Shown here: one piece after another, positions 1 through 47,296 of the stretch | How the letters are laid out: each line of letters begins with the position of its first letter | Numbering within the stretch: the stretch's first letter is position 1 | Assembly: GCF_937129525.1 (NCBI RefSeq) | Contig: NZ_CAKZNK010000034.1 | Coordinates: 1 to 47,296, forward strand | DNA: 47,296 nt | Direction of reading: 5' to 3' | Source: an uncultured Chloroflexus sp. | Lineage (GTDB): Bacteria > Chloroflexota > Chloroflexia > Chloroflexales > Chloroflexaceae | The notes under the pieces: generated by a model | Told to the model about the DNA's origin: nothing | Database searches by the model: none | What the model saw: only the letters and a program-made list of their open reading frames with translations | Translations under genes and position numbers: made by a program

Positions 1-64
1 TCAGCAGCAGGTTCGGCAGACTCCTCAGCAGCAGGTTCGGCAGACTCCTCAGCAGCAGGTTCGG
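1..64. repeat. 24-bp tandem repeat encoding EESAEPAA
   Basis: Two identical 24-base copies (1-24 and 25-48) and the first 16 bases of a third (49-64) lie inside the reading frame above. They encode the acidic octapeptide on the minus strand, so this is a coding repeat. It may continue to the left of the window. Confidence 0.85.
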
Positions 65-269
65 GTGCGGGTTCCGCTTCCGCTGTAACCTCGACCGTCT
101 CGGCAGCAGGTTCAGCCGACTCCTCGGCAGCGGGTTCAACAGGCGCGGCAGATTCGGTGGTCTCGGCGGTTATCGCAGCAGCGTCTGCAGTTTCATCGGT
201 GGTAGTCGCATCTATAGCCTGGCGAGTCTCTTCGATAGGAGCGTTGTCAGTGGTTTGTTCTGGATTCAT
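1..269 (-). CDS. 5' part of an Ala/Glu/Pro-repeat protein (truncated by window edge)
   Basis: Only the first 89 codons are in the window; the frame stays open through base 1. The ATG at 267-269 is preceded by GAGG about 12 bases upstream. The visible N-terminus begins MNPEQTTDNAPIEETRQ and then becomes a low-complexity acidic stretch built from an 8-residue unit EESAEPAA, repeated at the window edge and in diverged form further up. There is no signal peptide or membrane segment. Such acidic Ala/Pro/Glu extensions sit in front of various cytosolic proteins in this phylum, including some ribosomal protein S1 or translation factors, but nothing here identifies the folded domain, so I give no function. 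Upstream it faces about 1.1 kb of AT-rich non-coding DNA. Confidence 0.75.
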   Translation of the reverse strand, partial: MNPEQTTDNAPIEETRQAIDATTTDETADAAAITAETTESAAPVEPAAEESAEPAAETVEVTAEAEPAPEPAAEESAEPAAEESAEPAA

Positions 270-1386
270 AGGTGGCGTATCCTCATTGTTTCAAGATTGT
301 CTGATGGATTGAACCGAACACGTTGCGTTCACCTATTCTTGTATTCGTTGTTGATGATATAGTGCTCTGATCTACAAGCGATTCACTGAATAAATGATCT
401 ATCGCCAGTAAAATCAGGTCAAGAATAGTTTTTTGTTTGATCAACCACCTCCTTTTCATAGTTTTCAAATCAGGCTGTATCCTTCTCGGCATTGCCGGGA
501 AAGTTAGATAGCTTGTAGTGTCTCTGTGAAAGAGCGTCTTACGCTTTGCAAAATTATAATTATAAGAACTGATTGACGATTTCTGAAAATATGTAATTGC
601 AACGAAGCGAATGAATCCACAATGAGCATGTCGATATACCAGTGCCGACAACTCGCGCGGATCACAAATTTATGTCGATGTGTTATAACGCTTTATTACC
701 CGCAATGCGCGCGGGATGGCACCTTTAAAAATGCTTTGTGGGAGTATTTCTATCATTATACCATATTGTCAAACGCAGCGTTCAGTCAAGATTTAAAAAT
801 GTGTGGCGCGTCGCCGACAGGGTTTTTGTTCATTGATAATTATGTTCTATCGAAAACCGGTATCACGTTGGTTATTGACAATGACCCGTGTCTGGAAAAA
901 AATAATTATTTGTGAGGATTTTCCGTGATTGAACTGGCTTCAATACCTGTATTTTTCTATGTAATAGTCGCATGAAGATCGTTAACCAGGCCGCAATAGT
1001 TTTTTAATTAGAGATTGTTGCATTGAACACTGAACTGTTTTTGTAAACATGTTTCTGCGGCATATGCGTAGTTGTTTTGATGGAAGTATTAATATTTGAC
1101 AGTTTTAGTTTGTTCATTGTTTGTGATGCGTTATTCTTTTTGTGCTATTTGAGTTGTATTTGTCTTAAATCGCATAGAAAATGGAAAGTATCTACTGCAC
1201 AATGACGTTGGGGCGCAGCGCACTTTGCCCTGGTCGGCGCTGCCAGCGACCATACGCGGTTGACCACAATCGTTTACAGCACTTTCATCTCCCACTACTG
1301 TCATTCACCCATTGTACGCGGTAGACAGTCGCGATCAGGCGTGTTATATTCAGAAGCAAACTATCGCTTTTACTCAATCGGCTGGC
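270..1386. other. AT-rich intergenic region, no convincing gene
   Basis: About 1.1 kb that is clearly richer in A+T than the flanking genes. Open frames at 283-651 (minus) and 622-915 (plus) lack ribosome binding sites, have odd composition and resemble no family I know. Two overlapping TATAAT matches on the minus strand (around 551-562) could serve the leftmost gene, but no matching -35 element is evident. A TTGACA at 1096-1101 has no acceptable -10 at the right distance. The palindrome AAATAATTATTT lies near 900. I see no RNA gene or mobile element. Confidence 0.5.
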
Positions 1387-2676
1387 ATGCAAGAGATCAT
1401 CATTCCTTTTCACATTGTGATCGGAGCGCGCACATCGCAAGGGTATCCCTTGCGCGCAACGGGTGGCGGACGGAGCGCTGAAGCGGTCGCGCTGCCATTA
1501 GTGCTGACGCAGCCTGTAGCAGCGGCAGGGAACGAACTCGGTCAATGGCTCTTGCCGGTGCCCATTCGTCGCCTGTTAATCGATCTGGCGCGGGAAGCGA
1601 GCGCGCGCGGAGCGCGGATGCAGTTGCGGTTAGAGGTAGCCGCGCCCGAATTGGCTGCGCTGCCGTGGGAATGGCTAACGCTGACCAGTGGTGAGCAGCA
1701 ATGGCAACCGGCGATTCGGAATGATTATCCGTTAGTGCGAGTCAGCGCTCGTTCGTTGCGTCCGCCGCCGCCTTGTCGGGTGAAAGGGCCGCTGCGCGTC
1801 CTGATTGCGGTTGCCTACGGTCACGAAGCCGTCGCCGACAAGCTGGGTGAAGCGCTGATCGAGCCGGTACGCGCCGGTCAACTGATCGTCGATCGTCTGC
1901 GCGAAGCGACGGTCGATGAAATTGTGGCCGAGCTGGCTGCCGAACCGCGTCACGTCCTGCATCTGATCGGCGACATCGAACAGCCGCCGCGCCAGGCGCC
2001 GCGCATCCGATTGGGTCGCGCTGTAAACGCTGGCGAGCTGGCCGAAATGCTGCTGAGCATTAATGAACTACGGTTGTTGACAGTGGCAGGCAAACCATTT
2101 GACGCCTGCGTTACACTGGCTGCAACCCTCCACGATCTCGATGGACGGGCTGTGGTCGCCTTGCCCGATCTCAACGCAGCAGCGCAGGCGCACTGGAGCG
2201 CAACCTGCTATCGCGCTTTGGCCGATGGCGAGCCGGTCGATAGTGCGATGACCGCAGGTCGAGCGCAACTGGCTGCAGCCCACGAGCCATGGGGCGCGCC
2301 TCAGCTTTACCTCGCTCCCGGAGGTGAACAGCTCTTTCGTCCCGGTGAACCGCCAATTGCGCCTGCGCCACCCGAGGCGGTTCGCTCTCTGCGCCAATCG
2401 ACACCGCCGAGTCGACCGCCGCGGTTTGTTCCGACTGACACTAGTGTCGGCGCGCCGATCCGTCGTCTGCGCGAGCTAACGCAGCGAGTTCGCGTCCAGC
2501 CGCAGCTTATTGCTCTGATCATCGCCAGTCTGGCACTGATCGTGCTGGTGAGCCAGGTGCTTAATCTACCAGGCGCCGATCCTGTAACCACGCCGATCGC
2601 CACTCCAACACCGCCGCTGTTACTCGACCCGGTGCGCATTCCAGTGCCGACACTCTTCCCGACCCCAGCGCCATAG
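1387..2676 (+). CDS. Membrane-anchored CHAT-like (caspase-fold) protein, probably catalytically dead
   Basis: 429 residues. I chose the ATG at 1387 because the conserved N-terminal sheet starts there (residues 6-24, ending in QGYPLRA); a TTG 25 codons upstream keeps the frame open but adds nothing family-like, and neither start has a clear ribosome binding site. Residues 80-300 resemble a CHAT peptidase domain: an LPWEWL motif near 92, PLVRVSAR near 115, PLRVLIAVA near 135, then a terminal ALADGEPVDSAM ... PWGAPQLYL segment. The usual catalytic HFxGHG is replaced by LHLIGDI (near 191-197) and no LNACxS motif is found, so protease activity is doubtful. One membrane helix at about 373-393 is followed by a short Pro/Thr tail, placing the large domain in the cytoplasm. 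No typical CHAT partner (TPR, STAND ATPase) is adjacent. Function unknown. Confidence 0.6.
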   Translation: MQEIIIPFHIVIGARTSQGYPLRATGGGRSAEAVALPLVLTQPVAAAGNELGQWLLPVPIRRLLIDLAREASARGARMQLRLEVAAPELAALPWEWLTLTSGEQQWQPAIRNDYPLVRVSARSLRPPPPCRVKGPLRVLIAVAYGHEAVADKLGEALIEPVRAGQLIVDRLREATVDEIVAELAAEPRHVLHLIGDIEQPPRQAPRIRLGRAVNAGELAEMLLSINELRLLTVAGKPFDACVTLAATLHDLDGRAVVALPDLNAAAQAHWSATCYRALADGEPVDSAMTAGRAQLAAAHEPWGAPQLYLAPGGEQLFRPGEPPIAPAPPEAVRSLRQSTPPSRPPRFVPTDTSVGAPIRRLRELTQRVRVQPQLIALIIASLALIVLVSQVLNLPGADPVTTPIATPTPPLLLDPVRIPVPTLFPTPAP

Positions 2677-2854
2677 TGGTTCATCTACCAGCTTCATGAG
2701 TGATCGGTGACGATGGCAGGTTCCATGAGCAGGCTTGTGGTGCCATAGGGCATCGAGTTCGCGGTGACAAAAAAGTCGGCAAAAATCAGGAGGTGATGTT
2801 TACGCGCGAAAAGGCGCTATGCCTTAGCTTCGCGCCGGTAGAAAGGAATAATCG

Positions 2855-4123
2855 ATGGCCGTTCCGCTTGATGCTGCCTATGCCGATCAGCTCGATGCCA
2901 GTGACGATTTGGCCGGCTTGCGATCGGCGTTTGTCAACGACGAACCCGATCTGATCTACCTCGATGGCAATTCTCTGGGGAGGTTGCCGCGCGCTGCTAT
3001 CGATGTCGTTGGCGATTTGGTGCAACGCCAGTGGGGAAAGCGCCTGATTCGTGGTTGGAACGAGGGGTGGTTTGATCTCCCTGAGCGCGTCGGCGCCAAG
3101 ATTGCGCGGCTGATCGGCGCCGAACCCGACGAAGTTATTGTCGCAGATAGCACTTCGGTGAATCTGTTCAAACTTGTGATCGCCGCGCTGCGCGCTCGCC
3201 CTGGTCGAGAGCGGATTGTCAGCGATGACCTTAACTTTCCCTCGGATCTCTACATCTTGCAAGGAGTCGTTGATCTGCTCGGCAGAGGGCACGAGCTAAC
3301 CATTGCCTGTTCGAGCGATGGTATTCATGGCCCGGTTGAGGCAATCCTGGGGTTGCTCGATCACCATACAGCGCTGCTGACTCTCTCGCACGTGACCTTC
3401 AAGAGCGGTTTTCTTTACGATATGGCCGCTCTGACGGCGGCAGCCCATGCGGTGGGTGCGTTGACCCTGTGGGATCTGAGTCATTCGGTTGGCGCAGTGC
3501 CAATCAATCTCAATGAGAGCGGGGTCGATCTGGCCGTAGGTTGCTGTTACAAATATCTCAACGGCGGGCCAGGCGCGCCAGCTTTTCTCTACATCCGGCG
3601 TGATTTGCAAGAGCAACTGGTCAATCCAATTGCAGGCTGGATGGGGCAGCGTAACCTGTTCAATTTCGATCTCGACTATGAACCGGCGCCGGGTCTGCGT
3701 CGATTTCTCACCGGTACGCCGCCAGTAGTTTCGCTGGCGTTGATCGAGCCGGGGGTTGATCTGGTGCTGGCTGTCGGGATTGACCGATTGCGGGCAAAAT
3801 CGATTGCTCAGACTGAGTATCTGATCGAACTGTGGCAACAGCGGCTGGCGCCCCTGGGGTATACGCTGAACTCTCCGCGCGACCCGGCTCGCCGTGGATC
3901 GCATGTCTCGCTGGGTCATCCAGAGGGGTTGGGTATCGATCTGGCCCTGATCAATGAACTGGGTGTTTTGCCTGATTTTCGCGCTCCCGACAATATCCGA
4001 CTGGGGATTGCTCCGCTTTATACCAGTTTTCGCGACATCTACCTGGCGGTTGAGCGGATGGCGCAGGCAGTGACCGGGCAGCGGTACCTGAAGTATCGTG
4101 ACAACCGTCCAACGGTGACGTGA
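2855..4123 (+). CDS. kynU: Kynureninase (PLP-dependent)
   Basis: 422 residues, normal family length. It hydrolyses L-kynurenine (or 3-hydroxykynurenine) to anthranilate (or 3-hydroxyanthranilate) plus alanine in the cytoplasm. Diagnostic motifs: YLDGNSLG near the N-terminus (34-41), ADSTSVNLFK (97-106), WDLSHSVGA (206-214) with the Asp that contacts the PLP ring nitrogen, and CCYKYLNGGPGAPAF with Lys233 as the Schiff-base lysine. The ATG follows AAAGGA at a usual distance. An AGGAGGTGATG at 2791-2801 looks like a start site, but the short frame it would open reads through the kynU start and has no family support. No tryptophan dioxygenase or kynurenine formamidase is adjacent, so the upstream steps must be encoded elsewhere. 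It ends convergently with dapB, with a hairpin between them. Confidence 0.93.
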   Translation: MAVPLDAAYADQLDASDDLAGLRSAFVNDEPDLIYLDGNSLGRLPRAAIDVVGDLVQRQWGKRLIRGWNEGWFDLPERVGAKIARLIGAEPDEVIVADSTSVNLFKLVIAALRARPGRERIVSDDLNFPSDLYILQGVVDLLGRGHELTIACSSDGIHGPVEAILGLLDHHTALLTLSHVTFKSGFLYDMAALTAAAHAVGALTLWDLSHSVGAVPINLNESGVDLAVGCCYKYLNGGPGAPAFLYIRRDLQEQLVNPIAGWMGQRNLFNFDLDYEPAPGLRRFLTGTPPVVSLALIEPGVDLVLAVGIDRLRAKSIAQTEYLIELWQQRLAPLGYTLNSPRDPARRGSHVSLGHPEGLGIDLALINELGVLPDFRAPDNIRLGIAPLYTSFRDIYLAVERMAQAVTGQRYLKYRDNRPTVT

Positions 4124-4158
4124 CGAGCGGCGTCGTGAATATTGCCGCGAATGGTAAC

Positions 4159-4189
4159 AAACAAGCGCGCGTTCATCGCGTGCTTGTTT
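4159..4189. terminator. Bidirectional terminator hairpin between kynU and dapB
   Basis: A 13-bp stem with one G-T pair (4159-4171 with 4177-4189) and a TTCAT loop. The arms begin with AAAC and end with GTTT, so each strand carries a short T run. It fits termination of both convergent genes. Confidence 0.75.
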
Positions 4190-4244
4190 ACGGTTTATCA
4201 CAGATGGCCTGGATCTGGAATGCAGACAGCGGCAAGCAGTTGCT

Positions 4245-5048
4245 TCATCCGATCTCGATCACGCTATCTAGCCCGCGATGCAAGCCGATGAGTCGGCCTA
4301 CTTGCCGAATCGCCAGCAGTGCCCCGGCTACGTAGGGCTCGGCGCTCGCGCCGGCATCGTGACGGATGGTCAATCGCTGGTCGGGCAGGCCGAAGATAAC
4401 TTCCAGCGCGATGGTGTAGCCTGGTAAGCGCACCGAATGCACCTGCATCCCGTTCAAACGCGCGCCGCGTGTCGCAGGAAGACCCTGGGTTTGTTCGATT
4501 GGCACGCTTAAGGTCGTTGCGCGAATCTGTCCCAGCCGGGCAGTCAGTTCGCGGGCAGTGCCGCTAGGGGCATCGGGTTTGCTATCGCGGGCATAGTCAA
4601 TGATTTCCCATTGCTCGCAGTAGCGGGCAGCAATCTCAGCAAACTTTTGCAACAACACCGCAGTAAGAGCAAAATTCCCTACCGCCAGCACCCCGCGCTG
4701 AGCGGCATTTGCTGCTGCGGCGATGTCGGTGTAGTCGTCGTCGCTTAGCCCCGACGTACCGATAACCACATGACACCCATGCCTGAGCGCTGTGAGGACA
4801 TGCGCTTTTGCCGCATCAGGTTTGGTATAGTCGAAGAAGACATCGCACGGCTGAGCAAGCGCTTCGGCAACAGTGGCATAGACCGGGCAATTGAGGCGCT
4901 CGACGCCGAGCGCAGCGCCGAGCTGCTGCCCGGCAGCGCGGCGAGCTACAGCGGCAGTAAGGGTCAGATCGTCGCTGTTTGCAATCGCGCGAGCCAACGC
5001 CGAACCGGCCCAACCGGTTGCGCCGGCCAGACAGACGCGGATCGTCAT
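4245..5048 (-). CDS. dapB: 4-hydroxy-tetrahydrodipicolinate reductase, variant active site
   Basis: 267 residues, the usual length. The family reduces 4-hydroxy-tetrahydrodipicolinate with NAD(P)H in lysine/diaminopimelate synthesis. Visible features: Rossmann motif GATGWAG (9-15), VIGTSG (95-100), and the substrate loop KPDAPSGTA (157-165). In canonical DapB the segment before the Lys reads E-x-H-H-x-x-K; here it is D-Y-A-R-D-S-K (151-157), so the Lys is kept but both histidines, including the proton donor, are absent. It may belong to a divergent DapB subgroup or act on another imine. The ATG follows GAGGAG about 7 bases upstream. The gene stands alone, 228 bases downstream of the Crp-type regulator on the same strand. 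Confidence 0.85.
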   Translation of the reverse strand: MTIRVCLAGATGWAGSALARAIANSDDLTLTAAVARRAAGQQLGAALGVERLNCPVYATVAEALAQPCDVFFDYTKPDAAKAHVLTALRHGCHVVIGTSGLSDDDYTDIAAAANAAQRGVLAVGNFALTAVLLQKFAEIAARYCEQWEIIDYARDSKPDAPSGTARELTARLGQIRATTLSVPIEQTQGLPATRGARLNGMQVHSVRLPGYTIALEVIFGLPDQRLTIRHDAGASAEPYVAGALLAIRQVGRLIGLHRGLDSVIEIG

Positions 5049-5276
5049 GCCAGACTCCTCTCAGTATGCAAAGTCATTGTGGCTGTCTGTACAATCATTC
5101 CGATTGACCGGCGGATACAACCGATCCAAATCACCAGAGATACCGGCACTTCTCTCCAGATGGTGGCAAGCGAATCGCTCGTGGTACGTCAGCGCTGCCT
5201 CACCGTGATGATCACAATATGGCGTAATCCTGGTTCCTGTGATTGCCTTTCCGGGCAATGATCAGGCAGCACCCGT

Positions 5277-5966
5277 TCACGGCAGTGGCGGCGCCTCACC
5301 GCGTTGACGGAGCCGATTCATATCCTGCACTACGATGTAACCACGACCGCTGTTGATCAGACCATCGTCGCTGAAGTCGGCGAGGATTCGACTCACCACT
5401 TCGCGCGATGTGCCGAGTTCGGCAGCGATCTGTTGGTGCGTTGCATTGATCGTCGGCGGATGGCCGCGAGCGTGCCGCACCAGAAACTCGGCCAGCCGCA
5501 CATCGAGCCGGCGGAAGGCAATTTCATCAACGATGGCCATCACCGTTGCCAGTCGGCGGGCCAGCAATTGAAAAACATAATCGCGCCAGGCCTGATAGCG
5601 GTCGATCCAGTCACGGAAACTCTCTTGCCCGATCACAAATGCTGTGGCATCTTGTTCAACGGTCGCAATTGCCGGGAAGCGTCGTTCGCTCAAGACACAA
5701 CTGGTTGTGAGAATGCAACTCTCGCCGCGACCAAATCGATAGAGCGTGATCTCGCGGCCAGTTTCACCAATCTTGAAGACGCGCACCTGCCCGGTAGCCA
5801 GAACGGCGAAATAGCTACACTCATCCCCTTCGGCGAAGATGGTGGCGCCTGACGGGATGCTCAGCATGGTGGCCTGTGAGGTGAAATCGCGCGCAATTGG
5901 CGCAGCCGGGTCTTGCAAAAACGGTAATAGCTCGCTGGCGAGGTGAAATTCGCGCGCATTGATCAT
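5277..5966 (-). CDS. Crp/Fnr-family transcriptional regulator
   Basis: 229 residues: an N-terminal cyclic-nucleotide-binding-type beta roll (about 25-140; IPSGATIFAEGDECSYFAVLATG and the following strands), a long dimerisation helix (about 140-165), and a C-terminal winged helix with the recognition region TSREVVSRIL (about 188-197). Two cysteines (near 83 and 89, ILTTSC) lie in the sensor barrel but no Fnr-type N-terminal cysteine cluster exists, so ligand and signal are unknown. No clear ribosome binding site precedes the ATG. It is 106 bases downstream of the hybrid kinase, so it may be the last gene of that transcript or be transcribed separately; a role in the same response is inference only. 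Confidence 0.88.
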   Translation of the reverse strand: MINAREFHLASELLPFLQDPAAPIARDFTSQATMLSIPSGATIFAEGDECSYFAVLATGQVRVFKIGETGREITLYRFGRGESCILTTSCVLSERRFPAIATVEQDATAFVIGQESFRDWIDRYQAWRDYVFQLLARRLATVMAIVDEIAFRRLDVRLAEFLVRHARGHPPTINATHQQIAAELGTSREVVSRILADFSDDGLINSGRGYIVVQDMNRLRQRGEAPPLP

Positions 5967-6072
5967 AATCAGTTAACCCAGGGATTGATAACGCTCATGC
6001 CCTTCGATGGAAAACCTGCTTACATTGTACCGCTGGTTTGCCAACTCTGTCGGCTCGCTATCAATCTTGGTA

Positions 6073-7695
6073 TCACCTTGCCTTCTGTTCCAGCAACGCT
6101 GCGATTCGCTCGGCGAGCTGGCGCAACCGCACCGGTTTCGCCAGGTAATCATCGGCGCCAGCGGCCATGCAGCGTTCGCGATCGCCCGGCATTGCCAGTG
6201 CCGTCAGCACCAGGATCGGCAAGTCTCGTGTTGCCACGTTGTTACGCAGATGACGCATCACCTCAATCCCGTCCATCGTGCGCATCCGCACATCGAGCAA
6301 CACCAGACACGGCATTTCACCCTGCACATAGGCCAGCGCCTCTTCGCCCGACTCCACGTGGACAACCCGGTAGCCACAGCGGTTCAGATACTGGGCAAAG
6401 AGGGATGCGCTCGACACATCGTCTTCCACCATCAACAAGGGGCGATCACCGGCCAGCGGCGATGCTGGCGGCAGATCGACCGGTAGTTCGATCTCTTTTT
6501 GCCGCTCATTGGCAAACCATTCCAGCAAACGTTTCTGTTCGTCAGGTTCCCATGGCAGCGTTACGTGGAAGCGACTACCAGCACCTACTTCACTTTCAAG
6601 GCTAACGCTACCGCCGTGCAGGCGCGTCAGTTTTGAGACAAGCGCCAGCCCCAATCCGCTACCGGTTACCTCCTGCTGACGCTCATTCTCGATCTGGCGA
6701 AATGGCTCAAATAGCCGCTCAGCATCGGTAGGAGCAATGCCGATCCCGGTGTCCCAGACGGTGAAGCGTATCGATCCCTGTTCTGGCTGGCCGCGCACCT
6801 CAAGGCCCACTTTGCCTCCAGAGGGGGTAAATTTGATCGCGTTTGAGAGCAGGTTGATCAGAATTTGGCGCAACCGCCGCGCATCGGCCAGAATGACCTG
6901 CGCAGTTGGATCGAGATCGTAAATCAACTGGAGACCGGCTCGTTTGGACATATCGGCAATCATTGGGCGGAGCGACATGCACAGGTCTTGCACCGAAACC
7001 GGCCCCAGATCCAGTTCGAGTCGGCCAGCCTCAATTTTGGCAATGTCAAGATAGTCGTTGATCAGCGACAGCAAATGCTGACCACCCTGCTTAATCCCGT
7101 TGATTGCGTTGAGTTGTTCTTCGCTCAGCGGGCCGACCAGTTGCGCGCGCAACACATCAACCAGTCCGAGAATGGCGGTCAAAGGCGTGCGGATTTCGTG
7201 ACTCATGCTGGCCAGAAACTCGTCTTTCAGCTTGGTCACGCGGAGCAAGCCGGCATTGATCCGGGCCAGCTCAACATTCTGGCGCTGAATGCGGTCTTTG
7301 AGTAGTTGCAGTTCGTTGCGGCGCTGGGCAATAAGTTGTTCCGAAACGCTACGATGCGTCGTATCGGTGATGATCTGGATGAGTCCGGTAATCTGACCGT
7401 CTTTGTCAGCGAGCGGCACTGTCAGCAGATCGAGGTACAGCACCGATCCATCGGGCAGTGCCCGGTTGATCAACGGCAGATGCAGGCGATCGAGATCGCC
7501 GCGCAGAATGTCTGTCAATGCCGACTCGTTGCCAAACAGCTCCGGCAATACGTCGATCAGATGCGCGCCAATCGGTGGCGTGCCACCAACCAGCGCCAGC
7601 AAGCCGCCAGCACTCTGAATGATCAGGTCAGGCCCTACCGTCAGGTAGGCGCTGCCGGTTTCAATGAGCACCTGTTGTTCAACCGTTGATTTCAT
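6073..7695 (-). CDS. Hybrid histidine kinase (PAS - HisKA - HATPase - receiver)
   Basis: 540 residues, no membrane segment, so a cytoplasmic sensor kinase. An N-terminal PAS-like domain (about 8-118) leads into a coiled coil (118-155), HisKA with SMSHEIRTPL (phosphoacceptor His166), the ATPase N box around Asn285, DTGIG at 315-319 and GSGLGL at 345-350, then a receiver domain (about 418-535) with acidic pair Asp425/426, phosphoacceptor Asp468, Thr498 and Lys520. AAGGAGG sits about 11 bases before the ATG. It is the last gene of the GTPase operon, only 16 bases after the membrane-sensor gene, so it probably receives or gives the signal handled by those proteins. No output DNA-binding response regulator is next to it, other than the unlinked-looking Crp/Fnr gene downstream. 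Confidence 0.93.
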   Translation of the reverse strand: MKSTVEQQVLIETGSAYLTVGPDLIIQSAGGLLALVGGTPPIGAHLIDVLPELFGNESALTDILRGDLDRLHLPLINRALPDGSVLYLDLLTVPLADKDGQITGLIQIITDTTHRSVSEQLIAQRRNELQLLKDRIQRQNVELARINAGLLRVTKLKDEFLASMSHEIRTPLTAILGLVDVLRAQLVGPLSEEQLNAINGIKQGGQHLLSLINDYLDIAKIEAGRLELDLGPVSVQDLCMSLRPMIADMSKRAGLQLIYDLDPTAQVILADARRLRQILINLLSNAIKFTPSGGKVGLEVRGQPEQGSIRFTVWDTGIGIAPTDAERLFEPFRQIENERQQEVTGSGLGLALVSKLTRLHGGSVSLESEVGAGSRFHVTLPWEPDEQKRLLEWFANERQKEIELPVDLPPASPLAGDRPLLMVEDDVSSASLFAQYLNRCGYRVVHVESGEEALAYVQGEMPCLVLLDVRMRTMDGIEVMRHLRNNVATRDLPILVLTALAMPGDRERCMAAGADDYLAKPVRLRQLAERIAALLEQKAR

Positions 7696-7711
7696 AGCGC
7701 GGTGCTCCTCC

Positions 7712-9097
7712 TTATGGTTGCGGGAATGGCGTTATGAGTGACGGTGGAATGGGTCGCACTAAACCCACCCAGCGCGACGGTACCCAACCGATTAATTGCA
7801 CGGCCTGCTGTTCGATCCGCACATCAACCCGCACCTGATACCAATCGCCGTACTGCGCCAGCACAATCACCGGCGCGTTGCGAGGCGCGACAATCAGGCT
7901 TCGCTCACTGGCCTCATCGGGTGCGCTGTAGAGATACACATTCCCTGTCATCACACCGTCGTAAGGGATGGGTGTGATTGTTGGCGTTGGCGTCACAGTT
8001 GGTGTCGCCGTAGCAGTCGGGGTTGCGGTAGGTGTAGCGGTGGGTGTCAGCGTGGCAGTCGGCGTCGGCGTGGCAGTTGGGGTAGCGGTGGGTGTGGTGG
8101 TTGGCGTTGGGGTGGCGGTCGGGGTGGCAGTCGGCGCAGGCGTGGCGGTCGGGGCGAGCAATGCCGCCATGCGTGCCTCAACGCTTAGCACCCACCAGCC
8201 ACAGAGAAAGATGGGAGAGAGAGCGATGAGGAGCAACAAGACCATGATTGCGCGCTGCAACAACGAACTTGACGATCTGGCCGGTCGGGTAGCATTCAAC
8301 TGCGCCGAGGCAAGCGGAATTTTCGCGCGAATGATCGACTCTGCCGCCATCACTAACTCGTCATCATCGCCGGCAAACGCGCGCAGGCGATCATAACGAT
8401 CCTCGTGAATGGCAACCAGAGTCTGGCGCAACTGCTCGCGAAAGCCGCGCGGTTCAACGCCGGTAATCACAGCGGCAAGGTAAGCTGCGCTCCCACTGGC
8501 AATCACGATCTGGCGCGACTCGTAGCTGATTGCGCCGAGTTCATCACCTTCACCAAGCGCATCGCGAGCAAAGTCGCGAATTGCTGTCAACATGCCACTA
8601 ACCAGATCGCGGTCGGCGGCAGGAACGCCGGGAGCGGCGATATGAGTGATCAACAACCCCGATTCGCGCTGAATGAGAAACACCTCTTGCACGGAAAAGG
8701 GCAACTGGCTACGCAGAGCATATTCTCCGGCTGAAATGCCTTGCGCTCGCGCCTGCCAGTAACCTGGATCCAGCATCAAGAGCGGGCCAGAGCGGATGCG
8801 GGTATCGATTTGGGCGGCCAGATCGCGGATCGCTTCGGTAGCGGCGCGCGCGATCATGGCTCCGATCACTGGGTAGAGGGCGTCAATGATGTCTTCGCGC
8901 GCCTTATAGACCTGCTGACGAATTGCTTCACCGATGGCCGGCGCCAGCGCGCGCGCGATCTCATCTTTTGAGGTGTGAATCTGCTCGGCCAGAATATCGG
9001 CTATAACCGGGCTGATTTTGTCAACCAGCGCTTCCGGCTTCAACAGCACGCGCCGTAGTTCCTCAATTTCCCGGCTCGTCTGCGGGTCGGTAGCCAT
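7712..9097 (-). CDS. Membrane sensor-like protein with Thr/Pro linker and SH3-like domain
   Basis: 461 residues. Order: helical N-terminus (1-100) beginning with an ELRRVLLKPEAL motif (13-24); a cytosolic alpha/beta domain (about 130-250) with VQEVFLIQRESGLLITHI and a following DLVSGMLTAIRDF helix, similar to the sensor-like domain found in certain cyanobacterial and proteobacterial OmpA-type proteins; one membrane helix (282-305); a 63-residue Thr/Pro/Ala repeat linker (316-378); and a C-terminal SH3b-like domain (379-446, with YSAPDEAS, APVIVLAQYGDWYQVRV, GWVPSRWVG). The topology puts the SH3-like domain outside the cell, suggesting cell-wall contact. It starts 9 bases after the coiled-coil gene and ends 16 before the kinase. 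Domain assignments are by resemblance; the specific function is not known. Confidence 0.8.
   Translation of the reverse strand: MATDPQTSREIEELRRVLLKPEALVDKISPVIADILAEQIHTSKDEIARALAPAIGEAIRQQVYKAREDIIDALYPVIGAMIARAATEAIRDLAAQIDTRIRSGPLLMLDPGYWQARAQGISAGEYALRSQLPFSVQEVFLIQRESGLLITHIAAPGVPAADRDLVSGMLTAIRDFARDALGEGDELGAISYESRQIVIASGSAAYLAAVITGVEPRGFREQLRQTLVAIHEDRYDRLRAFAGDDDELVMAAESIIRAKIPLASAQLNATRPARSSSSLLQRAIMVLLLLIALSPIFLCGWWVLSVEARMAALLAPTATPAPTATPTATPTPTTTPTATPTATPTPTATLTPTATPTATPTATATPTVTPTPTITPIPYDGVMTGNVYLYSAPDEASERSLIVAPRNAPVIVLAQYGDWYQVRVDVRIEQQAVQLIGWVPSRWVGLVRPIPPSLITPFPQP
7964..8152 (-). repeat. Degenerate hexanucleotide-type repeat encoding the Thr/Pro/Ala linker
   Basis: The segment encoding residues 316-378 of the membrane sensor is built from repeated ACC/CCG/ACG-type codons giving TPTATP units. 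It reads as GTGGCGGTNGG-like repeats on the plus strand. It is a coding repeat, prone to length variation, and not a CRISPR array. Confidence 0.85.
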
Positions 9098-9106
9098 ACG
9101 TGTCTA

Positions 9107-9811
9107 TCAATCATCAGTCGCAGAAGAGAGACCTTCGAGCAGACCGGCCACGGTGCTGCCAGTTTCCAACCGGGTGGCGATTTCCATCAGCATGCTGGCC
9201 AGAGCCTTGCGGTCGGTTTTTTGATTTTCCAGCCGGTCGGCAATTCGGCGCAACTCAGTGCGGAGTGCGTCCTCAGCGCTACGGATCTCGCGGCGGAGCG
9301 CCTGCGCCCGTTGTTCGAGCAGATCGCGCACCTCGGCCAGACCGGCTCGTCCAGAGCGAATCTCAAGGTCGTGGTGGCCCTGCGCGCGCCGCAACTCGCT
9401 CACCCCGTCACCCAGGCCGTTGAGAGCTGCCTCGTGCTGGCGTACCTGCGCTGACACCTGCTGCAATAGTGACTCGCGCGCCCGCGCGCGCTCGATCTCG
9501 CGCCGTAGTTCATCGTTTAGCCGACGAGTCTCGACCTCAAGCGCGTCGAAGCGGCGCAACATTGCTTTCTCAACCTCGCCTAATCGATCCTGTAACTGGC
9601 GCACATCTTCGTTCAGATGTTCGATCATGCGGCGCACATCGCTAAACGAACGCGCATACTCTTCCATCTGCGGCCCAAAGATGATGTCGCGTAGTCGATC
9701 CACTTCGGCCTGGCGCGGCTGGCGCGAGCCGGTACCCAGAATGATCTGTCGCACTCGTTCCAGTTCTTCGGCTTCGTCTGGCGAGTTGACCCGGTCTGCA
9801 TCATTGATCAT
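9107..9811 (-). CDS. Coiled-coil protein of the small-GTPase operon
   Basis: 234 residues, soluble, highly charged (many Arg, Glu, Gln) and predicted by eye to be mostly coiled coil from about 60 to 220. The N-terminus has two similar short motifs, ERVRQIILG (about 18-26) and DRLRDIIFGPQ (about 38-48); the second resembles the ELRRVLLKPEA motif that opens the neighbouring membrane protein. The start ATG overlaps the GTPase stop (ATGA, 9808-9811), implying translational coupling, and the next gene begins 9 bases after its stop. The natural reading is an adaptor or effector linking GTPase and membrane sensor, which is inference from gene order and the shared motif. I know no named family for it. 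Confidence 0.8.
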   Translation of the reverse strand: MINDADRVNSPDEAEELERVRQIILGTGSRQPRQAEVDRLRDIIFGPQMEEYARSFSDVRRMIEHLNEDVRQLQDRLGEVEKAMLRRFDALEVETRRLNDELRREIERARARESLLQQVSAQVRQHEAALNGLGDGVSELRRAQGHHDLEIRSGRAGLAEVRDLLEQRAQALRREIRSAEDALRTELRRIADRLENQKTDRKALASMLMEIATRLETGSTVAGLLEGLSSATDD

Positions 9812-10326
9812 ATCAGCCCCTTCTGCTGCCCAATCTGGCGCCCCAACCTCTGAAATGCCTCTTGCACTCCTTCGCCCGTGCGCGCGCTCGTGCAGAGCCA
9901 GTCGGCTGACAAGGCTGCCGCCGTCGCTGCAATCTCATCATCGGCGATTTGGCGTTGTGTGGTCAGATCAACTTTATTTGCCGCGATAACCAGTGGTGTC
10001 GCGGGACTGGCGCGGTGAAATGCTGATGCGTACTCACTCAATACTGACAATGTATCAGGACGGGTCACATCGCAGACGAGCAGCGCGCCAGCGGCGCCCC
10101 GATAGTAGTTCTGCACGATCTGGTCAAATCGTTCGCCGCCGGTGGTGTCCCAAATTAAGAGTTGTATTTCTAACTGCGCGACACGCATCGAATGGCGACT
10201 GATCTGCACTCCCAGCGTGCTCAGATACCGCTCGTCAAAGATGCCTTCGACAAAGCGACGGATCAGGCTGGTTTTGCCAACCGAGAATTCGCCCAGCAGG
10301 CAGATTTTGGCAGTAAGTCGGTTCAC
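9808..10326 (-). CDS. Rab/Ras-like small GTPase with altered switch II
   Basis: 172 residues, a single G domain. G1 GEFSVGKTS (12-20), G2 Thr37, G3 WDTTGGERF (59-67), G4 NKVD (117-120), G5 TSA (146-148). The order and the YLSTLGV and YYRGAAGALLVCDVT segments are Rab-like rather than MglA- or Era-like. In G3 the usual DTAGQE is DTTGGE: the positions equal to Ras Ala59 and Gln61 are Thr62 and Gly64. The C-terminus (QQKGLI) has no lipidation cysteine, so membrane recruitment would need a partner. It is the first gene of a four-gene operon and overlaps the coiled-coil gene by 4 bases. Probable role: a GTP-dependent switch for the downstream sensor/kinase; direct evidence is lacking. Confidence 0.92.
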   Translation of the reverse strand: MNRLTAKICLLGEFSVGKTSLIRRFVEGIFDERYLSTLGVQISRHSMRVAQLEIQLLIWDTTGGERFDQIVQNYYRGAAGALLVCDVTRPDTLSVLSEYASAFHRASPATPLVIAANKVDLTTQRQIADDEIAATAAALSADWLCTSARTGEGVQEAFQRLGRQIGQQKGLI

Positions 10327-10371
10327 GTCAATAGTTCCTGGAGCGACCCATCCGGTTTCGTTACAACTAAT

Positions 10372-10399
10372 AGTATAGCACGACTCTTCTAACGGTCAT
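10372..10399 (-). promoter_or_regulatory. Promoter of the GTPase operon (extended -10)
   Basis: On the minus strand ATGACC (10394-10399), a 16-base spacer, then TATACT (10372-10377) with TGC immediately upstream, giving the extended -10 TGCTATACT (10372-10380). It lies about 45 bases upstream of the GTPase start. The rest of the 10327-10585 gap is AT-rich with no gene. Confidence 0.65.
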
Positions 10400-10585
10400 T
10401 CGCCCGATTGGTAAGTCGTAGCAGGAACGGTGTTTCATTTTAGTTGTGATTATGGTTGTATGATTTTGTGCGTTAAACATAGTGGTAAAGTGGCGATTAG
10501 GGGTAAAAATGGGTATTTTTAAGTTGTTTTTGATTGAAATTAAAGATTTTATTTAAGAAAATTGTTTTTGACCGTTTCTTATTTT

Positions 10586-11836
10586 TTAAGTAGAGCGATC
10601 CTTATCTAAAACAATAATTGTTTCGATATGTGGGGTTTGCGGGAAGAGATCAATTGGCTGCACCAGAGTGATGTGATAACCGGCAGCCAGCAATGGCGCG
10701 AGATCGCGGCCAATCAGTCCAGGATGACAGGAAATGTAAATAATTCGGTTTGGCGCATGATTGATGATCGCCTTCATCAAGGCCGGATGACAGCCGCGGC
10801 GCGGCGGGTCAAGGATGGCCGCGTGAAAGGGGCCGGGCAAACTGCTCACAACCCGTTCCGCCGCCCCGACAATGCACTGCACATTGGTAATCCGGTTGTC
10901 GGCGGCGCTTTGAATCGCATCATCTACCGCCGGAGGGTAGGATTCCACAGCTACTACTTCATCGTAATCGGCGGCAAGCGGCAGGGCAAAACTGCCTACC
11001 CCACTGTAAGCGTCGAGCAGTCGCCCCCCATGAGGGTCTAATGCTGCGCGCACAATTGCCAGCATGCGTTCAGCCTGAGCATGATTAACCTGGAAGAAAC
11101 TGCTCAGGCTAAGGCGAAACACCACTTCGCCCAGCTCATCGTAAATGACATGCATACCGGCCAGCGGCTGGCCATCGAGCGTAACGCCGGCCAGGGTGGG
11201 CGTTGTCGCCATCCAGTTCGCGGCCAGCCGGGCCAGCGCATCTTTACTGGCTTGAGGAGTTGGTGACAGTTGCGCAGCAGCGTAGCCGTAAACTGCGCTG
11301 GCGCGCAATAACACCTCACCGATTTGATCGGCAAACGACAGGCGGCGCAATCCGGCCAGTGCCGCCCGGAGGGATGGCAACAACAGGGGATCATCAACCA
11401 GATCGATCACTGTTTTGGCGCCGCTGGCATGGTACCCGATTGCGGCGCCGGCGACGTGAAGGCGCGCGCTGTTGCGATAGCCCCACGGCTGTGGCGCAGC
11501 AATCACCGGCTCGATAGGTGTCTCAACGCCGGGCAGAAACTTTCGGATCTGATCGGCCACAATCTCGCCCTTGAAACGCACCTGGGCTGGATAGGCGATA
11601 TGTTGCCACGGCACGTGGTCGCCGTGGTTGACTGTCAGCTCTACCCGATCAGGGGAGGCGCGAATGACATCGATGACACCAGCGCGCAAGAAACGGTTAT
11701 GGCGCTCGCGCACAATCGCGCGCACCCGCTCACCCGGTATCGCGCCGCTCACGAAAACCACCAGCTCGCCGAGCCGGCCCACTCCATCGCCGCCCTGGGC
11801 GATGCTTTCAATATCGATCTCGATGATGTCAGTCAT
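10586..11836 (-). CDS. RumA/TrmA-family RNA (uracil-5-)-methyltransferase
   Basis: 416 residues from the ATG at 11836, where the TRAM domain begins (IEIDIESIAQGGDGVGRL); the open frame extends 50 codons upstream but with no family-like sequence and it would overlap the divergent promoter. TRAM domain about 1-60, central region, then a class I SAM-methyltransferase: FFQVN (247-251), DAYSGVGSF (275-283), DPPRRG (343-348), nucleophile Cys370 in YISCHP and Glu405. It methylates C5 of a uridine in 23S rRNA or tRNA. The [4Fe-4S] cysteines of RlmD (CGGCxxQH) are absent: the segment reads HGDHVPWQH (71-79). The exact target uridine cannot be assigned. No strong ribosome binding site is visible. It is divergent from the DUF333 lipoprotein gene. 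Confidence 0.88.
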   Translation of the reverse strand: MTDIIEIDIESIAQGGDGVGRLGELVVFVSGAIPGERVRAIVRERHNRFLRAGVIDVIRASPDRVELTVNHGDHVPWQHIAYPAQVRFKGEIVADQIRKFLPGVETPIEPVIAAPQPWGYRNSARLHVAGAAIGYHASGAKTVIDLVDDPLLLPSLRAALAGLRRLSFADQIGEVLLRASAVYGYAAAQLSPTPQASKDALARLAANWMATTPTLAGVTLDGQPLAGMHVIYDELGEVVFRLSLSSFFQVNHAQAERMLAIVRAALDPHGGRLLDAYSGVGSFALPLAADYDEVVAVESYPPAVDDAIQSAADNRITNVQCIVGAAERVVSSLPGPFHAAILDPPRRGCHPALMKAIINHAPNRIIYISCHPGLIGRDLAPLLAAGYHITLVQPIDLFPQTPHIETIIVLDKDRST

Positions 11837-11923
11837 GGCAGTTTCTGTCAGGAGTGCGAGCGCAACCACAGGCGTATTATAGCCTGCGCCGGCAATGCTC
11901 ATACGACCGTTTGTATCGCTGTG

Positions 11924-11932
11924 TGTTACAAT
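11924..11932 (+). promoter_or_regulatory. Extended -10 promoter of the lipoprotein gene
   Basis: TGTTACAAT (11924-11932) is a good extended -10. Upstream, GAC-containing hexamers at 17-18 bases give only a weak -35. The start site near 11939 would leave a leader of about 35 bases before the ATG at 11975 and excludes upstream in-frame starts. Confidence 0.5.
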
Positions 11933-11974
11933 GACGCTAACATGTTCGGCGACCACCATTCTTCGGGTTGCACA

Positions 11975-13528
11975 ATGAAGGCTCATTCTTTTCTCCGCGT
12001 CGGCCTCTTTCGCCTGCTGATAGCCTTGAATGTCCTTCCCTTTATCGCTGGTTGTAGTTTAATCCCCGTCGCTTCGCCGACGCCCGCCGCTTCGCAAATG
12101 CCCGCCGCTTCGCCGACGCTTGCCGCTTCGCCGACGCCCGCCGCTTCACCTGCTCCACTGCCAACGGCAACGGTGATCGGTGGTCTGGCAAATCCTGCTT
12201 CAACCTATTGTGTTGAACAGGGAGGTCGGCTTGAGATTCAAGCGGTTGCCAATGAAGGACAGGTTGGAGTGTGCCTGTTTGCCGATGGTTCGCTCTGTGA
12301 TGAATGGGCCTTTTTCCGCAATGAGTGCCGGCCCGGCGAACAGTATGAATTGTCATTGACCGATCCTATTACAGAAATCGCTGCAACGCCGCTTAGTAAT
12401 GCGTTGGGCGCATTGCAGGCTTCGCTGCCGGCCAACGCTTTTGCCAGACTCGCCGCTCAACCGCTGGCAACAGATGATGGTCGCCAGCTTTGGGTGTTCT
12501 ACAGCGCCGGGATGCGTCCATTCGACCTTGATCCACCGCCTTCTCATTTTATCGCTGTTTACGCTTGTGCCGACGATGAATGCCAGGAACTTGATCGGCA
12601 AGAGTTGCGGCAAAACTTTGATGTTGTAGATCTGGAACCAGATTTCATTGATTCTGTGCAGCAGGTGCAGATTGCGCCCGGTCGAATCTGGATTCAAGTT
12701 GAGGGCGGGATGGGCGCCCATAGCGGCACATATCATCTGTTCAGCTTCGATGGCCGCGCGCTTCGGCTTGAAGTAGTGGCGTTCTCGTCTAGCCCCGGCG
12801 TGGGCCGTATCGAAGACTTGAATGGCGATGGCCTCAATGAGGTAGTGCTTGACCGTTCCGAACGCTACGTCTTTTGCTATGCATGCGGGGTCTATTATCC
12901 TGCTTACGAGGTGTATACCTGGCAAGACCAGGCGCTGATCAGACTTGAGCTTGGCGATCTAACGATAGCCGATCAAACGGTATCTTTTGCCGAACTCAAC
13001 CGCCAGGCTATTGCATTCGCCCAGGCCGATCTCTGGCCAGAGGCGCTGACGGCAATTGATGCTGCCGTGGCCCAGGCCGGTTCAGCCGATCCACCTGCGA
13101 CAGCCGGTTCACTGCGCTGGAATCAGCGCCTGATCCAGCTTACCCACGATGCTCATCTCGCCGCGATTGAACAGAGCGCCTACCCCTTGTTGAATGAGGT
13201 CTTCTTCGGCGCATATGAGCGCGCGGTTGATCGGATGCGTGCCTATCCACCGGAAGCAATCTTCAATGCCGAATCGCCACTGATCGCTGGCACTGTAGCT
13301 CAAGGCTGGCTGCCCGAATTCAGCTCTTATCTGACCGGGAGTGCTGATCGAGCGCTGGCCGTTGCGCCTGATCGCGCCGCAATCTACGTTATTCGGGCCT
13401 GGGGCCGGTTTTTGCTCGATCCTGCTGATCCTGGAATTGGCGTCGATTTGAGTCGCGCAGCTCAATTGCAGCCGGACGATACCCTGTTGATCGCTCTTGC
13501 TTCCTGGTGGGAACGTCGTGATAAATAA
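11975..13528 (+). CDS. Lipoprotein with DUF333 domain, unknown function
   Basis: 517 residues. The N-terminus is a lipoprotein signal peptide: basic MKAHSFLRVGLFR, hydrophobic core, and lipobox FIAGC with acylated Cys27. An Ala/Ser/Pro linker (about 33-62, from an 18-bp DNA repeat) follows. Residues about 68-115 match DUF333: YCVEQGG near 73, VGVCLFADGSLCDEWAFFRNEC ending the domain, with paired cysteines. The rest is an extracytoplasmic region: a stretch near 290-315 with GRIEDLNGDGLNEVVLDRS resembles an FG-GAP-type calcium-binding loop, and the C-terminus is helical, possibly TPR-like. The ATG at 11975 was preferred to one 11 codons upstream because it starts the signal peptide directly. 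It is monocistronic, with its own promoter and terminator. Function is unknown. Confidence 0.82.
   Translation: MKAHSFLRVGLFRLLIALNVLPFIAGCSLIPVASPTPAASQMPAASPTLAASPTPAASPAPLPTATVIGGLANPASTYCVEQGGRLEIQAVANEGQVGVCLFADGSLCDEWAFFRNECRPGEQYELSLTDPITEIAATPLSNALGALQASLPANAFARLAAQPLATDDGRQLWVFYSAGMRPFDLDPPPSHFIAVYACADDECQELDRQELRQNFDVVDLEPDFIDSVQQVQIAPGRIWIQVEGGMGAHSGTYHLFSFDGRALRLEVVAFSSSPGVGRIEDLNGDGLNEVVLDRSERYVFCYACGVYYPAYEVYTWQDQALIRLELGDLTIADQTVSFAELNRQAIAFAQADLWPEALTAIDAAVAQAGSADPPATAGSLRWNQRLIQLTHDAHLAAIEQSAYPLLNEVFFGAYERAVDRMRAYPPEAIFNAESPLIAGTVAQGWLPEFSSYLTGSADRALAVAPDRAAIYVIRAWGRFLLDPADPGIGVDLSRAAQLQPDDTLLIALASWWERRDK
12071..12142 (+). repeat. Four 18-bp tandem repeats in the lipoprotein linker
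   Basis: Units begin at 12071, 12089, 12107 and 12125, each starting GCTTCG and encoding A-S-P-T-P-A or a variant. The first and fourth are identical; the second and third differ at a few bases. A likely length-variable spacer just after the lipid anchor. Confidence 0.85.
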
Positions 13529-13532
13529 AGTG

Positions 13533-13557
13533 AGCACCGGCGTGAGCCGGTGCTGTT
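13533..13557. terminator. Hairpin terminator shared by lipoprotein gene and tRNA-Lys
   Basis: Perfect 9-bp stem AGCACCGGC / GCCGGTGCT (13533-13541, 13546-13554) with a GTGA loop, followed by GTTT on the plus strand and by a T-rich CTTTATTTAT on the minus strand. It suits termination of the lipoprotein mRNA and of the convergent tRNA transcript. Confidence 0.82.
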
Positions 13558-13562
13558 TGCAG

Positions 13563-13638
13563 TGGTGGGCCCCGTGGGACTCGAACCCACAACCGATTGA
13601 TTAAGAGTCAACTGCTCTGCCAATTGAGCTAGAGGCCC
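13563..13638 (-). tRNA. tRNA-Lys (anticodon CTT)
   Basis: 76 bases including an encoded CCA. Acceptor stem GGGCCTC / GGGGCCC (one U-G), D arm GCTC / GAGC, anticodon stem GTTGA / TCAAT with loop CTCTTAA giving anticodon CTT, T arm GTGGG / CCCAC with TTCGAGT loop, discriminator A. All arms fold as a normal class I tRNA. It decodes AAG. It has its own promoter and a shared terminator, so it is a single-tRNA transcription unit. Confidence 0.96.
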
Positions 13639-13644
13639 GCTGAA

Positions 13645-13673
13645 AATATACAACAAGCGGCTCAAATTGTCAA
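13645..13673 (-). promoter_or_regulatory. tRNA-Lys promoter
   Basis: Minus strand: TTGACA (13668-13673), a 17-base spacer, TATATT (13645-13650). The -10 ends only 6 bases before the mature tRNA 5' end, so transcription would start at about the tRNA's first base. Confidence 0.82.
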
Positions 13674-13803
13674 TTCCACCGGTAGAAGTGGGTAGGGCAG
13701 GTAGCAAGGGATTGTGGCATTGGAATGATGCGCAGCAACATGTTCATTCCTTTGTCACCGTCTCGATGGCGTGTGCGAACGGTTGCGTCAACCGTGATCC
13801 GGC

Positions 13804-13832
13804 TTGTCGTAATGAGCGAGGTTTTGTACAAT
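13804..13832 (+). promoter_or_regulatory. Promoter of the VanW gene
   Basis: TTGTCG (13804-13809), 17-base spacer, TACAAT (13827-13832). Transcription from about 13839 would exclude in-frame starts upstream and supports the ATG at 13868. Confidence 0.65.
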
Positions 13833-13867
13833 GCAAGCGGAGCACTCTTTGGTTGCGCAACTTCCCT

Positions 13868-15775
13868 ATGCCGAACGATCGATACTATCCAGAATACGGC
13901 CCGATCTATCGCCGGCGGGCTGCGCAAGGTGAAAGGTTGCCCGCTGGTGAACCGCCCCCGGCTGAGCGGCGTCGGCCACGACCGCGCCGCCCGTTGCGTC
14001 ATCGGCGGCGCGCGCCGATCTGGGTGGGGCTGGTTGTTGTCGTTTTTCTGCTTCTGGCTCTGCCTGTGGGCGCGATCTATGCCGTTGACTTCGTGTATCC
14101 CAATACCATCTTGCCCGGCGTCTCACTCAACGGCGAGCCGATCGGTGGGCAGAGCCGCGCTGACCTGATTATCAAGCTGCGTGAACGCTACCAGTCTTTT
14201 GAGCAACAACCGGTTACCCTGACCTTTCGCAACCGTGTCTGGCAACCGACCCTCTCCGAATTGGGAGCGTCGTTTAATATCGAGCAACTGGCCAATAGCG
14301 CTTTCGCGCTAGGCCGGAGCGGTGATCTGTTGACCCGCGCCCATGATCTCTGGTTACTCTGGCAGACAGGGGTTGATCTCACTCCCCGCCTGACCGTTGA
14401 CCTTAGTCAGACTCAGCGCTATCTGCTTGGGCTGGCGCCCCAAATCGAGCAGATGCCCACCGATGCTGCGCTCAGTCTGGCCGATGCCCGGGTGATCGGT
14501 CAGCCCAGTCAACCCGGCACGCAACTGCTGATTGACGCTACTGCCAATGATGTGCTGCTGGCGCTTCAGCAGCTTCAGCCGCAGACGGTGCCGGTGCGCA
14601 CGCGCCAGCTCGCCCCACTGATTGACGATACCGATCTGGTAGTGGCTCAGCAGGTTGCCGCGCACTTGCTGCGTAGTCCGCTGGAATTGGTTGTGGGAGA
14701 AGAGACCATAATCTGGCCGCCTGAACGACTGGCCGAATTTTTCCAGGTTGTGCCGGTTGACGGTCAGTTGACCGTGCAGGTCGATACCGATCGGCTGTCG
14801 CGCGCAGTGGAAGGGCTGGCTCAAATCATTGATACCGGCACTGCCGAGCCGCGACTACGCTTCAGCGATGGACGGGTACGGATCGTGGCTGATGGTCGGC
14901 CCGGTCGGCGTTTGCGGCAGACCGAAGCAATAACTGCTATTGCCAATGCGCTTATGCAGGCTTCACCGATCACGCGCGCGCTGGTATTGCCGGTTGATCG
15001 GGTTGAACCCCAGATCACTGCCGAAACGCTCGATAGTCTCGGTATTGTTGAACTGGTGGCGGAAGGTCGCAGCAGTTTTGCCGGTTCGGCTCCGTATCGG
15101 ATCACCAACATTCGCGCCGGCGCTGCGCGTATGAATGGCGTGCTGATTGCGCCTGGCGAGGAGTTTTCTTTCAATCGTCAGTTGGGCGAAGTGAATGCCG
15201 AACATGGCTTCGTTGAAGGCTATGCTATCATCGGCAATCGCACCCAGCTCGAGTGGGGTGGCGGGGTCTGTCAGGTCAGCACTACAGTCTTTCGCGCTGC
15301 TTTCTGGGCCGGTCTGCCGATCACAGAACGCCATGCCCACTCATTCTACATTAGCTGGTACGACCGGTTTGGCCTTGGCCCGAATGGCAATGGGCAAGGT
15401 TTGGATGCGGCTATCTTCACCGGTGTGCAAGATCTGAAATTTGTCAATGACACCGGACACTGGCTGCTGATGCAAACCAGTATCGATGAGCAGGAACAAG
15501 TGTTAGTCGTGCAGTTGTACGGTACGCGACCTAATCGCGATGTGCAGATTGAGGGGCCACTGATCGCGAATGAGGTGCGCGCGCCCACTGAGCCAGTTTA
15601 TATCGATGATCCATCATTGCCTCGTGGCACGTTGCGCCAGACCGATGTTGCCCGCAATGGGCGTGACATCTCGATTTATCGCATCATCACCGATAGCAAT
15701 GGCCAGCAGCGGCGTGAACTCTTCTTCACCCGCTTCCGTCCCTGGCCAAATATCTTTTTACGTGGAACAGGGTGA
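13868..15775 (+). CDS. VanW family membrane protein with peptidoglycan-binding-like domains
   Basis: 635 residues from the ATG at 13868; the frame is open further upstream but that part lies in front of the promoter. A Pro/Arg-rich cytosolic segment (1-49) precedes one membrane helix (about 50-72), leaving the rest outside. Two repeated alpha/beta regions (about 85-230 and 250-370) resemble the putative peptidoglycan-binding domain that usually precedes VanW. The VanW domain itself spans about 400-545, with FSFNRQLGEV, GYAIIGNR, GGGVCQVSTTVFRAAF and AHSFYISWYD. A C-terminal beta-rich tail follows. The biochemical role of VanW proteins is unsettled; they are associated with the cell envelope. 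No ribosome binding site is obvious. Single gene. Confidence 0.88.
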   Translation: MPNDRYYPEYGPIYRRRAAQGERLPAGEPPPAERRRPRPRRPLRHRRRAPIWVGLVVVVFLLLALPVGAIYAVDFVYPNTILPGVSLNGEPIGGQSRADLIIKLRERYQSFEQQPVTLTFRNRVWQPTLSELGASFNIEQLANSAFALGRSGDLLTRAHDLWLLWQTGVDLTPRLTVDLSQTQRYLLGLAPQIEQMPTDAALSLADARVIGQPSQPGTQLLIDATANDVLLALQQLQPQTVPVRTRQLAPLIDDTDLVVAQQVAAHLLRSPLELVVGEETIIWPPERLAEFFQVVPVDGQLTVQVDTDRLSRAVEGLAQIIDTGTAEPRLRFSDGRVRIVADGRPGRRLRQTEAITAIANALMQASPITRALVLPVDRVEPQITAETLDSLGIVELVAEGRSSFAGSAPYRITNIRAGAARMNGVLIAPGEEFSFNRQLGEVNAEHGFVEGYAIIGNRTQLEWGGGVCQVSTTVFRAAFWAGLPITERHAHSFYISWYDRFGLGPNGNGQGLDAAIFTGVQDLKFVNDTGHWLLMQTSIDEQEQVLVVQLYGTRPNRDVQIEGPLIANEVRAPTEPVYIDDPSLPRGTLRQTDVARNGRDISIYRIITDSNGQQRRELFFTRFRPWPNIFLRGTG

Positions 15776-15934
15776 CCATGTGTCCGGTGGTCGGTCATGA
15801 GCTGTTGAAGCGTGACCAAAATATTCTTTTCCGCAAAACTGCTTCGTTTCACTGCCCTGCTTTGCAGCTCATCACTTTCGTTCGCAGGTTGCTGGTTGGC
15901 AGGTTTGTCTCCAATCGCGCTCTCTCGCTCTCTG

Positions 15935-15943
15935 TGCTATACT
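15935..15943 (+). promoter_or_regulatory. Extended -10 promoter of the arsS operon
   Basis: TGCTATACT (15935-15943), identical to the extended -10 in front of the GTPase operon and uvrD. No good -35. It places a start near 15950 and a leader of about 16 bases containing AGGAGG before the ATG at 15966. Confidence 0.6.
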
Positions 15944-15965
15944 GGCGGTACGCAGGAGGCATCCT

Positions 15966-16988
15966 ATGGCCGCTATTCGCTTGATCCCAACGCTCCGCCG
16001 GCAAGGCCATCCGCTAGCCGATCCGCTTGCGCAGCAGCAATTGCTGGCTGGCTTGCCGGTGCCACCTTTTGCCGCGACGCTGGCTGCCTATGGTCTGGGG
16101 CCGTTGCGCGCCGGGCCGCGCGTCGAGGTGTTGCAGATCAATGTCGGTCGGCGTTGCAACCAGACCTGTCGTCATTGTCACGTCGATGCCGGCCCCGATC
16201 GAACGGAAGTCATGCCACCGGAAATCGTTGCCGCCTGTCTCGATCTCCTCGAACGGTGGCAGATTCCGGTGCTTGATATTACCGGTGGCGCGCCCGAATT
16301 GCATCCCGCCTTCGATGAGATCGTCCGGCATGCCCGCGCATTGGGCTGTCATGTCATCGACCGTTGCAATCTAACCATTGCCCAACTGCCCAATTACCGC
16401 TATCTGCCACGTTTCTTCGCCGAACAGCAGGTTGAGATTATCGCTTCACTGCCGGCCCCCGATCCGGTCGGAACCGATGGGCAGCGCGGAGATGGTGTCT
16501 TCAGTCAATCGATTGCAACCTTGCGCGAATTAAATGCGCTTGGCTATGGCCAGCCCGGCAGTGGTCTGCTTCTCAACTTGATTGCCAATCCAACCGGGCC
16601 GCATCTGCCGGAGCCGCAAGAGACGCTTGAACTGCGCTGGCGCCGCGAACTGGCCGAACGCTACGGCATTGTGTTTAATCGTCTCTACACCCTGACCAAC
16701 ATGCCGATCAGCCGCTATCTGGCTTTCTTACACGAGAGTGGCCAGCTCGATAACTATATGCATCTCCTGGTGCAGTCATTCAATCCAACAACCGTTGCTG
16801 GTTTGATGTGCCGTTCGACGCTCTCGGTTGGGTGGGATGGTCGGTTGTACGATTGCGATTTCAATCAAATGCTCGATCTGGCGTTACCGCAGACGATTAC
16901 CAATGTGACCTTGCCCGACCTGGCTGAACGTGATGTTCGCACTGCTGCTCATTGTTACGCATGCACCGCCGCTGCCGGTTCTACCTGA
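15966..16988 (+). CDS. arsS: ArsS-type radical SAM protein (arsenosugar biosynthesis family)
   Basis: 340 residues. The radical SAM cluster motif CNQTCRHC has Cys64, Cys68 and Cys71; TGGAPELHP follows near 115. The C-terminal half has the DUF3641 pattern: MCRSTLSVGWDGRLYDCDFNQML and a terminal HCYACTAAAGST. Family members are proposed to couple dimethylarsenate to an S-adenosylmethionine-derived ribosyl group in arsenosugar formation. The protein stops right after AGST, whereas I recall homologues continuing with another Cys, so the tail may be shortened. AGGAGG lies 7 bases before the ATG. It is followed after 20 bases by the glycosyltransferase that commonly accompanies arsS. No arsM methyltransferase or ars repressor is in the window. 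Confidence 0.87.
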   Translation: MAAIRLIPTLRRQGHPLADPLAQQQLLAGLPVPPFAATLAAYGLGPLRAGPRVEVLQINVGRRCNQTCRHCHVDAGPDRTEVMPPEIVAACLDLLERWQIPVLDITGGAPELHPAFDEIVRHARALGCHVIDRCNLTIAQLPNYRYLPRFFAEQQVEIIASLPAPDPVGTDGQRGDGVFSQSIATLRELNALGYGQPGSGLLLNLIANPTGPHLPEPQETLELRWRRELAERYGIVFNRLYTLTNMPISRYLAFLHESGQLDNYMHLLVQSFNPTTVAGLMCRSTLSVGWDGRLYDCDFNQMLDLALPQTITNVTLPDLAERDVRTAAHCYACTAAAGST

Positions 16989-17008
16989 ACAGGGGCGATC
17001 GGCGCGCC

Positions 17009-17662
17009 GTGAGCGCGCTTCCTGCCCTCGCGATGATGGCTCGCCGGCCTGAAGCCGGGCGAGTTAAGACCCGTTTGTGCCCACCCTTAACGCCGGCGCA
17101 GGCCGCAACCCTGTACGCAGCATTTTTGCGTGATGTGATCGAGTTGATCCGGACTGTGCCGGGCGTGCAACCGGTGATTGCCTATTCGCCCGTAGATGCC
17201 GGTGATTATTTTGCCATCCTCGCCCCCGATATTGCCCATCGCCCTCAAATCGGTGTCGATTTGGGCGAGCGGTTGGCTGCGGTGACCTCTGATCTCTTGC
17301 GGGAAGGGTCGCCGGCAGTCATTGTTATCGGTAGTGATAGCCCCAGTCTGCCGCCGGAGTACATCGAGCAGGCGCTGGTTGAACTTCACCGGGGTGCCGA
17401 TCTGGTGTTAGGGCCAGCCGATGACGGTGGCTACTATCTGGTCGGATTGCGTCAGCCTGCGCCCTCTCTCTTCACTCAGGTTACGATGAGCACGCCTGCG
17501 GTTTTGCATGATACGCTGGCCGTTGCCCGGCAACTCGGCCTGCGCGCGCGTCTGATCGCGCCCTGGTACGACATCGATACGGTTGCGGATCTGATCCGGC
17601 TGCGCACCGATCCGGCCCCGCTCAAGCATACCCGGCCATTGCTCAATGAGATGAACCTGTAA
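17009..17662 (+). CDS. TIGR04282/DUF2064 family glycosyltransferase-like protein
   Basis: 217 residues from a GTG at 17009, preceded by AGGGG; the ATG at 16952 would overlap arsS by 37 bases with a non-family N-terminus. Conserved motifs: LAMMARRPEAGRVKTRLCPPLTP (about 7-29), VIVIGSDSPSLPPE near 108-121, and PADDGGYYLVGL near 138-149, typical of this nucleotidyl/glycosyl-transferase-like fold. Members often sit beside arsS and are thought to help build arsenosugars, but the exact reaction is not established. Part of a two-gene operon with arsS. Confidence 0.88.
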   Translation: MSALPALAMMARRPEAGRVKTRLCPPLTPAQAATLYAAFLRDVIELIRTVPGVQPVIAYSPVDAGDYFAILAPDIAHRPQIGVDLGERLAAVTSDLLREGSPAVIVIGSDSPSLPPEYIEQALVELHRGADLVLGPADDGGYYLVGLRQPAPSLFTQVTMSTPAVLHDTLAVARQLGLRARLIAPWYDIDTVADLIRLRTDPAPLKHTRPLLNEMNL

Positions 17663-17701
17663 GCGTTATTGCCACTGATGCGCAATTGTTCCGCCTGAGC
17701 G

Positions 17702-18181
17702 CTATTGGAGCGAGGATTCCAGCGGTTGCATCAGCGTTATCCGCACCAGCGGTACGGGGCGGTTCCATTCTGACATCCGCTCGCCGATCACTGTGCCACC
17801 CATGCGAAGATAAAAGCCGAGCGCGTTCGGATCGGCTTCCAGCTCGATCTGATCAATCCCGCGCTTGCGGCACTCAATTGTGGCATGGTTCAACAACGCT
17901 CGACCGAGGCCCTGCCCGATCCATTCCGGCGTTACCCACAGATCTTCGAGAATAGCCGGCAGTCGATCAACCATCAGTCGATACCAGCCAACCGGTCTGT
18001 CATCGATGCGCGCCACAAAGACCAGATCGCGCCCAATAGCTGCCGGATCGATGATCGGTGTCGCTGCCCACTGCGCAATCAGATGATCGGGATAGTTCCA
18101 GTAGCGTTTGGCGGCAATGGCGATCTGTTTCAGGGTAGTCGCCTCGTCGGTTTGCGCTCGCGTGATAATGATTGATAGCAT
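17702..18181 (-). CDS. GNAT family N-acetyltransferase
   Basis: 159 residues from the ATG at 18181, which has AAGGA 9 bases upstream; the frame is open 15 codons further but without family features. The acetyl-CoA binding motif is DLWVTPEWIGQGLGRALL (about 79-96), followed by the A/B region EADPNALGFYLRMGG typical of GNAT enzymes. The substrate cannot be told. It is convergent with the arsS operon, with only 39 bases between, and divergent from the MFS gene downstream. Confidence 0.87.
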   Translation of the reverse strand: MLSIIITRAQTDEATTLKQIAIAAKRYWNYPDHLIAQWAATPIIDPAAIGRDLVFVARIDDRPVGWYRLMVDRLPAILEDLWVTPEWIGQGLGRALLNHATIECRKRGIDQIELEADPNALGFYLRMGGTVIGERMSEWNRPVPLVRITLMQPLESSLQ

Positions 18182-18339
18182 CGCCTTTTTCCTTGTGGTA
18201 ATGGTTGACTTGTCAGAAATCTTCAAAACAGCGATAATGACCGGTGGCAGATCGCATTCCGACAGGGTTACTGAGGGATAGGAAACAGCCTCGCATCAAT
18301 AACCTTATGTCATGTCGGATTATTCTCCCGCAGGTGTCT

Positions 18340-19578
18340 ATGGTAACCGAACAGACGCAACCCGGCCCGCGAATGGGTGAATTTGTGGCCATGATGGCCT
18401 TGATGACTTCGCTGGTAGCCATGTCAATCGATCTGATGTTGCCCGCGCTTGGCGACATCGGTGTCGAGCTAGGAGCGCCGAACGAGAATGCGACCCAACT
18501 GGTAGTAACGATGGTCTTTCTCGGTTTGGCGATCGGTCAACTGCTCTACGGGCCACTCTCAGACAGTATCGGGCGCAAGTCGGCTATCTATGCCGGCTTT
18601 GGGGTCTTCTTCATCGGATCGCTCCTGACCATCTTCGCCTTCAACTTCCCGATGATGCTGATCGGTCGTCTCTTGCAAGGCTTCGGTGTTGCCGGGCCGC
18701 GCGCCGTCTCAATGGCGCTCATCCGTGACCGGTTTGCCGGTCGCGCGATGGCGCGGGTCATGTCATTCATTATGGTCGTCTTTATCATCGTGCCAATTAT
18801 CGCGCCGGCATTGGGGCAGGTCATGTTGCTGGTAACGCCCTGGCGAGCCTTGTTTGTCGCTCTGTTGTCGCTTGGTCTGATCGCGCTGATCTGGTTTGGC
18901 GCGCGCCAACCCGAGACGCTGCCGGTCGAGCGCCGCGCGCCTCTAGCGATCAATCGGATCGGGCATGCGTTGCGTGAAGTGCTGAGTCATCGAATCGCAT
19001 TCGGATATACCCTGATGGCTGGCGTAGTCTCGGCAATCTTGCAAAGCTACCTGAGTCTGGCGCCACAGATCTTTCAGAGCCAGTATGATCTCGGCGCACA
19101 TTTTCCGCTATTCTTCGCGGCCAATGCCCTCGCCATTGGCGTTGCTTCGTTTACCAATGGCCGCCTTGTCATGCGTTATGGCATGCGACGGTTAGTCAAA
19201 ACTGCTCTCCCGCTTCTGGGTGGATTGACATTGACCTTTGTGGTTGTTGCTTTGATCACCGGCGGTCAACCGCCGTTATGGGTATTGATGATCTTCTTGA
19301 TGCCATGCTTCTTCTGCCTCGGTATCCTCTTCGGCAACATGAACGCGCTGGCAATGGAGCCGCTCGGTCATATCGCCGGCGTTGGCGCTGCTGTCGTTGG
19401 TTCACTCTCAACCCTTGTTGCCATCCCGATCGGGGCAATGATCGGCCAGGCCTACAACGGAACTATCACGCCATTAGCTGTTGGCTTTGCAGTGTCGGCG
19501 TTAACTGCGCTAGGCTTGTTGCGCTGGATTGAGAGCGGACAACACGCTATCAAACCCGATTCTGAGCCAGTTGTTTAG
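18340..19578 (+). CDS. MFS multidrug efflux transporter, Bcr/CflA type
   Basis: 412 residues from the ATG at 18340 (a start 11 or 32 codons upstream is possible; the extra N-terminus is not family-like). About 12 membrane helices. The MFS motif between helices 2 and 3 is GPLSDSIGRKSAIYAG; motif C-like GRLLQGFGVAGPRAVSMALIRD in helices 4-5. SIDLMLPALGDIGVELGAP in the first helix is characteristic of the Bcr/CflA group. Probable proton-driven export of drugs or metabolites across the inner membrane; substrate unknown. Its start is divergent from the GNAT gene, 158 bases apart. Confidence 0.87.
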   Translation: MVTEQTQPGPRMGEFVAMMALMTSLVAMSIDLMLPALGDIGVELGAPNENATQLVVTMVFLGLAIGQLLYGPLSDSIGRKSAIYAGFGVFFIGSLLTIFAFNFPMMLIGRLLQGFGVAGPRAVSMALIRDRFAGRAMARVMSFIMVVFIIVPIIAPALGQVMLLVTPWRALFVALLSLGLIALIWFGARQPETLPVERRAPLAINRIGHALREVLSHRIAFGYTLMAGVVSAILQSYLSLAPQIFQSQYDLGAHFPLFFAANALAIGVASFTNGRLVMRYGMRRLVKTALPLLGGLTLTFVVVALITGGQPPLWVLMIFLMPCFFCLGILFGNMNALAMEPLGHIAGVGAAVVGSLSTLVAIPIGAMIGQAYNGTITPLAVGFAVSALTALGLLRWIESGQHAIKPDSEPVV

Positions 19579-20143
19579 CGGATGTCGCTGTCGCGCGCAA
19601 CCGGCGGCCTGGAAACGTTGCCGTTGAACCCTTATCCACGCCCATGCTGCGCTGCAACAGTCTTGCGCAGTATGGGCACTTCATTCCCAACCCGTATCCG
19701 AACTCCCCTGATGCCTGGCCGATGAGCATGATGAAGCAGTAAAAGAATGCCACCGTATCGCGGAGAGACTCTGCCAGCGATAATCTTGTCATCCCTATAT
19801 ACCAGGTGTGCGCGAACGTGGGTTCGGTAAAATTCCCCGCTGGATAAAGCCTCGTGTGCCCTGACACCGAATATGACGCCTGGTATGCCGACATTCCGGT
19901 GAACGCATGCATCATCGCCGCTCCTGAAGGTCTGTTCGGGTAGCATAACGGTATCTCCGCGCGAATGGTCTTGACTGGCGCCAGCCCTCTCATCGTTGCC
20001 CATAACAGGATTGCCAACCGGTTGCAAAGATGTGTTCTCTTGTGGTTGTTCAGGTGTCGGCCCGATCGCGCGTTCATCATCGGCCTCAATAGCCTATCAG
20101 ATGACGCTTGCCCGGATTCCTCACACTTTAATGTATCTTCCTA
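19579..20143 (+). other. Intergenic stretch with no supported gene
   Basis: About 565 bases between the MFS gene and the SRPBCC promoter. Minus-strand open frames (19550-20089 and 19632-20027) overlap each other in different frames, have no ribosome binding site and no family resemblance. One encodes a CPYC pair near its end, but this alone is not evidence. A worn-out gene cannot be excluded. I see no hairpin with a T run after the MFS stop. Confidence 0.45.
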
Positions 20144-20172
20144 TTGACATGTCTGTGCATCAATGCTATGAT
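20144..20172 (+). promoter_or_regulatory. Strong promoter of the SRPBCC gene with direct repeats
   Basis: TTGACA (20144-20149), exactly 17 bases, TATGAT (20167-20172). ATGTCTGTGCA is repeated at 20149-20159 and 20171-20181, i.e. 22 bases apart and on the same DNA face, and TATTGACA recurs at 20142 and 20185. The repeats straddle the promoter and look like an operator for an unidentified regulator. Confidence 0.75.
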
Positions 20173-20214
20173 GTCTGTGCAAAGTATTGACAGAACCAGA
20201 GATAGGAGAAGTTC

Positions 20215-20688
20215 ATGATCAAAGTTGGACGGCGCTGCCATATTGAGGGTGTTACCCCCGAACAAGTGTTTACCACGCTGTCAAACCCCGGGTTGATTAG
20301 CCAGATTCTGCCGCGCGTGCAAAAGACTGAGTTGCTCGACCGCGATGATGTCGCTCGTCATGCTCGCCTTGTTACCTACATGTCGATGGGCGGGTTGTTC
20401 GGCACTATTCGCTGTGAGGGTGATCTGACCTGGCAAGATAACCGGGAAATTGTCTTTACAGTGCGCACGCCACTCCCGGTCGAGACGCGCTGGGTGCTCA
20501 ATCAGGCCGTCAACGGTACCGACCTGCAAGTTGTCATGGGGATCGACCTGGCGCCGTTGTTGGGAATGATGGCTTCGTTTGTGCCTGAGAAGACGGTTTC
20601 TGACATGCTTGGTGCCGATCTCGAGACGGCGCTACGCGGAGTAGCTCGTCACACTCGGCAATCGGTGTCAACCCGTGCTGCTGCCTGA
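20215..20688 (+). CDS. SRPBCC/START-like small protein
   Basis: 157 residues, soluble. The sequence pattern (VGRRCHIEGVTPEQVFTTLSNPG at the start, then alternating strands and a C-terminal amphipathic helix) fits the SRPBCC or polyketide-cyclase-like lipid-binding fold, with a hydrophobic cavity. No catalytic residues can be named. AGGAGA stands 8 bases before the ATG. It has its own consensus promoter and an excellent terminator, so it is expressed alone. Ligand and role are unknown. Confidence 0.75.
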   Translation: MIKVGRRCHIEGVTPEQVFTTLSNPGLISQILPRVQKTELLDRDDVARHARLVTYMSMGGLFGTIRCEGDLTWQDNREIVFTVRTPLPVETRWVLNQAVNGTDLQVVMGIDLAPLLGMMASFVPEKTVSDMLGADLETALRGVARHTRQSVSTRAAA

Positions 20689-20708
20689 GTAACAACCTTC
20701 CCTGTCTC

Positions 20709-20717
20709 TGGTATAAT
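20709..20717 (+). promoter_or_regulatory. Extended -10 promoter for the DUF92 gene, next to a terminator
   Basis: TGGTATAAT (20709-20717), a full-consensus extended -10, ends one base before the left arm of the terminator stem. Transcription would start at about 20724, inside the hairpin's left arm, so the new RNA would carry only part of that arm. No good -35. Confidence 0.6.
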
Positions 20718-20755
20718 CGCAGAGCGCCACACAAGCGGCGCTCTGCGTTCTTTTT
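20718..20755 (+). terminator. Intrinsic terminator after the SRPBCC gene
   Basis: Perfect 11-bp stem (20718-20728 with 20737-20747), 8-base loop, followed by TTCTTTTT. Overlaps the DUF92 promoter. Confidence 0.93.
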
Positions 20756-20785
20756 GCCGCTCCGGCGTAGAGTCGGGGGAAGACA

Positions 20786-21616
20786 ATGGTTGACCTCATG
20801 CAGATCGGTCTGGGTTTCATGCTGAGCGTTGTGATCGGCGGCGTTGCGTTTGCCCGTCGCTCGCTAAGCGAAAGCGGATGGCTGGGCGCAATTGTCGTTG
20901 GCACTCTCACTTTTGGGTTCGGCGGTTGGCCTTGGGGATTGACGCTTATCGTCTTCTTTGTTACGAGTAGCATTCTCTCTCACTACAAAGAGTCGATTAA
21001 GGAGCGGCGCGCAGCCGAAAAGTTTTCCAAAGGCGGTCGGCGCGACTTTTTTCAAACGATCGCCAATGGTGGCCTTGGCGCACTCTGCGCGGTGGCGTAT
21101 GCATTGAGTGGCCAACCCTGGTGGCTGCTTGCGGCCTTTGTCGGCTTGATGGCAACCGTAAATGCCGATACCTGGGCAACAGAATTGGGAGTATTGAGTC
21201 CGCATCAGCCACGGCTGATCACAACGCGCCGGCCTGTCCCGCCGGGCACCTCTGGTGGTGTAACTGCGCTCGGCACTTCAGCGGCAGCGGCTGGCGGTCT
21301 GCTGATCGGGATTGCGATGTTTCTGTTCACCACGCTCGCCGCGCCAGGAACTATCTGGCCCTGGTGGATGATTCCAGCCGGCCTTCTTGGGGGTCTCGGC
21401 GGTGCGCTGTTTGACAGTCTCCTCGGCGCAACTGTGCAGGCAATCTATGTCTACCCCGACGGGCGCGAGACTGAGCGTCGCGTGGCTCGCGATGGCACGC
21501 CAAATCGCTTTCTACGCGGCTGGCGCTGGATGGATAACGATCTGGTCAATCTGATCAGCTCGGTCGGCGGCGCCATCATTGCGATTGTGATTGCGGCACT
21601 GGCCGGTGGAATGTGA
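20786..21616 (+). CDS. DUF92 family membrane protein (VTE6/phytyl-phosphate kinase-like)
   Basis: 276 residues with about six membrane helices. Conserved DUF92 motifs: GWLGAIVVGTLTFGFGGWPWG in the N-terminal half, GRRDFFQTIANGG, ATVNADTWATELG, PGTSGGVTALGT, GALFDSLLGATVQ and NDLVNLISS near the end. In plants and cyanobacteria the VTE6 branch phosphorylates phytyl phosphate to phytyl diphosphate for tocopherol and related prenyl chains; in a chlorophototroph a phytyl or geranylgeranyl salvage role would make sense, but this is inference. GGGGGA lies 6 bases before the ATG. The promoter is the extended -10 at 20709-20717. Confidence 0.85.
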   Translation: MVDLMQIGLGFMLSVVIGGVAFARRSLSESGWLGAIVVGTLTFGFGGWPWGLTLIVFFVTSSILSHYKESIKERRAAEKFSKGGRRDFFQTIANGGLGALCAVAYALSGQPWWLLAAFVGLMATVNADTWATELGVLSPHQPRLITTRRPVPPGTSGGVTALGTSAAAAGGLLIGIAMFLFTTLAAPGTIWPWWMIPAGLLGGLGGALFDSLLGATVQAIYVYPDGRETERRVARDGTPNRFLRGWRWMDNDLVNLISSVGGAIIAIVIAALAGGM

Positions 21617-21634
21617 CAGTTGCGCGCAAAGTTG

Positions 21635-21665
21635 AGAAGCGACGTTGTCACGCAACGTCGCTTCT
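21635..21665. terminator. Hairpin between convergent DUF92 and PspC genes
   Basis: Perfect 13-bp stem (21635-21647 with 21653-21665) with a 5-base loop. No clear T run on either side, so it may be a factor-assisted or simply 3'-protective hairpin. Confidence 0.6.
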
Positions 21666-21675
21666 GACCCGTTCG

Positions 21676-22200
21676 CTACCGCGCGCGTCGCAAGAGCAGC
21701 AATCCCACTACAATCATCACAATCGGGAAGAGCAAAGAGAGGTTGACCCCCAACTGCTCAAGGAGAATGAGACCTCCGACCCCGATCAGGATCAGTCCCA
21801 GAAGACTCCAATTGCGACGGCGTGGCGCAGGAGTAAGTTGAACTGTCTCGCCAACGGCTGGCCCGCCGATCGGCTGTCCGGTCAGGGGATCGAAACGGAA
21901 TGATGGATCGGGCGCATAACCTACCCGGGCCTGTCCGCTGCTCTGCTGTTGGCCAACGAAGACTTCCTGGTTCACCGGCGTTGCGCCGGGTGCCGCAGAA
22001 GTGAATGGTGTTGTCGGGGTGTCTTTCGGCATAATCAGCCAGAGAACCAGATAGATCGGCAGGCTGATGCCATTGATGAAAAAGATCAGCACAAAGATCA
22101 GGCGAACGATCACCGGATCAACGGCAAAGTATCGTGCCAATCCACCGCAGACGCCGCCGATCATCTTGTCGGTGCTGCTGCGTGTTAATCGAGTCTGCAT
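21676..22200 (-). CDS. PspC-domain membrane protein
   Basis: 174 residues from the ATG at 22200, with AAGGAG 7 bases upstream. The N-terminal PspC domain (about 1-62) has RLTRSSTDKMIGGVCGGLARYFAVDP followed by two close membrane helices ending in WLIMPKD. A flexible Pro/Gln-rich part (63-125) links to a C-terminal pair of helices with RRRNWSLLGLILIGVGGLILL and an end in LLLLRRAR, similar to a LiaF/DUF5668 type membrane region. Related proteins take part in envelope-stress sensing. Here no pspA or LiaRS genes are close, so the role is only suggested. Confidence 0.85.
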   Translation of the reverse strand: MQTRLTRSSTDKMIGGVCGGLARYFAVDPVIVRLIFVLIFFINGISLPIYLVLWLIMPKDTPTTPFTSAAPGATPVNQEVFVGQQQSSGQARVGYAPDPSFRFDPLTGQPIGGPAVGETVQLTPAPRRRNWSLLGLILIGVGGLILLEQLGVNLSLLFPIVMIVVGLLLLRRAR

Positions 22201-22313
22201 CGTAAGCTCCTTCCATCCGGGGCGCGTCAGCCGCGCCTGCATGCTCTGGCGATATGACGAAAGCCACCCTGGATTGTTGCAGTCAATCTGGAGCTTGCAT
22301 AAGGAACCGACAG

Positions 22314-22856
22314 TTATGCGCGCATACGCTCAAGCGCCCTTTGATAGACCGGAAAGGTGTCGCGCCACAGCACTATGCGCGCCAATGTCGGCGACTGATG
22401 CTGGCGCAAATCGTCGATCAGGGTCTGCAACACCAATGGCGCTGCTCGCTCAACCGGGAACCCGTAGATGCCGGTAGCAATGCTAGGAAAGGCGATGCTT
22501 TGCAGACCGAATTGCCGGGCCAGGTTCAGGCTGGAACGGTATGCGCTCGCCAGAAGTCGGTCGGCCTCTTCTGGTGGATAGCGATCGAAGATCGGCCCAA
22601 CCGCATGGATCACATACCGGGCTGGCAGCGCAAACCCCGGGGTAATCCGCGCCTCGCCGGTAGGGCACGGCGCGACCGCATCACACGCGCGTTGTAACTC
22701 GGCAGCGCCGGCGGCGCGGAAGATAGCGCCGCAAACGCCGCCACCCTGCCGCAATTCCTCGTTAGCCGCATTGACAATTGCGTCTACCGCTTGCGTAACA
22801 ATATCGCCTTCGATCAATTCGATCCGGACCTGGCCAATCTCGAGAACCGACTCCAT
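22314..22856 (-). CDS. Macrodomain protein (O-acetyl-ADP-ribose deacetylase type)
   Basis: 180 residues from the ATG at 22856, which has AGGAGG 6 bases upstream. The macrodomain fold is clear: IELIEGDIVTQAVDAIVNAANEEL with the binding-site Asp and Asn-Asn, GGGVCGAIFRAAG, ARYVIHAVGPIF, and the second ligand loop SIATGIYGFPVERAA. Relatives of the MacroD/YmdB kind hydrolyse O-acetyl-ADP-ribose or remove mono-ADP-ribose from proteins in the cytoplasm. No sirtuin or ADP-ribosyltransferase is next to it, so the physiological substrate is open. Single gene. Confidence 0.9.
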   Translation of the reverse strand: MESVLEIGQVRIELIEGDIVTQAVDAIVNAANEELRQGGGVCGAIFRAAGAAELQRACDAVAPCPTGEARITPGFALPARYVIHAVGPIFDRYPPEEADRLLASAYRSSLNLARQFGLQSIAFPSIATGIYGFPVERAAPLVLQTLIDDLRQHQSPTLARIVLWRDTFPVYQRALERMRA

Positions 22857-22994
22857 GCCATTCCTCCTCTGTTTGTCACGCTCTTGCCTCACCTGACTAA
22901 AATTTCTCGATCAAAGACGCTCATGATGTTTTACAATGTGCGTCAAATATGATAGGATCAAAGTAGTAAAGATCATACTATCAGACAGGAGGAG

Positions 22995-23345
22995 ATGGCT
23001 ATCGAGACCGGAATGATTGCCCGTCGCATCGTCGAGCTGGTCGAAGACAAGCAGGCTCATGATATTATCCTGCTTGATATTCGCCCGCAGACCACTATTG
23101 CCGACTACTTTATCATCTGCACCGCTGACAATGATCGGCAAATGCGCGCGATCATCGATCATATCGACGAGAAGATGACAACTGAACACGGATTAAACCC
23201 ACGGATCGAAGGCAGCGCCGACACCGGCTGGGTTGTGCTCGACTATCGCGATATTGTCGTCCATATCTTCAGCCAGAGCCAGCGTGAATATTACCGGCTT
23301 GAACGTCTCTGGAGCAAGGCAATGCCGGTGGTAGTCGTACAGTGA
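22995..23345 (+). CDS. rsfS: Ribosome silencing factor RsfS
   Basis: 116 residues, typical for RsfS. It binds ribosomal protein uL14 on the large subunit and blocks subunit joining when nutrients are scarce. Family pattern: ARRIVELVEDKQAHDIILLDI (about 9-29), ADYFIICTADNDRQMRAI (36-53), GWVVLDYRDIVVHIFSQSQREYYRLERLW (78-106). The ATG follows AGGAGG by only two bases, which is short; an ATG at 23013 would be an alternative start with a poorer site. A small membrane protein gene follows after 8 bases. nadD, the common neighbour, is missing. Confidence 0.93.
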   Translation: MAIETGMIARRIVELVEDKQAHDIILLDIRPQTTIADYFIICTADNDRQMRAIIDHIDEKMTTEHGLNPRIEGSADTGWVVLDYRDIVVHIFSQSQREYYRLERLWSKAMPVVVVQ

Positions 23346-23353
23346 GGAGTATT

Positions 23354-23569
23354 ATGGGCAAGGAGATTTCGCGACGCAAAGCGGCGTCGCGGCGCAAGCG
23401 GTTTGTCCTGTTCGCCAGTGGCGCGGCATTGGGTAGCGCGTTGGGCCTGATCGTCGGCTCAGTGCTGACCTTTTGGCTCGGTGAGGGCGCGGTGCGCGCC
23501 ATTCAGCGCGGTATCCGCCGGCTTGGCGGCGATGATGGGCGACCGCACTTTGACCTGCTTATGCAGTAG
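23354..23569 (+). CDS. Small membrane protein in the rsfS operon
   Basis: 71 residues. The ATG at 23354 has GAGGAG 6 bases upstream; it starts 8 bases after rsfS and ends before a terminator, so it is a real co-transcribed gene. It has a very basic start (MGKEISRRKAASRRKR), one glycine-rich membrane segment (about 17-45, ending TFWLG) and a basic amphipathic segment AIQRGIRRL. It resembles YtxH-like or other small glycine-zipper proteins in outline only. Function unknown. Confidence 0.72.
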   Translation: MGKEISRRKAASRRKRFVLFASGAALGSALGLIVGSVLTFWLGEGAVRAIQRGIRRLGGDDGRPHFDLLMQ

Positions 23570-23638
23570 GTTGCACCGAATCGGGTAACGATGGGGTTGC
23601 CTGCAAGGGGAATCTCTCCGTTTGTCTGAGCATAAAGG

Positions 23639-23671
23639 CGACTCTGGCGTCACCGCGCGCCAGAGTCGTTT
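23639..23671 (+). terminator. Terminator of the rsfS operon
   Basis: Perfect 11-bp stem (23639-23649 with 23658-23668), 8-base loop, followed by TTTGT. It ends shortly before the SDR gene's ribosome binding site. Confidence 0.82.
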
Positions 23672-23692
23672 GTATCAGCGCGAGGAGGTTGC

Positions 23693-24394
23693 ATGGATCT
23701 GGTCGGCAAAGTTGCCATCATTACCGGCGGTACCGGTGGGTTAGGGGCCGCTGTTGTTGAACGGTTGCTCGCCGCCGGCGCTACCGTCGTGACGCCATAT
23801 ATCTCGGCAGCGGCATTTGATGCTCTGCGCGCCAGCTACCCCAATGTTGTCGGTGTACGCGTTGATTTGACCGATGAGACGGCGACCAGAACAGCTTATG
23901 ACTCTATTGCCACCGATCAGGGTGGTATCGATATTCTGATCAACGCGGCTGGGGGGTTTGCCGGCGGCGAACCGGTACATCAAACATCGTGGCCACTCTG
24001 GCAGGATCAACTCGACATTAATCTCAAAACGGCAGTTATCTCGTGCGCTGCCGCCATTCCCCATATGATTGCCCGCGGTGGCGGCGCGATTGTCAATGTC
24101 AGCAGTCGCACTGCTACCCAATCCGGCGCAAACCTGGCTGCCTACGCTGTGGCCAAGCGCGCTGTGCTCCAGCTTACCGAGGCGCTGGCAGCCGAATTGC
24201 GTCCGCGTGATATTACCGTCAACGCAGTGCTGCCCAGCGTGATCGATACGCCGGCGAATCGGGCGGCAATGCCGAACGCCGACTATGAGCGCTGGGTTAA
24301 GCCGGGTGAAATCGCTGCTGTGATCCACTTTCTTGTTGGCCCGCATGCGCGGATCATCAGCGGCGCTGCGATCCCGGTGTATGGGAAAGCGTAG
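23693..24394 (+). CDS. Short-chain dehydrogenase/reductase (SDR)
   Basis: 233 residues, classical SDR length. Cofactor motif TGGTGGLG (11-18), NAAGG (84-88), catalytic Ser138, and Tyr151 and Lys155 in the YxxxK motif (YAVAK). Asp58-Leu in VDLTDE points to the adenine-binding loop. It reduces or oxidises an alcohol/carbonyl with NAD(P)H; substrate not deducible. GAGGAGG stands 6 bases before the ATG. It has no partner gene on its strand; the following PAS-STAS gene has its own promoter. Confidence 0.9.
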   Translation: MDLVGKVAIITGGTGGLGAAVVERLLAAGATVVTPYISAAAFDALRASYPNVVGVRVDLTDETATRTAYDSIATDQGGIDILINAAGGFAGGEPVHQTSWPLWQDQLDINLKTAVISCAAAIPHMIARGGGAIVNVSSRTATQSGANLAAYAVAKRAVLQLTEALAAELRPRDITVNAVLPSVIDTPANRAAMPNADYERWVKPGEIAAVIHFLVGPHARIISGAAIPVYGKA

Positions 24395-24423
24395 TTTCAT
24401 CGTTAAGGGAACGGCTGGAAGGT

Positions 24424-24452
24424 TTGACGAGCTGCCCTGGCCTTACTACAAT
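24424..24452 (+). promoter_or_regulatory. Promoter of the PAS-STAS gene
   Basis: TTGACG (24424-24429), a 17-base spacer, TACAAT (24447-24452). The start near 24459 leaves a leader of about 58 bases before the ATG. Confidence 0.72.
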
Positions 24453-24516
24453 AATATGTGCCATGTCGCTTTCGTGACCATGCCGTCAGATGGGCTGAAG
24501 CACCAGTGAGGCATAC

Positions 24517-25386
24517 ATGTCTTCTAATCCTAAAGAACTGCTCCAGGAACTCAACGATCTGCGCCAGCGTTACGCGATGCTCGTGCGCGCTTTACGCTTG
24601 ATGATCTATGACTATGATGTCGCGACTGGCGCGATCACGTGGAGCGGCGAAACCGAATCGGTGTGTGGTCGCGCGCTGCGCGAGCTTGAGGGCGGGATTG
24701 CGCAGTGGGAGTCGTTGATCCATCCCGATGATCGCGAGCGAGCGTTAGCCGCGCTCGGTCAGGCCGAAGCGCAACTGAGCGAGTATGACATCGAATACCG
24801 CTTCTTGCATAAGAACGGCTCGTATATCTGGATTCTTGATCGAGGCTATTTTCTGGTCGGCCCTGATGGGAAAGCGGCGCGCATGATCGGCATGATGCAG
24901 AATGTCAGCGAGATCAAGGCGCTCGAATTTGATCGGTTGCAGATGCAAGAAGAGATCATTGCTGCCCAAGAGCGTGCTTTGCGCGAGTTGAGCACGCCGC
25001 TGGTGCCGATCACCGATCAGGCTGTTGCGTTGCCCCTGATTGGCACCATCGATCAGCGACGAGCCGGTTTGATTATTGAAACCTTGCTCGAAGGGGTTGC
25101 CGGTCGTGGCGCTGAGATGGTGATTATCGACATCACCGGTGTGGCGACAGTCGATACCTTTGTCGCCGATGCGTTGATCCGCGCGGCGCGAGCAGTGCGC
25201 CTGCTCGGCGCCCGGGTTGTATTGACCGGCATTAGCCCGGAAGTGGCGCAAACGCTGGTGGCGCTTGGCGCCAATTTGAGCATCTTTGAAACCCGCGCTA
25301 CCTTGCAAGACGGTATTGCGCTGGCTATGAATGGCAGTGGCGTGACCAATCACCAGCAGGGGAAGACGCTACCGACCAGATATTGA
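24517..25386 (+). CDS. PAS - STAS protein, RsbR-like stressosome component
   Basis: 289 residues, soluble. PAS/PAC domain at about 25-135 (MIYDYDVATGAITWSGE, ESLIHPDDR, YRFLHKNGSYIWILDRG), a linker helix (135-160) and a C-terminal STAS domain (about 160-275) of RsbR type: STPLVPITDQAVALPLIGTID, DITGVATVDTFVADAL, VLTGISPEVAQTL. Thr214 (VDT) and Thr237 (LTG) match the two threonines phosphorylated by RsbT in Bacillus RsbR. No RsbS, RsbT or PP2C genes are adjacent, so it may work with components elsewhere. Codon runs and position suggest a single-gene unit; the downstream hairpin separates it from the convergent epimerase. The PAS ligand is unknown. Confidence 0.88.
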   Translation: MSSNPKELLQELNDLRQRYAMLVRALRLMIYDYDVATGAITWSGETESVCGRALRELEGGIAQWESLIHPDDRERALAALGQAEAQLSEYDIEYRFLHKNGSYIWILDRGYFLVGPDGKAARMIGMMQNVSEIKALEFDRLQMQEEIIAAQERALRELSTPLVPITDQAVALPLIGTIDQRRAGLIIETLLEGVAGRGAEMVIIDITGVATVDTFVADALIRAARAVRLLGARVVLTGISPEVAQTLVALGANLSIFETRATLQDGIALAMNGSGVTNHQQGKTLPTRY

Positions 25387-25409
25387 TGGCGACCTGGCCA
25401 GATAACACG

Positions 25410-25436
25410 GGCGGGCAGGTTTATGACCTGCCCGCC
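25410..25436. terminator. Hairpin between convergent PAS-STAS and epimerase genes
   Basis: Perfect 11-bp GC-rich stem (25410-25420 with 25426-25436), 5-base TTATG loop. It lacks a T run, and serves either strand. Confidence 0.65.
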
Positions 25437-25501
25437 TGATGATACGCTTGAACAGAACCTGTAGCGTCTGTCTGATGCATTGACGAGAGCAACACTCTCG
25501 C

Positions 25502-26542
25502 TTAAAAGAACAGCTTCGCCAGTCGCAAGATACCCTGACTCCACGGCACTCGATGCGAAACGCCGGTCTGCTCGCCAAACTTTTTGGCGTTGGCAACATA
25601 CCACTGATAGTTGCGCACCAGCGCTGCCTTGTTGGAGTATTTTGGCGTGAAGCCCAATACGCGCTCCGCCTTTTCTACCGATACAAATGAGTCTTCTGTG
25701 ACCGTGCCGTATGCCCACTTGTAGACCGGCGATAACTTCAGCTTTTCCAGGATAGCCAGTGCCCACACCATCGGCGCTGCCGGGAAGGTAATGATCTTCT
25801 TGCCGTGCCCGGCTGCGTCAAGCACCGCCTGAAAGTCTTCTTTGATGGTTGTGAACTCTTTGGCGCCGATGTTAAAGGTGTCGTTAACTCGATCGCGGTC
25901 GAGGGTCAGACAGCGGACAATTGCCTCGCAAAGGTCTTCGACATCAAGCAACTGGTAGCGGTTTTTGCCGTTGCCAGGCAGCGGGAAGTTGTGCCCCTCC
26001 ATTGCCCAGTCATACAGCATGGCAAAGATACCCAGTCGTTCAGGGCCGACAAACGACTTAGGCCGCAAGATCGGCACACACATGCCGGCCTTGCGGAATT
26101 CGAGGCAAATCTCTTCTGCTTTGACCTTCGCTTCGCCGTAGGGGCCGACACCGCTCAGCGGGTCGGTTTCGAGCAAAGGGTGATGATCGGGAATGCCATA
26201 CACCGCCGTCGAAGAGATATGCACCACTCGCTCGACGCCATGATCGCGCGCCGATTCGAGAACGTTGCGCGTTCCGTCAATGTCGGTCGAGAAGATGTCA
26301 GCCGGCGAATAGAGGGGGAGTGCTGCGGCGGTATGCACCACGAATTTCACGTCTTTCATGGCCTGATCAACCGCCGCTCGATCACGAATATCACCGGTAT
26401 GCTCTTCGATCTGACTCCGTTCGGGATAATCGAAGGGGGCAATATCAAGCGAGCGCACGATGTAGCCGCGCGCTAACAGATAACGCGCCAGATTGATGCC
26501 GAGAAATCCAGCGCCGCCAGTTATCAAGACACGATCAGCCAT
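25502..26542 (-). CDS. NAD-dependent epimerase/dehydratase (extended SDR)
   Basis: 346 residues. N-terminal NAD motif GGAGFLG (9-15), catalytic Ser111, and Tyr135 and Lys139 in YGEAK. It belongs to the sugar-nucleotide epimerase / 3-beta-hydroxysteroid-dehydrogenase-like group; the C-terminal substrate region does not point to a specific substrate. A GGTGG lies 4 bases before the ATG, a moderately good site. It begins 15 bases after the DUF190-CBS gene on the same strand, so the two are co-transcribed, though I see no obvious functional link. Confidence 0.87.
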   Translation of the reverse strand: MADRVLITGGAGFLGINLARYLLARGYIVRSLDIAPFDYPERSQIEEHTGDIRDRAAVDQAMKDVKFVVHTAAALPLYSPADIFSTDIDGTRNVLESARDHGVERVVHISSTAVYGIPDHHPLLETDPLSGVGPYGEAKVKAEEICLEFRKAGMCVPILRPKSFVGPERLGIFAMLYDWAMEGHNFPLPGNGKNRYQLLDVEDLCEAIVRCLTLDRDRVNDTFNIGAKEFTTIKEDFQAVLDAAGHGKKIITFPAAPMVWALAILEKLKLSPVYKWAYGTVTEDSFVSVEKAERVLGFTPKYSNKAALVRNYQWYVANAKKFGEQTGVSHRVPWSQGILRLAKLFF

Positions 26543-26557
26543 AATCCACCAATCCTG

Positions 26558-27790
26558 TTATGAGCTTTGTTGTAGTAGTGCCCGGATGAGGGCGCTACGC
26601 GCGATTATACCTGACAATCGGCCATCCGAGTCAACCACTGGCAGTCGTTCGGCATTGAGGTTCAGCAATTGGCGTGTTGCCATAATGAGCGATGCGTCAA
26701 GTGAAACGGGTGGCGGTGGCGGCTCAAGGAGCGTATCGATCGAGCGGCGCGCTCCGGGCAACGCTGTGGCTGGTGTTGGCTGCGCGCGTTGGAGCGCCGC
26801 CAGGAGGACGTTACGTTCATTGCCCTGCAGTTGCGATACGATGGTTGCCAGCCGCAGCATTCCAACCAGCTTCTCTTCGCCATCAACCACAAAGAGTAGA
26901 TGGCCGGGCGCAGTAATCAAAAGCGCCAGTGCCGATGCCAGTGACTGATCAAGCGCAATCCGTGAGACGGCTGCCTGCATGATCATTCGCACCTGCACGC
27001 CGGTATCGGTTATATTGTCCGGTTCTGGTTGGCGAGCTACGGCTTGCAGAACTTCTTGCTGGCCGAGAATGCCGGTTAATCGTCCCTGTCCATCAATCAC
27101 CGGCACGCTCCCATAGCCCCACTCAATCATCATCGTCAGCGCCTGTGGGATCGGGGTCGTCGGCGCTACGCCGCGCACCTCGCGGTTGGCAATGTCACCT
27201 GCGCTCCGTCCCCGCAGCAAATTGCTCACCGCCGCCAGTTCTGCAGGTGTCAGCACGCCGATCACCTCTGGCGGCAGGCGCAATCCTGCGCGCCAGGCCA
27301 GCTCACGAGCCGAAATGATCCCGATCACAGTCTCATCAACCAGCACCGGCAGCAGGTCAACGTTTGGCGCAACAAGGTGCGTCAGCGCATCGGCTAGCGG
27401 CGCATCGGCAGCGATCGCCGGCGCCTCAGATTGCATAATGTCTGAGACCAGTTGCTCAGCGCCAAATGGCCCACCGGGACGCAACAATCCCTGCGCCACT
27501 TCAACTGCTTCGACCGTGATCAGCGCGCTGTCGGCCATTGCGCTGATGATCGGTAAGAGCCGTTTGATGCGCGCAACGTGATCGATCCACTCGATCACCA
27601 CAGGCTGTCGTTCGGCGTTGGGCAGCATCTGTCGGCGTGGGCCAAATCCGGCTAATGCCGGCAGAGCAGTTGCGCCAGTCGCGCCACTCTGGCGGAGTTC
27701 GGCCAGAATTGCCTTGTAGAGCGGCTGGTTACCGGCCCAATCCTCGCCATTGAGATAGATGCGCACTCGTTGTATTACCGGTTCTGCCAT
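26558..27790 (-). CDS. DUF190 domain fused to four CBS motifs
   Basis: 410 residues, cytoplasmic. Residues 1-100 form a DUF190 domain (PII-like ferredoxin fold; VRIYLNGEDWAGNQPLYKAILAELRQSGATGATAL). Four CBS motifs follow: about 117-172 (VSDIMQSEAPAI), 196-252 (AGDIANREVRGVAP), 268-322 (VRMIMQAAVSRI) and 350-406. Paired CBS motifs bind adenine nucleotides or related ligands, so this is probably an energy or nucleotide sensor; its output is unknown. Free DUF190 proteins of about 110 residues usually sit beside crcB fluoride channels; none is here. GAGGAG precedes the ATG by 8 bases. First gene of a two-gene operon with the epimerase. Confidence 0.88.
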   Translation of the reverse strand: MAEPVIQRVRIYLNGEDWAGNQPLYKAILAELRQSGATGATALPALAGFGPRRQMLPNAERQPVVIEWIDHVARIKRLLPIISAMADSALITVEAVEVAQGLLRPGGPFGAEQLVSDIMQSEAPAIAADAPLADALTHLVAPNVDLLPVLVDETVIGIISARELAWRAGLRLPPEVIGVLTPAELAAVSNLLRGRSAGDIANREVRGVAPTTPIPQALTMMIEWGYGSVPVIDGQGRLTGILGQQEVLQAVARQPEPDNITDTGVQVRMIMQAAVSRIALDQSLASALALLITAPGHLLFVVDGEEKLVGMLRLATIVSQLQGNERNVLLAALQRAQPTPATALPGARRSIDTLLEPPPPPVSLDASLIMATRQLLNLNAERLPVVDSDGRLSGIIARSALIRALLQQSS

Positions 27791-28095
27791 TGTTAATGCT
27801 CCTCGCCGCCATGACCTTGCACAGAACTATGCTCTGGTATCCAGACAACAGGCTGTTGTTGAATTTTGCCGGCGGCAGGTCGCCTGTGAGTCAACGATGA
27901 AACCCGGCACAATCCTGCATCTGGTGAGTCAGACAACGTCTACGCTGCCATGATAACTTTAACGAAAGCAGCGTACTCTGCATACCGATCGGAATGCAAT
28001 AGCCCAAAAGTCACTCTTGACAAAATGAGATGTTGATGAGAATCATAAAATCATCATTATTATCATCGCACTAGTTATGTTCATTGGAGGCGCCT
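27791..28095. other. Intergenic region upstream of the FHA gene and DUF190-CBS gene
   Basis: 305 bases between divergent genes, with an AT-rich patch at 28010-28080. No good promoter pair found. The patch holds the imperfect inverted repeat described separately (28034-28065). No gene seen. Confidence 0.5.
28034..28065. promoter_or_regulatory. Fur/PerR-like inverted repeat upstream of the FHA gene
   Basis: TGATGAGAATCAT (28034-28046) and ATCATTATTATCA (28053-28065) are inverted copies with 10 of 13 positions matching. The right arm read in reverse, TGATAATAATGAT, is close to a Fur-box half (TGATAAT-N-ATTATCA). A weak operator candidate only. Confidence 0.3.
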
Positions 28096-28395
28096 ATGGG
28101 CCGAGAATTAACGCTGATCGGTGTGTCCGGTTCACGAACCGGGCAACAGATCGTTGTCAATCGGCGCAATGCGGTGATCGGTAGCGCTCGTCACTGCGAC
28201 ATCGTATTGCACGATCGGCAAGTGCTTGAGCGTCACGCCGAAATTGCCCAGGCACTTGAACGCTGGTTTGTGACGCCGCTTGATACCGGCGCTCTGGTGG
28301 CGTTGAATGGACAGCGCATCAGCGGACGCCAGCGTTTGCAGCGCGGCGATCTGCTCTCAATCGGCAGCGCAGCGTTTAAGGTGGCGGCAGAGTAA
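28096..28395 (+). CDS. Small FHA domain protein
   Basis: 99 residues, essentially one FHA phosphothreonine-binding domain: GVSGSRTGQQIVVNRRNAVIGSARHCDIVLHDRQVLERHAEI followed by the beta strands ALNGQRISGRQRLQRGDLLSIGSAAFKV. The strand motif uses RQVLERHAEI where the usual SxxH gives SRKHA-like sequence; the Ser is absent, so phosphopeptide binding is uncertain. GGAGG precedes the ATG by 7 bases; the ATG four codons upstream is inside it and less likely. Terminator follows directly. No kinase is adjacent. Confidence 0.83.
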   Translation: MGRELTLIGVSGSRTGQQIVVNRRNAVIGSARHCDIVLHDRQVLERHAEIAQALERWFVTPLDTGALVALNGQRISGRQRLQRGDLLSIGSAAFKVAAE

Positions 28396-28420
28396 AACTT
28401 CATCCGCTTCAGTTCCCCTG

Positions 28421-28450
28421 CAACCTCCCCCATCAAGGGGGAGGTTGTTT
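28421..28450 (+). terminator. Terminator of the FHA gene
   Basis: Perfect 11-bp stem (28421-28431 with 28437-28447), loop ATCAA, followed by TTTGTTG. Confidence 0.85.
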
Positions 28451-28492
28451 GTTGCCCTGCTGATGATACGTTCCACGCCTGTATCGCCTACC

Positions 28493-29731
28493 TCAAAACC
28501 CGACATCGATGATCGTTCGTCCGGTGCGATCCTGGAAGAACCCCACACCGTCCTGGATCAATCCCACATAGAATCCCATGCGCGTTTCGCGCTGCAAAAT
28601 GCGCAAACGCCCGATAATTTCGGCCTCTTCACCAGGATAGAGAAAATCCTCAACGAAGGGTTGCGCCCACTCTTCCGGTGGTCGGGGTGAAATGGCCCAG
28701 CGATAGGGGTAACGTTTCGGCCCGCCGCCGCTGTTGGCATCCCAATCCATCCCAACCCGCCAGAAACCGCCAGCCTGCGCGGCGTAGATACCATTTTCTA
28801 CCGATGAAAAGACTTCATCAGTAGTGTATTCATACCCGCTCGGCGGGCCATAGGTGCGAATCGGCACAGTGCCGGTATTGCGCACCCGAATCGTCACCGT
28901 AATCACTTCACCCAGCATGACCCGCTGTGGCGCGATCATCGAGTAGACGATCCGCGCTTCGGGCTGGCCGGTATCGACCAGCGTGATCTGACCCTGACGC
29001 TGCACAACATTGCCGAACGTGTCTTCGGCGCGCACCGTATAGGTGTACACTCCGGCATCGAGCAGCGAACCGTTCGGTCGCTTCCCGTTCCAGACGTGGC
29101 GCTGCTCATAGGGGCCTTCTTCTTCGCGGGTGACAACCGGAATGACCTCGCCATTTGGCGCAATCACGTCAATATTCACCGTTGCGCTGACCGGCAGGCG
29201 GTAGGTGAATTCGGCTACATCGTCAATGGCATCGGCATTGGGTGAAATGACCGGCGGCCAGACTATCAGATTCTCGATTTGCGGTGGTTCAATTACGGCC
29301 CCGCCAATGGTTAGCGGCAGACGCCGTTCAGCGCTCTCGTTGCCTTCGATAGCCCGCGCGGCGACCACCAGCGTATACTGACCGGGCGGGAGTAATCGAC
29401 GCAAAACTTCCGGATCATCAGTTGGCACGCTACCGTCGAAACGCAATATATACGGATCGGAAGCGGCTGCCCGCGGTTGCGCCAGACGCAGGTCGTAGCG
29501 CTGACCGCCGGCATCGAGAATGTAGATATCGACCAGCGCCGGTCGCCCGATCTCGTAACTGATTGCCAGGGGCGTGCCACTGCCCGGATCGTACCGTTCG
29601 GCGCTGGCCGTCACTGCGCCCAGCAGCGGCGCGGCTGCGCATCCGTGCAGGCCGAGCACACTGAGCCACAGGACGCCAATTGCTATCATCAACGTCAGCG
29701 GGCGCGCATAGCGCCACGCAAGAAGTTTCAT
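28493..29731 (-). CDS. Lipoprotein with FlgD-type Ig-like domains
   Basis: 412 residues. The signal peptide MKLLAWRYARPLTLMIAIGV ends in lipobox GLHGC with Cys31, so it is a lipid-anchored surface protein. It contains repeated Ig-like beta domains; one fits the FlgD/gliding-motility Ig type (ISPNADAIDDVAEFTYRLPVSATVNIDV, then YEQRHVWNGKRPNGSLLDAGVYTYTVRAED), and another, about 275-345, resembles a CARDB-like repeat (VITVTIRVRNTGTVPI). These parts are common in secreted proteins that bind other surface components; no enzyme motif is visible. GGAGG is 8 bases before the ATG. It lies 111 bases downstream of the MFS gene on the same strand. Confidence 0.83.
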   Translation of the reverse strand: MKLLAWRYARPLTLMIAIGVLWLSVLGLHGCAAAPLLGAVTASAERYDPGSGTPLAISYEIGRPALVDIYILDAGGQRYDLRLAQPRAAASDPYILRFDGSVPTDDPEVLRRLLPPGQYTLVVAARAIEGNESAERRLPLTIGGAVIEPPQIENLIVWPPVISPNADAIDDVAEFTYRLPVSATVNIDVIAPNGEVIPVVTREEEGPYEQRHVWNGKRPNGSLLDAGVYTYTVRAEDTFGNVVQRQGQITLVDTGQPEARIVYSMIAPQRVMLGEVITVTIRVRNTGTVPIRTYGPPSGYEYTTDEVFSSVENGIYAAQAGGFWRVGMDWDANSGGGPKRYPYRWAISPRPPEEWAQPFVEDFLYPGEEAEIIGRLRILQRETRMGFYVGLIQDGVGFFQDRTGRTIIDVGF

Positions 29732-29842
29732 CGAAAACCTCCACGTATCATGCTGTCTTGTTGCTCCAAACGCAGCGCGCCAGCAGGCGATCTAACGCGC
29801 GCAATCTGATTCGTTGCTTCAACGATGCCCGGTTTTAGAGCG

Positions 29843-31285
29843 TTACGCCTGATCTGGCGCCGCCTGACCGGCAGCGACAGGCTGGCGGCGCAACGCTCGC
29901 CCACCTGCCAGCGAGGGCAAGATGGCAACCACTGCCAGGAGCGCCGCCACCCGCATTGCCACTTCATAGCCACCGGCCAGGATGGGTGGCGACGCGGCAG
30001 TAATCGGCGCAATCGGGCCACCGTTCAGGGCGAAAATCTGTGAGGCCCAGATCGCGCCGGCCAGGGCAATGCCGCCGGTCTGACCAATGGTACGCACAAC
30101 TGCCAGCAATCCGCTCGCCACTCCCAGGGCTTCCGGTGGAGCATTGCCCAGGATGGTACTGTTGTTTGGGCTTTGGAAGAGACCAACGCCAACTCCCAAT
30201 GATACAAGAAATCCCAACATTTGTAGTGGTGGTGTCAGCGGCGTAGTGACACTCAGCCCAAACAATGCTCCCGCAGTGATTATCAAGCCGCTGATTGTCA
30301 AAACCCTCGGGCCGAAACGGTCAGAAAGTCGCCCGCTCACCGGTGATGTCAGCGAGAGTGCCACCGGCAGGGCCATCAACATAAAGCCGGTGCGTTGCAG
30401 ATCGAACTGGTAGACCAGTTGAAAGAAAAGGGGCGTAAGCAGAAGATTAAACGAGATGCCGAGGAAAAGCACGAGCGCTGCCAGCAAGTTGAGTGAGAAG
30501 GCCAGGCGCCGAAACATGCGCAGATTGAGCATCGGCTGCGGTGTATGCCACTCCCAGGCCAGAAACAGGCCGCCACCGATCAGTGCCGCGGCGAAGAGAC
30601 CCAGTATTCGTGGATCATTCCATCCCCACAACGGCCCTTCGGTCAGTCCCAGCAAAAGACAGAACAGCGCCGTCGCCATCAACAAGGCTCCGACCAGATC
30701 GAAGCGTTGACCGGGGCGAAGCGTGTGATCCGGCGCCAGCGAGCGGATAGTCAGCCACCAGCCCAGCGCGCCGATAGGCAGATTAACCAGAAAGATCGCT
30801 TCCCAGCCCACATAGCGCAACAAGATTCCGCCGAGCGCCGGCCCGATCAAGATACCGGCGGCGACAAACGAACCGATCGCGCCTAATGCCATCCCCCGTT
30901 CGCGAGCGGGAAATGCCGTTACCAGCAGCGCCGGCCCAACCGCCTGAATCATCGCGGCGCCCACCCCCTGCAATACCCGAAAGCCGATCAATGCCGCGAT
31001 AGAGGGCGCCATAGCGCAGAGCAGGGACGCAAGGGTGAAGAGCGCAAAGCCGGCCAGGTAGATGCGGCGTTTGCCGTACATATCCCCCAGCCGTCCCATG
31101 ATCAACAACGTACAGGCCAGCGTCAACAAATACCCCAATACGACCCACTCGACCACGTTCAAGTTGCTTTGAAAGGCCTGAGTCAGCGTATTGAGCGCAA
31201 TATTCACAATCGAGCCATCGATAGTTGACACCAGGACGCCACTGCCAACCGCTGCCAGCGCCCACCATTTGCGTCGTTCGTCCAC
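29843..31285 (-). CDS. MFS transporter, DHA2 (14-helix) drug:H+ antiporter family
   Basis: 480 residues with about 14 membrane helices. Start is a GTG at 31283-31285, with GAGG 6 bases upstream. MFS motif A between helices 2 and 3: GRLGDMYGKRRIYLAG; motif C-like ALIGFRVLQGVGAAMIQAVGPALLVTAFPARERGMALG in helices 4-5; TIDGSIVNIALNTLTQAF in helix 1 is typical of the DHA2 group. Exports hydrophobic compounds across the inner membrane; substrate unknown. No regulator is next to it. Confidence 0.88.
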   Translation of the reverse strand: MDERRKWWALAAVGSGVLVSTIDGSIVNIALNTLTQAFQSNLNVVEWVVLGYLLTLACTLLIMGRLGDMYGKRRIYLAGFALFTLASLLCAMAPSIAALIGFRVLQGVGAAMIQAVGPALLVTAFPARERGMALGAIGSFVAAGILIGPALGGILLRYVGWEAIFLVNLPIGALGWWLTIRSLAPDHTLRPGQRFDLVGALLMATALFCLLLGLTEGPLWGWNDPRILGLFAAALIGGGLFLAWEWHTPQPMLNLRMFRRLAFSLNLLAALVLFLGISFNLLLTPLFFQLVYQFDLQRTGFMLMALPVALSLTSPVSGRLSDRFGPRVLTISGLIITAGALFGLSVTTPLTPPLQMLGFLVSLGVGVGLFQSPNNSTILGNAPPEALGVASGLLAVVRTIGQTGGIALAGAIWASQIFALNGGPIAPITAASPPILAGGYEVAMRVAALLAVVAILPSLAGGRALRRQPVAAGQAAPDQA

Positions 31286-31360
31286 CGTGCACCTCGCCGG
31301 TCAATGCGCTACACACTAAAGCATTCTACCGCACTCCGGCAGCTCAGCCGCAGCAAACAC

Positions 31361-31394
31361 AAAAACACCGCGCCCGACCAATTGGCCGGGCGCG
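31361..31394 (-). terminator. Terminator of the Flp pilin gene
   Basis: Minus strand: hairpin with outer 8-bp stem CGCGCCCG / CGGGCGCG (31369-31376, 31387-31394) around an inner 2-bp stem, then TGTTTTTGT. It lies about 40 bases after the pilin stop codon. Confidence 0.83.
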
Positions 31395-31433
31395 ATGAGA
31401 TGATTAACTTAGCTCAACCGGTCTTGATCAGTA

Positions 31434-31598
31434 TTACGGCCTAATCGTGATCGTGTTGGCGAGGTTATTGAACAGATTTCTGATGTTTCCACCGAGCAGG
31501 GTCAAAGCGCCGATAACGACGACAGCGATCAAAACGAGAATGAGCGCGTACTCGACCAGACCCTGGCCCTCTTCCTTGGCAAAGAAGCTGCGAAGCAT
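31434..31598 (-). CDS. Flp/Fap-type pilin subunit precursor
   Basis: 54 residues; MLRSFFAKEEG is the basic leader, then GQGLVEYALILVLIAVVVIG, the Flp pilin motif with the invariant Glu and Tyr after the prepilin peptidase site (after Gly11 or Gly13), and a hydrophobic helix running to a short polar tail ending TITIRP. The gene is small and its antisense frame at 31447-31629 is longer, so it is easily missed. AGGAGG lies 8 bases before the ATG. It has its own promoter and terminator, so the pilin is expressed alone; no tad or cpa assembly genes are in the window, so those would be elsewhere. The mature pilin would be about 43 residues and assemble in the membrane into Flp fibres. Confidence 0.93.
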   Translation of the reverse strand: MLRSFFAKEEGQGLVEYALILVLIAVVVIGALTLLGGNIRNLFNNLANTITIRP

Positions 31599-31660
31599 TG
31601 TGTTCCTCCTGAAGACTAGTGCGGTTTAACTATATCGTGGAGCAACTCTCCACGGTTCTC

Positions 31661-31689
31661 AGTATAAACCTGGATCGATGAATTTCCAA
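31661..31689 (-). promoter_or_regulatory. Promoter of the Flp pilin gene
   Basis: Minus strand: TTGGAA (31684-31689), 17-base spacer, TATACT (31661-31666). Transcription would begin near 31654; a 7-bp hairpin CGTGGAG / CTCCACG (31636-31642, 31648-31654) then sits at the very 5' end of the RNA, which could stabilise it. Confidence 0.65.
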
Positions 31690-32231
31690 TAGCTAGAGAG
31701 TACCATTTTGTGGCAGTACTGAGCGGGTTTAGTACTACGCTTCAACGGGACTACTTTCCTACGCAATGATGAATGAATTGTCAGATTAAAGGTTACAATT
31801 ATTAAATCTACTATATTAAGTAGTATTAATGCTCTTTATGATACCACAACTTCGACTCAAAGACAAATGAGCAAAACAGAGAGCTTCTATGACAGAAACA
31901 GCGGTGAAATATTGTCGCATGCGCCCTTTTTGTCTCCTTTTCTGATCAGGGATGAATGAGCGTTTCAACCCGAATAGTGGCGCTGCGCGTTATCCGTGAT
32001 TTTTTTCCTATGCTGGCATGATTGCCAGGTTTTGGCGGTAAATCGTAGTTTGGCGAACAACATCCGATCAGCTCCGCTTCAGCTTGCGTAACCGCACAGA
32101 TCGGCTTTTGGGATCGCGTAACGTTCTGTGTTTGAGCCGAGCGCTGTACTTGCTGCCATCTAACGAGTTCCAGGGGGTTACGTAGATTGGCGTCGGCGAG
32201 CAGGCCGTTCTGCGCTGCAACGACAGTAGTT
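31690..32231. other. Intergenic region upstream of the Flp gene, no gene seen
   Basis: 540 bases without a supported open frame; locally AT-rich (31780-31850), where an imperfect 12-bp inverted repeat (31801-31812 with 31819-31830, two mismatches, loop ATATTA) could be a hairpin or operator. Nothing else recognised. Confidence 0.45.
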
Positions 32232-32291
32232 AACGAGCAAGGTTTCCATGCGGGTAAAGAGTTGCTGTTTTACCCGCCATCCCTGCTCGTT
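32232..32291. repeat. Nested inverted repeat (double hairpin) downstream of the DegS-like gene
   Basis: Outer arms AACGAGCA / TGCTCGTT (32232-32239, 32284-32291) enclose inner arms GCGGGTAAA / TTTACCCGC (32250-32258, 32269-32277). Two perfect stems of 8 and 9 bp with 10- and 6-base side segments. It lies 30 bases beyond the stop codon of the kinase on its 3' side; no T run is present. Either a 3' structure of that mRNA or an unrecognised RNA element. Confidence 0.6.
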
Positions 32292-32321
32292 TCGGAATAG
32301 CTGTTGTGATGAAAAGAGAGT

Positions 32322-33383
32322 CTACGGCAAGGGTATGGTGGCTGCCACGCGAGTGCCACGCCCAATTGCGCTCTCAATGCCAAATTCGCCCTGGAGCAAG
32401 ACCTCGATCTGCTGGCGCATGTTGGCTATTCCCATATTTTTGCGCGCGCCGGCGCTCGCAATAGCCTCTTGCACGGCGAAGCCACTGCCGTTGTCTTCGA
32501 TCAAAATCTGGAGCGCGTTATCGCTGTTGTCGAGCATTACGCGGGCTTGCGTAGCTCCCGAGTGGCGAACGACGTTGTTGATTGCCTCTTGAATGAAGCG
32601 GAAGATGGTGACCTCATAGTGATTGGGCAGCCGCTGATCAAGGTTTTGCACCATCAGGCTCACATCTATCTTGTGTTTCTCAGATACCTGAGCCACGTAG
32701 CGACGCAGTGTCGGCACCAGGCCGAGATCGTCGAGGGTCATGGGGCGCAGGTCGAAGATAAATTTGCGGGTCTCTTGCAACGTGTTGTTGACCGCATTTT
32801 TCAGCGCGACCAGTTCGGCGCGCGCCTGATCAAGATCGCGATCGATCAAGCGCTGGCAAATTTCAGCCCGCAGTACCAGGTTGCTCATCGCTTGCGCCGG
32901 GCCATCGTGCATCTGCAATGAAATGCGCAGCCGCTCGCTCTCTTGCGATTGAATGATGTTGGCAATCATTGTTTGCGGGTCGAAGGGCAGATCGGCCACT
33001 TTACTGCTGCGCTCGAGTTCGTGGGTTGCCGGCTCGAGTAATTCGACAAATTCGCTTAGTAGAGTCTGGCGCTCGCGCAACGCATCCCGCCGCATTTGCA
33101 GTTGCTTGACCTGCTCTCGCATCGTTTGCAGGCGCATCTGCACTTCGATCATGGTGGTGTAGAGGGTTCGAATATCTGCCTTTTCGTATCGCTCAAGATT
33201 GACATCGAGATCGCGGGCGCGGTTGGCAATTGCGGTTTCACGCATCGAGAGTCGATCAACTTCGGCCATATTCTGCCGCAACATCGACTCAATCTCGCCA
33301 AGCTCGCGTTGGATGCGCTGGATCTCTTCCCGGTAGGCCTGGATAGCTGCGCTGATACGTTGTCGAAGTTCTTCGCCTGCCAC
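32322..33383 (-). CDS. DegS-type cytoplasmic histidine kinase with long coiled coil
   Basis: 353 residues from a GTG at 33381-33383: AGGAG stands 8 bases upstream, while the ATG at 33420-33422 (13 codons further) has no such site. Long coiled coil (about 4-115), then HisKA_3 with QESERLRISLQMHDGPAQAM (phosphoacceptor His159) and a HATPase domain with FIQEAINNVVRHS, IEDNGSGF, GIANMRQQIE and a final GRGTRV. No membrane segment or sensor domain other than the coiled coil, as in Bacillus DegS. A NarL-type response regulator would be the partner, but none is in the window. It is divergent from the LysR gene, with 151 bases between. Confidence 0.9.
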   Translation of the reverse strand: MAGEELRQRISAAIQAYREEIQRIQRELGEIESMLRQNMAEVDRLSMRETAIANRARDLDVNLERYEKADIRTLYTTMIEVQMRLQTMREQVKQLQMRRDALRERQTLLSEFVELLEPATHELERSSKVADLPFDPQTMIANIIQSQESERLRISLQMHDGPAQAMSNLVLRAEICQRLIDRDLDQARAELVALKNAVNNTLQETRKFIFDLRPMTLDDLGLVPTLRRYVAQVSEKHKIDVSLMVQNLDQRLPNHYEVTIFRFIQEAINNVVRHSGATQARVMLDNSDNALQILIEDNGSGFAVQEAIASAGARKNMGIANMRQQIEVLLQGEFGIESAIGRGTRVAATIPLP

Positions 33384-33473
33384 AATCGATTCTCCTGGGT
33401 GTCTGGCGCGTCGCGCGCGCATATGCTGCCTAAGATTATAGACCCTTCGGCAGCGTGATGCAACGTGTGCTCT

Positions 33474-33498
33474 TGATACTGGTGTCTGGTATCATACC
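33474..33498. promoter_or_regulatory. LysR-type operator candidate between the kinase and lysR genes
   Basis: TGATAC-N9-GTATCA (33474-33494) is a perfect interrupted palindrome with the T-N11-A core of LysR-family boxes, and it overlaps the perfect 11-base palindrome GGTATCATACC (33488-33498). It lies 36-60 bases before the lysR start and could control lysR and/or the divergent kinase. Confidence 0.6.
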
Positions 33499-33534
33499 AT
33501 GCAGAGTTCGGCGCTGAGCAGAAGGGCATAGATT

Positions 33535-34440
33535 ATGGAACTTCGCCATTTGCGTTACTTTGAGGCGGTTGCCCGTCATTCCCATGTGACGCGGGCAGCG
33601 GCGGAATTGCACATCGCACAACCGGCACTCAGTAAGCAGATCAGTCAGCTTGAGCGCGAGTTGGGCATTACGCTGTTTGATCGGGTCGGTCGCAGTTTGC
33701 GGCTGACCGAAGCCGGTGAGGCCTTGCTGCCGTATGCGCGGGCAATTCTGGCCCAGGTCGAAGAGGCACGCTCGGCAATGGCCGAACGGATCGGGTTGAA
33801 GGCCGGACGGGTGGCGATTGGCGCGCCGCCGACGGTTGGCGCTCATCTGTTGCCGCCACTGTTGGCCGCTTTTCATCAACGCTACCCCGGAATTACCCTC
33901 CGTTTACATGAGGCCGGTCTCCATTCGCTGCTCGATCTGCTTGAGTCTGGATTAACCGATCTGGCAGTGGTGGCGTTGCCGGTGAACGATGAGTCGCTGG
34001 CTGTAACGCCACTGTTGAATGAGCCACTGGTGTTGATTGTCAGTCCATCACACCCGCTGGCGGGGCGCGGCGAAGTGGCGATGACCGAGCTGCGCAACGA
34101 ACGGTGGATTTTGTCGCCAGCCAGTTATGAGCTGCGCGAAGCCACGCTCAAAGCCTGTCGAGAAGCCGGTTTTACTCCGCAGACGGCGCTGGAGGGCGGC
34201 GAGACCGAAACGCTGGTGCGTTTTGTGGCGGCGGGTTTGGGGATTGCGCTGGCGCCGGCGCTGGCCGTGGCTAATTTTCCCGGTGTGGCGTCTTTGACCA
34301 TTCGCGATCAGAGCCTGACGCGCTCGCTCGGTCTGGTGTGGCGGAGCGATCGCACTGCTTCCCCGGCGGCGCGCGCCTTGCGTGATTTTCTGGTGAGCGA
34401 ATTGCAACAACGCCCGATCACTGAGCTGATCCGTCCGTGA
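33535..34440 (+). CDS. LysR-family transcriptional regulator
   Basis: 301 residues, standard length. N-terminal winged helix (1-60) with RHLRYFEAVARHSHVTRAAAELHIAQPALSKQISQLERELG, the LysR signature helix; the C-terminal periplasmic-binding-like co-inducer domain (about 90-290) has the pattern GAPPTVGAHLLPPLLAAFHQRYPGI and FVAAGLGIALAPALA. Probably tetrameric; inducer unknown. The upstream palindromes suggest autoregulation and perhaps control of the divergent kinase. No ribosome binding site is evident. Its last 23 bases overlap the 3' end of the convergent uvrD gene. Confidence 0.9.
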   Translation: MELRHLRYFEAVARHSHVTRAAAELHIAQPALSKQISQLERELGITLFDRVGRSLRLTEAGEALLPYARAILAQVEEARSAMAERIGLKAGRVAIGAPPTVGAHLLPPLLAAFHQRYPGITLRLHEAGLHSLLDLLESGLTDLAVVALPVNDESLAVTPLLNEPLVLIVSPSHPLAGRGEVAMTELRNERWILSPASYELREATLKACREAGFTPQTALEGGETETLVRFVAAGLGIALAPALAVANFPGVASLTIRDQSLTRSLGLVWRSDRTASPAARALRDFLVSELQQRPITELIRP

Positions 34441-36661
34441 GTGGCTCAAGCCGGGCAAAGCTGGCCAGTAACCGTCGTTCACGATCGGTAAAGCGCACCG
34501 TTACTTCTTCATCCCCTTCAATCAGGCGGCTGCTCACGACAATCCCTTCGCCGAATGTGGCGTGGCGCACTCGCTGCCCGGGAAAGAAGTTTGCTCTGGT
34601 CGGGGTTGGTAGCGGCGCGGGGCGTCCGCCGGTAACGCGCAGTTCCGACTGTCGGAGGGAGCGATTATTGAACATGGTTGCTTGTGGCGCCGATACGATT
34701 CGGTAGCCGCGCCGACGCAGTGATTTGAACAGGGTGGGGGGAATGTCGGCCAGGAAACGCGAGCGGGCGCTGGTTGCGATCCGACCAAACATGGCGCGCT
34801 GCGCGGCGTGGCAGAGGTATAACCGCCGTTGGGCGCGCGTCATGCCAACATAAAGGAGGCGACGCTCTTCTTCAATCGCATCGCGGTTATCGGTTGATCG
34901 ACTATGTGGGAGTAGACCCTCTTCGATACCGATGACAAAGACATGCGGGAATTCCAGCCCTTTCGCCTGATGTAGTGTGATGCAGGTTACTACATCGTGG
35001 TTGCGGTCGAGCGAGTCAACATCGGCGATCAACGCAATATCTTCCAGAAACGCGGCCAATTGGTTCTCGACCGGTAAATTGGCGTAGGCCAGGGCTGCGT
35101 TGCGTAACTCTTGCACGTTGCGCCAGCGATCCTCAGCCTCTTCGGCTTCATATTCGCGTTTGAGTGTCGCCTGTACCTCAACCCGGTTCAGCAGATAGTC
35201 GATCAGATCGCCAAGCGCCATTATTTCGTGGAAGCGGTTCAGATCGGCAATTAACTCATAAAACTCGAGCAGCGCAGCGCGGGCGCGGCCTGTGAATGGA
35301 TGATCGACGCTAGCGCTGGCCAGTTCACTCAACGCCTGGTAGAGGGGCACGCCCATCTGTTGCGCCCACGCAATCAGCTCGCCGACGGTGCGCTCGCCGA
35401 TGCCGCGACCCGGCCAGTTGATAACGCGCTGCAAGCTCACGCTATCATACGGGTTGGCGGCCAGCCGCAGGTAGGCCAGCGTGTCTTTGATCTCTTTGCG
35501 TTCGTAGAAACGCACACCGCCGACCACGTGATAGGGAAGGTGGGCCTGTACCAGCGCCTCTTCGATCAGACGCGATTGCGCATTGGTGCGATACATAATG
35601 GCGCAGTCACCGGGACGGGCAACCCCTTCGGCGATCAGGCGCACAATCTCGCCAACGACAAATTGCGCCTCTTCCTCATCGCTGGTTGCTTCGTACAGCA
35701 CCACCTGCTCGCCCTTGCCGTTGGTTGTCCACAGCCGTTTGGCATATTTGCGCTGGAGACTGGCGTTGATCAGCGCCTGGGCTACGTCAAGAATGGCCTG
35801 CGTGCTGCGGTAATTCTGTTCGAGCATGATCACAGTGGCATCAGGATAATCCTGCTCGAATTGCAAAATATTGCGAATATCAGCGCCGCGCCACCCATAA
35901 ATGCTCTGCGCTTCGTCGCCGACAACGAATAGATTGCGCTCGCGCTCGGCCAACGCGCGCACCAGCAGATACTGAACGCGATTGGTGTCCTGGTACTCAT
36001 CGATGAGCAGAAAGCGGTAACGTTCGTGATAACGGGCAAGGACAGCAGGGTGTTCACGGAACAGTCGCGCCGTCTCGCCGAGTAGATCGTCAAAGTCGAG
36101 AGCATTGCTCTCGCGCAAAAGGGCCTGATACCGCGCATAGCAGCGCGCTACAATTTCATCAAAGTAACTGCGGGTAGATTGCGCATACTCTTGAGGAGTG
36201 ATCAGTTCGTTTTTCGCGCTCGAGATGGCGCTCAAGATTGCGCGCGGTGGATGTTGCTTCTCGTTGAGGTTAAGTTCGCGCAGGATCCGCTTCATCAAGC
36301 GCTCCTGGTCATCGGGATCGTAGATGACGAAATCACGTTCGCGACCGAGATGCACGATCTCGCGTCGTAGCCAGCGGGCACAGATGGAATGGAAGGTGCC
36401 AACGGTCAGATCGGCTACAACCGATTCGCCCAAGAGTCCAACCAGTCGTTCGCGCATTTCGCGCGCCGCTTTGTTGGTGAAGGTAACGGCCAGGATCTGA
36501 AGCGGATCGACGTTGGCGTTCGTGACGAGATAGGCGATCCGGTGCGTGAGCACGCGCGTTTTCCCGCTACCCGGCCCGGCCAGCACCAGTACCGGCCCGG
36601 TCACGGTGGTTACGGCGCGCTGCTGTTGTGGGTTGAGATTGGCGAGGAGATCGGTGGTCAT
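34418..36661 (-). CDS. ATP-dependent 3'-5' DNA helicase, UvrD/PcrA type
   Basis: 747 residues from the ATG at 36659-36661, which begins the family sequence (MTTDLLANLNPQQQRAVTTV); the open frame extends 29 codons upstream but lies in front of the promoter. SF1 motifs: Walker A AGPGSGKT (28-35), LAVTFTNKAAREMRERL, GTFHSICARWLR, LLIDEYQDTNRVQ (motif II), VVGDEAQSIYGWRGA (III), LEQNYRSTQAIL (IV), TLHQAKGLEFPHVFVIG (V), EEERRLLYVGMTRAQRRLYL (VI). It unwinds DNA in nucleotide excision and mismatch repair and removes RecA or stalled RNA polymerase. A Tudor-like C-terminal segment (GQRVRHATFGEGIVVSS ... EVTVRFTDRERRLLASF) is present as in PcrA. No strong ribosome binding site; promoter is an extended -10. 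Confidence 0.93.
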   Translation of the reverse strand: MTTDLLANLNPQQQRAVTTVTGPVLVLAGPGSGKTRVLTHRIAYLVTNANVDPLQILAVTFTNKAAREMRERLVGLLGESVVADLTVGTFHSICARWLRREIVHLGRERDFVIYDPDDQERLMKRILRELNLNEKQHPPRAILSAISSAKNELITPQEYAQSTRSYFDEIVARCYARYQALLRESNALDFDDLLGETARLFREHPAVLARYHERYRFLLIDEYQDTNRVQYLLVRALAERERNLFVVGDEAQSIYGWRGADIRNILQFEQDYPDATVIMLEQNYRSTQAILDVAQALINASLQRKYAKRLWTTNGKGEQVVLYEATSDEEEAQFVVGEIVRLIAEGVARPGDCAIMYRTNAQSRLIEEALVQAHLPYHVVGGVRFYERKEIKDTLAYLRLAANPYDSVSLQRVINWPGRGIGERTVGELIAWAQQMGVPLYQALSELASASVDHPFTGRARAALLEFYELIADLNRFHEIMALGDLIDYLLNRVEVQATLKREYEAEEAEDRWRNVQELRNAALAYANLPVENQLAAFLEDIALIADVDSLDRNHDVVTCITLHQAKGLEFPHVFVIGIEEGLLPHSRSTDNRDAIEEERRLLYVGMTRAQRRLYLCHAAQRAMFGRIATSARSRFLADIPPTLFKSLRRRGYRIVSAPQATMFNNRSLRQSELRVTGGRPAPLPTPTRANFFPGQRVRHATFGEGIVVSSRLIEGDEEVTVRFTDRERRLLASFARLEPLTDGSAQ

Positions 36662-36695
36662 AGCAGATCCCGATGCGCTGATTGGCATTGGTGGT

Positions 36696-36704
36696 AGTAT
36701 AGCA
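36696..36704 (-). promoter_or_regulatory. Extended -10 promoter of the uvrD gene
   Basis: TGCTATACT on the minus strand (36696-36704). No adequate -35. It is the third identical nonamer in the window. The start near 36689 leaves about 28 bases of leader. Confidence 0.6.
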
Positions 36705-36809
36705 CATCGCGATCGTTCAGCGCCGATGATGAGCTGCCAATCGGGCATCGGAACGAGTGGGCAGGTATTACTCGGTTGAAACAGGCGCCGGTGATGACGG
36801 GAACAATGT

Positions 36810-36834
36810 GGGGGCGAGTTGTCGGCTCGCCCCC
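36810..36834. terminator. GC-rich hairpin between MBL and uvrD genes
   Basis: Perfect 9-bp stem GGGGGCGAG / CTCGCCCCC (36810-36818, 36826-36834), 7-base loop, without a long T run. It lies downstream of the MBL gene on the minus strand. The rest of 36662-36954 holds no gene. Confidence 0.6.
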
Positions 36835-36954
36835 GGACGCTTTCAGTTCTGAAGGTCGTGGCGCCTGACCGCTGAGTCGGTAGCGGTGTAGAAGATGGCT
36901 GGCTCTATGTGACACTGCCGGTAGCGTGATGGTAGAAGGCGTTTGATCGCATTC

Positions 36955-37863
36955 TTAGCCATTTTCGGCGGCCTGCCGCCGCTTGAGTTCATACCGGATC
37001 ATCCCCGCCACGCTCATCCGCGACCAGCTCCGCGCCACGACTCCTGCTGGGCCATCGTCGGGGTATGGCACCCAGCGCGCCGCCAGCGCATCGACATCGG
37101 GATCGCCATCGGCCAGCGCTCGATGAACCAGGTCAACGAGTTCGTCCAGTCGTTCGGCGGCAAAGCCAAGCTGATGATCCACATCATCATGCGGGCCATA
37201 GTGAGTGACGAAGATCCGGGGCAGGTTTAGCTCACGTAGCATAGCAATGGTCTGTTGATGCGCGACCAGATTGTAAGTTGGCACCGGCGTGACCGGAAAG
37301 ATCAATCCCCACCGTTCCATCACCAGACCGGCGGCATCGCCGATAAACAGACCGCCACTCTTGTGATCGCGGTAGGAGAGATGATCAGGCGAGTGGCCTG
37401 GCGTGGCAATGGCCGTCAACACAACATCGCGCCCGAGATCGAGCTGCAGAGTCTCGGCAGGCCGAATCCGCTCAGCGGGGATGGGCAGTAATTCACCGTG
37501 CAGCGGCCAGGCCTCTTCGCCCACTGCCCGGCGCACGCTGGCCATCAATTTGGTTGGGTTAGCCAGATGTTCGGCGACGCTGCTGTTGATGTACACCGTA
37601 GCGCTGGGTAGTGCCGCCGCAAGATGGCCGGCGCCGCCGCAGTGATCCATGTGGATATGCGTGCAGAGGATGTGCCGCACAGCGTCGCGGGGAATGTTCA
37701 GCGCCTCCAGACCGGCCAGTGTCTGTGGAGCAGTTAGCGCCGTGCCAGTTTCAATCAATGCAACCTCTTCACCCCGCGCGACATACGTCACCCCGACGCC
37801 GGGCAAGCCAAGTAGCTCGTGATCGATTGCCCAGATGTGATCGTCAACCTGAAAGATCTCCAT
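36955..37863 (-). CDS. MBL-fold metal-dependent hydrolase
   Basis: 302 residues from the ATG at 37861-37863 preceded by GAGGGAAGG. The zinc-binding signature is CTHIHMDHCGGA, with further ligands in ATPGHSPDHLSY and LFIGDAAG, and a C-terminal HYGP with the last metal histidine. N-terminal segment VDDHIWAIDHELLGLPG. Members include glyoxalase II-like, lactonase-like and other thioester or ester hydrolases; substrate undetermined. It follows the RicT terminator region by about 100 bases on the same strand and ends before a GC hairpin. Confidence 0.88.
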   Translation of the reverse strand: MEIFQVDDHIWAIDHELLGLPGVGVTYVARGEEVALIETGTALTAPQTLAGLEALNIPRDAVRHILCTHIHMDHCGGAGHLAAALPSATVYINSSVAEHLANPTKLMASVRRAVGEEAWPLHGELLPIPAERIRPAETLQLDLGRDVVLTAIATPGHSPDHLSYRDHKSGGLFIGDAAGLVMERWGLIFPVTPVPTYNLVAHQQTIAMLRELNLPRIFVTHYGPHDDVDHQLGFAAERLDELVDLVHRALADGDPDVDALAARWVPYPDDGPAGVVARSWSRMSVAGMIRYELKRRQAAENG

Positions 37864-37893
37864 CCCTTCCCTCGTTGTTGTGGATTGAATGTG

Positions 37894-37924
37894 CAAAAAG
37901 CCGCCCGCCCGTTGCAAAGCGGCT
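37894..37924 (-). terminator. Terminator of the dtxR-cyclase-ricT operon
   Basis: Minus strand: AGCCGC (37919-37924) pairs with GCGGCT (37899-37904), a 14-base loop, then TTTTTGC. It lies 41 bases after the ricT stop. Confidence 0.68.
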
Positions 37925-37964
37925 GTGGGGTATGTGGCGACGCAGGCAGACCAAGTGCGCAGGC

Positions 37965-39191
37965 CTATTTGCCGGTGTTCTTCCGTCTTCGACGCTGCTT
38001 TCCGCTACTACCGCCAGTGGTGTTGGTTGCTGTTGGCGATGCTGGTTTCGGCGGTGATGCTGGTTTAGCAGTGGCTGAAGCCTTGCGCTGTTGCTTTGGT
38101 GGCGATGTAGCCGGCGCCGGCTGACTCTTGTTGGTATTTCCGCCCCGATGGCGCGAGCGCGATCTGCTCTGCTCTGCATCCCGGTTTGATTCTACCGGCG
38201 GCGGTAACATCGGCATCGGTGGTGGTGGAGGGGGCTGATCTTCATCTTCCAGCAAACTCAGATCGTCGCTCCACTCAAAAGCCTCTATCTCATCGCGCAA
38301 CATGCGACGTTCACCGCGGTCAGACTTATTCGCTCGCATCGGCGTAATACCTTCTGCGGCGCGGGCGCGGGCGATTGCGGCTACCTGCTCGGTTGCCAGG
38401 GTAATTTGGGGCAGATCATACGTTTCGATCATGCCGCTGCTAGCCAGTTGCACCAGCACTTGTTGCTTGAGCACGTGCTGGCCGACTACTTCCCCTGGCC
38501 CATCCGGTGTCATCACCCAGGTGCCGCGCTTGGGAAGCAGGCTGCGCATCTCGAGATACTGTTCGTGTTCGTAAGCGAGGCAGCACAACAGGCGTCCGCA
38601 GACACCGCTGATTTTGCTCGGGTTAAGCGGCAAATCCTGGTCTTTCGCCATCTTGATCGAGACGCGCGCGTAATCGGGCAGGAAAGAAGCGCAGCAAAGG
38701 ATACGACCGCATGGCCCAATTCCGCCCAGCATCTTCGCTTCGTCGCGCGGCCCGATCTGGCGCAACTCAATGCGAGTTTTGAACATGCGGGCGAGATCGC
38801 GCACAAGTTGACGAAAATCAACCCGCTGATCGGCGGTGAAAAAGAAGGTGAGTCGCGAACCATCAAAGGAATATTCGGCCTTGACCAGCTTCATCGGCAG
38901 GCCGTGTTCTTGCACCTTCTCGGCGCATCGAGCAAGCGCCTCGGCGTGGTACTGTTGCAATTCGGCCATGCGAGCGAGATCGTCTGCTTCTGCTCGCCGC
39001 ACTACCGGCTTTAATTCACCGACGATAGCATCATCGCTGACCTCGCGGCGTTCAAAGGCTACCCTGGCCAGTTCCAGCCCGCGCACTGTTTCGACAATGA
39101 CCGGATCGCCGGTATGAAGTTCAAGATCACCTGGATCGAAGTAGTAGATTTTGCCACTATCTTTAAAGCGAATGCCAACGACGGTAGGCAT
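37965..39191 (-). CDS. ricT: RicT/PSP1-family protein with long Pro/Arg-rich tail
   Basis: 408 residues; homologues are about 260-300. The PSP1 core (about 1-270) is clear: GIRFKDSGKIYYFDPGD at the start, GRILCCASFLPDYA and GRLLCCLAYEHEQY, containing the cysteine pairs reported to coordinate iron-sulfur clusters in the Bacillus RicAFT complex. The C-terminal 110 residues are a low-complexity tail (PPPPPPMPMLPPP near 312, then Ser/Lys/Arg-rich to the end), probably disordered and perhaps RNA-binding. In Bacillus this protein helps RNase Y process mRNAs. Last gene of an operon with a DtxR-type regulator and an adenylate cyclase; 39 bases after the cyclase. Confidence 0.9.
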   Translation of the reverse strand: MPTVVGIRFKDSGKIYYFDPGDLELHTGDPVIVETVRGLELARVAFERREVSDDAIVGELKPVVRRAEADDLARMAELQQYHAEALARCAEKVQEHGLPMKLVKAEYSFDGSRLTFFFTADQRVDFRQLVRDLARMFKTRIELRQIGPRDEAKMLGGIGPCGRILCCASFLPDYARVSIKMAKDQDLPLNPSKISGVCGRLLCCLAYEHEQYLEMRSLLPKRGTWVMTPDGPGEVVGQHVLKQQVLVQLASSGMIETYDLPQITLATEQVAAIARARAAEGITPMRANKSDRGERRMLRDEIEAFEWSDDLSLLEDEDQPPPPPPMPMLPPPVESNRDAEQSRSRSRHRGGNTNKSQPAPATSPPKQQRKASATAKPASPPKPASPTATNTTGGSSGKQRRRRKNTGK

Positions 39192-39230
39192 AGCGTTTCT
39201 TTCTGCCGTTCAGTGATGAGCGATGGGCAA

Positions 39231-40787
39231 TCACGGTTCGGTGTAGACAATCGTTGCCGCGCCACCGGGTTTGATGCGTGGGCCGAGCACCTTATAAGCG
39301 CGTACCCGTTGCTGTTTCCCCTTGAGCTGCAACTCACCCATCTCTTGCAGTTCAAAATCTTCGCTTACCAGGCGAGCGGTATCTTCACCGATGAAGACCG
39401 TGCCAGGTTCGGCAGCCGATTCCAACCGGGAAGCAGTATTGACCGTATCGCCGATAGCGGTGTATTCCAGCCGATGACGGGTACCGAAGAAACCGGTATA
39501 CGCCGGGCCAGTATTGACGCCGATACGGATGGTAAACGCTTTATCGGGATCGAGTCGGCTGACCAGCCGCTGCTGGGCTTGTTGCATTTCAACTGCGGTT
39601 GCCACGGCGCGCAGAGCGTGTTGCTCATCGAGTGGATCCTCGGGCAGGCGCGGCGCGCCAAAGACTGCCATGATGCCATCGCCGATATATTTATCAACTG
39701 TACCATTGTAACGGAAAATGACTTCGGTCATTTCGTGCAGGTACTCGTTGAGGAGATCCTGCACTTCTCGCGGCGATAGCCGTTCCGAAAGGGCGGTGAA
39801 CCCCTTGACATCGGCGAACAGCACGGTGACGATCTGCTCTTGCGCTTCCCACAGTTTGCCGTGTTGCGCCACGTAACGCGCCAGCGCGTGCGCCACATTG
39901 GGCGAGAGAAAACGTTCGAGATTTTGTCGAACCTGCCCTTGCACCCGCAACTCTTCGGTCAGGCGCGCGCGTTCAATTGCCACGGCGGCCAGATTGGCAA
40001 TTGCGACCACGATGTCGCGATCACGCTGACTAAACTGTTCGCGACCGGGTGAGTCGAGCAGAATCACGCCAATCGCGCCGCCCTGAGTCAGTAGTGGCAC
40101 GCAGATGGCCGAGCGAATGTTAGCGGCGATAATGCTTTTGGAACCGGCAAATTCCATGCGGGCATCATGGGTCAGTATCGCTTCGCCGCGCTCAATTGCT
40201 TTGCGGACAATACTACCGGCAATGGCCACGTCGCCGGTGCCGGGAGGGAAGATCACGCGCGGCACCAGTTCATCACCTTTGCGCAAGAGCAGGAAGCCAC
40301 GCTGCGCCGGCACTAGCCGGATAACTTCTTCCATCACCAGATCGAGCAGTTCGCGGTAATCAAGCGCCTGGTTTACCCGCATGCTAATCTGATAAAAGGC
40401 CTGCAAATCTGCCGGCTGTAACTGCAATTCGTGCGCGGCGACTGCCTGTGCCTCTGAGGCGACCGGGAAGTAGCGGTTATCGTCGAGCACAACGCTTTGG
40501 GCGGCGCGATCTTCGTAGATTAGCTCGAAGGGGCCGATCCCGATCACATCGCCATCATTGAGCTGTTCTTCTTTCACCCGCAGGCGATTGACCGTCACCC
40601 CGTTGCGGCTGTTGAGGTCAATCACCCAGGCCCGGCGATCGCGTAGCTCTACCCGCGCATGCTTGCGCGAAACGATGGCATGATTTAACACGATCTCGTT
40701 GTCGAGCTGGCGACCAATGGTGATCCCGCGCTCGGTGATCGGGAAAGTCCGCTGTTCGCCGTGAATAGTGACTGTAATTCGCGCCAT
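39231..40787 (-). CDS. FHA - GAF - class III adenylate cyclase
   Basis: 518 residues. FHA domain (about 15-80: TIGRQLDNEIVL, SRKHARV, LNSRNGVTVN), GAF domain (about 125-276), linker helix, class III nucleotide cyclase (about 316-500). Metal aspartates Asp326 (FADVKGF) and Asp370 (KYIGDG), Lys366 for adenine, transition-state Asn450 and Arg454 (NTASR). The position of the usual adenine-specifying Asp is Thr443 (EYTAIGDTVN), as in the bicarbonate-responsive IIIb type, so the product is most likely cAMP. FHA suggests docking to phosphothreonine proteins, and GAF binds a small ligand. GGAG precedes the ATG by 7 bases. Middle gene between dtxR and ricT. Confidence 0.92.
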   Translation of the reverse strand: MARITVTIHGEQRTFPITERGITIGRQLDNEIVLNHAIVSRKHARVELRDRRAWVIDLNSRNGVTVNRLRVKEEQLNDGDVIGIGPFELIYEDRAAQSVVLDDNRYFPVASEAQAVAAHELQLQPADLQAFYQISMRVNQALDYRELLDLVMEEVIRLVPAQRGFLLLRKGDELVPRVIFPPGTGDVAIAGSIVRKAIERGEAILTHDARMEFAGSKSIIAANIRSAICVPLLTQGGAIGVILLDSPGREQFSQRDRDIVVAIANLAAVAIERARLTEELRVQGQVRQNLERFLSPNVAHALARYVAQHGKLWEAQEQIVTVLFADVKGFTALSERLSPREVQDLLNEYLHEMTEVIFRYNGTVDKYIGDGIMAVFGAPRLPEDPLDEQHALRAVATAVEMQQAQQRLVSRLDPDKAFTIRIGVNTGPAYTGFFGTRHRLEYTAIGDTVNTASRLESAAEPGTVFIGEDTARLVSEDFELQEMGELQLKGKQQRVRAYKVLGPRIKPGGAATIVYTEP

Positions 40788-40822
40788 AGGTGTGCTCCGG
40801 GAGGATTGACACTGCTGCCGGA

Positions 40823-41536
40823 TTAGCTGGCAATGTCGCCCCAGATCAATTCGGCAATATGGGTCGGCACGGTAATTGACAACCCGGGACGCTGCAAGGT
40901 GACGCCAATGGACGCGATGTTATCGGTAATCGTAAATTCGGCGTCTGGCACCAGTCCGTTAGCTTCTAAAAATGCGACAATTGGTGTCTCTTCTTCGGCC
41001 TCTTCGGCAATGCGACGGATCGTGAAGACCTGACCGGGTTGCGCTGTATCGAGCCGGGTATTGCCGGCGTAGACCTCATTTTGACCAGGGATTGGATTAC
41101 CGTGGGGGCATGTTGTGGCCTGCCCGACCAGCGCCATAATCCGCTCTTCCATAACCGGAGAGAGGGCGTGTTCCAGGCGCACTGCCTCTTCGTGAATCAG
41201 ATGCCACGGCAATCCCATAACATCAACGAGAAATCGTTCGAGAATTCGGTGCCGACGTACCATTGCCTCGGCCAGTTGGAGGCCGGTTTGTGTCAATGTG
41301 ATTTCGCCATGGGCGTTACGCTCGATGAATCCCTTCTCAAGCAGGCGCGAAACGACATGGGTCACGGTTGGCGGTTGTACTTTCATCCAGCGAGCCAGCC
41401 GGGCCGCAATGACCGGCTCGTTGCGCGCTGCCAGATAGTAGATGACTTCAAGATATTCGCGTTCTTTCGCGGTTGGCTCGCCAGCGGCGCTGATCTGCCG
41501 GCGTCGTAGGGCTGTGACCGGTTGCGAGTGGCTCAT
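40823..41536 (-). CDS. DtxR/MntR-family metal-dependent transcriptional regulator
   Basis: 237 residues. N-terminal winged helix (about 22-75; EREYLEVIYYLAARN, VQPPTVTHVVSRLLEKGFIERNAHGEITLT), dimerisation/metal-binding domain (about 85-145; RRHRILERFLVDVMG, HEEAVRLEHALSPVMEERI) with His, Glu and Cys ligands (CPHGNPIPG), and a C-terminal FeoA/SH3-like domain (about 155-235). Acts as an iron- or manganese-dependent repressor or activator of metal homeostasis genes. GAGGAG precedes the ATG by 7 bases. First gene of a three-gene operon; the palindromes upstream suggest autoregulation. Confidence 0.92.
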   Translation of the reverse strand: MSHSQPVTALRRRQISAAGEPTAKEREYLEVIYYLAARNEPVIAARLARWMKVQPPTVTHVVSRLLEKGFIERNAHGEITLTQTGLQLAEAMVRRHRILERFLVDVMGLPWHLIHEEAVRLEHALSPVMEERIMALVGQATTCPHGNPIPGQNEVYAGNTRLDTAQPGQVFTIRRIAEEAEEETPIVAFLEANGLVPDAEFTITDNIASIGVTLQRPGLSITVPTHIAELIWGDIAS

Positions 41537-41555
41537 GGCTGTCTCCTCTGCGCTG

Positions 41556-41573
41556 GCATGGTAACTACCATGC
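41556..41573. promoter_or_regulatory. Palindrome in the dtxR leader
   Basis: GCATGGTA-AC-TACCATGC (41556-41573): perfect 8-bp arms with a 2-base centre, located 20-37 bases upstream of the dtxR start on its transcribed leader. Could be a metal-regulator operator or a leader hairpin that limits translation. Confidence 0.6.
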
Positions 41574-41605
41574 GTTGAGGCGCGAGTGTGCCGTTTGGTG
41601 GGGCT

Positions 41606-41624
41606 TCACTCACCTGATGAGTGA
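41606..41624. promoter_or_regulatory. Second palindrome, candidate DtxR operator
   Basis: TCACTCA-N5-TGAGTGA (41606-41624), perfect 7-bp arms, between the -10 and the start codon. Its position downstream of the promoter fits repression by roadblock. Confidence 0.55.
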
Positions 41625-41645
41625 TGTATTGTTACGTTGTTATTC

Positions 41646-41654
41646 ATTATAACA
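41646..41654 (-). promoter_or_regulatory. Extended -10 promoter of the dtxR operon
   Basis: TGTTATAAT on the minus strand (41646-41654), full consensus for an extended -10; only a weak -35 upstream. It lies downstream of the small-peptide terminator, so dtxR has its own start. Confidence 0.68.
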
Positions 41655-41701
41655 GACGCGAATGCCCGGCGTCATTAGGAGCGTTATCGCCGACAAAATA
41701 A

Positions 41702-41728
41702 TATTCCCCGCCGGGAAGGCGGGGAATA
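41702..41728 (-). terminator. Terminator after the 14-codon gene
   Basis: Minus strand: perfect 11-bp stem (41718-41728 with 41702-41712), 5-base loop, followed by TTATTTTG. A good intrinsic terminator placed about 35 bases after the peptide stop codon. Confidence 0.85.
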
Positions 41729-41743
41729 CGTTTCGGAGAAGGG

Positions 41744-41786
41744 GTCACCGGTTCGGTAAAGCTTAAGCTACTTTACCAGCGGTGAC
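41744..41786 (-). promoter_or_regulatory. Hairpin overlapping the peptide's last codons and stop
   Basis: Minus strand: GTCACCG (41786-41780) pairs with CGGTGAC (41750-41744), and GGTAAAG (41777-41771) pairs with CTTTACC (41761-41755), with an internal loop of 2 and 4 bases. The terminal loop contains the stop codon TAA (41765-41763). Translation of the last codons would melt it. Confidence 0.65.
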
Positions 41787-41807
41787 ACCCATACGCTTAC
41801 TACTCAT
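41763..41807 (-). CDS. 14-residue peptide gene (MSSKRMGVTAGKVA)
   Basis: The ATG at 41805-41807 is preceded by AAGGAGGTGAT, matching the whole 16S anti-SD, at 8 bases from the core AAGGAGG. The reading frame has 14 codons and a TAA; an ATG at 41811-41813 (MPMSS...) is too close to the Shine-Dalgarno to be used. A consensus promoter lies at 41865-41893 and a terminator at 41702-41728, so a transcript of about 155 bases with nothing else in it is predicted. The peptide is small and basic (Lys, Arg, Lys), with no Cys or signal sequence, and no export or modification genes adjoin it. It could be a signal peptide, a leader peptide for attenuation, or a translated regulatory RNA; I know no homologue. 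The start context and not the protein sequence is the evidence. Confidence 0.7.
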   Translation of the reverse strand: MSSKRMGVTAGKVA

Positions 41808-41864
41808 GGGCATCACCTCCTTCGTGCCTGATCGGCAAGCTATGTTGTTAATATCGACATTGGT

Positions 41865-41893
41865 ACTATACCTAAGGTTGTCGGCAAAGTCAA
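41865..41893 (-). promoter_or_regulatory. Strong promoter of the 14-codon gene
   Basis: Minus strand: TTGACT (41888-41893), exactly 17 bases, TATAGT (41865-41870). The start near 41858 gives a leader of about 50 bases ahead of the Shine-Dalgarno region and ATG at 41807. Confidence 0.82.
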
Positions 41894-41944
41894 GGGTTTT
41901 ACGGTCAGATCTTGCTCTTTTCTTGCCCTGCCGTTTCCTAAAGG

Positions 41945-41953
41945 TGGTATAGT
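41945..41953 (+). promoter_or_regulatory. Extended -10 promoter of the RNase HI gene
   Basis: TGGTATAGT (41945-41953). A TTGCCC 19 bases upstream is a weak -35. Transcription from about 41960 excludes the ATG at 41954 as a start and points to 41993. Confidence 0.6.
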
Positions 41954-41992
41954 ATGCCGCGCGATCTGTCACTGTTTAGATTAAGACCGGGT

Positions 41993-42724
41993 ATGAACCG
42001 AAAACAGAAGTATTACCTCGTTGTGCGGGGTCGTCAGCCGGGATGGTACCGACAATGGTACGGTCAAGATGGCGCTGAAGCGCAGGTGAAAGGGTTTCCC
42101 AATGCGCTTTACAAAGCTTTTCCGTCAGTCGAAGCTGCGCGTGCCTGGGCGGAAACGCTGCCGCCGGCTGATCGCGCGCAGGCCGTGACGTTGCTGCCGC
42201 CGGAGGCAACCGAGCCGGCGAATGATCAGAATGATCAGGCAGATTCGTCGGCTCCGACGGTCGTGATGTATGTCGATGGTAGCGCGCTTGGTAATCCAGG
42301 GCCAGGAGGGTACGGTGTCGTGTTGCGCTACAAGAACCACTACAAAGAGCTTTCCGGCGGGTTTTGTCTCACTACCAACAATCGGATGGAGCTGATGGCT
42401 TGCATTGTCGGTCTGCGCGCGCTGAAGCATCCGTCAAAGGTGATCGTCCACAGCGATTCGGCGTATGTCGTCAACGGAATGCGTGAAGGATGGGCGCAGC
42501 GCTGGCAGGCCAGAAATTGGATGCGCACCGCAACAGAGTCCGCCAGGAACGCCGATCTGTGGGCTGAGTTGTTGCAGTTGTGCGACCTCCATCAGGTTGA
42601 GTTTGTGAAGGTGCCCGGCCATAGCGGTATTCCTGACAACGAACGGTGTCACGAACTGGCCGTTGCGGCTGCGCAACAACCTGATCTGCCGCCTGATGAA
42701 GGGTTTATCGATCCTTCGCAGTGA
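41993..42724 (+). CDS. rnhA: Ribonuclease HI with N-terminal hybrid-binding (viroplasmin) domain
   Basis: 243 residues from the ATG at 41993. The N-terminal 50 residues form the caulimovirus-type RNA-DNA hybrid-binding domain (YYLVVRGRQPGWYRQWYG ... GFPNALYKAFPSVEAARAW). A Pro/Asp-rich linker (about 60-88) leads to the RNase H domain (89-228): Asp95 in YVDGSALGNPG, Glu133 in NNRMELMA, Asp155 in HSDSAYV, His210 in KVPGHSG and Asp215 in GIPDNERCHELA, which complete the catalytic set. It degrades RNA in RNA-DNA hybrids such as R-loops and Okazaki primers. The arrangement is the eukaryote-like RNase H1 form also seen in many bacteria. Divergent from the 14-codon gene. Confidence 0.94.
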   Translation: MNRKQKYYLVVRGRQPGWYRQWYGQDGAEAQVKGFPNALYKAFPSVEAARAWAETLPPADRAQAVTLLPPEATEPANDQNDQADSSAPTVVMYVDGSALGNPGPGGYGVVLRYKNHYKELSGGFCLTTNNRMELMACIVGLRALKHPSKVIVHSDSAYVVNGMREGWAQRWQARNWMRTATESARNADLWAELLQLCDLHQVEFVKVPGHSGIPDNERCHELAVAAAQQPDLPPDEGFIDPSQ

Positions 42725-43229
42725 TTTTTGATGGTGTTAGTTGTGGCACTCCGCAGCGGCTAACGCCGCGCAGTTTCTCGGACAGATCCGCCTACCTGCG
42801 AGCCTGACTCTCAACGGATCTGTCCAAATCGGTTCGAGATGGTGATCGCGGTGGTGTGGTCTCGGTCGAGCGAGAGACCACACGCGCAATCAGTCCGGCG
42901 ATTCGCCACTATCTCGTCTTGAACGATGCGCCTCTTCAGCTCGCGCTCCCGGCGCACTGCTGCGCAATCAGTCTGTCAGTTTACCCCGATAGCAGCGTCT
43001 AGCGCCGCCTTGCGCTGCGCGAGCGTCCAGACGAGAGATGCAGAATGCGGTAACCCCCCGCTGTTCGCCGCGCTGAAAGTGCATCACTGCGCTATGGAGG
43101 TGTTGATGACAGTGTTGGTACGATCCGCGCAGCCTACCGTCAATGTTCAATATGCTGGCGAACGTCAATGCGAAACCCGCCTGCCCGCTTCCTCTCCAGG
43201 GCAGCAATGTGCCGCAGGTTCCCCAACGT
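42725..43229. other. Intergenic region with three inverted repeats, no gene
   Basis: 505 bases between rnhA and fabZ. Inverted repeats: GCGGC-TAAC-GCCGC (42756-42769), a perfect 11-bp repeat with 24-base loop (42780-42790 with 42815-42825), and a perfect 10-bp repeat with a 10-base loop (42854-42863 with 42874-42883). The first could end rnhA (followed by AGTTT). The plus-strand open frame across 42926-43384 overlaps fabZ and is not family-like. 42890-43229 shows nothing else. Confidence 0.55.
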
Positions 43230-43661
43230 TTACTTTGGATCGGTCAGCGCAAACAACAGTTCAGCTTCACACGCTACCTGATCGGCAACCGTGGCGCGCG
43301 CCATCCCCTTTCCGATCCCGCGTCGCATTCGTTCAAGCTGAACTTCAAGTCGAAGTGTATCACCGGGACGCACGACTCGCTTGAAGCGCGCGCTATCGAC
43401 TCCGGCAAAGAGCGCCAGTTTGCCGGCATGTTCCGGTTGACTCAGCGCGGCGACGGCGCCGGTTTGGGCTAACGCTTCGAGTATCAAGACACCGGGCATG
43501 ATCGGGTTACCCGGAAAATGACCTTGAAAGTAAGGTTCATTCGCCGATACCAGCTTCTCGCCGACTGCGCGGACGCCTGGTTCTAACTCGACGATTCGAT
43601 CAACGAGCAAGAAAGGATAGCGATGCGGGATCAGCGCCATAATCTCTTGAATTGACAGCAT
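43230..43661 (-). CDS. fabZ: 3-hydroxyacyl-ACP dehydratase FabZ
   Basis: 143 residues, standard length. Hot-dog fold enzyme removing water from 3-hydroxyacyl-ACP in fatty acid elongation. N-terminus [23 protein letters not shown], catalytic His48 in [21 protein letters not shown] with Glu62, and [25 protein letters not shown] precedes the ATG at about 9 bases. It begins 30 bases after the methyltransferase stop, so the two share a transcript, but the functional link is not clear. Confidence 0.95.
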
Positions 43662-43691
43662 GTTTGAAAGCTCCTTTGCCGGTGAAACCGC

Positions 43692-44453
43692 TTAACGACG
43701 CGGCGAAGCGACTGCAATCAGGCGTGGACTGGACGAAGTGTATGGTTCCAAATCGTAATCGCCGTAGATGGCGCGCAGGGTAAAACCGGCTCGCGCCAGC
43801 AGATGCTCAAGCTCGAAACGGTAGAGCCAGCGCATCGTAAACTGCATCGCGCGCCGGGTTAAACTCCCATCAGCAGCCGTTTCGTCATAGATGAACGTGA
43901 CGTGACTGATCTGCTCGGCGGCGTCGCTCTCGATCACGACAAATTTTTGCACGTAACGGCCATCCAGCTCATAGCTGCGTTCGAGTTGCATCCGTCCATC
44001 TTCGCGGCTGATGGTGAGCGGGTCGGGGTTGAAGAGGTCGATGATCAATGTCCCTTTGCGCGTCAGTGTGCGGCGAATGGCCGCTAATGCCGCAAGTTGA
44101 TCCTCGATGGTGGTTAAATGCATGAAAGAATTGACTGCCACAAATGCCAGCGGAAAGTGATTCTCGGGTAACACCATCCCACGTACATCGGCTTCGATCA
44201 GCGTGACCCGATCACTCAGCCCCTCAGCATTCAGCCGTTCACGGGCCAGGGCCAGCATCGCCGGTGATATATCAACGCCGGTGATTCGATAGCCGGCGCT
44301 GGCCAGCGGCAACAACACCCGTCCGGTGCCACACATCACTTCAAGAATGGGATCGCCGGTACGACGCGCCCATTCACGGTAAAAGGGAACATCGTCGTGA
44401 AAATGGCGAAAATCAGCATCGTAGTAACGAGCAAAAGGATCGTAGAGATTCAT
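43692..44453 (-). CDS. Class I SAM-dependent methyltransferase
   Basis: 253 residues from the ATG at 44451-44453, where the family sequence begins (MNLYDPFARYYDADFRHFHDDVPFYREWA); the frame is open 14 codons further without family features. SAM-binding motif I LEVMCGTGRVLLPLA, motif II-like ITGVDISPAMLALARERL, DRVTLIEADVRGM, and the C-terminal beta-hairpin with SRLRFEL-like helices (YRFELEHLLARAGFTLRAIYGDYD). Substrate unknown. No strong ribosome binding site. Upstream of fabZ in the same operon. Confidence 0.88.
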   Translation of the reverse strand: MNLYDPFARYYDADFRHFHDDVPFYREWARRTGDPILEVMCGTGRVLLPLASAGYRITGVDISPAMLALARERLNAEGLSDRVTLIEADVRGMVLPENHFPLAFVAVNSFMHLTTIEDQLAALAAIRRTLTRKGTLIIDLFNPDPLTISREDGRMQLERSYELDGRYVQKFVVIESDAAEQISHVTFIYDETAADGSLTRRAMQFTMRWLYRFELEHLLARAGFTLRAIYGDYDLEPYTSSSPRLIAVASPRR

Positions 44454-44560
44454 GGGCGTACTTCTGACATTCCCACGGGCAAACAATGGGCGCAAGCACT
44501 CAGAGTCGCTGCGACAGGCGGTATATCCCTATATTGGTCAGCAGTTCAGATGAGCTGCCG

Positions 44561-45055
44561 TTACGGATTGATCAGCAAGAACAATACCCCAAATACCAGA
44601 CCGATAAACATCAAACCAATCAGGCCAAAGGCCAAAATCCGAGGGTCGATAATTGGATCAAAACGTGGCGCGCCGGGCAATTGCGTTGACGATGTGGGCA
44701 GACGCGGGGGTTCCGGTGGTGGCGGTGGAATGCGAAAGACCTCTTCCGGCGTTGATGATGGCAAGCGAAAAACATCGCCTTGCTGCGATGATGAGCTGAA
44801 CGGATCATTCGCCTCTGGCATACGAGGCATACCTGTCCCCTCACCGGCGCGCCGAAGCGCGCCGAAGATGCTGCTCCCAATCGAAATGACGACCATCAAA
44901 ACGATCAGAGTGATAAAGAGTTCGGTAGTGCCGATTTGCAAACCGGTTTGCTGGCTTAACCAGCGCGCCAGCGGCGGTAGAATTGATGGCCCCAGGATGA
45001 ACAATAAAAAGATCAGCCAGCCGATCCAGCCCGATCCACGGCGGCGTTGTTCCAT
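44561..45055 (-). CDS. Hypothetical membrane protein in the sortase operon
   Basis: 164 residues from the ATG at 45053-45055, preceded by AAAGGGGG at 5 bases; further upstream in-frame starts fall inside the sortase. Three membrane helices: about 8-28 (GWIGWLIFLLFILGPSILPPL), 44-66 and 142-163 at the C-terminus. Between them lies a hydrophilic proline-rich loop (70-130, with STPEEVFRIPPPPPEPPRLP). No family is recognised. It begins 13 bases after the sortase stop, so the two are expressed together and may interact at the membrane. Confidence 0.75.
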   Translation of the reverse strand: MEQRRRGSGWIGWLIFLLFILGPSILPPLARWLSQQTGLQIGTTELFITLIVLMVVISIGSSIFGALRRAGEGTGMPRMPEANDPFSSSSQQGDVFRLPSSTPEEVFRIPPPPPEPPRLPTSSTQLPGAPRFDPIIDPRILAFGLIGLMFIGLVFGVLFLLINP

Positions 45056-45068
45056 AATTCCCCCTTTC

Positions 45069-46142
45069 TTATGAATCGGCGACCGGCGCGGCGCGGACGA
45101 TGAGACGGTGCGAGTAGACCCCAATCGGCACGCAGGTGATCAGGGTGAGGGTTTCGCTACTGGTCGGCGCCAGTACCCACGTCTCATCGGGCAACACAGT
45201 CAAAACTTCCCGTACCACGTAGCGACGGTCGCTACCGTTGACGGTAACCAGTACCTCATCACCGATGGAAATTGCCGGTAATTGGTTAAAGATGATACCA
45301 CGATACCCCACATGGCCGGCAATGACAATATTCCCGTTGACACCGGGATAGCCGCTGATCGGCCAGTAGTGGACAGCGGTGTAGCGGGGCACATCCCAGG
45401 CGCCGAATGAAAACCCGGCGCTGACTACTTCAGTATCAACGCCGATGCGGGGCACGCGCACGCGCGTTGGTCGCAGCGCGGCCCAGGCTACATCCGCGCT
45501 GGTTACCGGTTGTGTTGCCCATTGTGGGGCCGGATGCGCTGCCAGCCAGTCTCGACCGAGATGACCAAGCAATACCTGATAGCGTGGTGGGTTTTGTGGG
45601 TGCCACTCGAAACGGGCACGCTCGAAGTATTGCACCAGGCGGGGCTGGCCGTTTTCATCGATCATTTCAAATGGTTCGGAGAGTGGAAAGCCAAAGGTGG
45701 GGAGGCCGCCATTGCGCCACCAGAACGAACGGAAGGCGCCGCTCAGGCTGTGGCCGGTTTCGGGGAAGAAATCGGCATTGGCCGGGGCAGCAGCCAGTGG
45801 TGTGAAAGCGGCATGTTCGGCATGCGCTGCGGCAGCCCAGCGCCCAAGATGTCCAACCTGCACCAGCGCTAGTTCGGCATGCCATTCGAAACGGGCACGT
45901 TCGAAGTACTGCACCGGACGCCCATCTTCGATGAATACTTCGGTCAACGGATAACCGAAGATCGGTAATCCACCCTGACGGTCGTAGAATTCGCGAAAGG
46001 CGTAGGCCAGCGTGTGACCGGTTTCGCGAAAGAGTATTGGCTTGCCGGCAGCAGTATTGGCGGCAACCGGCAACGGAACGGCGATCAGAACGATTAGCAG
46101 CAGGAACAGGATTAGATGCATAGGTGTGTGATGTTGTTTCAT
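45069..46142 (-). CDS. Class D/E-type sortase with two N-terminal LGFP-like repeats
   Basis: 357 residues from the ATG at 46140-46142 (an ATG 7 codons later is an alternative; neither has a clear ribosome binding site). A signal peptide (about 8-27, ending VAANTAAG) is followed by two copies of a 70-residue module (about 38-100 and 122-195), each with ETGH, GGLP.FG.PL, QYFERARFEWH and GHLGR. The C-terminal sortase domain (about 215-350) has the catalytic His in IAGHVG (near 283), Cys in LTLITCVP (near 340) and Arg in YSHRLIVRA. There is no membrane anchor besides the signal peptide, so the enzyme may be held by its partner protein. Sortases join LPxTG-like proteins to cell wall material; no sorting substrates are in the window. 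Confidence 0.88.
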   Translation of the reverse strand: MKQHHTPMHLILFLLLIVLIAVPLPVAANTAAGKPILFRETGHTLAYAFREFYDRQGGLPIFGYPLTEVFIEDGRPVQYFERARFEWHAELALVQVGHLGRWAAAAHAEHAAFTPLAAAPANADFFPETGHSLSGAFRSFWWRNGGLPTFGFPLSEPFEMIDENGQPRLVQYFERARFEWHPQNPPRYQVLLGHLGRDWLAAHPAPQWATQPVTSADVAWAALRPTRVRVPRIGVDTEVVSAGFSFGAWDVPRYTAVHYWPISGYPGVNGNIVIAGHVGYRGIIFNQLPAISIGDEVLVTVNGSDRRYVVREVLTVLPDETWVLAPTSSETLTLITCVPIGVYSHRLIVRAAPVADS

Positions 46143-46217
46143 AATGTCGCAGGCGGCAGGCGCAAACAGTCCTGGACTCGTGGATGCGAGTGTTTTATCA
46201 TCGATATGCATTATGCA

Positions 46218-47296
46218 TTATGAGTCTTCAAGCGCGCCGGCTGCCAGCGTCAGCAGGAGCAGTGCCTGCATCCCGCGACTAAGGTTGGCAGGCAAAATGT
46301 ATTCGTCAGTGCGATGGGCATTCCCGCCATCGGTCAGGCCGACACATACTGCCGGTATCCCCAGGCTGAGCGGAATATTTGCGTCGGTGCTGCTCTGTTG
46401 AAACGAGATTGGCGCGCCGACGGCTTGGTATGCAGCCACGGCAGCCTGTACCAGTGGGTGCTCGCGCGGAATGGCGCCCGACGGTCGATCACCAACCTTG
46501 CTCAGTTGTAACCGCACCTCAGGCTGCTCGAGCGCAACTTCCTCGACCAGTCGGTACACATCGTTGACCAGATCGGTAAGCGCGGCTGACGATACCGACC
46601 GTAAATCGAGCAGCATACTGGCGTGTTGGGCAATGGTATTAACCGAAGTGCCGCCGCTGATCGTGCCGATATTGAATGTCGTGCGCGGCGAGAATGGCAC
46701 GTTTAGCTCGGTCAGGCGGGCTGCCAGTCGCACCAGGACGTGGATCGCGCTAGGCGTGCCAAAATTACCCCATGAATGACCGCCTGGGCCGATGGCTTCG
46801 ATCCGAAACCGTTGCACCCCGATGGCCTGATGGTGGAGCGAGCCAAAATCACAACCTTCAATCACCACCACCGCGCCAAGACGTGGACGGAGCCGTTCAA
46901 CCACTGCTCGCATGCCGCGCAGATCGCCTAACCCCTCTTCGCCGACATTGGCTACGAACCAGATGTCACTGTCAGTCGTGAGATTGAACTGTTGGAAGAT
47001 TTCGGCCAGTCGTAACAGGCCGGCTACCCCGGCGCTATTGTCACCGATGCCGGGGCCGTATACTCGATCGCCTTCGTAGCGAACAGAGAGATCGGTGTCG
47101 GCGGGGAAGACGGTATCGAGATGGGCCGATACCAGCAGCGCAGGTCGATCGCTGTGACCAGGACGATAACCGTAAACATTGCCCAGCTCATCAATTTCAA
47201 CATTTCGTAGACCGAGCGCGCGCATTCGTTGACTGACAAGCAAAGAACGCGGTCGTTCAGCAAAGGTCGGCGCCGGCACTTGCTGAATTTCAATCG
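46218..47296 (-). CDS. M20-family metallopeptidase (5' end outside the window)
   Basis: The frame runs out of the window at its 5' end: before the apparent start at 47279 the codons read IEIQQV, which continues normal M20 sequence, so the true start lies further on. Metal ligands: His and Asp in LLVSAHLDTVFP, Asp in GPGIGDNSAG, Glu-Glu in NVGEEGLGD, Asp in EGCDFG, and His near the end in GNAHRTDE. The dimerisation lid domain has GPGGHSWGNFG and NTIAQHASMLLDLR. It cleaves di- or tripeptides or a related amide. It is separated from the sortase by 75 bases. Confidence 0.9.
   Translation of the reverse strand, partial: IEIQQVPAPTFAERPRSLLVSQRMRALGLRNVEIDELGNVYGYRPGHSDRPALLVSAHLDTVFPADTDLSVRYEGDRVYGPGIGDNSAGVAGLLRLAEIFQQFNLTTDSDIWFVANVGEEGLGDLRGMRAVVERLRPRLGAVVVIEGCDFGSLHHQAIGVQRFRIEAIGPGGHSWGNFGTPSAIHVLVRLAARLTELNVPFSPRTTFNIGTISGGTSVNTIAQHASMLLDLRSVSSAALTDLVNDVYRLVEEVALEQPEVRLQLSKVGDRPSGAIPREHPLVQAAVAAYQAVGAPISFQQSSTDANIPLSLGIPAVCVGLTDGGNAHRTDEYILPANLSRGMQALLLLTLAAGALEDS

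Follow-up and report, generated by a model that had tools for sequence, protein, structure and literature searches.

The described RNAs that come closest in their working to the one reported here are erm-type translational attenuators, dual-function small RNAs and type I toxin mRNAs with metastable Shine-Dalgarno (SD) hairpins, and each differs from it in a defining feature. In erm-type attenuators, a choice between 1:2 and 2:3 pairing is tied to the ribosome on a short open reading frame (ORF), and the gene that is controlled lies downstream. SgrS, Spot 42 and SR1 are dual-function small RNAs with a short ORF. Type I toxin mRNAs, such as AapA3 of Helicobacter pylori and hok, form metastable hairpins that sequester the SD; as outlined in parts of PMC6733600, the full-length RNA is locked in an inert state and opened by 3′ processing, and an antisense RNA is also involved. 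Parts of PMC2864571 describe the Downstream-peptide/yfr6 RNAs of cyanobacteria, which carry a riboswitch-like 5′ UTR ahead of a short ORF with indels in multiples of three, and the Chloroflexi-1 motif (RF01698), a structured RNA candidate in Chloroflexus aggregans.

The RNA studied here is predicted on the minus strand of the window (the whole stretch of DNA that was analysed, 47,296 nucleotides from an uncultured Chloroflexus sp.). It resembles the type I toxin mRNAs, as these are presented in parts of PMC6733600, in being a short mRNA with an anti-SD sequence in or near its ORF and a nascent hairpin that would block the SD until more RNA has been made. In contrast to them, a downstream segment would open its start site, there is no antisense promoter signal, and its peptide is short and hydrophilic. 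Like erm leaders, it has alternative 1:2 and 2:3 pairings that would be tied to a ribosome translating a short ORF, but here the switch would act on that same short ORF, which is then followed by a terminator. Its own predicted promoter, short ORF and predicted terminator give it the stand-alone layout of SgrS, Spot 42 and SR1, although its conserved pairings are internal and involve the SD and the ORF. Leader-peptide attenuators also have mutually exclusive hairpins around a short ORF, but a conserved downstream gene is absent here. Finally, the RNA is like Downstream-peptide/yfr6, as described in parts of PMC2864571, in being a conserved RNA with a short ORF and indels in threes, but differs in that its structure is built from the ORF itself and in having no Rfam match, and although Chloroflexi-1 is a structured RNA candidate of the same genus, the lack of a match to RF01698 indicates a different motif.

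As the initial annotation had proposed, the unit begins with a predicted sigma-70-type promoter at 41865–41893, which matches the consensus at 10 of 12 positions (−35 box TTGACT, 41893–41888; 17 nt; −10 box TATAGT, 41870–41865). A scan of 501 bases returned two promoter-like sites, compared with 0.6 in shuffled sequence. The start of the predicted transcript, about 164 nt long (41695–41858), was deduced from the −10 box, and the extent from promoter and terminator agrees with a block conserved throughout the genus (41898–41694). The SD, AAGGAGGTGAT at 41812–41822, had been described as an 11-base match to the anti-SD; the 16S 3′ end that it matches, TGGATCACCTCCTTT, is present in the genome and is the usual one. 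The combination AAGGAGGTGAT-N3-9-ATG occurs once in the 4.48-Mb genome, at the 14-codon ORF itself, which reads MSSKRMGVTAGKVA and extends from the ATG at 41807 to the stop codon TAA at 41763, with a frame that is rigid inside each clade. The annotated hairpin with the stop codon in its loop was confirmed at 41786–41744; within it, the inner stem GGTAAAG/CTTTACC (41755–41777) has the stop codon in its loop. The predicted intrinsic terminator at 41701–41729 has a stem of 12 pairs and is followed by TATTTTG. A 171-nt RNA from this locus has a folding energy of −70.4 kcal/mol, whereas shuffled sequences average −47.0 (s.d. 4.0), and none of 200 shuffles was as good. Its self-contained character, running from promoter to terminator, recurs among relatives: an upstream promoter with at least 9 of 12 consensus matches is found in 107 of 113 distinct copies (6.0 expected from base shuffling), and a predicted terminator within 110 nt past the stop codon in 94 of 112 (3.2 expected). 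We also considered the ORF as the tail of a longer one, since its frame continues without a stop as far upstream as a GTG at 41972, but the SD and the relatives favour the ATG at 41807; an in-frame stop within 90 nt upstream of the ATG is found in only 68 of 113 copies, which alone is indecisive on the longer reading.

In a blastn search with 301 bases, 32 of 41 genomes (its own and 40 relatives) gave matches. Within the genus, the −35 box marks the start of the alignment, and the four longest matches run as far as the terminator (query about 53 to 246–257; window 41898 to about 41694). A covariance model built from 28 copies (R1) found the element in 72 of 82 genomes of the order, including 53 of 56 good genomes. 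Within the class, 106 of 115 genomes (89 of 93 good ones) matched a further model, R2, built from 74 copies, as did 87 of 399 genomes sampled across the phylum Chloroflexota. In genomes beyond the class the element takes a second form, and a model built from 23 second-form copies (R3) matched 96 of 399 genomes of the phylum sample. Since first-form copies in the class account for 30 of these 96, the two forms are mutually recognisable. Together, R2 and R3 cover 146 of 399 sampled genomes, the two samples being apparently identical, and a few of the weakest matches may be chance. In a control on Actinomycetota, one of 296 genomes matched, and this single match is an ordinary coding stretch, hence chance. 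Four Ardenticatenia-type copies combine the frame of the second form with the 2:3 position of the first.

A pattern scan of named genomes yielded 87 loci, of which 83 appear genuine; L111, L120, L156 and L160 were dropped as chance, judging by sequence and organism, and R2 found nothing in their genomes. The 83 loci lie in records named Chloroflexota or unplaced, except one labelled Gracilibacteria. The records titled Candidatus Gracilibacteria (L169) and Thermoflexus hugenholtzii JAD2 (L127) are probably mislabelled bins. There is usually one copy per genome; three genomes (G031, G033 and G065) have two, and the weaker of two loci in another (L181, in G153) looks spurious. A mobile element or phage gene was considered and rejected, given mostly single copies and a pattern scan of viral contigs that returned no matches.

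Aligning relatives, as the initial annotation had suggested, we found that the ORF frame and the hairpin are kept. The annotation had not included a competing helix, in which 41817–41806 (SD end, spacer and start codon) pairs with the ORF interior at 41792–41781. This helix, which would sequester the SD and is mutually exclusive with the hairpin, alters the mechanism that is likely. Three segments are thus predicted to form two mutually exclusive helices. Segment 1, GGTGATGCCCAT (41806–41817), comprises the SD end, the spacer GCCC and the start codon and would be the 5′ arm of helix 1:2. Segment 2 (41781–41792), anti-SD-like and inside the ORF, is by alignment pairing the 3′ arm of helix 1:2, and its part 41790–41781 is also the 5′ arm of helix 2:3. 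Segment 3 (41740–41749), located after the stop codon, is the 3′ arm of helix 2:3, shows two-sided changes, and would be the rival of segment 1 for segment 2.

Covariation in these alignments is strong for helix 2:3 and slight for helix 1:2. We used plain MAFFT alignments (A1, A4 and A5) and one fitted to helix 2:3 (A3); neither A1 nor A3 includes L007, which is truncated by a contig end and whose ORF has diverged. In A3, helix 2:3 is paired in 93.8% of cells, and 9 of its 10 pairs show two-sided changes (77 cells); these counts lean toward this helix because A3 was fitted to it. Two-sided changes also occur in 4 pairs (22 cells) of A1, and in the second form all cells (100%) are paired, with two-sided changes in 6 pairs (40 of 230 cells). 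None of 500 shuffles reached these cell counts, and slid controls were far lower. Helix 1:2 is similarly well paired by alignment (94% of cells in A1, 93.6% in A3 and 98–99.0% in the second form), and in A3 it has two-sided changes in 3 pairs (7 cells), which come from Herpetosiphonaceae-like copies (GATGCTA/TAGCATC) and from L090 (GATGCGA/TCGCATC). Its covariation does not exceed shuffles in A1, A4 and A5, with one two-sided cell in A5, and is limited partly because segment 1 hardly varies; the SD is almost invariant in A1. Segment 2, where it varies, takes almost only letters that still pair with segment 1. RNAalifold on A1 chose helix 1:2 alone, with two-sided changes in 0 of 12 pairs.

Segment 2 of the second form is divided between two partners: its upstream half pairs with segment 3 and its downstream half with the SD, the two stretches overlapping by three bases. 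Segments 2 and 3 flank the stop codon in 72 of 74 first-form and in all 23 second-form copies. Two first-form copies (L048 and L013) have lost the usual stop (TAG to CAG), and their ORF extends into or beyond segment 3. By eye, a small ORF hairpin ends immediately before the stop codon in L114, L131, L163 and similar second-form copies. A small 5′ hairpin, GCC-GATCA-GGC (41826–41836), stands directly upstream of the SD in the window; its cells are paired in 92.9% (A1) and 93.6% (A3) of cases, with a two-sided change in one sequence. At the site where the first form has this hairpin (GCC-GNYYA-GGC), the second form has a conserved box, GCYATCYYA (A5 columns 3–14), directly upstream of the SD, which might be a protein or ribosome contact.

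We compared the two helices in computed folds. Of the two local hairpins, 2:3 is the stronger one in 73 of 74 first-form and 17 of 19 second-form copies, and in the equilibrium ensemble of the element without its terminator, 1:2 is favoured in 31 of 74 first-form copies, including the window, and in none of 19 second-form copies. When prefixes of increasing length are folded, the probability of 1:2 is near 1.0 once segment 2 emerges in all five RNAs, and 2:3 takes over fully with segment 3 in four of them, the window RNA remaining mixed. At full length, the window RNA has probabilities of 0.68 for 1:2, 0.41 for 2:3 and 0.19 for an unpaired SD, which is mostly paired because an extra stem, GAAGG/CCUUC, closes it. 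An outer stem SD/CCUUC was rejected as part of a general model; it occurs in Chloroflexus and in some of the Roseiflexaceae-like copies, but not in all. The mean unpaired probability of the SD shows no clear rise after segment 3 in L106, L020 and L010. The computed cost of opening the region from SD to AUG drops with segment 3 in 74 of 74 first-form copies (15.3 to 8.4 kcal/mol) and in 22 of 23 second-form copies (17.7 to 12.4 kcal/mol), although this is not independent evidence, because segment 3 must lower the cost if helix 2:3 exists. The loop between the 2:3 arms has a median length of 28 nt in 73 first-form and 27 nt in 23 second-form copies; a ribosome footprint is about as long as a 28-nt loop.

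These computations suggest the following mechanism. Helix 1:2 would form first during transcription and lock the start site. Once segment 3 has been made, helix 2:3 would remove segment 2, and the start site would become cheaper to open. A ribosome translating the ORF would melt 2:3 and halt in the loop between segments 2 and 3, and while terminating it would keep these segments apart as 1:2 re-forms behind it, so that each round of translation would reset the lock. The output would be a state of translation or of the RNA, and no particular peptide. We give about even chances to this reading, in which a stand-alone, mRNA-like small RNA of about 160 nt switches its own translation through a nascent lock, an opening on completion and a possible re-lock after terminating ribosomes. 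The nascent lock and the opening rest on computed folding; we infer the re-locking behind the terminating ribosome, as well as the transcription, the translation and the folding order of the RNA. A broader claim, that this is a new class of RNA device in which an ORF-internal mimic of the 16S anti-SD takes ribosome passage as its input, serves as a one-shot or free-ribosome sensor, outputs its own translation state in place of a peptide or a downstream gene, and has been kept across most of one phylum, is put forward only tentatively, and we would sooner bet against it.

The genes around the element vary. In the window, a gene for DtxR (with a FeoA domain) lies downstream on the same strand, and one for RNase H, which is also the upstream gene in the same-genus copies, is on the other strand. 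Farther downstream of dtxR, the minus strand encodes a protein with FHA, GAF and nucleotide cyclase domains (39231–40787) and a PSP1-domain protein (37965–39191). In 15 of 29 loci a gene for a LysM-domain lipoprotein precedes the element on its own strand, and in 23 of 76 it does so at a distance of at most 370 nt, the latter count covering 76 of the 83 accepted pattern loci (L171–L177 left out). This association, for which two proteins were checked with Pfam, spans from Chloroflexaceae to a record named Thermomicrobiales (L144). Among second-form loci, no neighbour is common to more than 5 of 33 (out of 36), and no downstream gene cluster is common to the loci in the 29-locus, 76-locus or 33-locus second-form sets. 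The lack of a shared neighbour favours an independent gene. Several contigs related to the Herpetosiphonaceae-like complete genome of L084 stop a few hundred bases beyond the element.

The initial annotation had offered three options for such a unit, namely a signalling or antimicrobial peptide, a leader peptide or a translated regulatory RNA, and our results are nearest to the last. The strongest rival is nevertheless that the peptide is the product, with the RNA switch keeping tight control over the start site of a conserved micropeptide gene. In its favour, the frame and the ORF are, as far as the alignments indicate, under selection within each form. Measured from the AUG to a fixed point in segment 2, first-form copies have distances of 19, 22, 25 or 28 and second-form copies of 27, 30, 33 or 36, so that each form keeps to a single frame (81 copies in the one and 31 in the other, out of 113 distinct copies; L209, counted among the 31, is mis-anchored but belongs to the second form). 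The sole copy in the third frame (L197, in G024) has another CATCACC stretch after segment 2. Moreover, Ser is common ahead of segment 2, 55 of 112 ORFs end in Arg, and the full 11-base SD precedes no other ATG in the genome. However, segment 2 is read as G-V/I-T/A in the first form, as V-A-S-P in the second and in yet another frame in L197, and lengths range from 12 to 24 residues. The codon analysis covered 114 ORFs, chance loci included, and tabulated the 112 that use one of the two main frames. When the codons ahead of segment 2 are pooled, the third position is the least varied, with T in 288 of 407 first-form and 105 of 176 second-form codons, which is the reverse of what selection on a peptide would give. 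Third-position T amounts to 22% in 36 window ORFs and to 21% in ORFs of the ribosomal-protein region, which were found mechanically and may include spurious ones; the latter figure led us to reject high expression as the cause of the T bias. In the same stretch, Ser is encoded by AGT in 155 of 179 cases, compared with 90 of 648 in window ORFs. Between the AUG and segment 2 (41804–41793 in the window), codons are mostly NNT, and Ser is nearly always AGT or AGC. A stop codon precedes segment 2 in the −1 frame in 108 of 113 copies and in the +1 frame in 74 of 113. The T-rich third position, the AGT serines and the change of frame between forms therefore point to a constraint on the RNA or on decoding and not on the peptide. 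A frame that is fixed inside a form yet changes from one form to the other makes the peptide an improbable product; we consider the micropeptide reading unlikely, and with its poorly kept sequence, the specific idea of a signalling or antimicrobial peptide finds no support.

A trans-acting small RNA, whose segment 2 or SD would pair with other mRNAs or with 16S rRNA as a ribosome decoy while the ORF only gates exposure, would fit a stand-alone unit with its own predicted promoter and terminator and an SD that spans the whole anti-SD, and in the second form the 2:3 loop leaves most of AUCACCUC unpaired. However, segment 2 of the first form is wholly helical in both states and the supported pairings are all intramolecular, and we regard this reading as distinctly improbable. 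Much less credible is a leader peptide with an attenuator of the downstream gene (dtxR in the window), which the layout of two rival hairpins and a terminator recalls. The gene dtxR lies 3′ on the same strand in only 5 of 8 same-genus copies (L001–L005), whereas downstream genes elsewhere vary by clade and are often convergent: 14 of 76 loci have the gene for ribosomal protein L25 in convergent orientation, and in L084 (1927–3001) the element converges on a 23S rRNA gene at its 3′ end. In addition, the terminator stem is outside both switch helices, and dtxR has, as the initial annotation had claimed, its own promoter-like site beyond the terminator (41675–41646). We give equally little credence to the mRNA of a type I toxin-antitoxin pair that is silenced by SD sequestration. 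Metastable SD-sequestering hairpins are a hallmark of such mRNAs according to parts of PMC6733600, and here the SD would be sequestered by an anti-SD, with 93.6–99.0% of helix 1:2 cells paired (by alignment only). But the peptides of 12–24 residues are mostly hydrophilic (median GRAVY −0.29, range −1.11 to 0.92) and not of the small hydrophobic membrane type, an antisense promoter (counting only at least 9 of 12 consensus matches) was found in 1 of 112 copies with 2.7 expected, and the element is usually single-copy, occurs in nearly all genomes of the class and has no match in viral contigs.

The family of this putatively self-switching RNA apparently has not been described, although it occurs in 106 of 115 tested genomes of the class and in further classes of Chloroflexota. 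In Rfam 15, searched with the window and 17 loci, no element reached a gathering score (the only matches were a tRNA elsewhere in the window and 23S rRNA in L084), and the best weak match was rnk_pseudo at 22.2 bits, against a threshold of 55. RF01698 matched neither the window nor L002, L003, L005, L006 or L008. A literature search, with most subscription papers outside its reach, found no description of the RNA.

The comparative data support two alternative folds, both arranged around a short ORF. Should the proposed switch prove true, this would be a minimal system from nature: an mRNA with no gene downstream whose fold is set by the passage of ribosomes. It also raises the question of why a phylum keeps an ORF that is predicted to be translated when its peptide is seemingly unconserved. 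Genes of 12–24 codons with their own predicted promoter and terminator can thus be core genes that annotation has overlooked.
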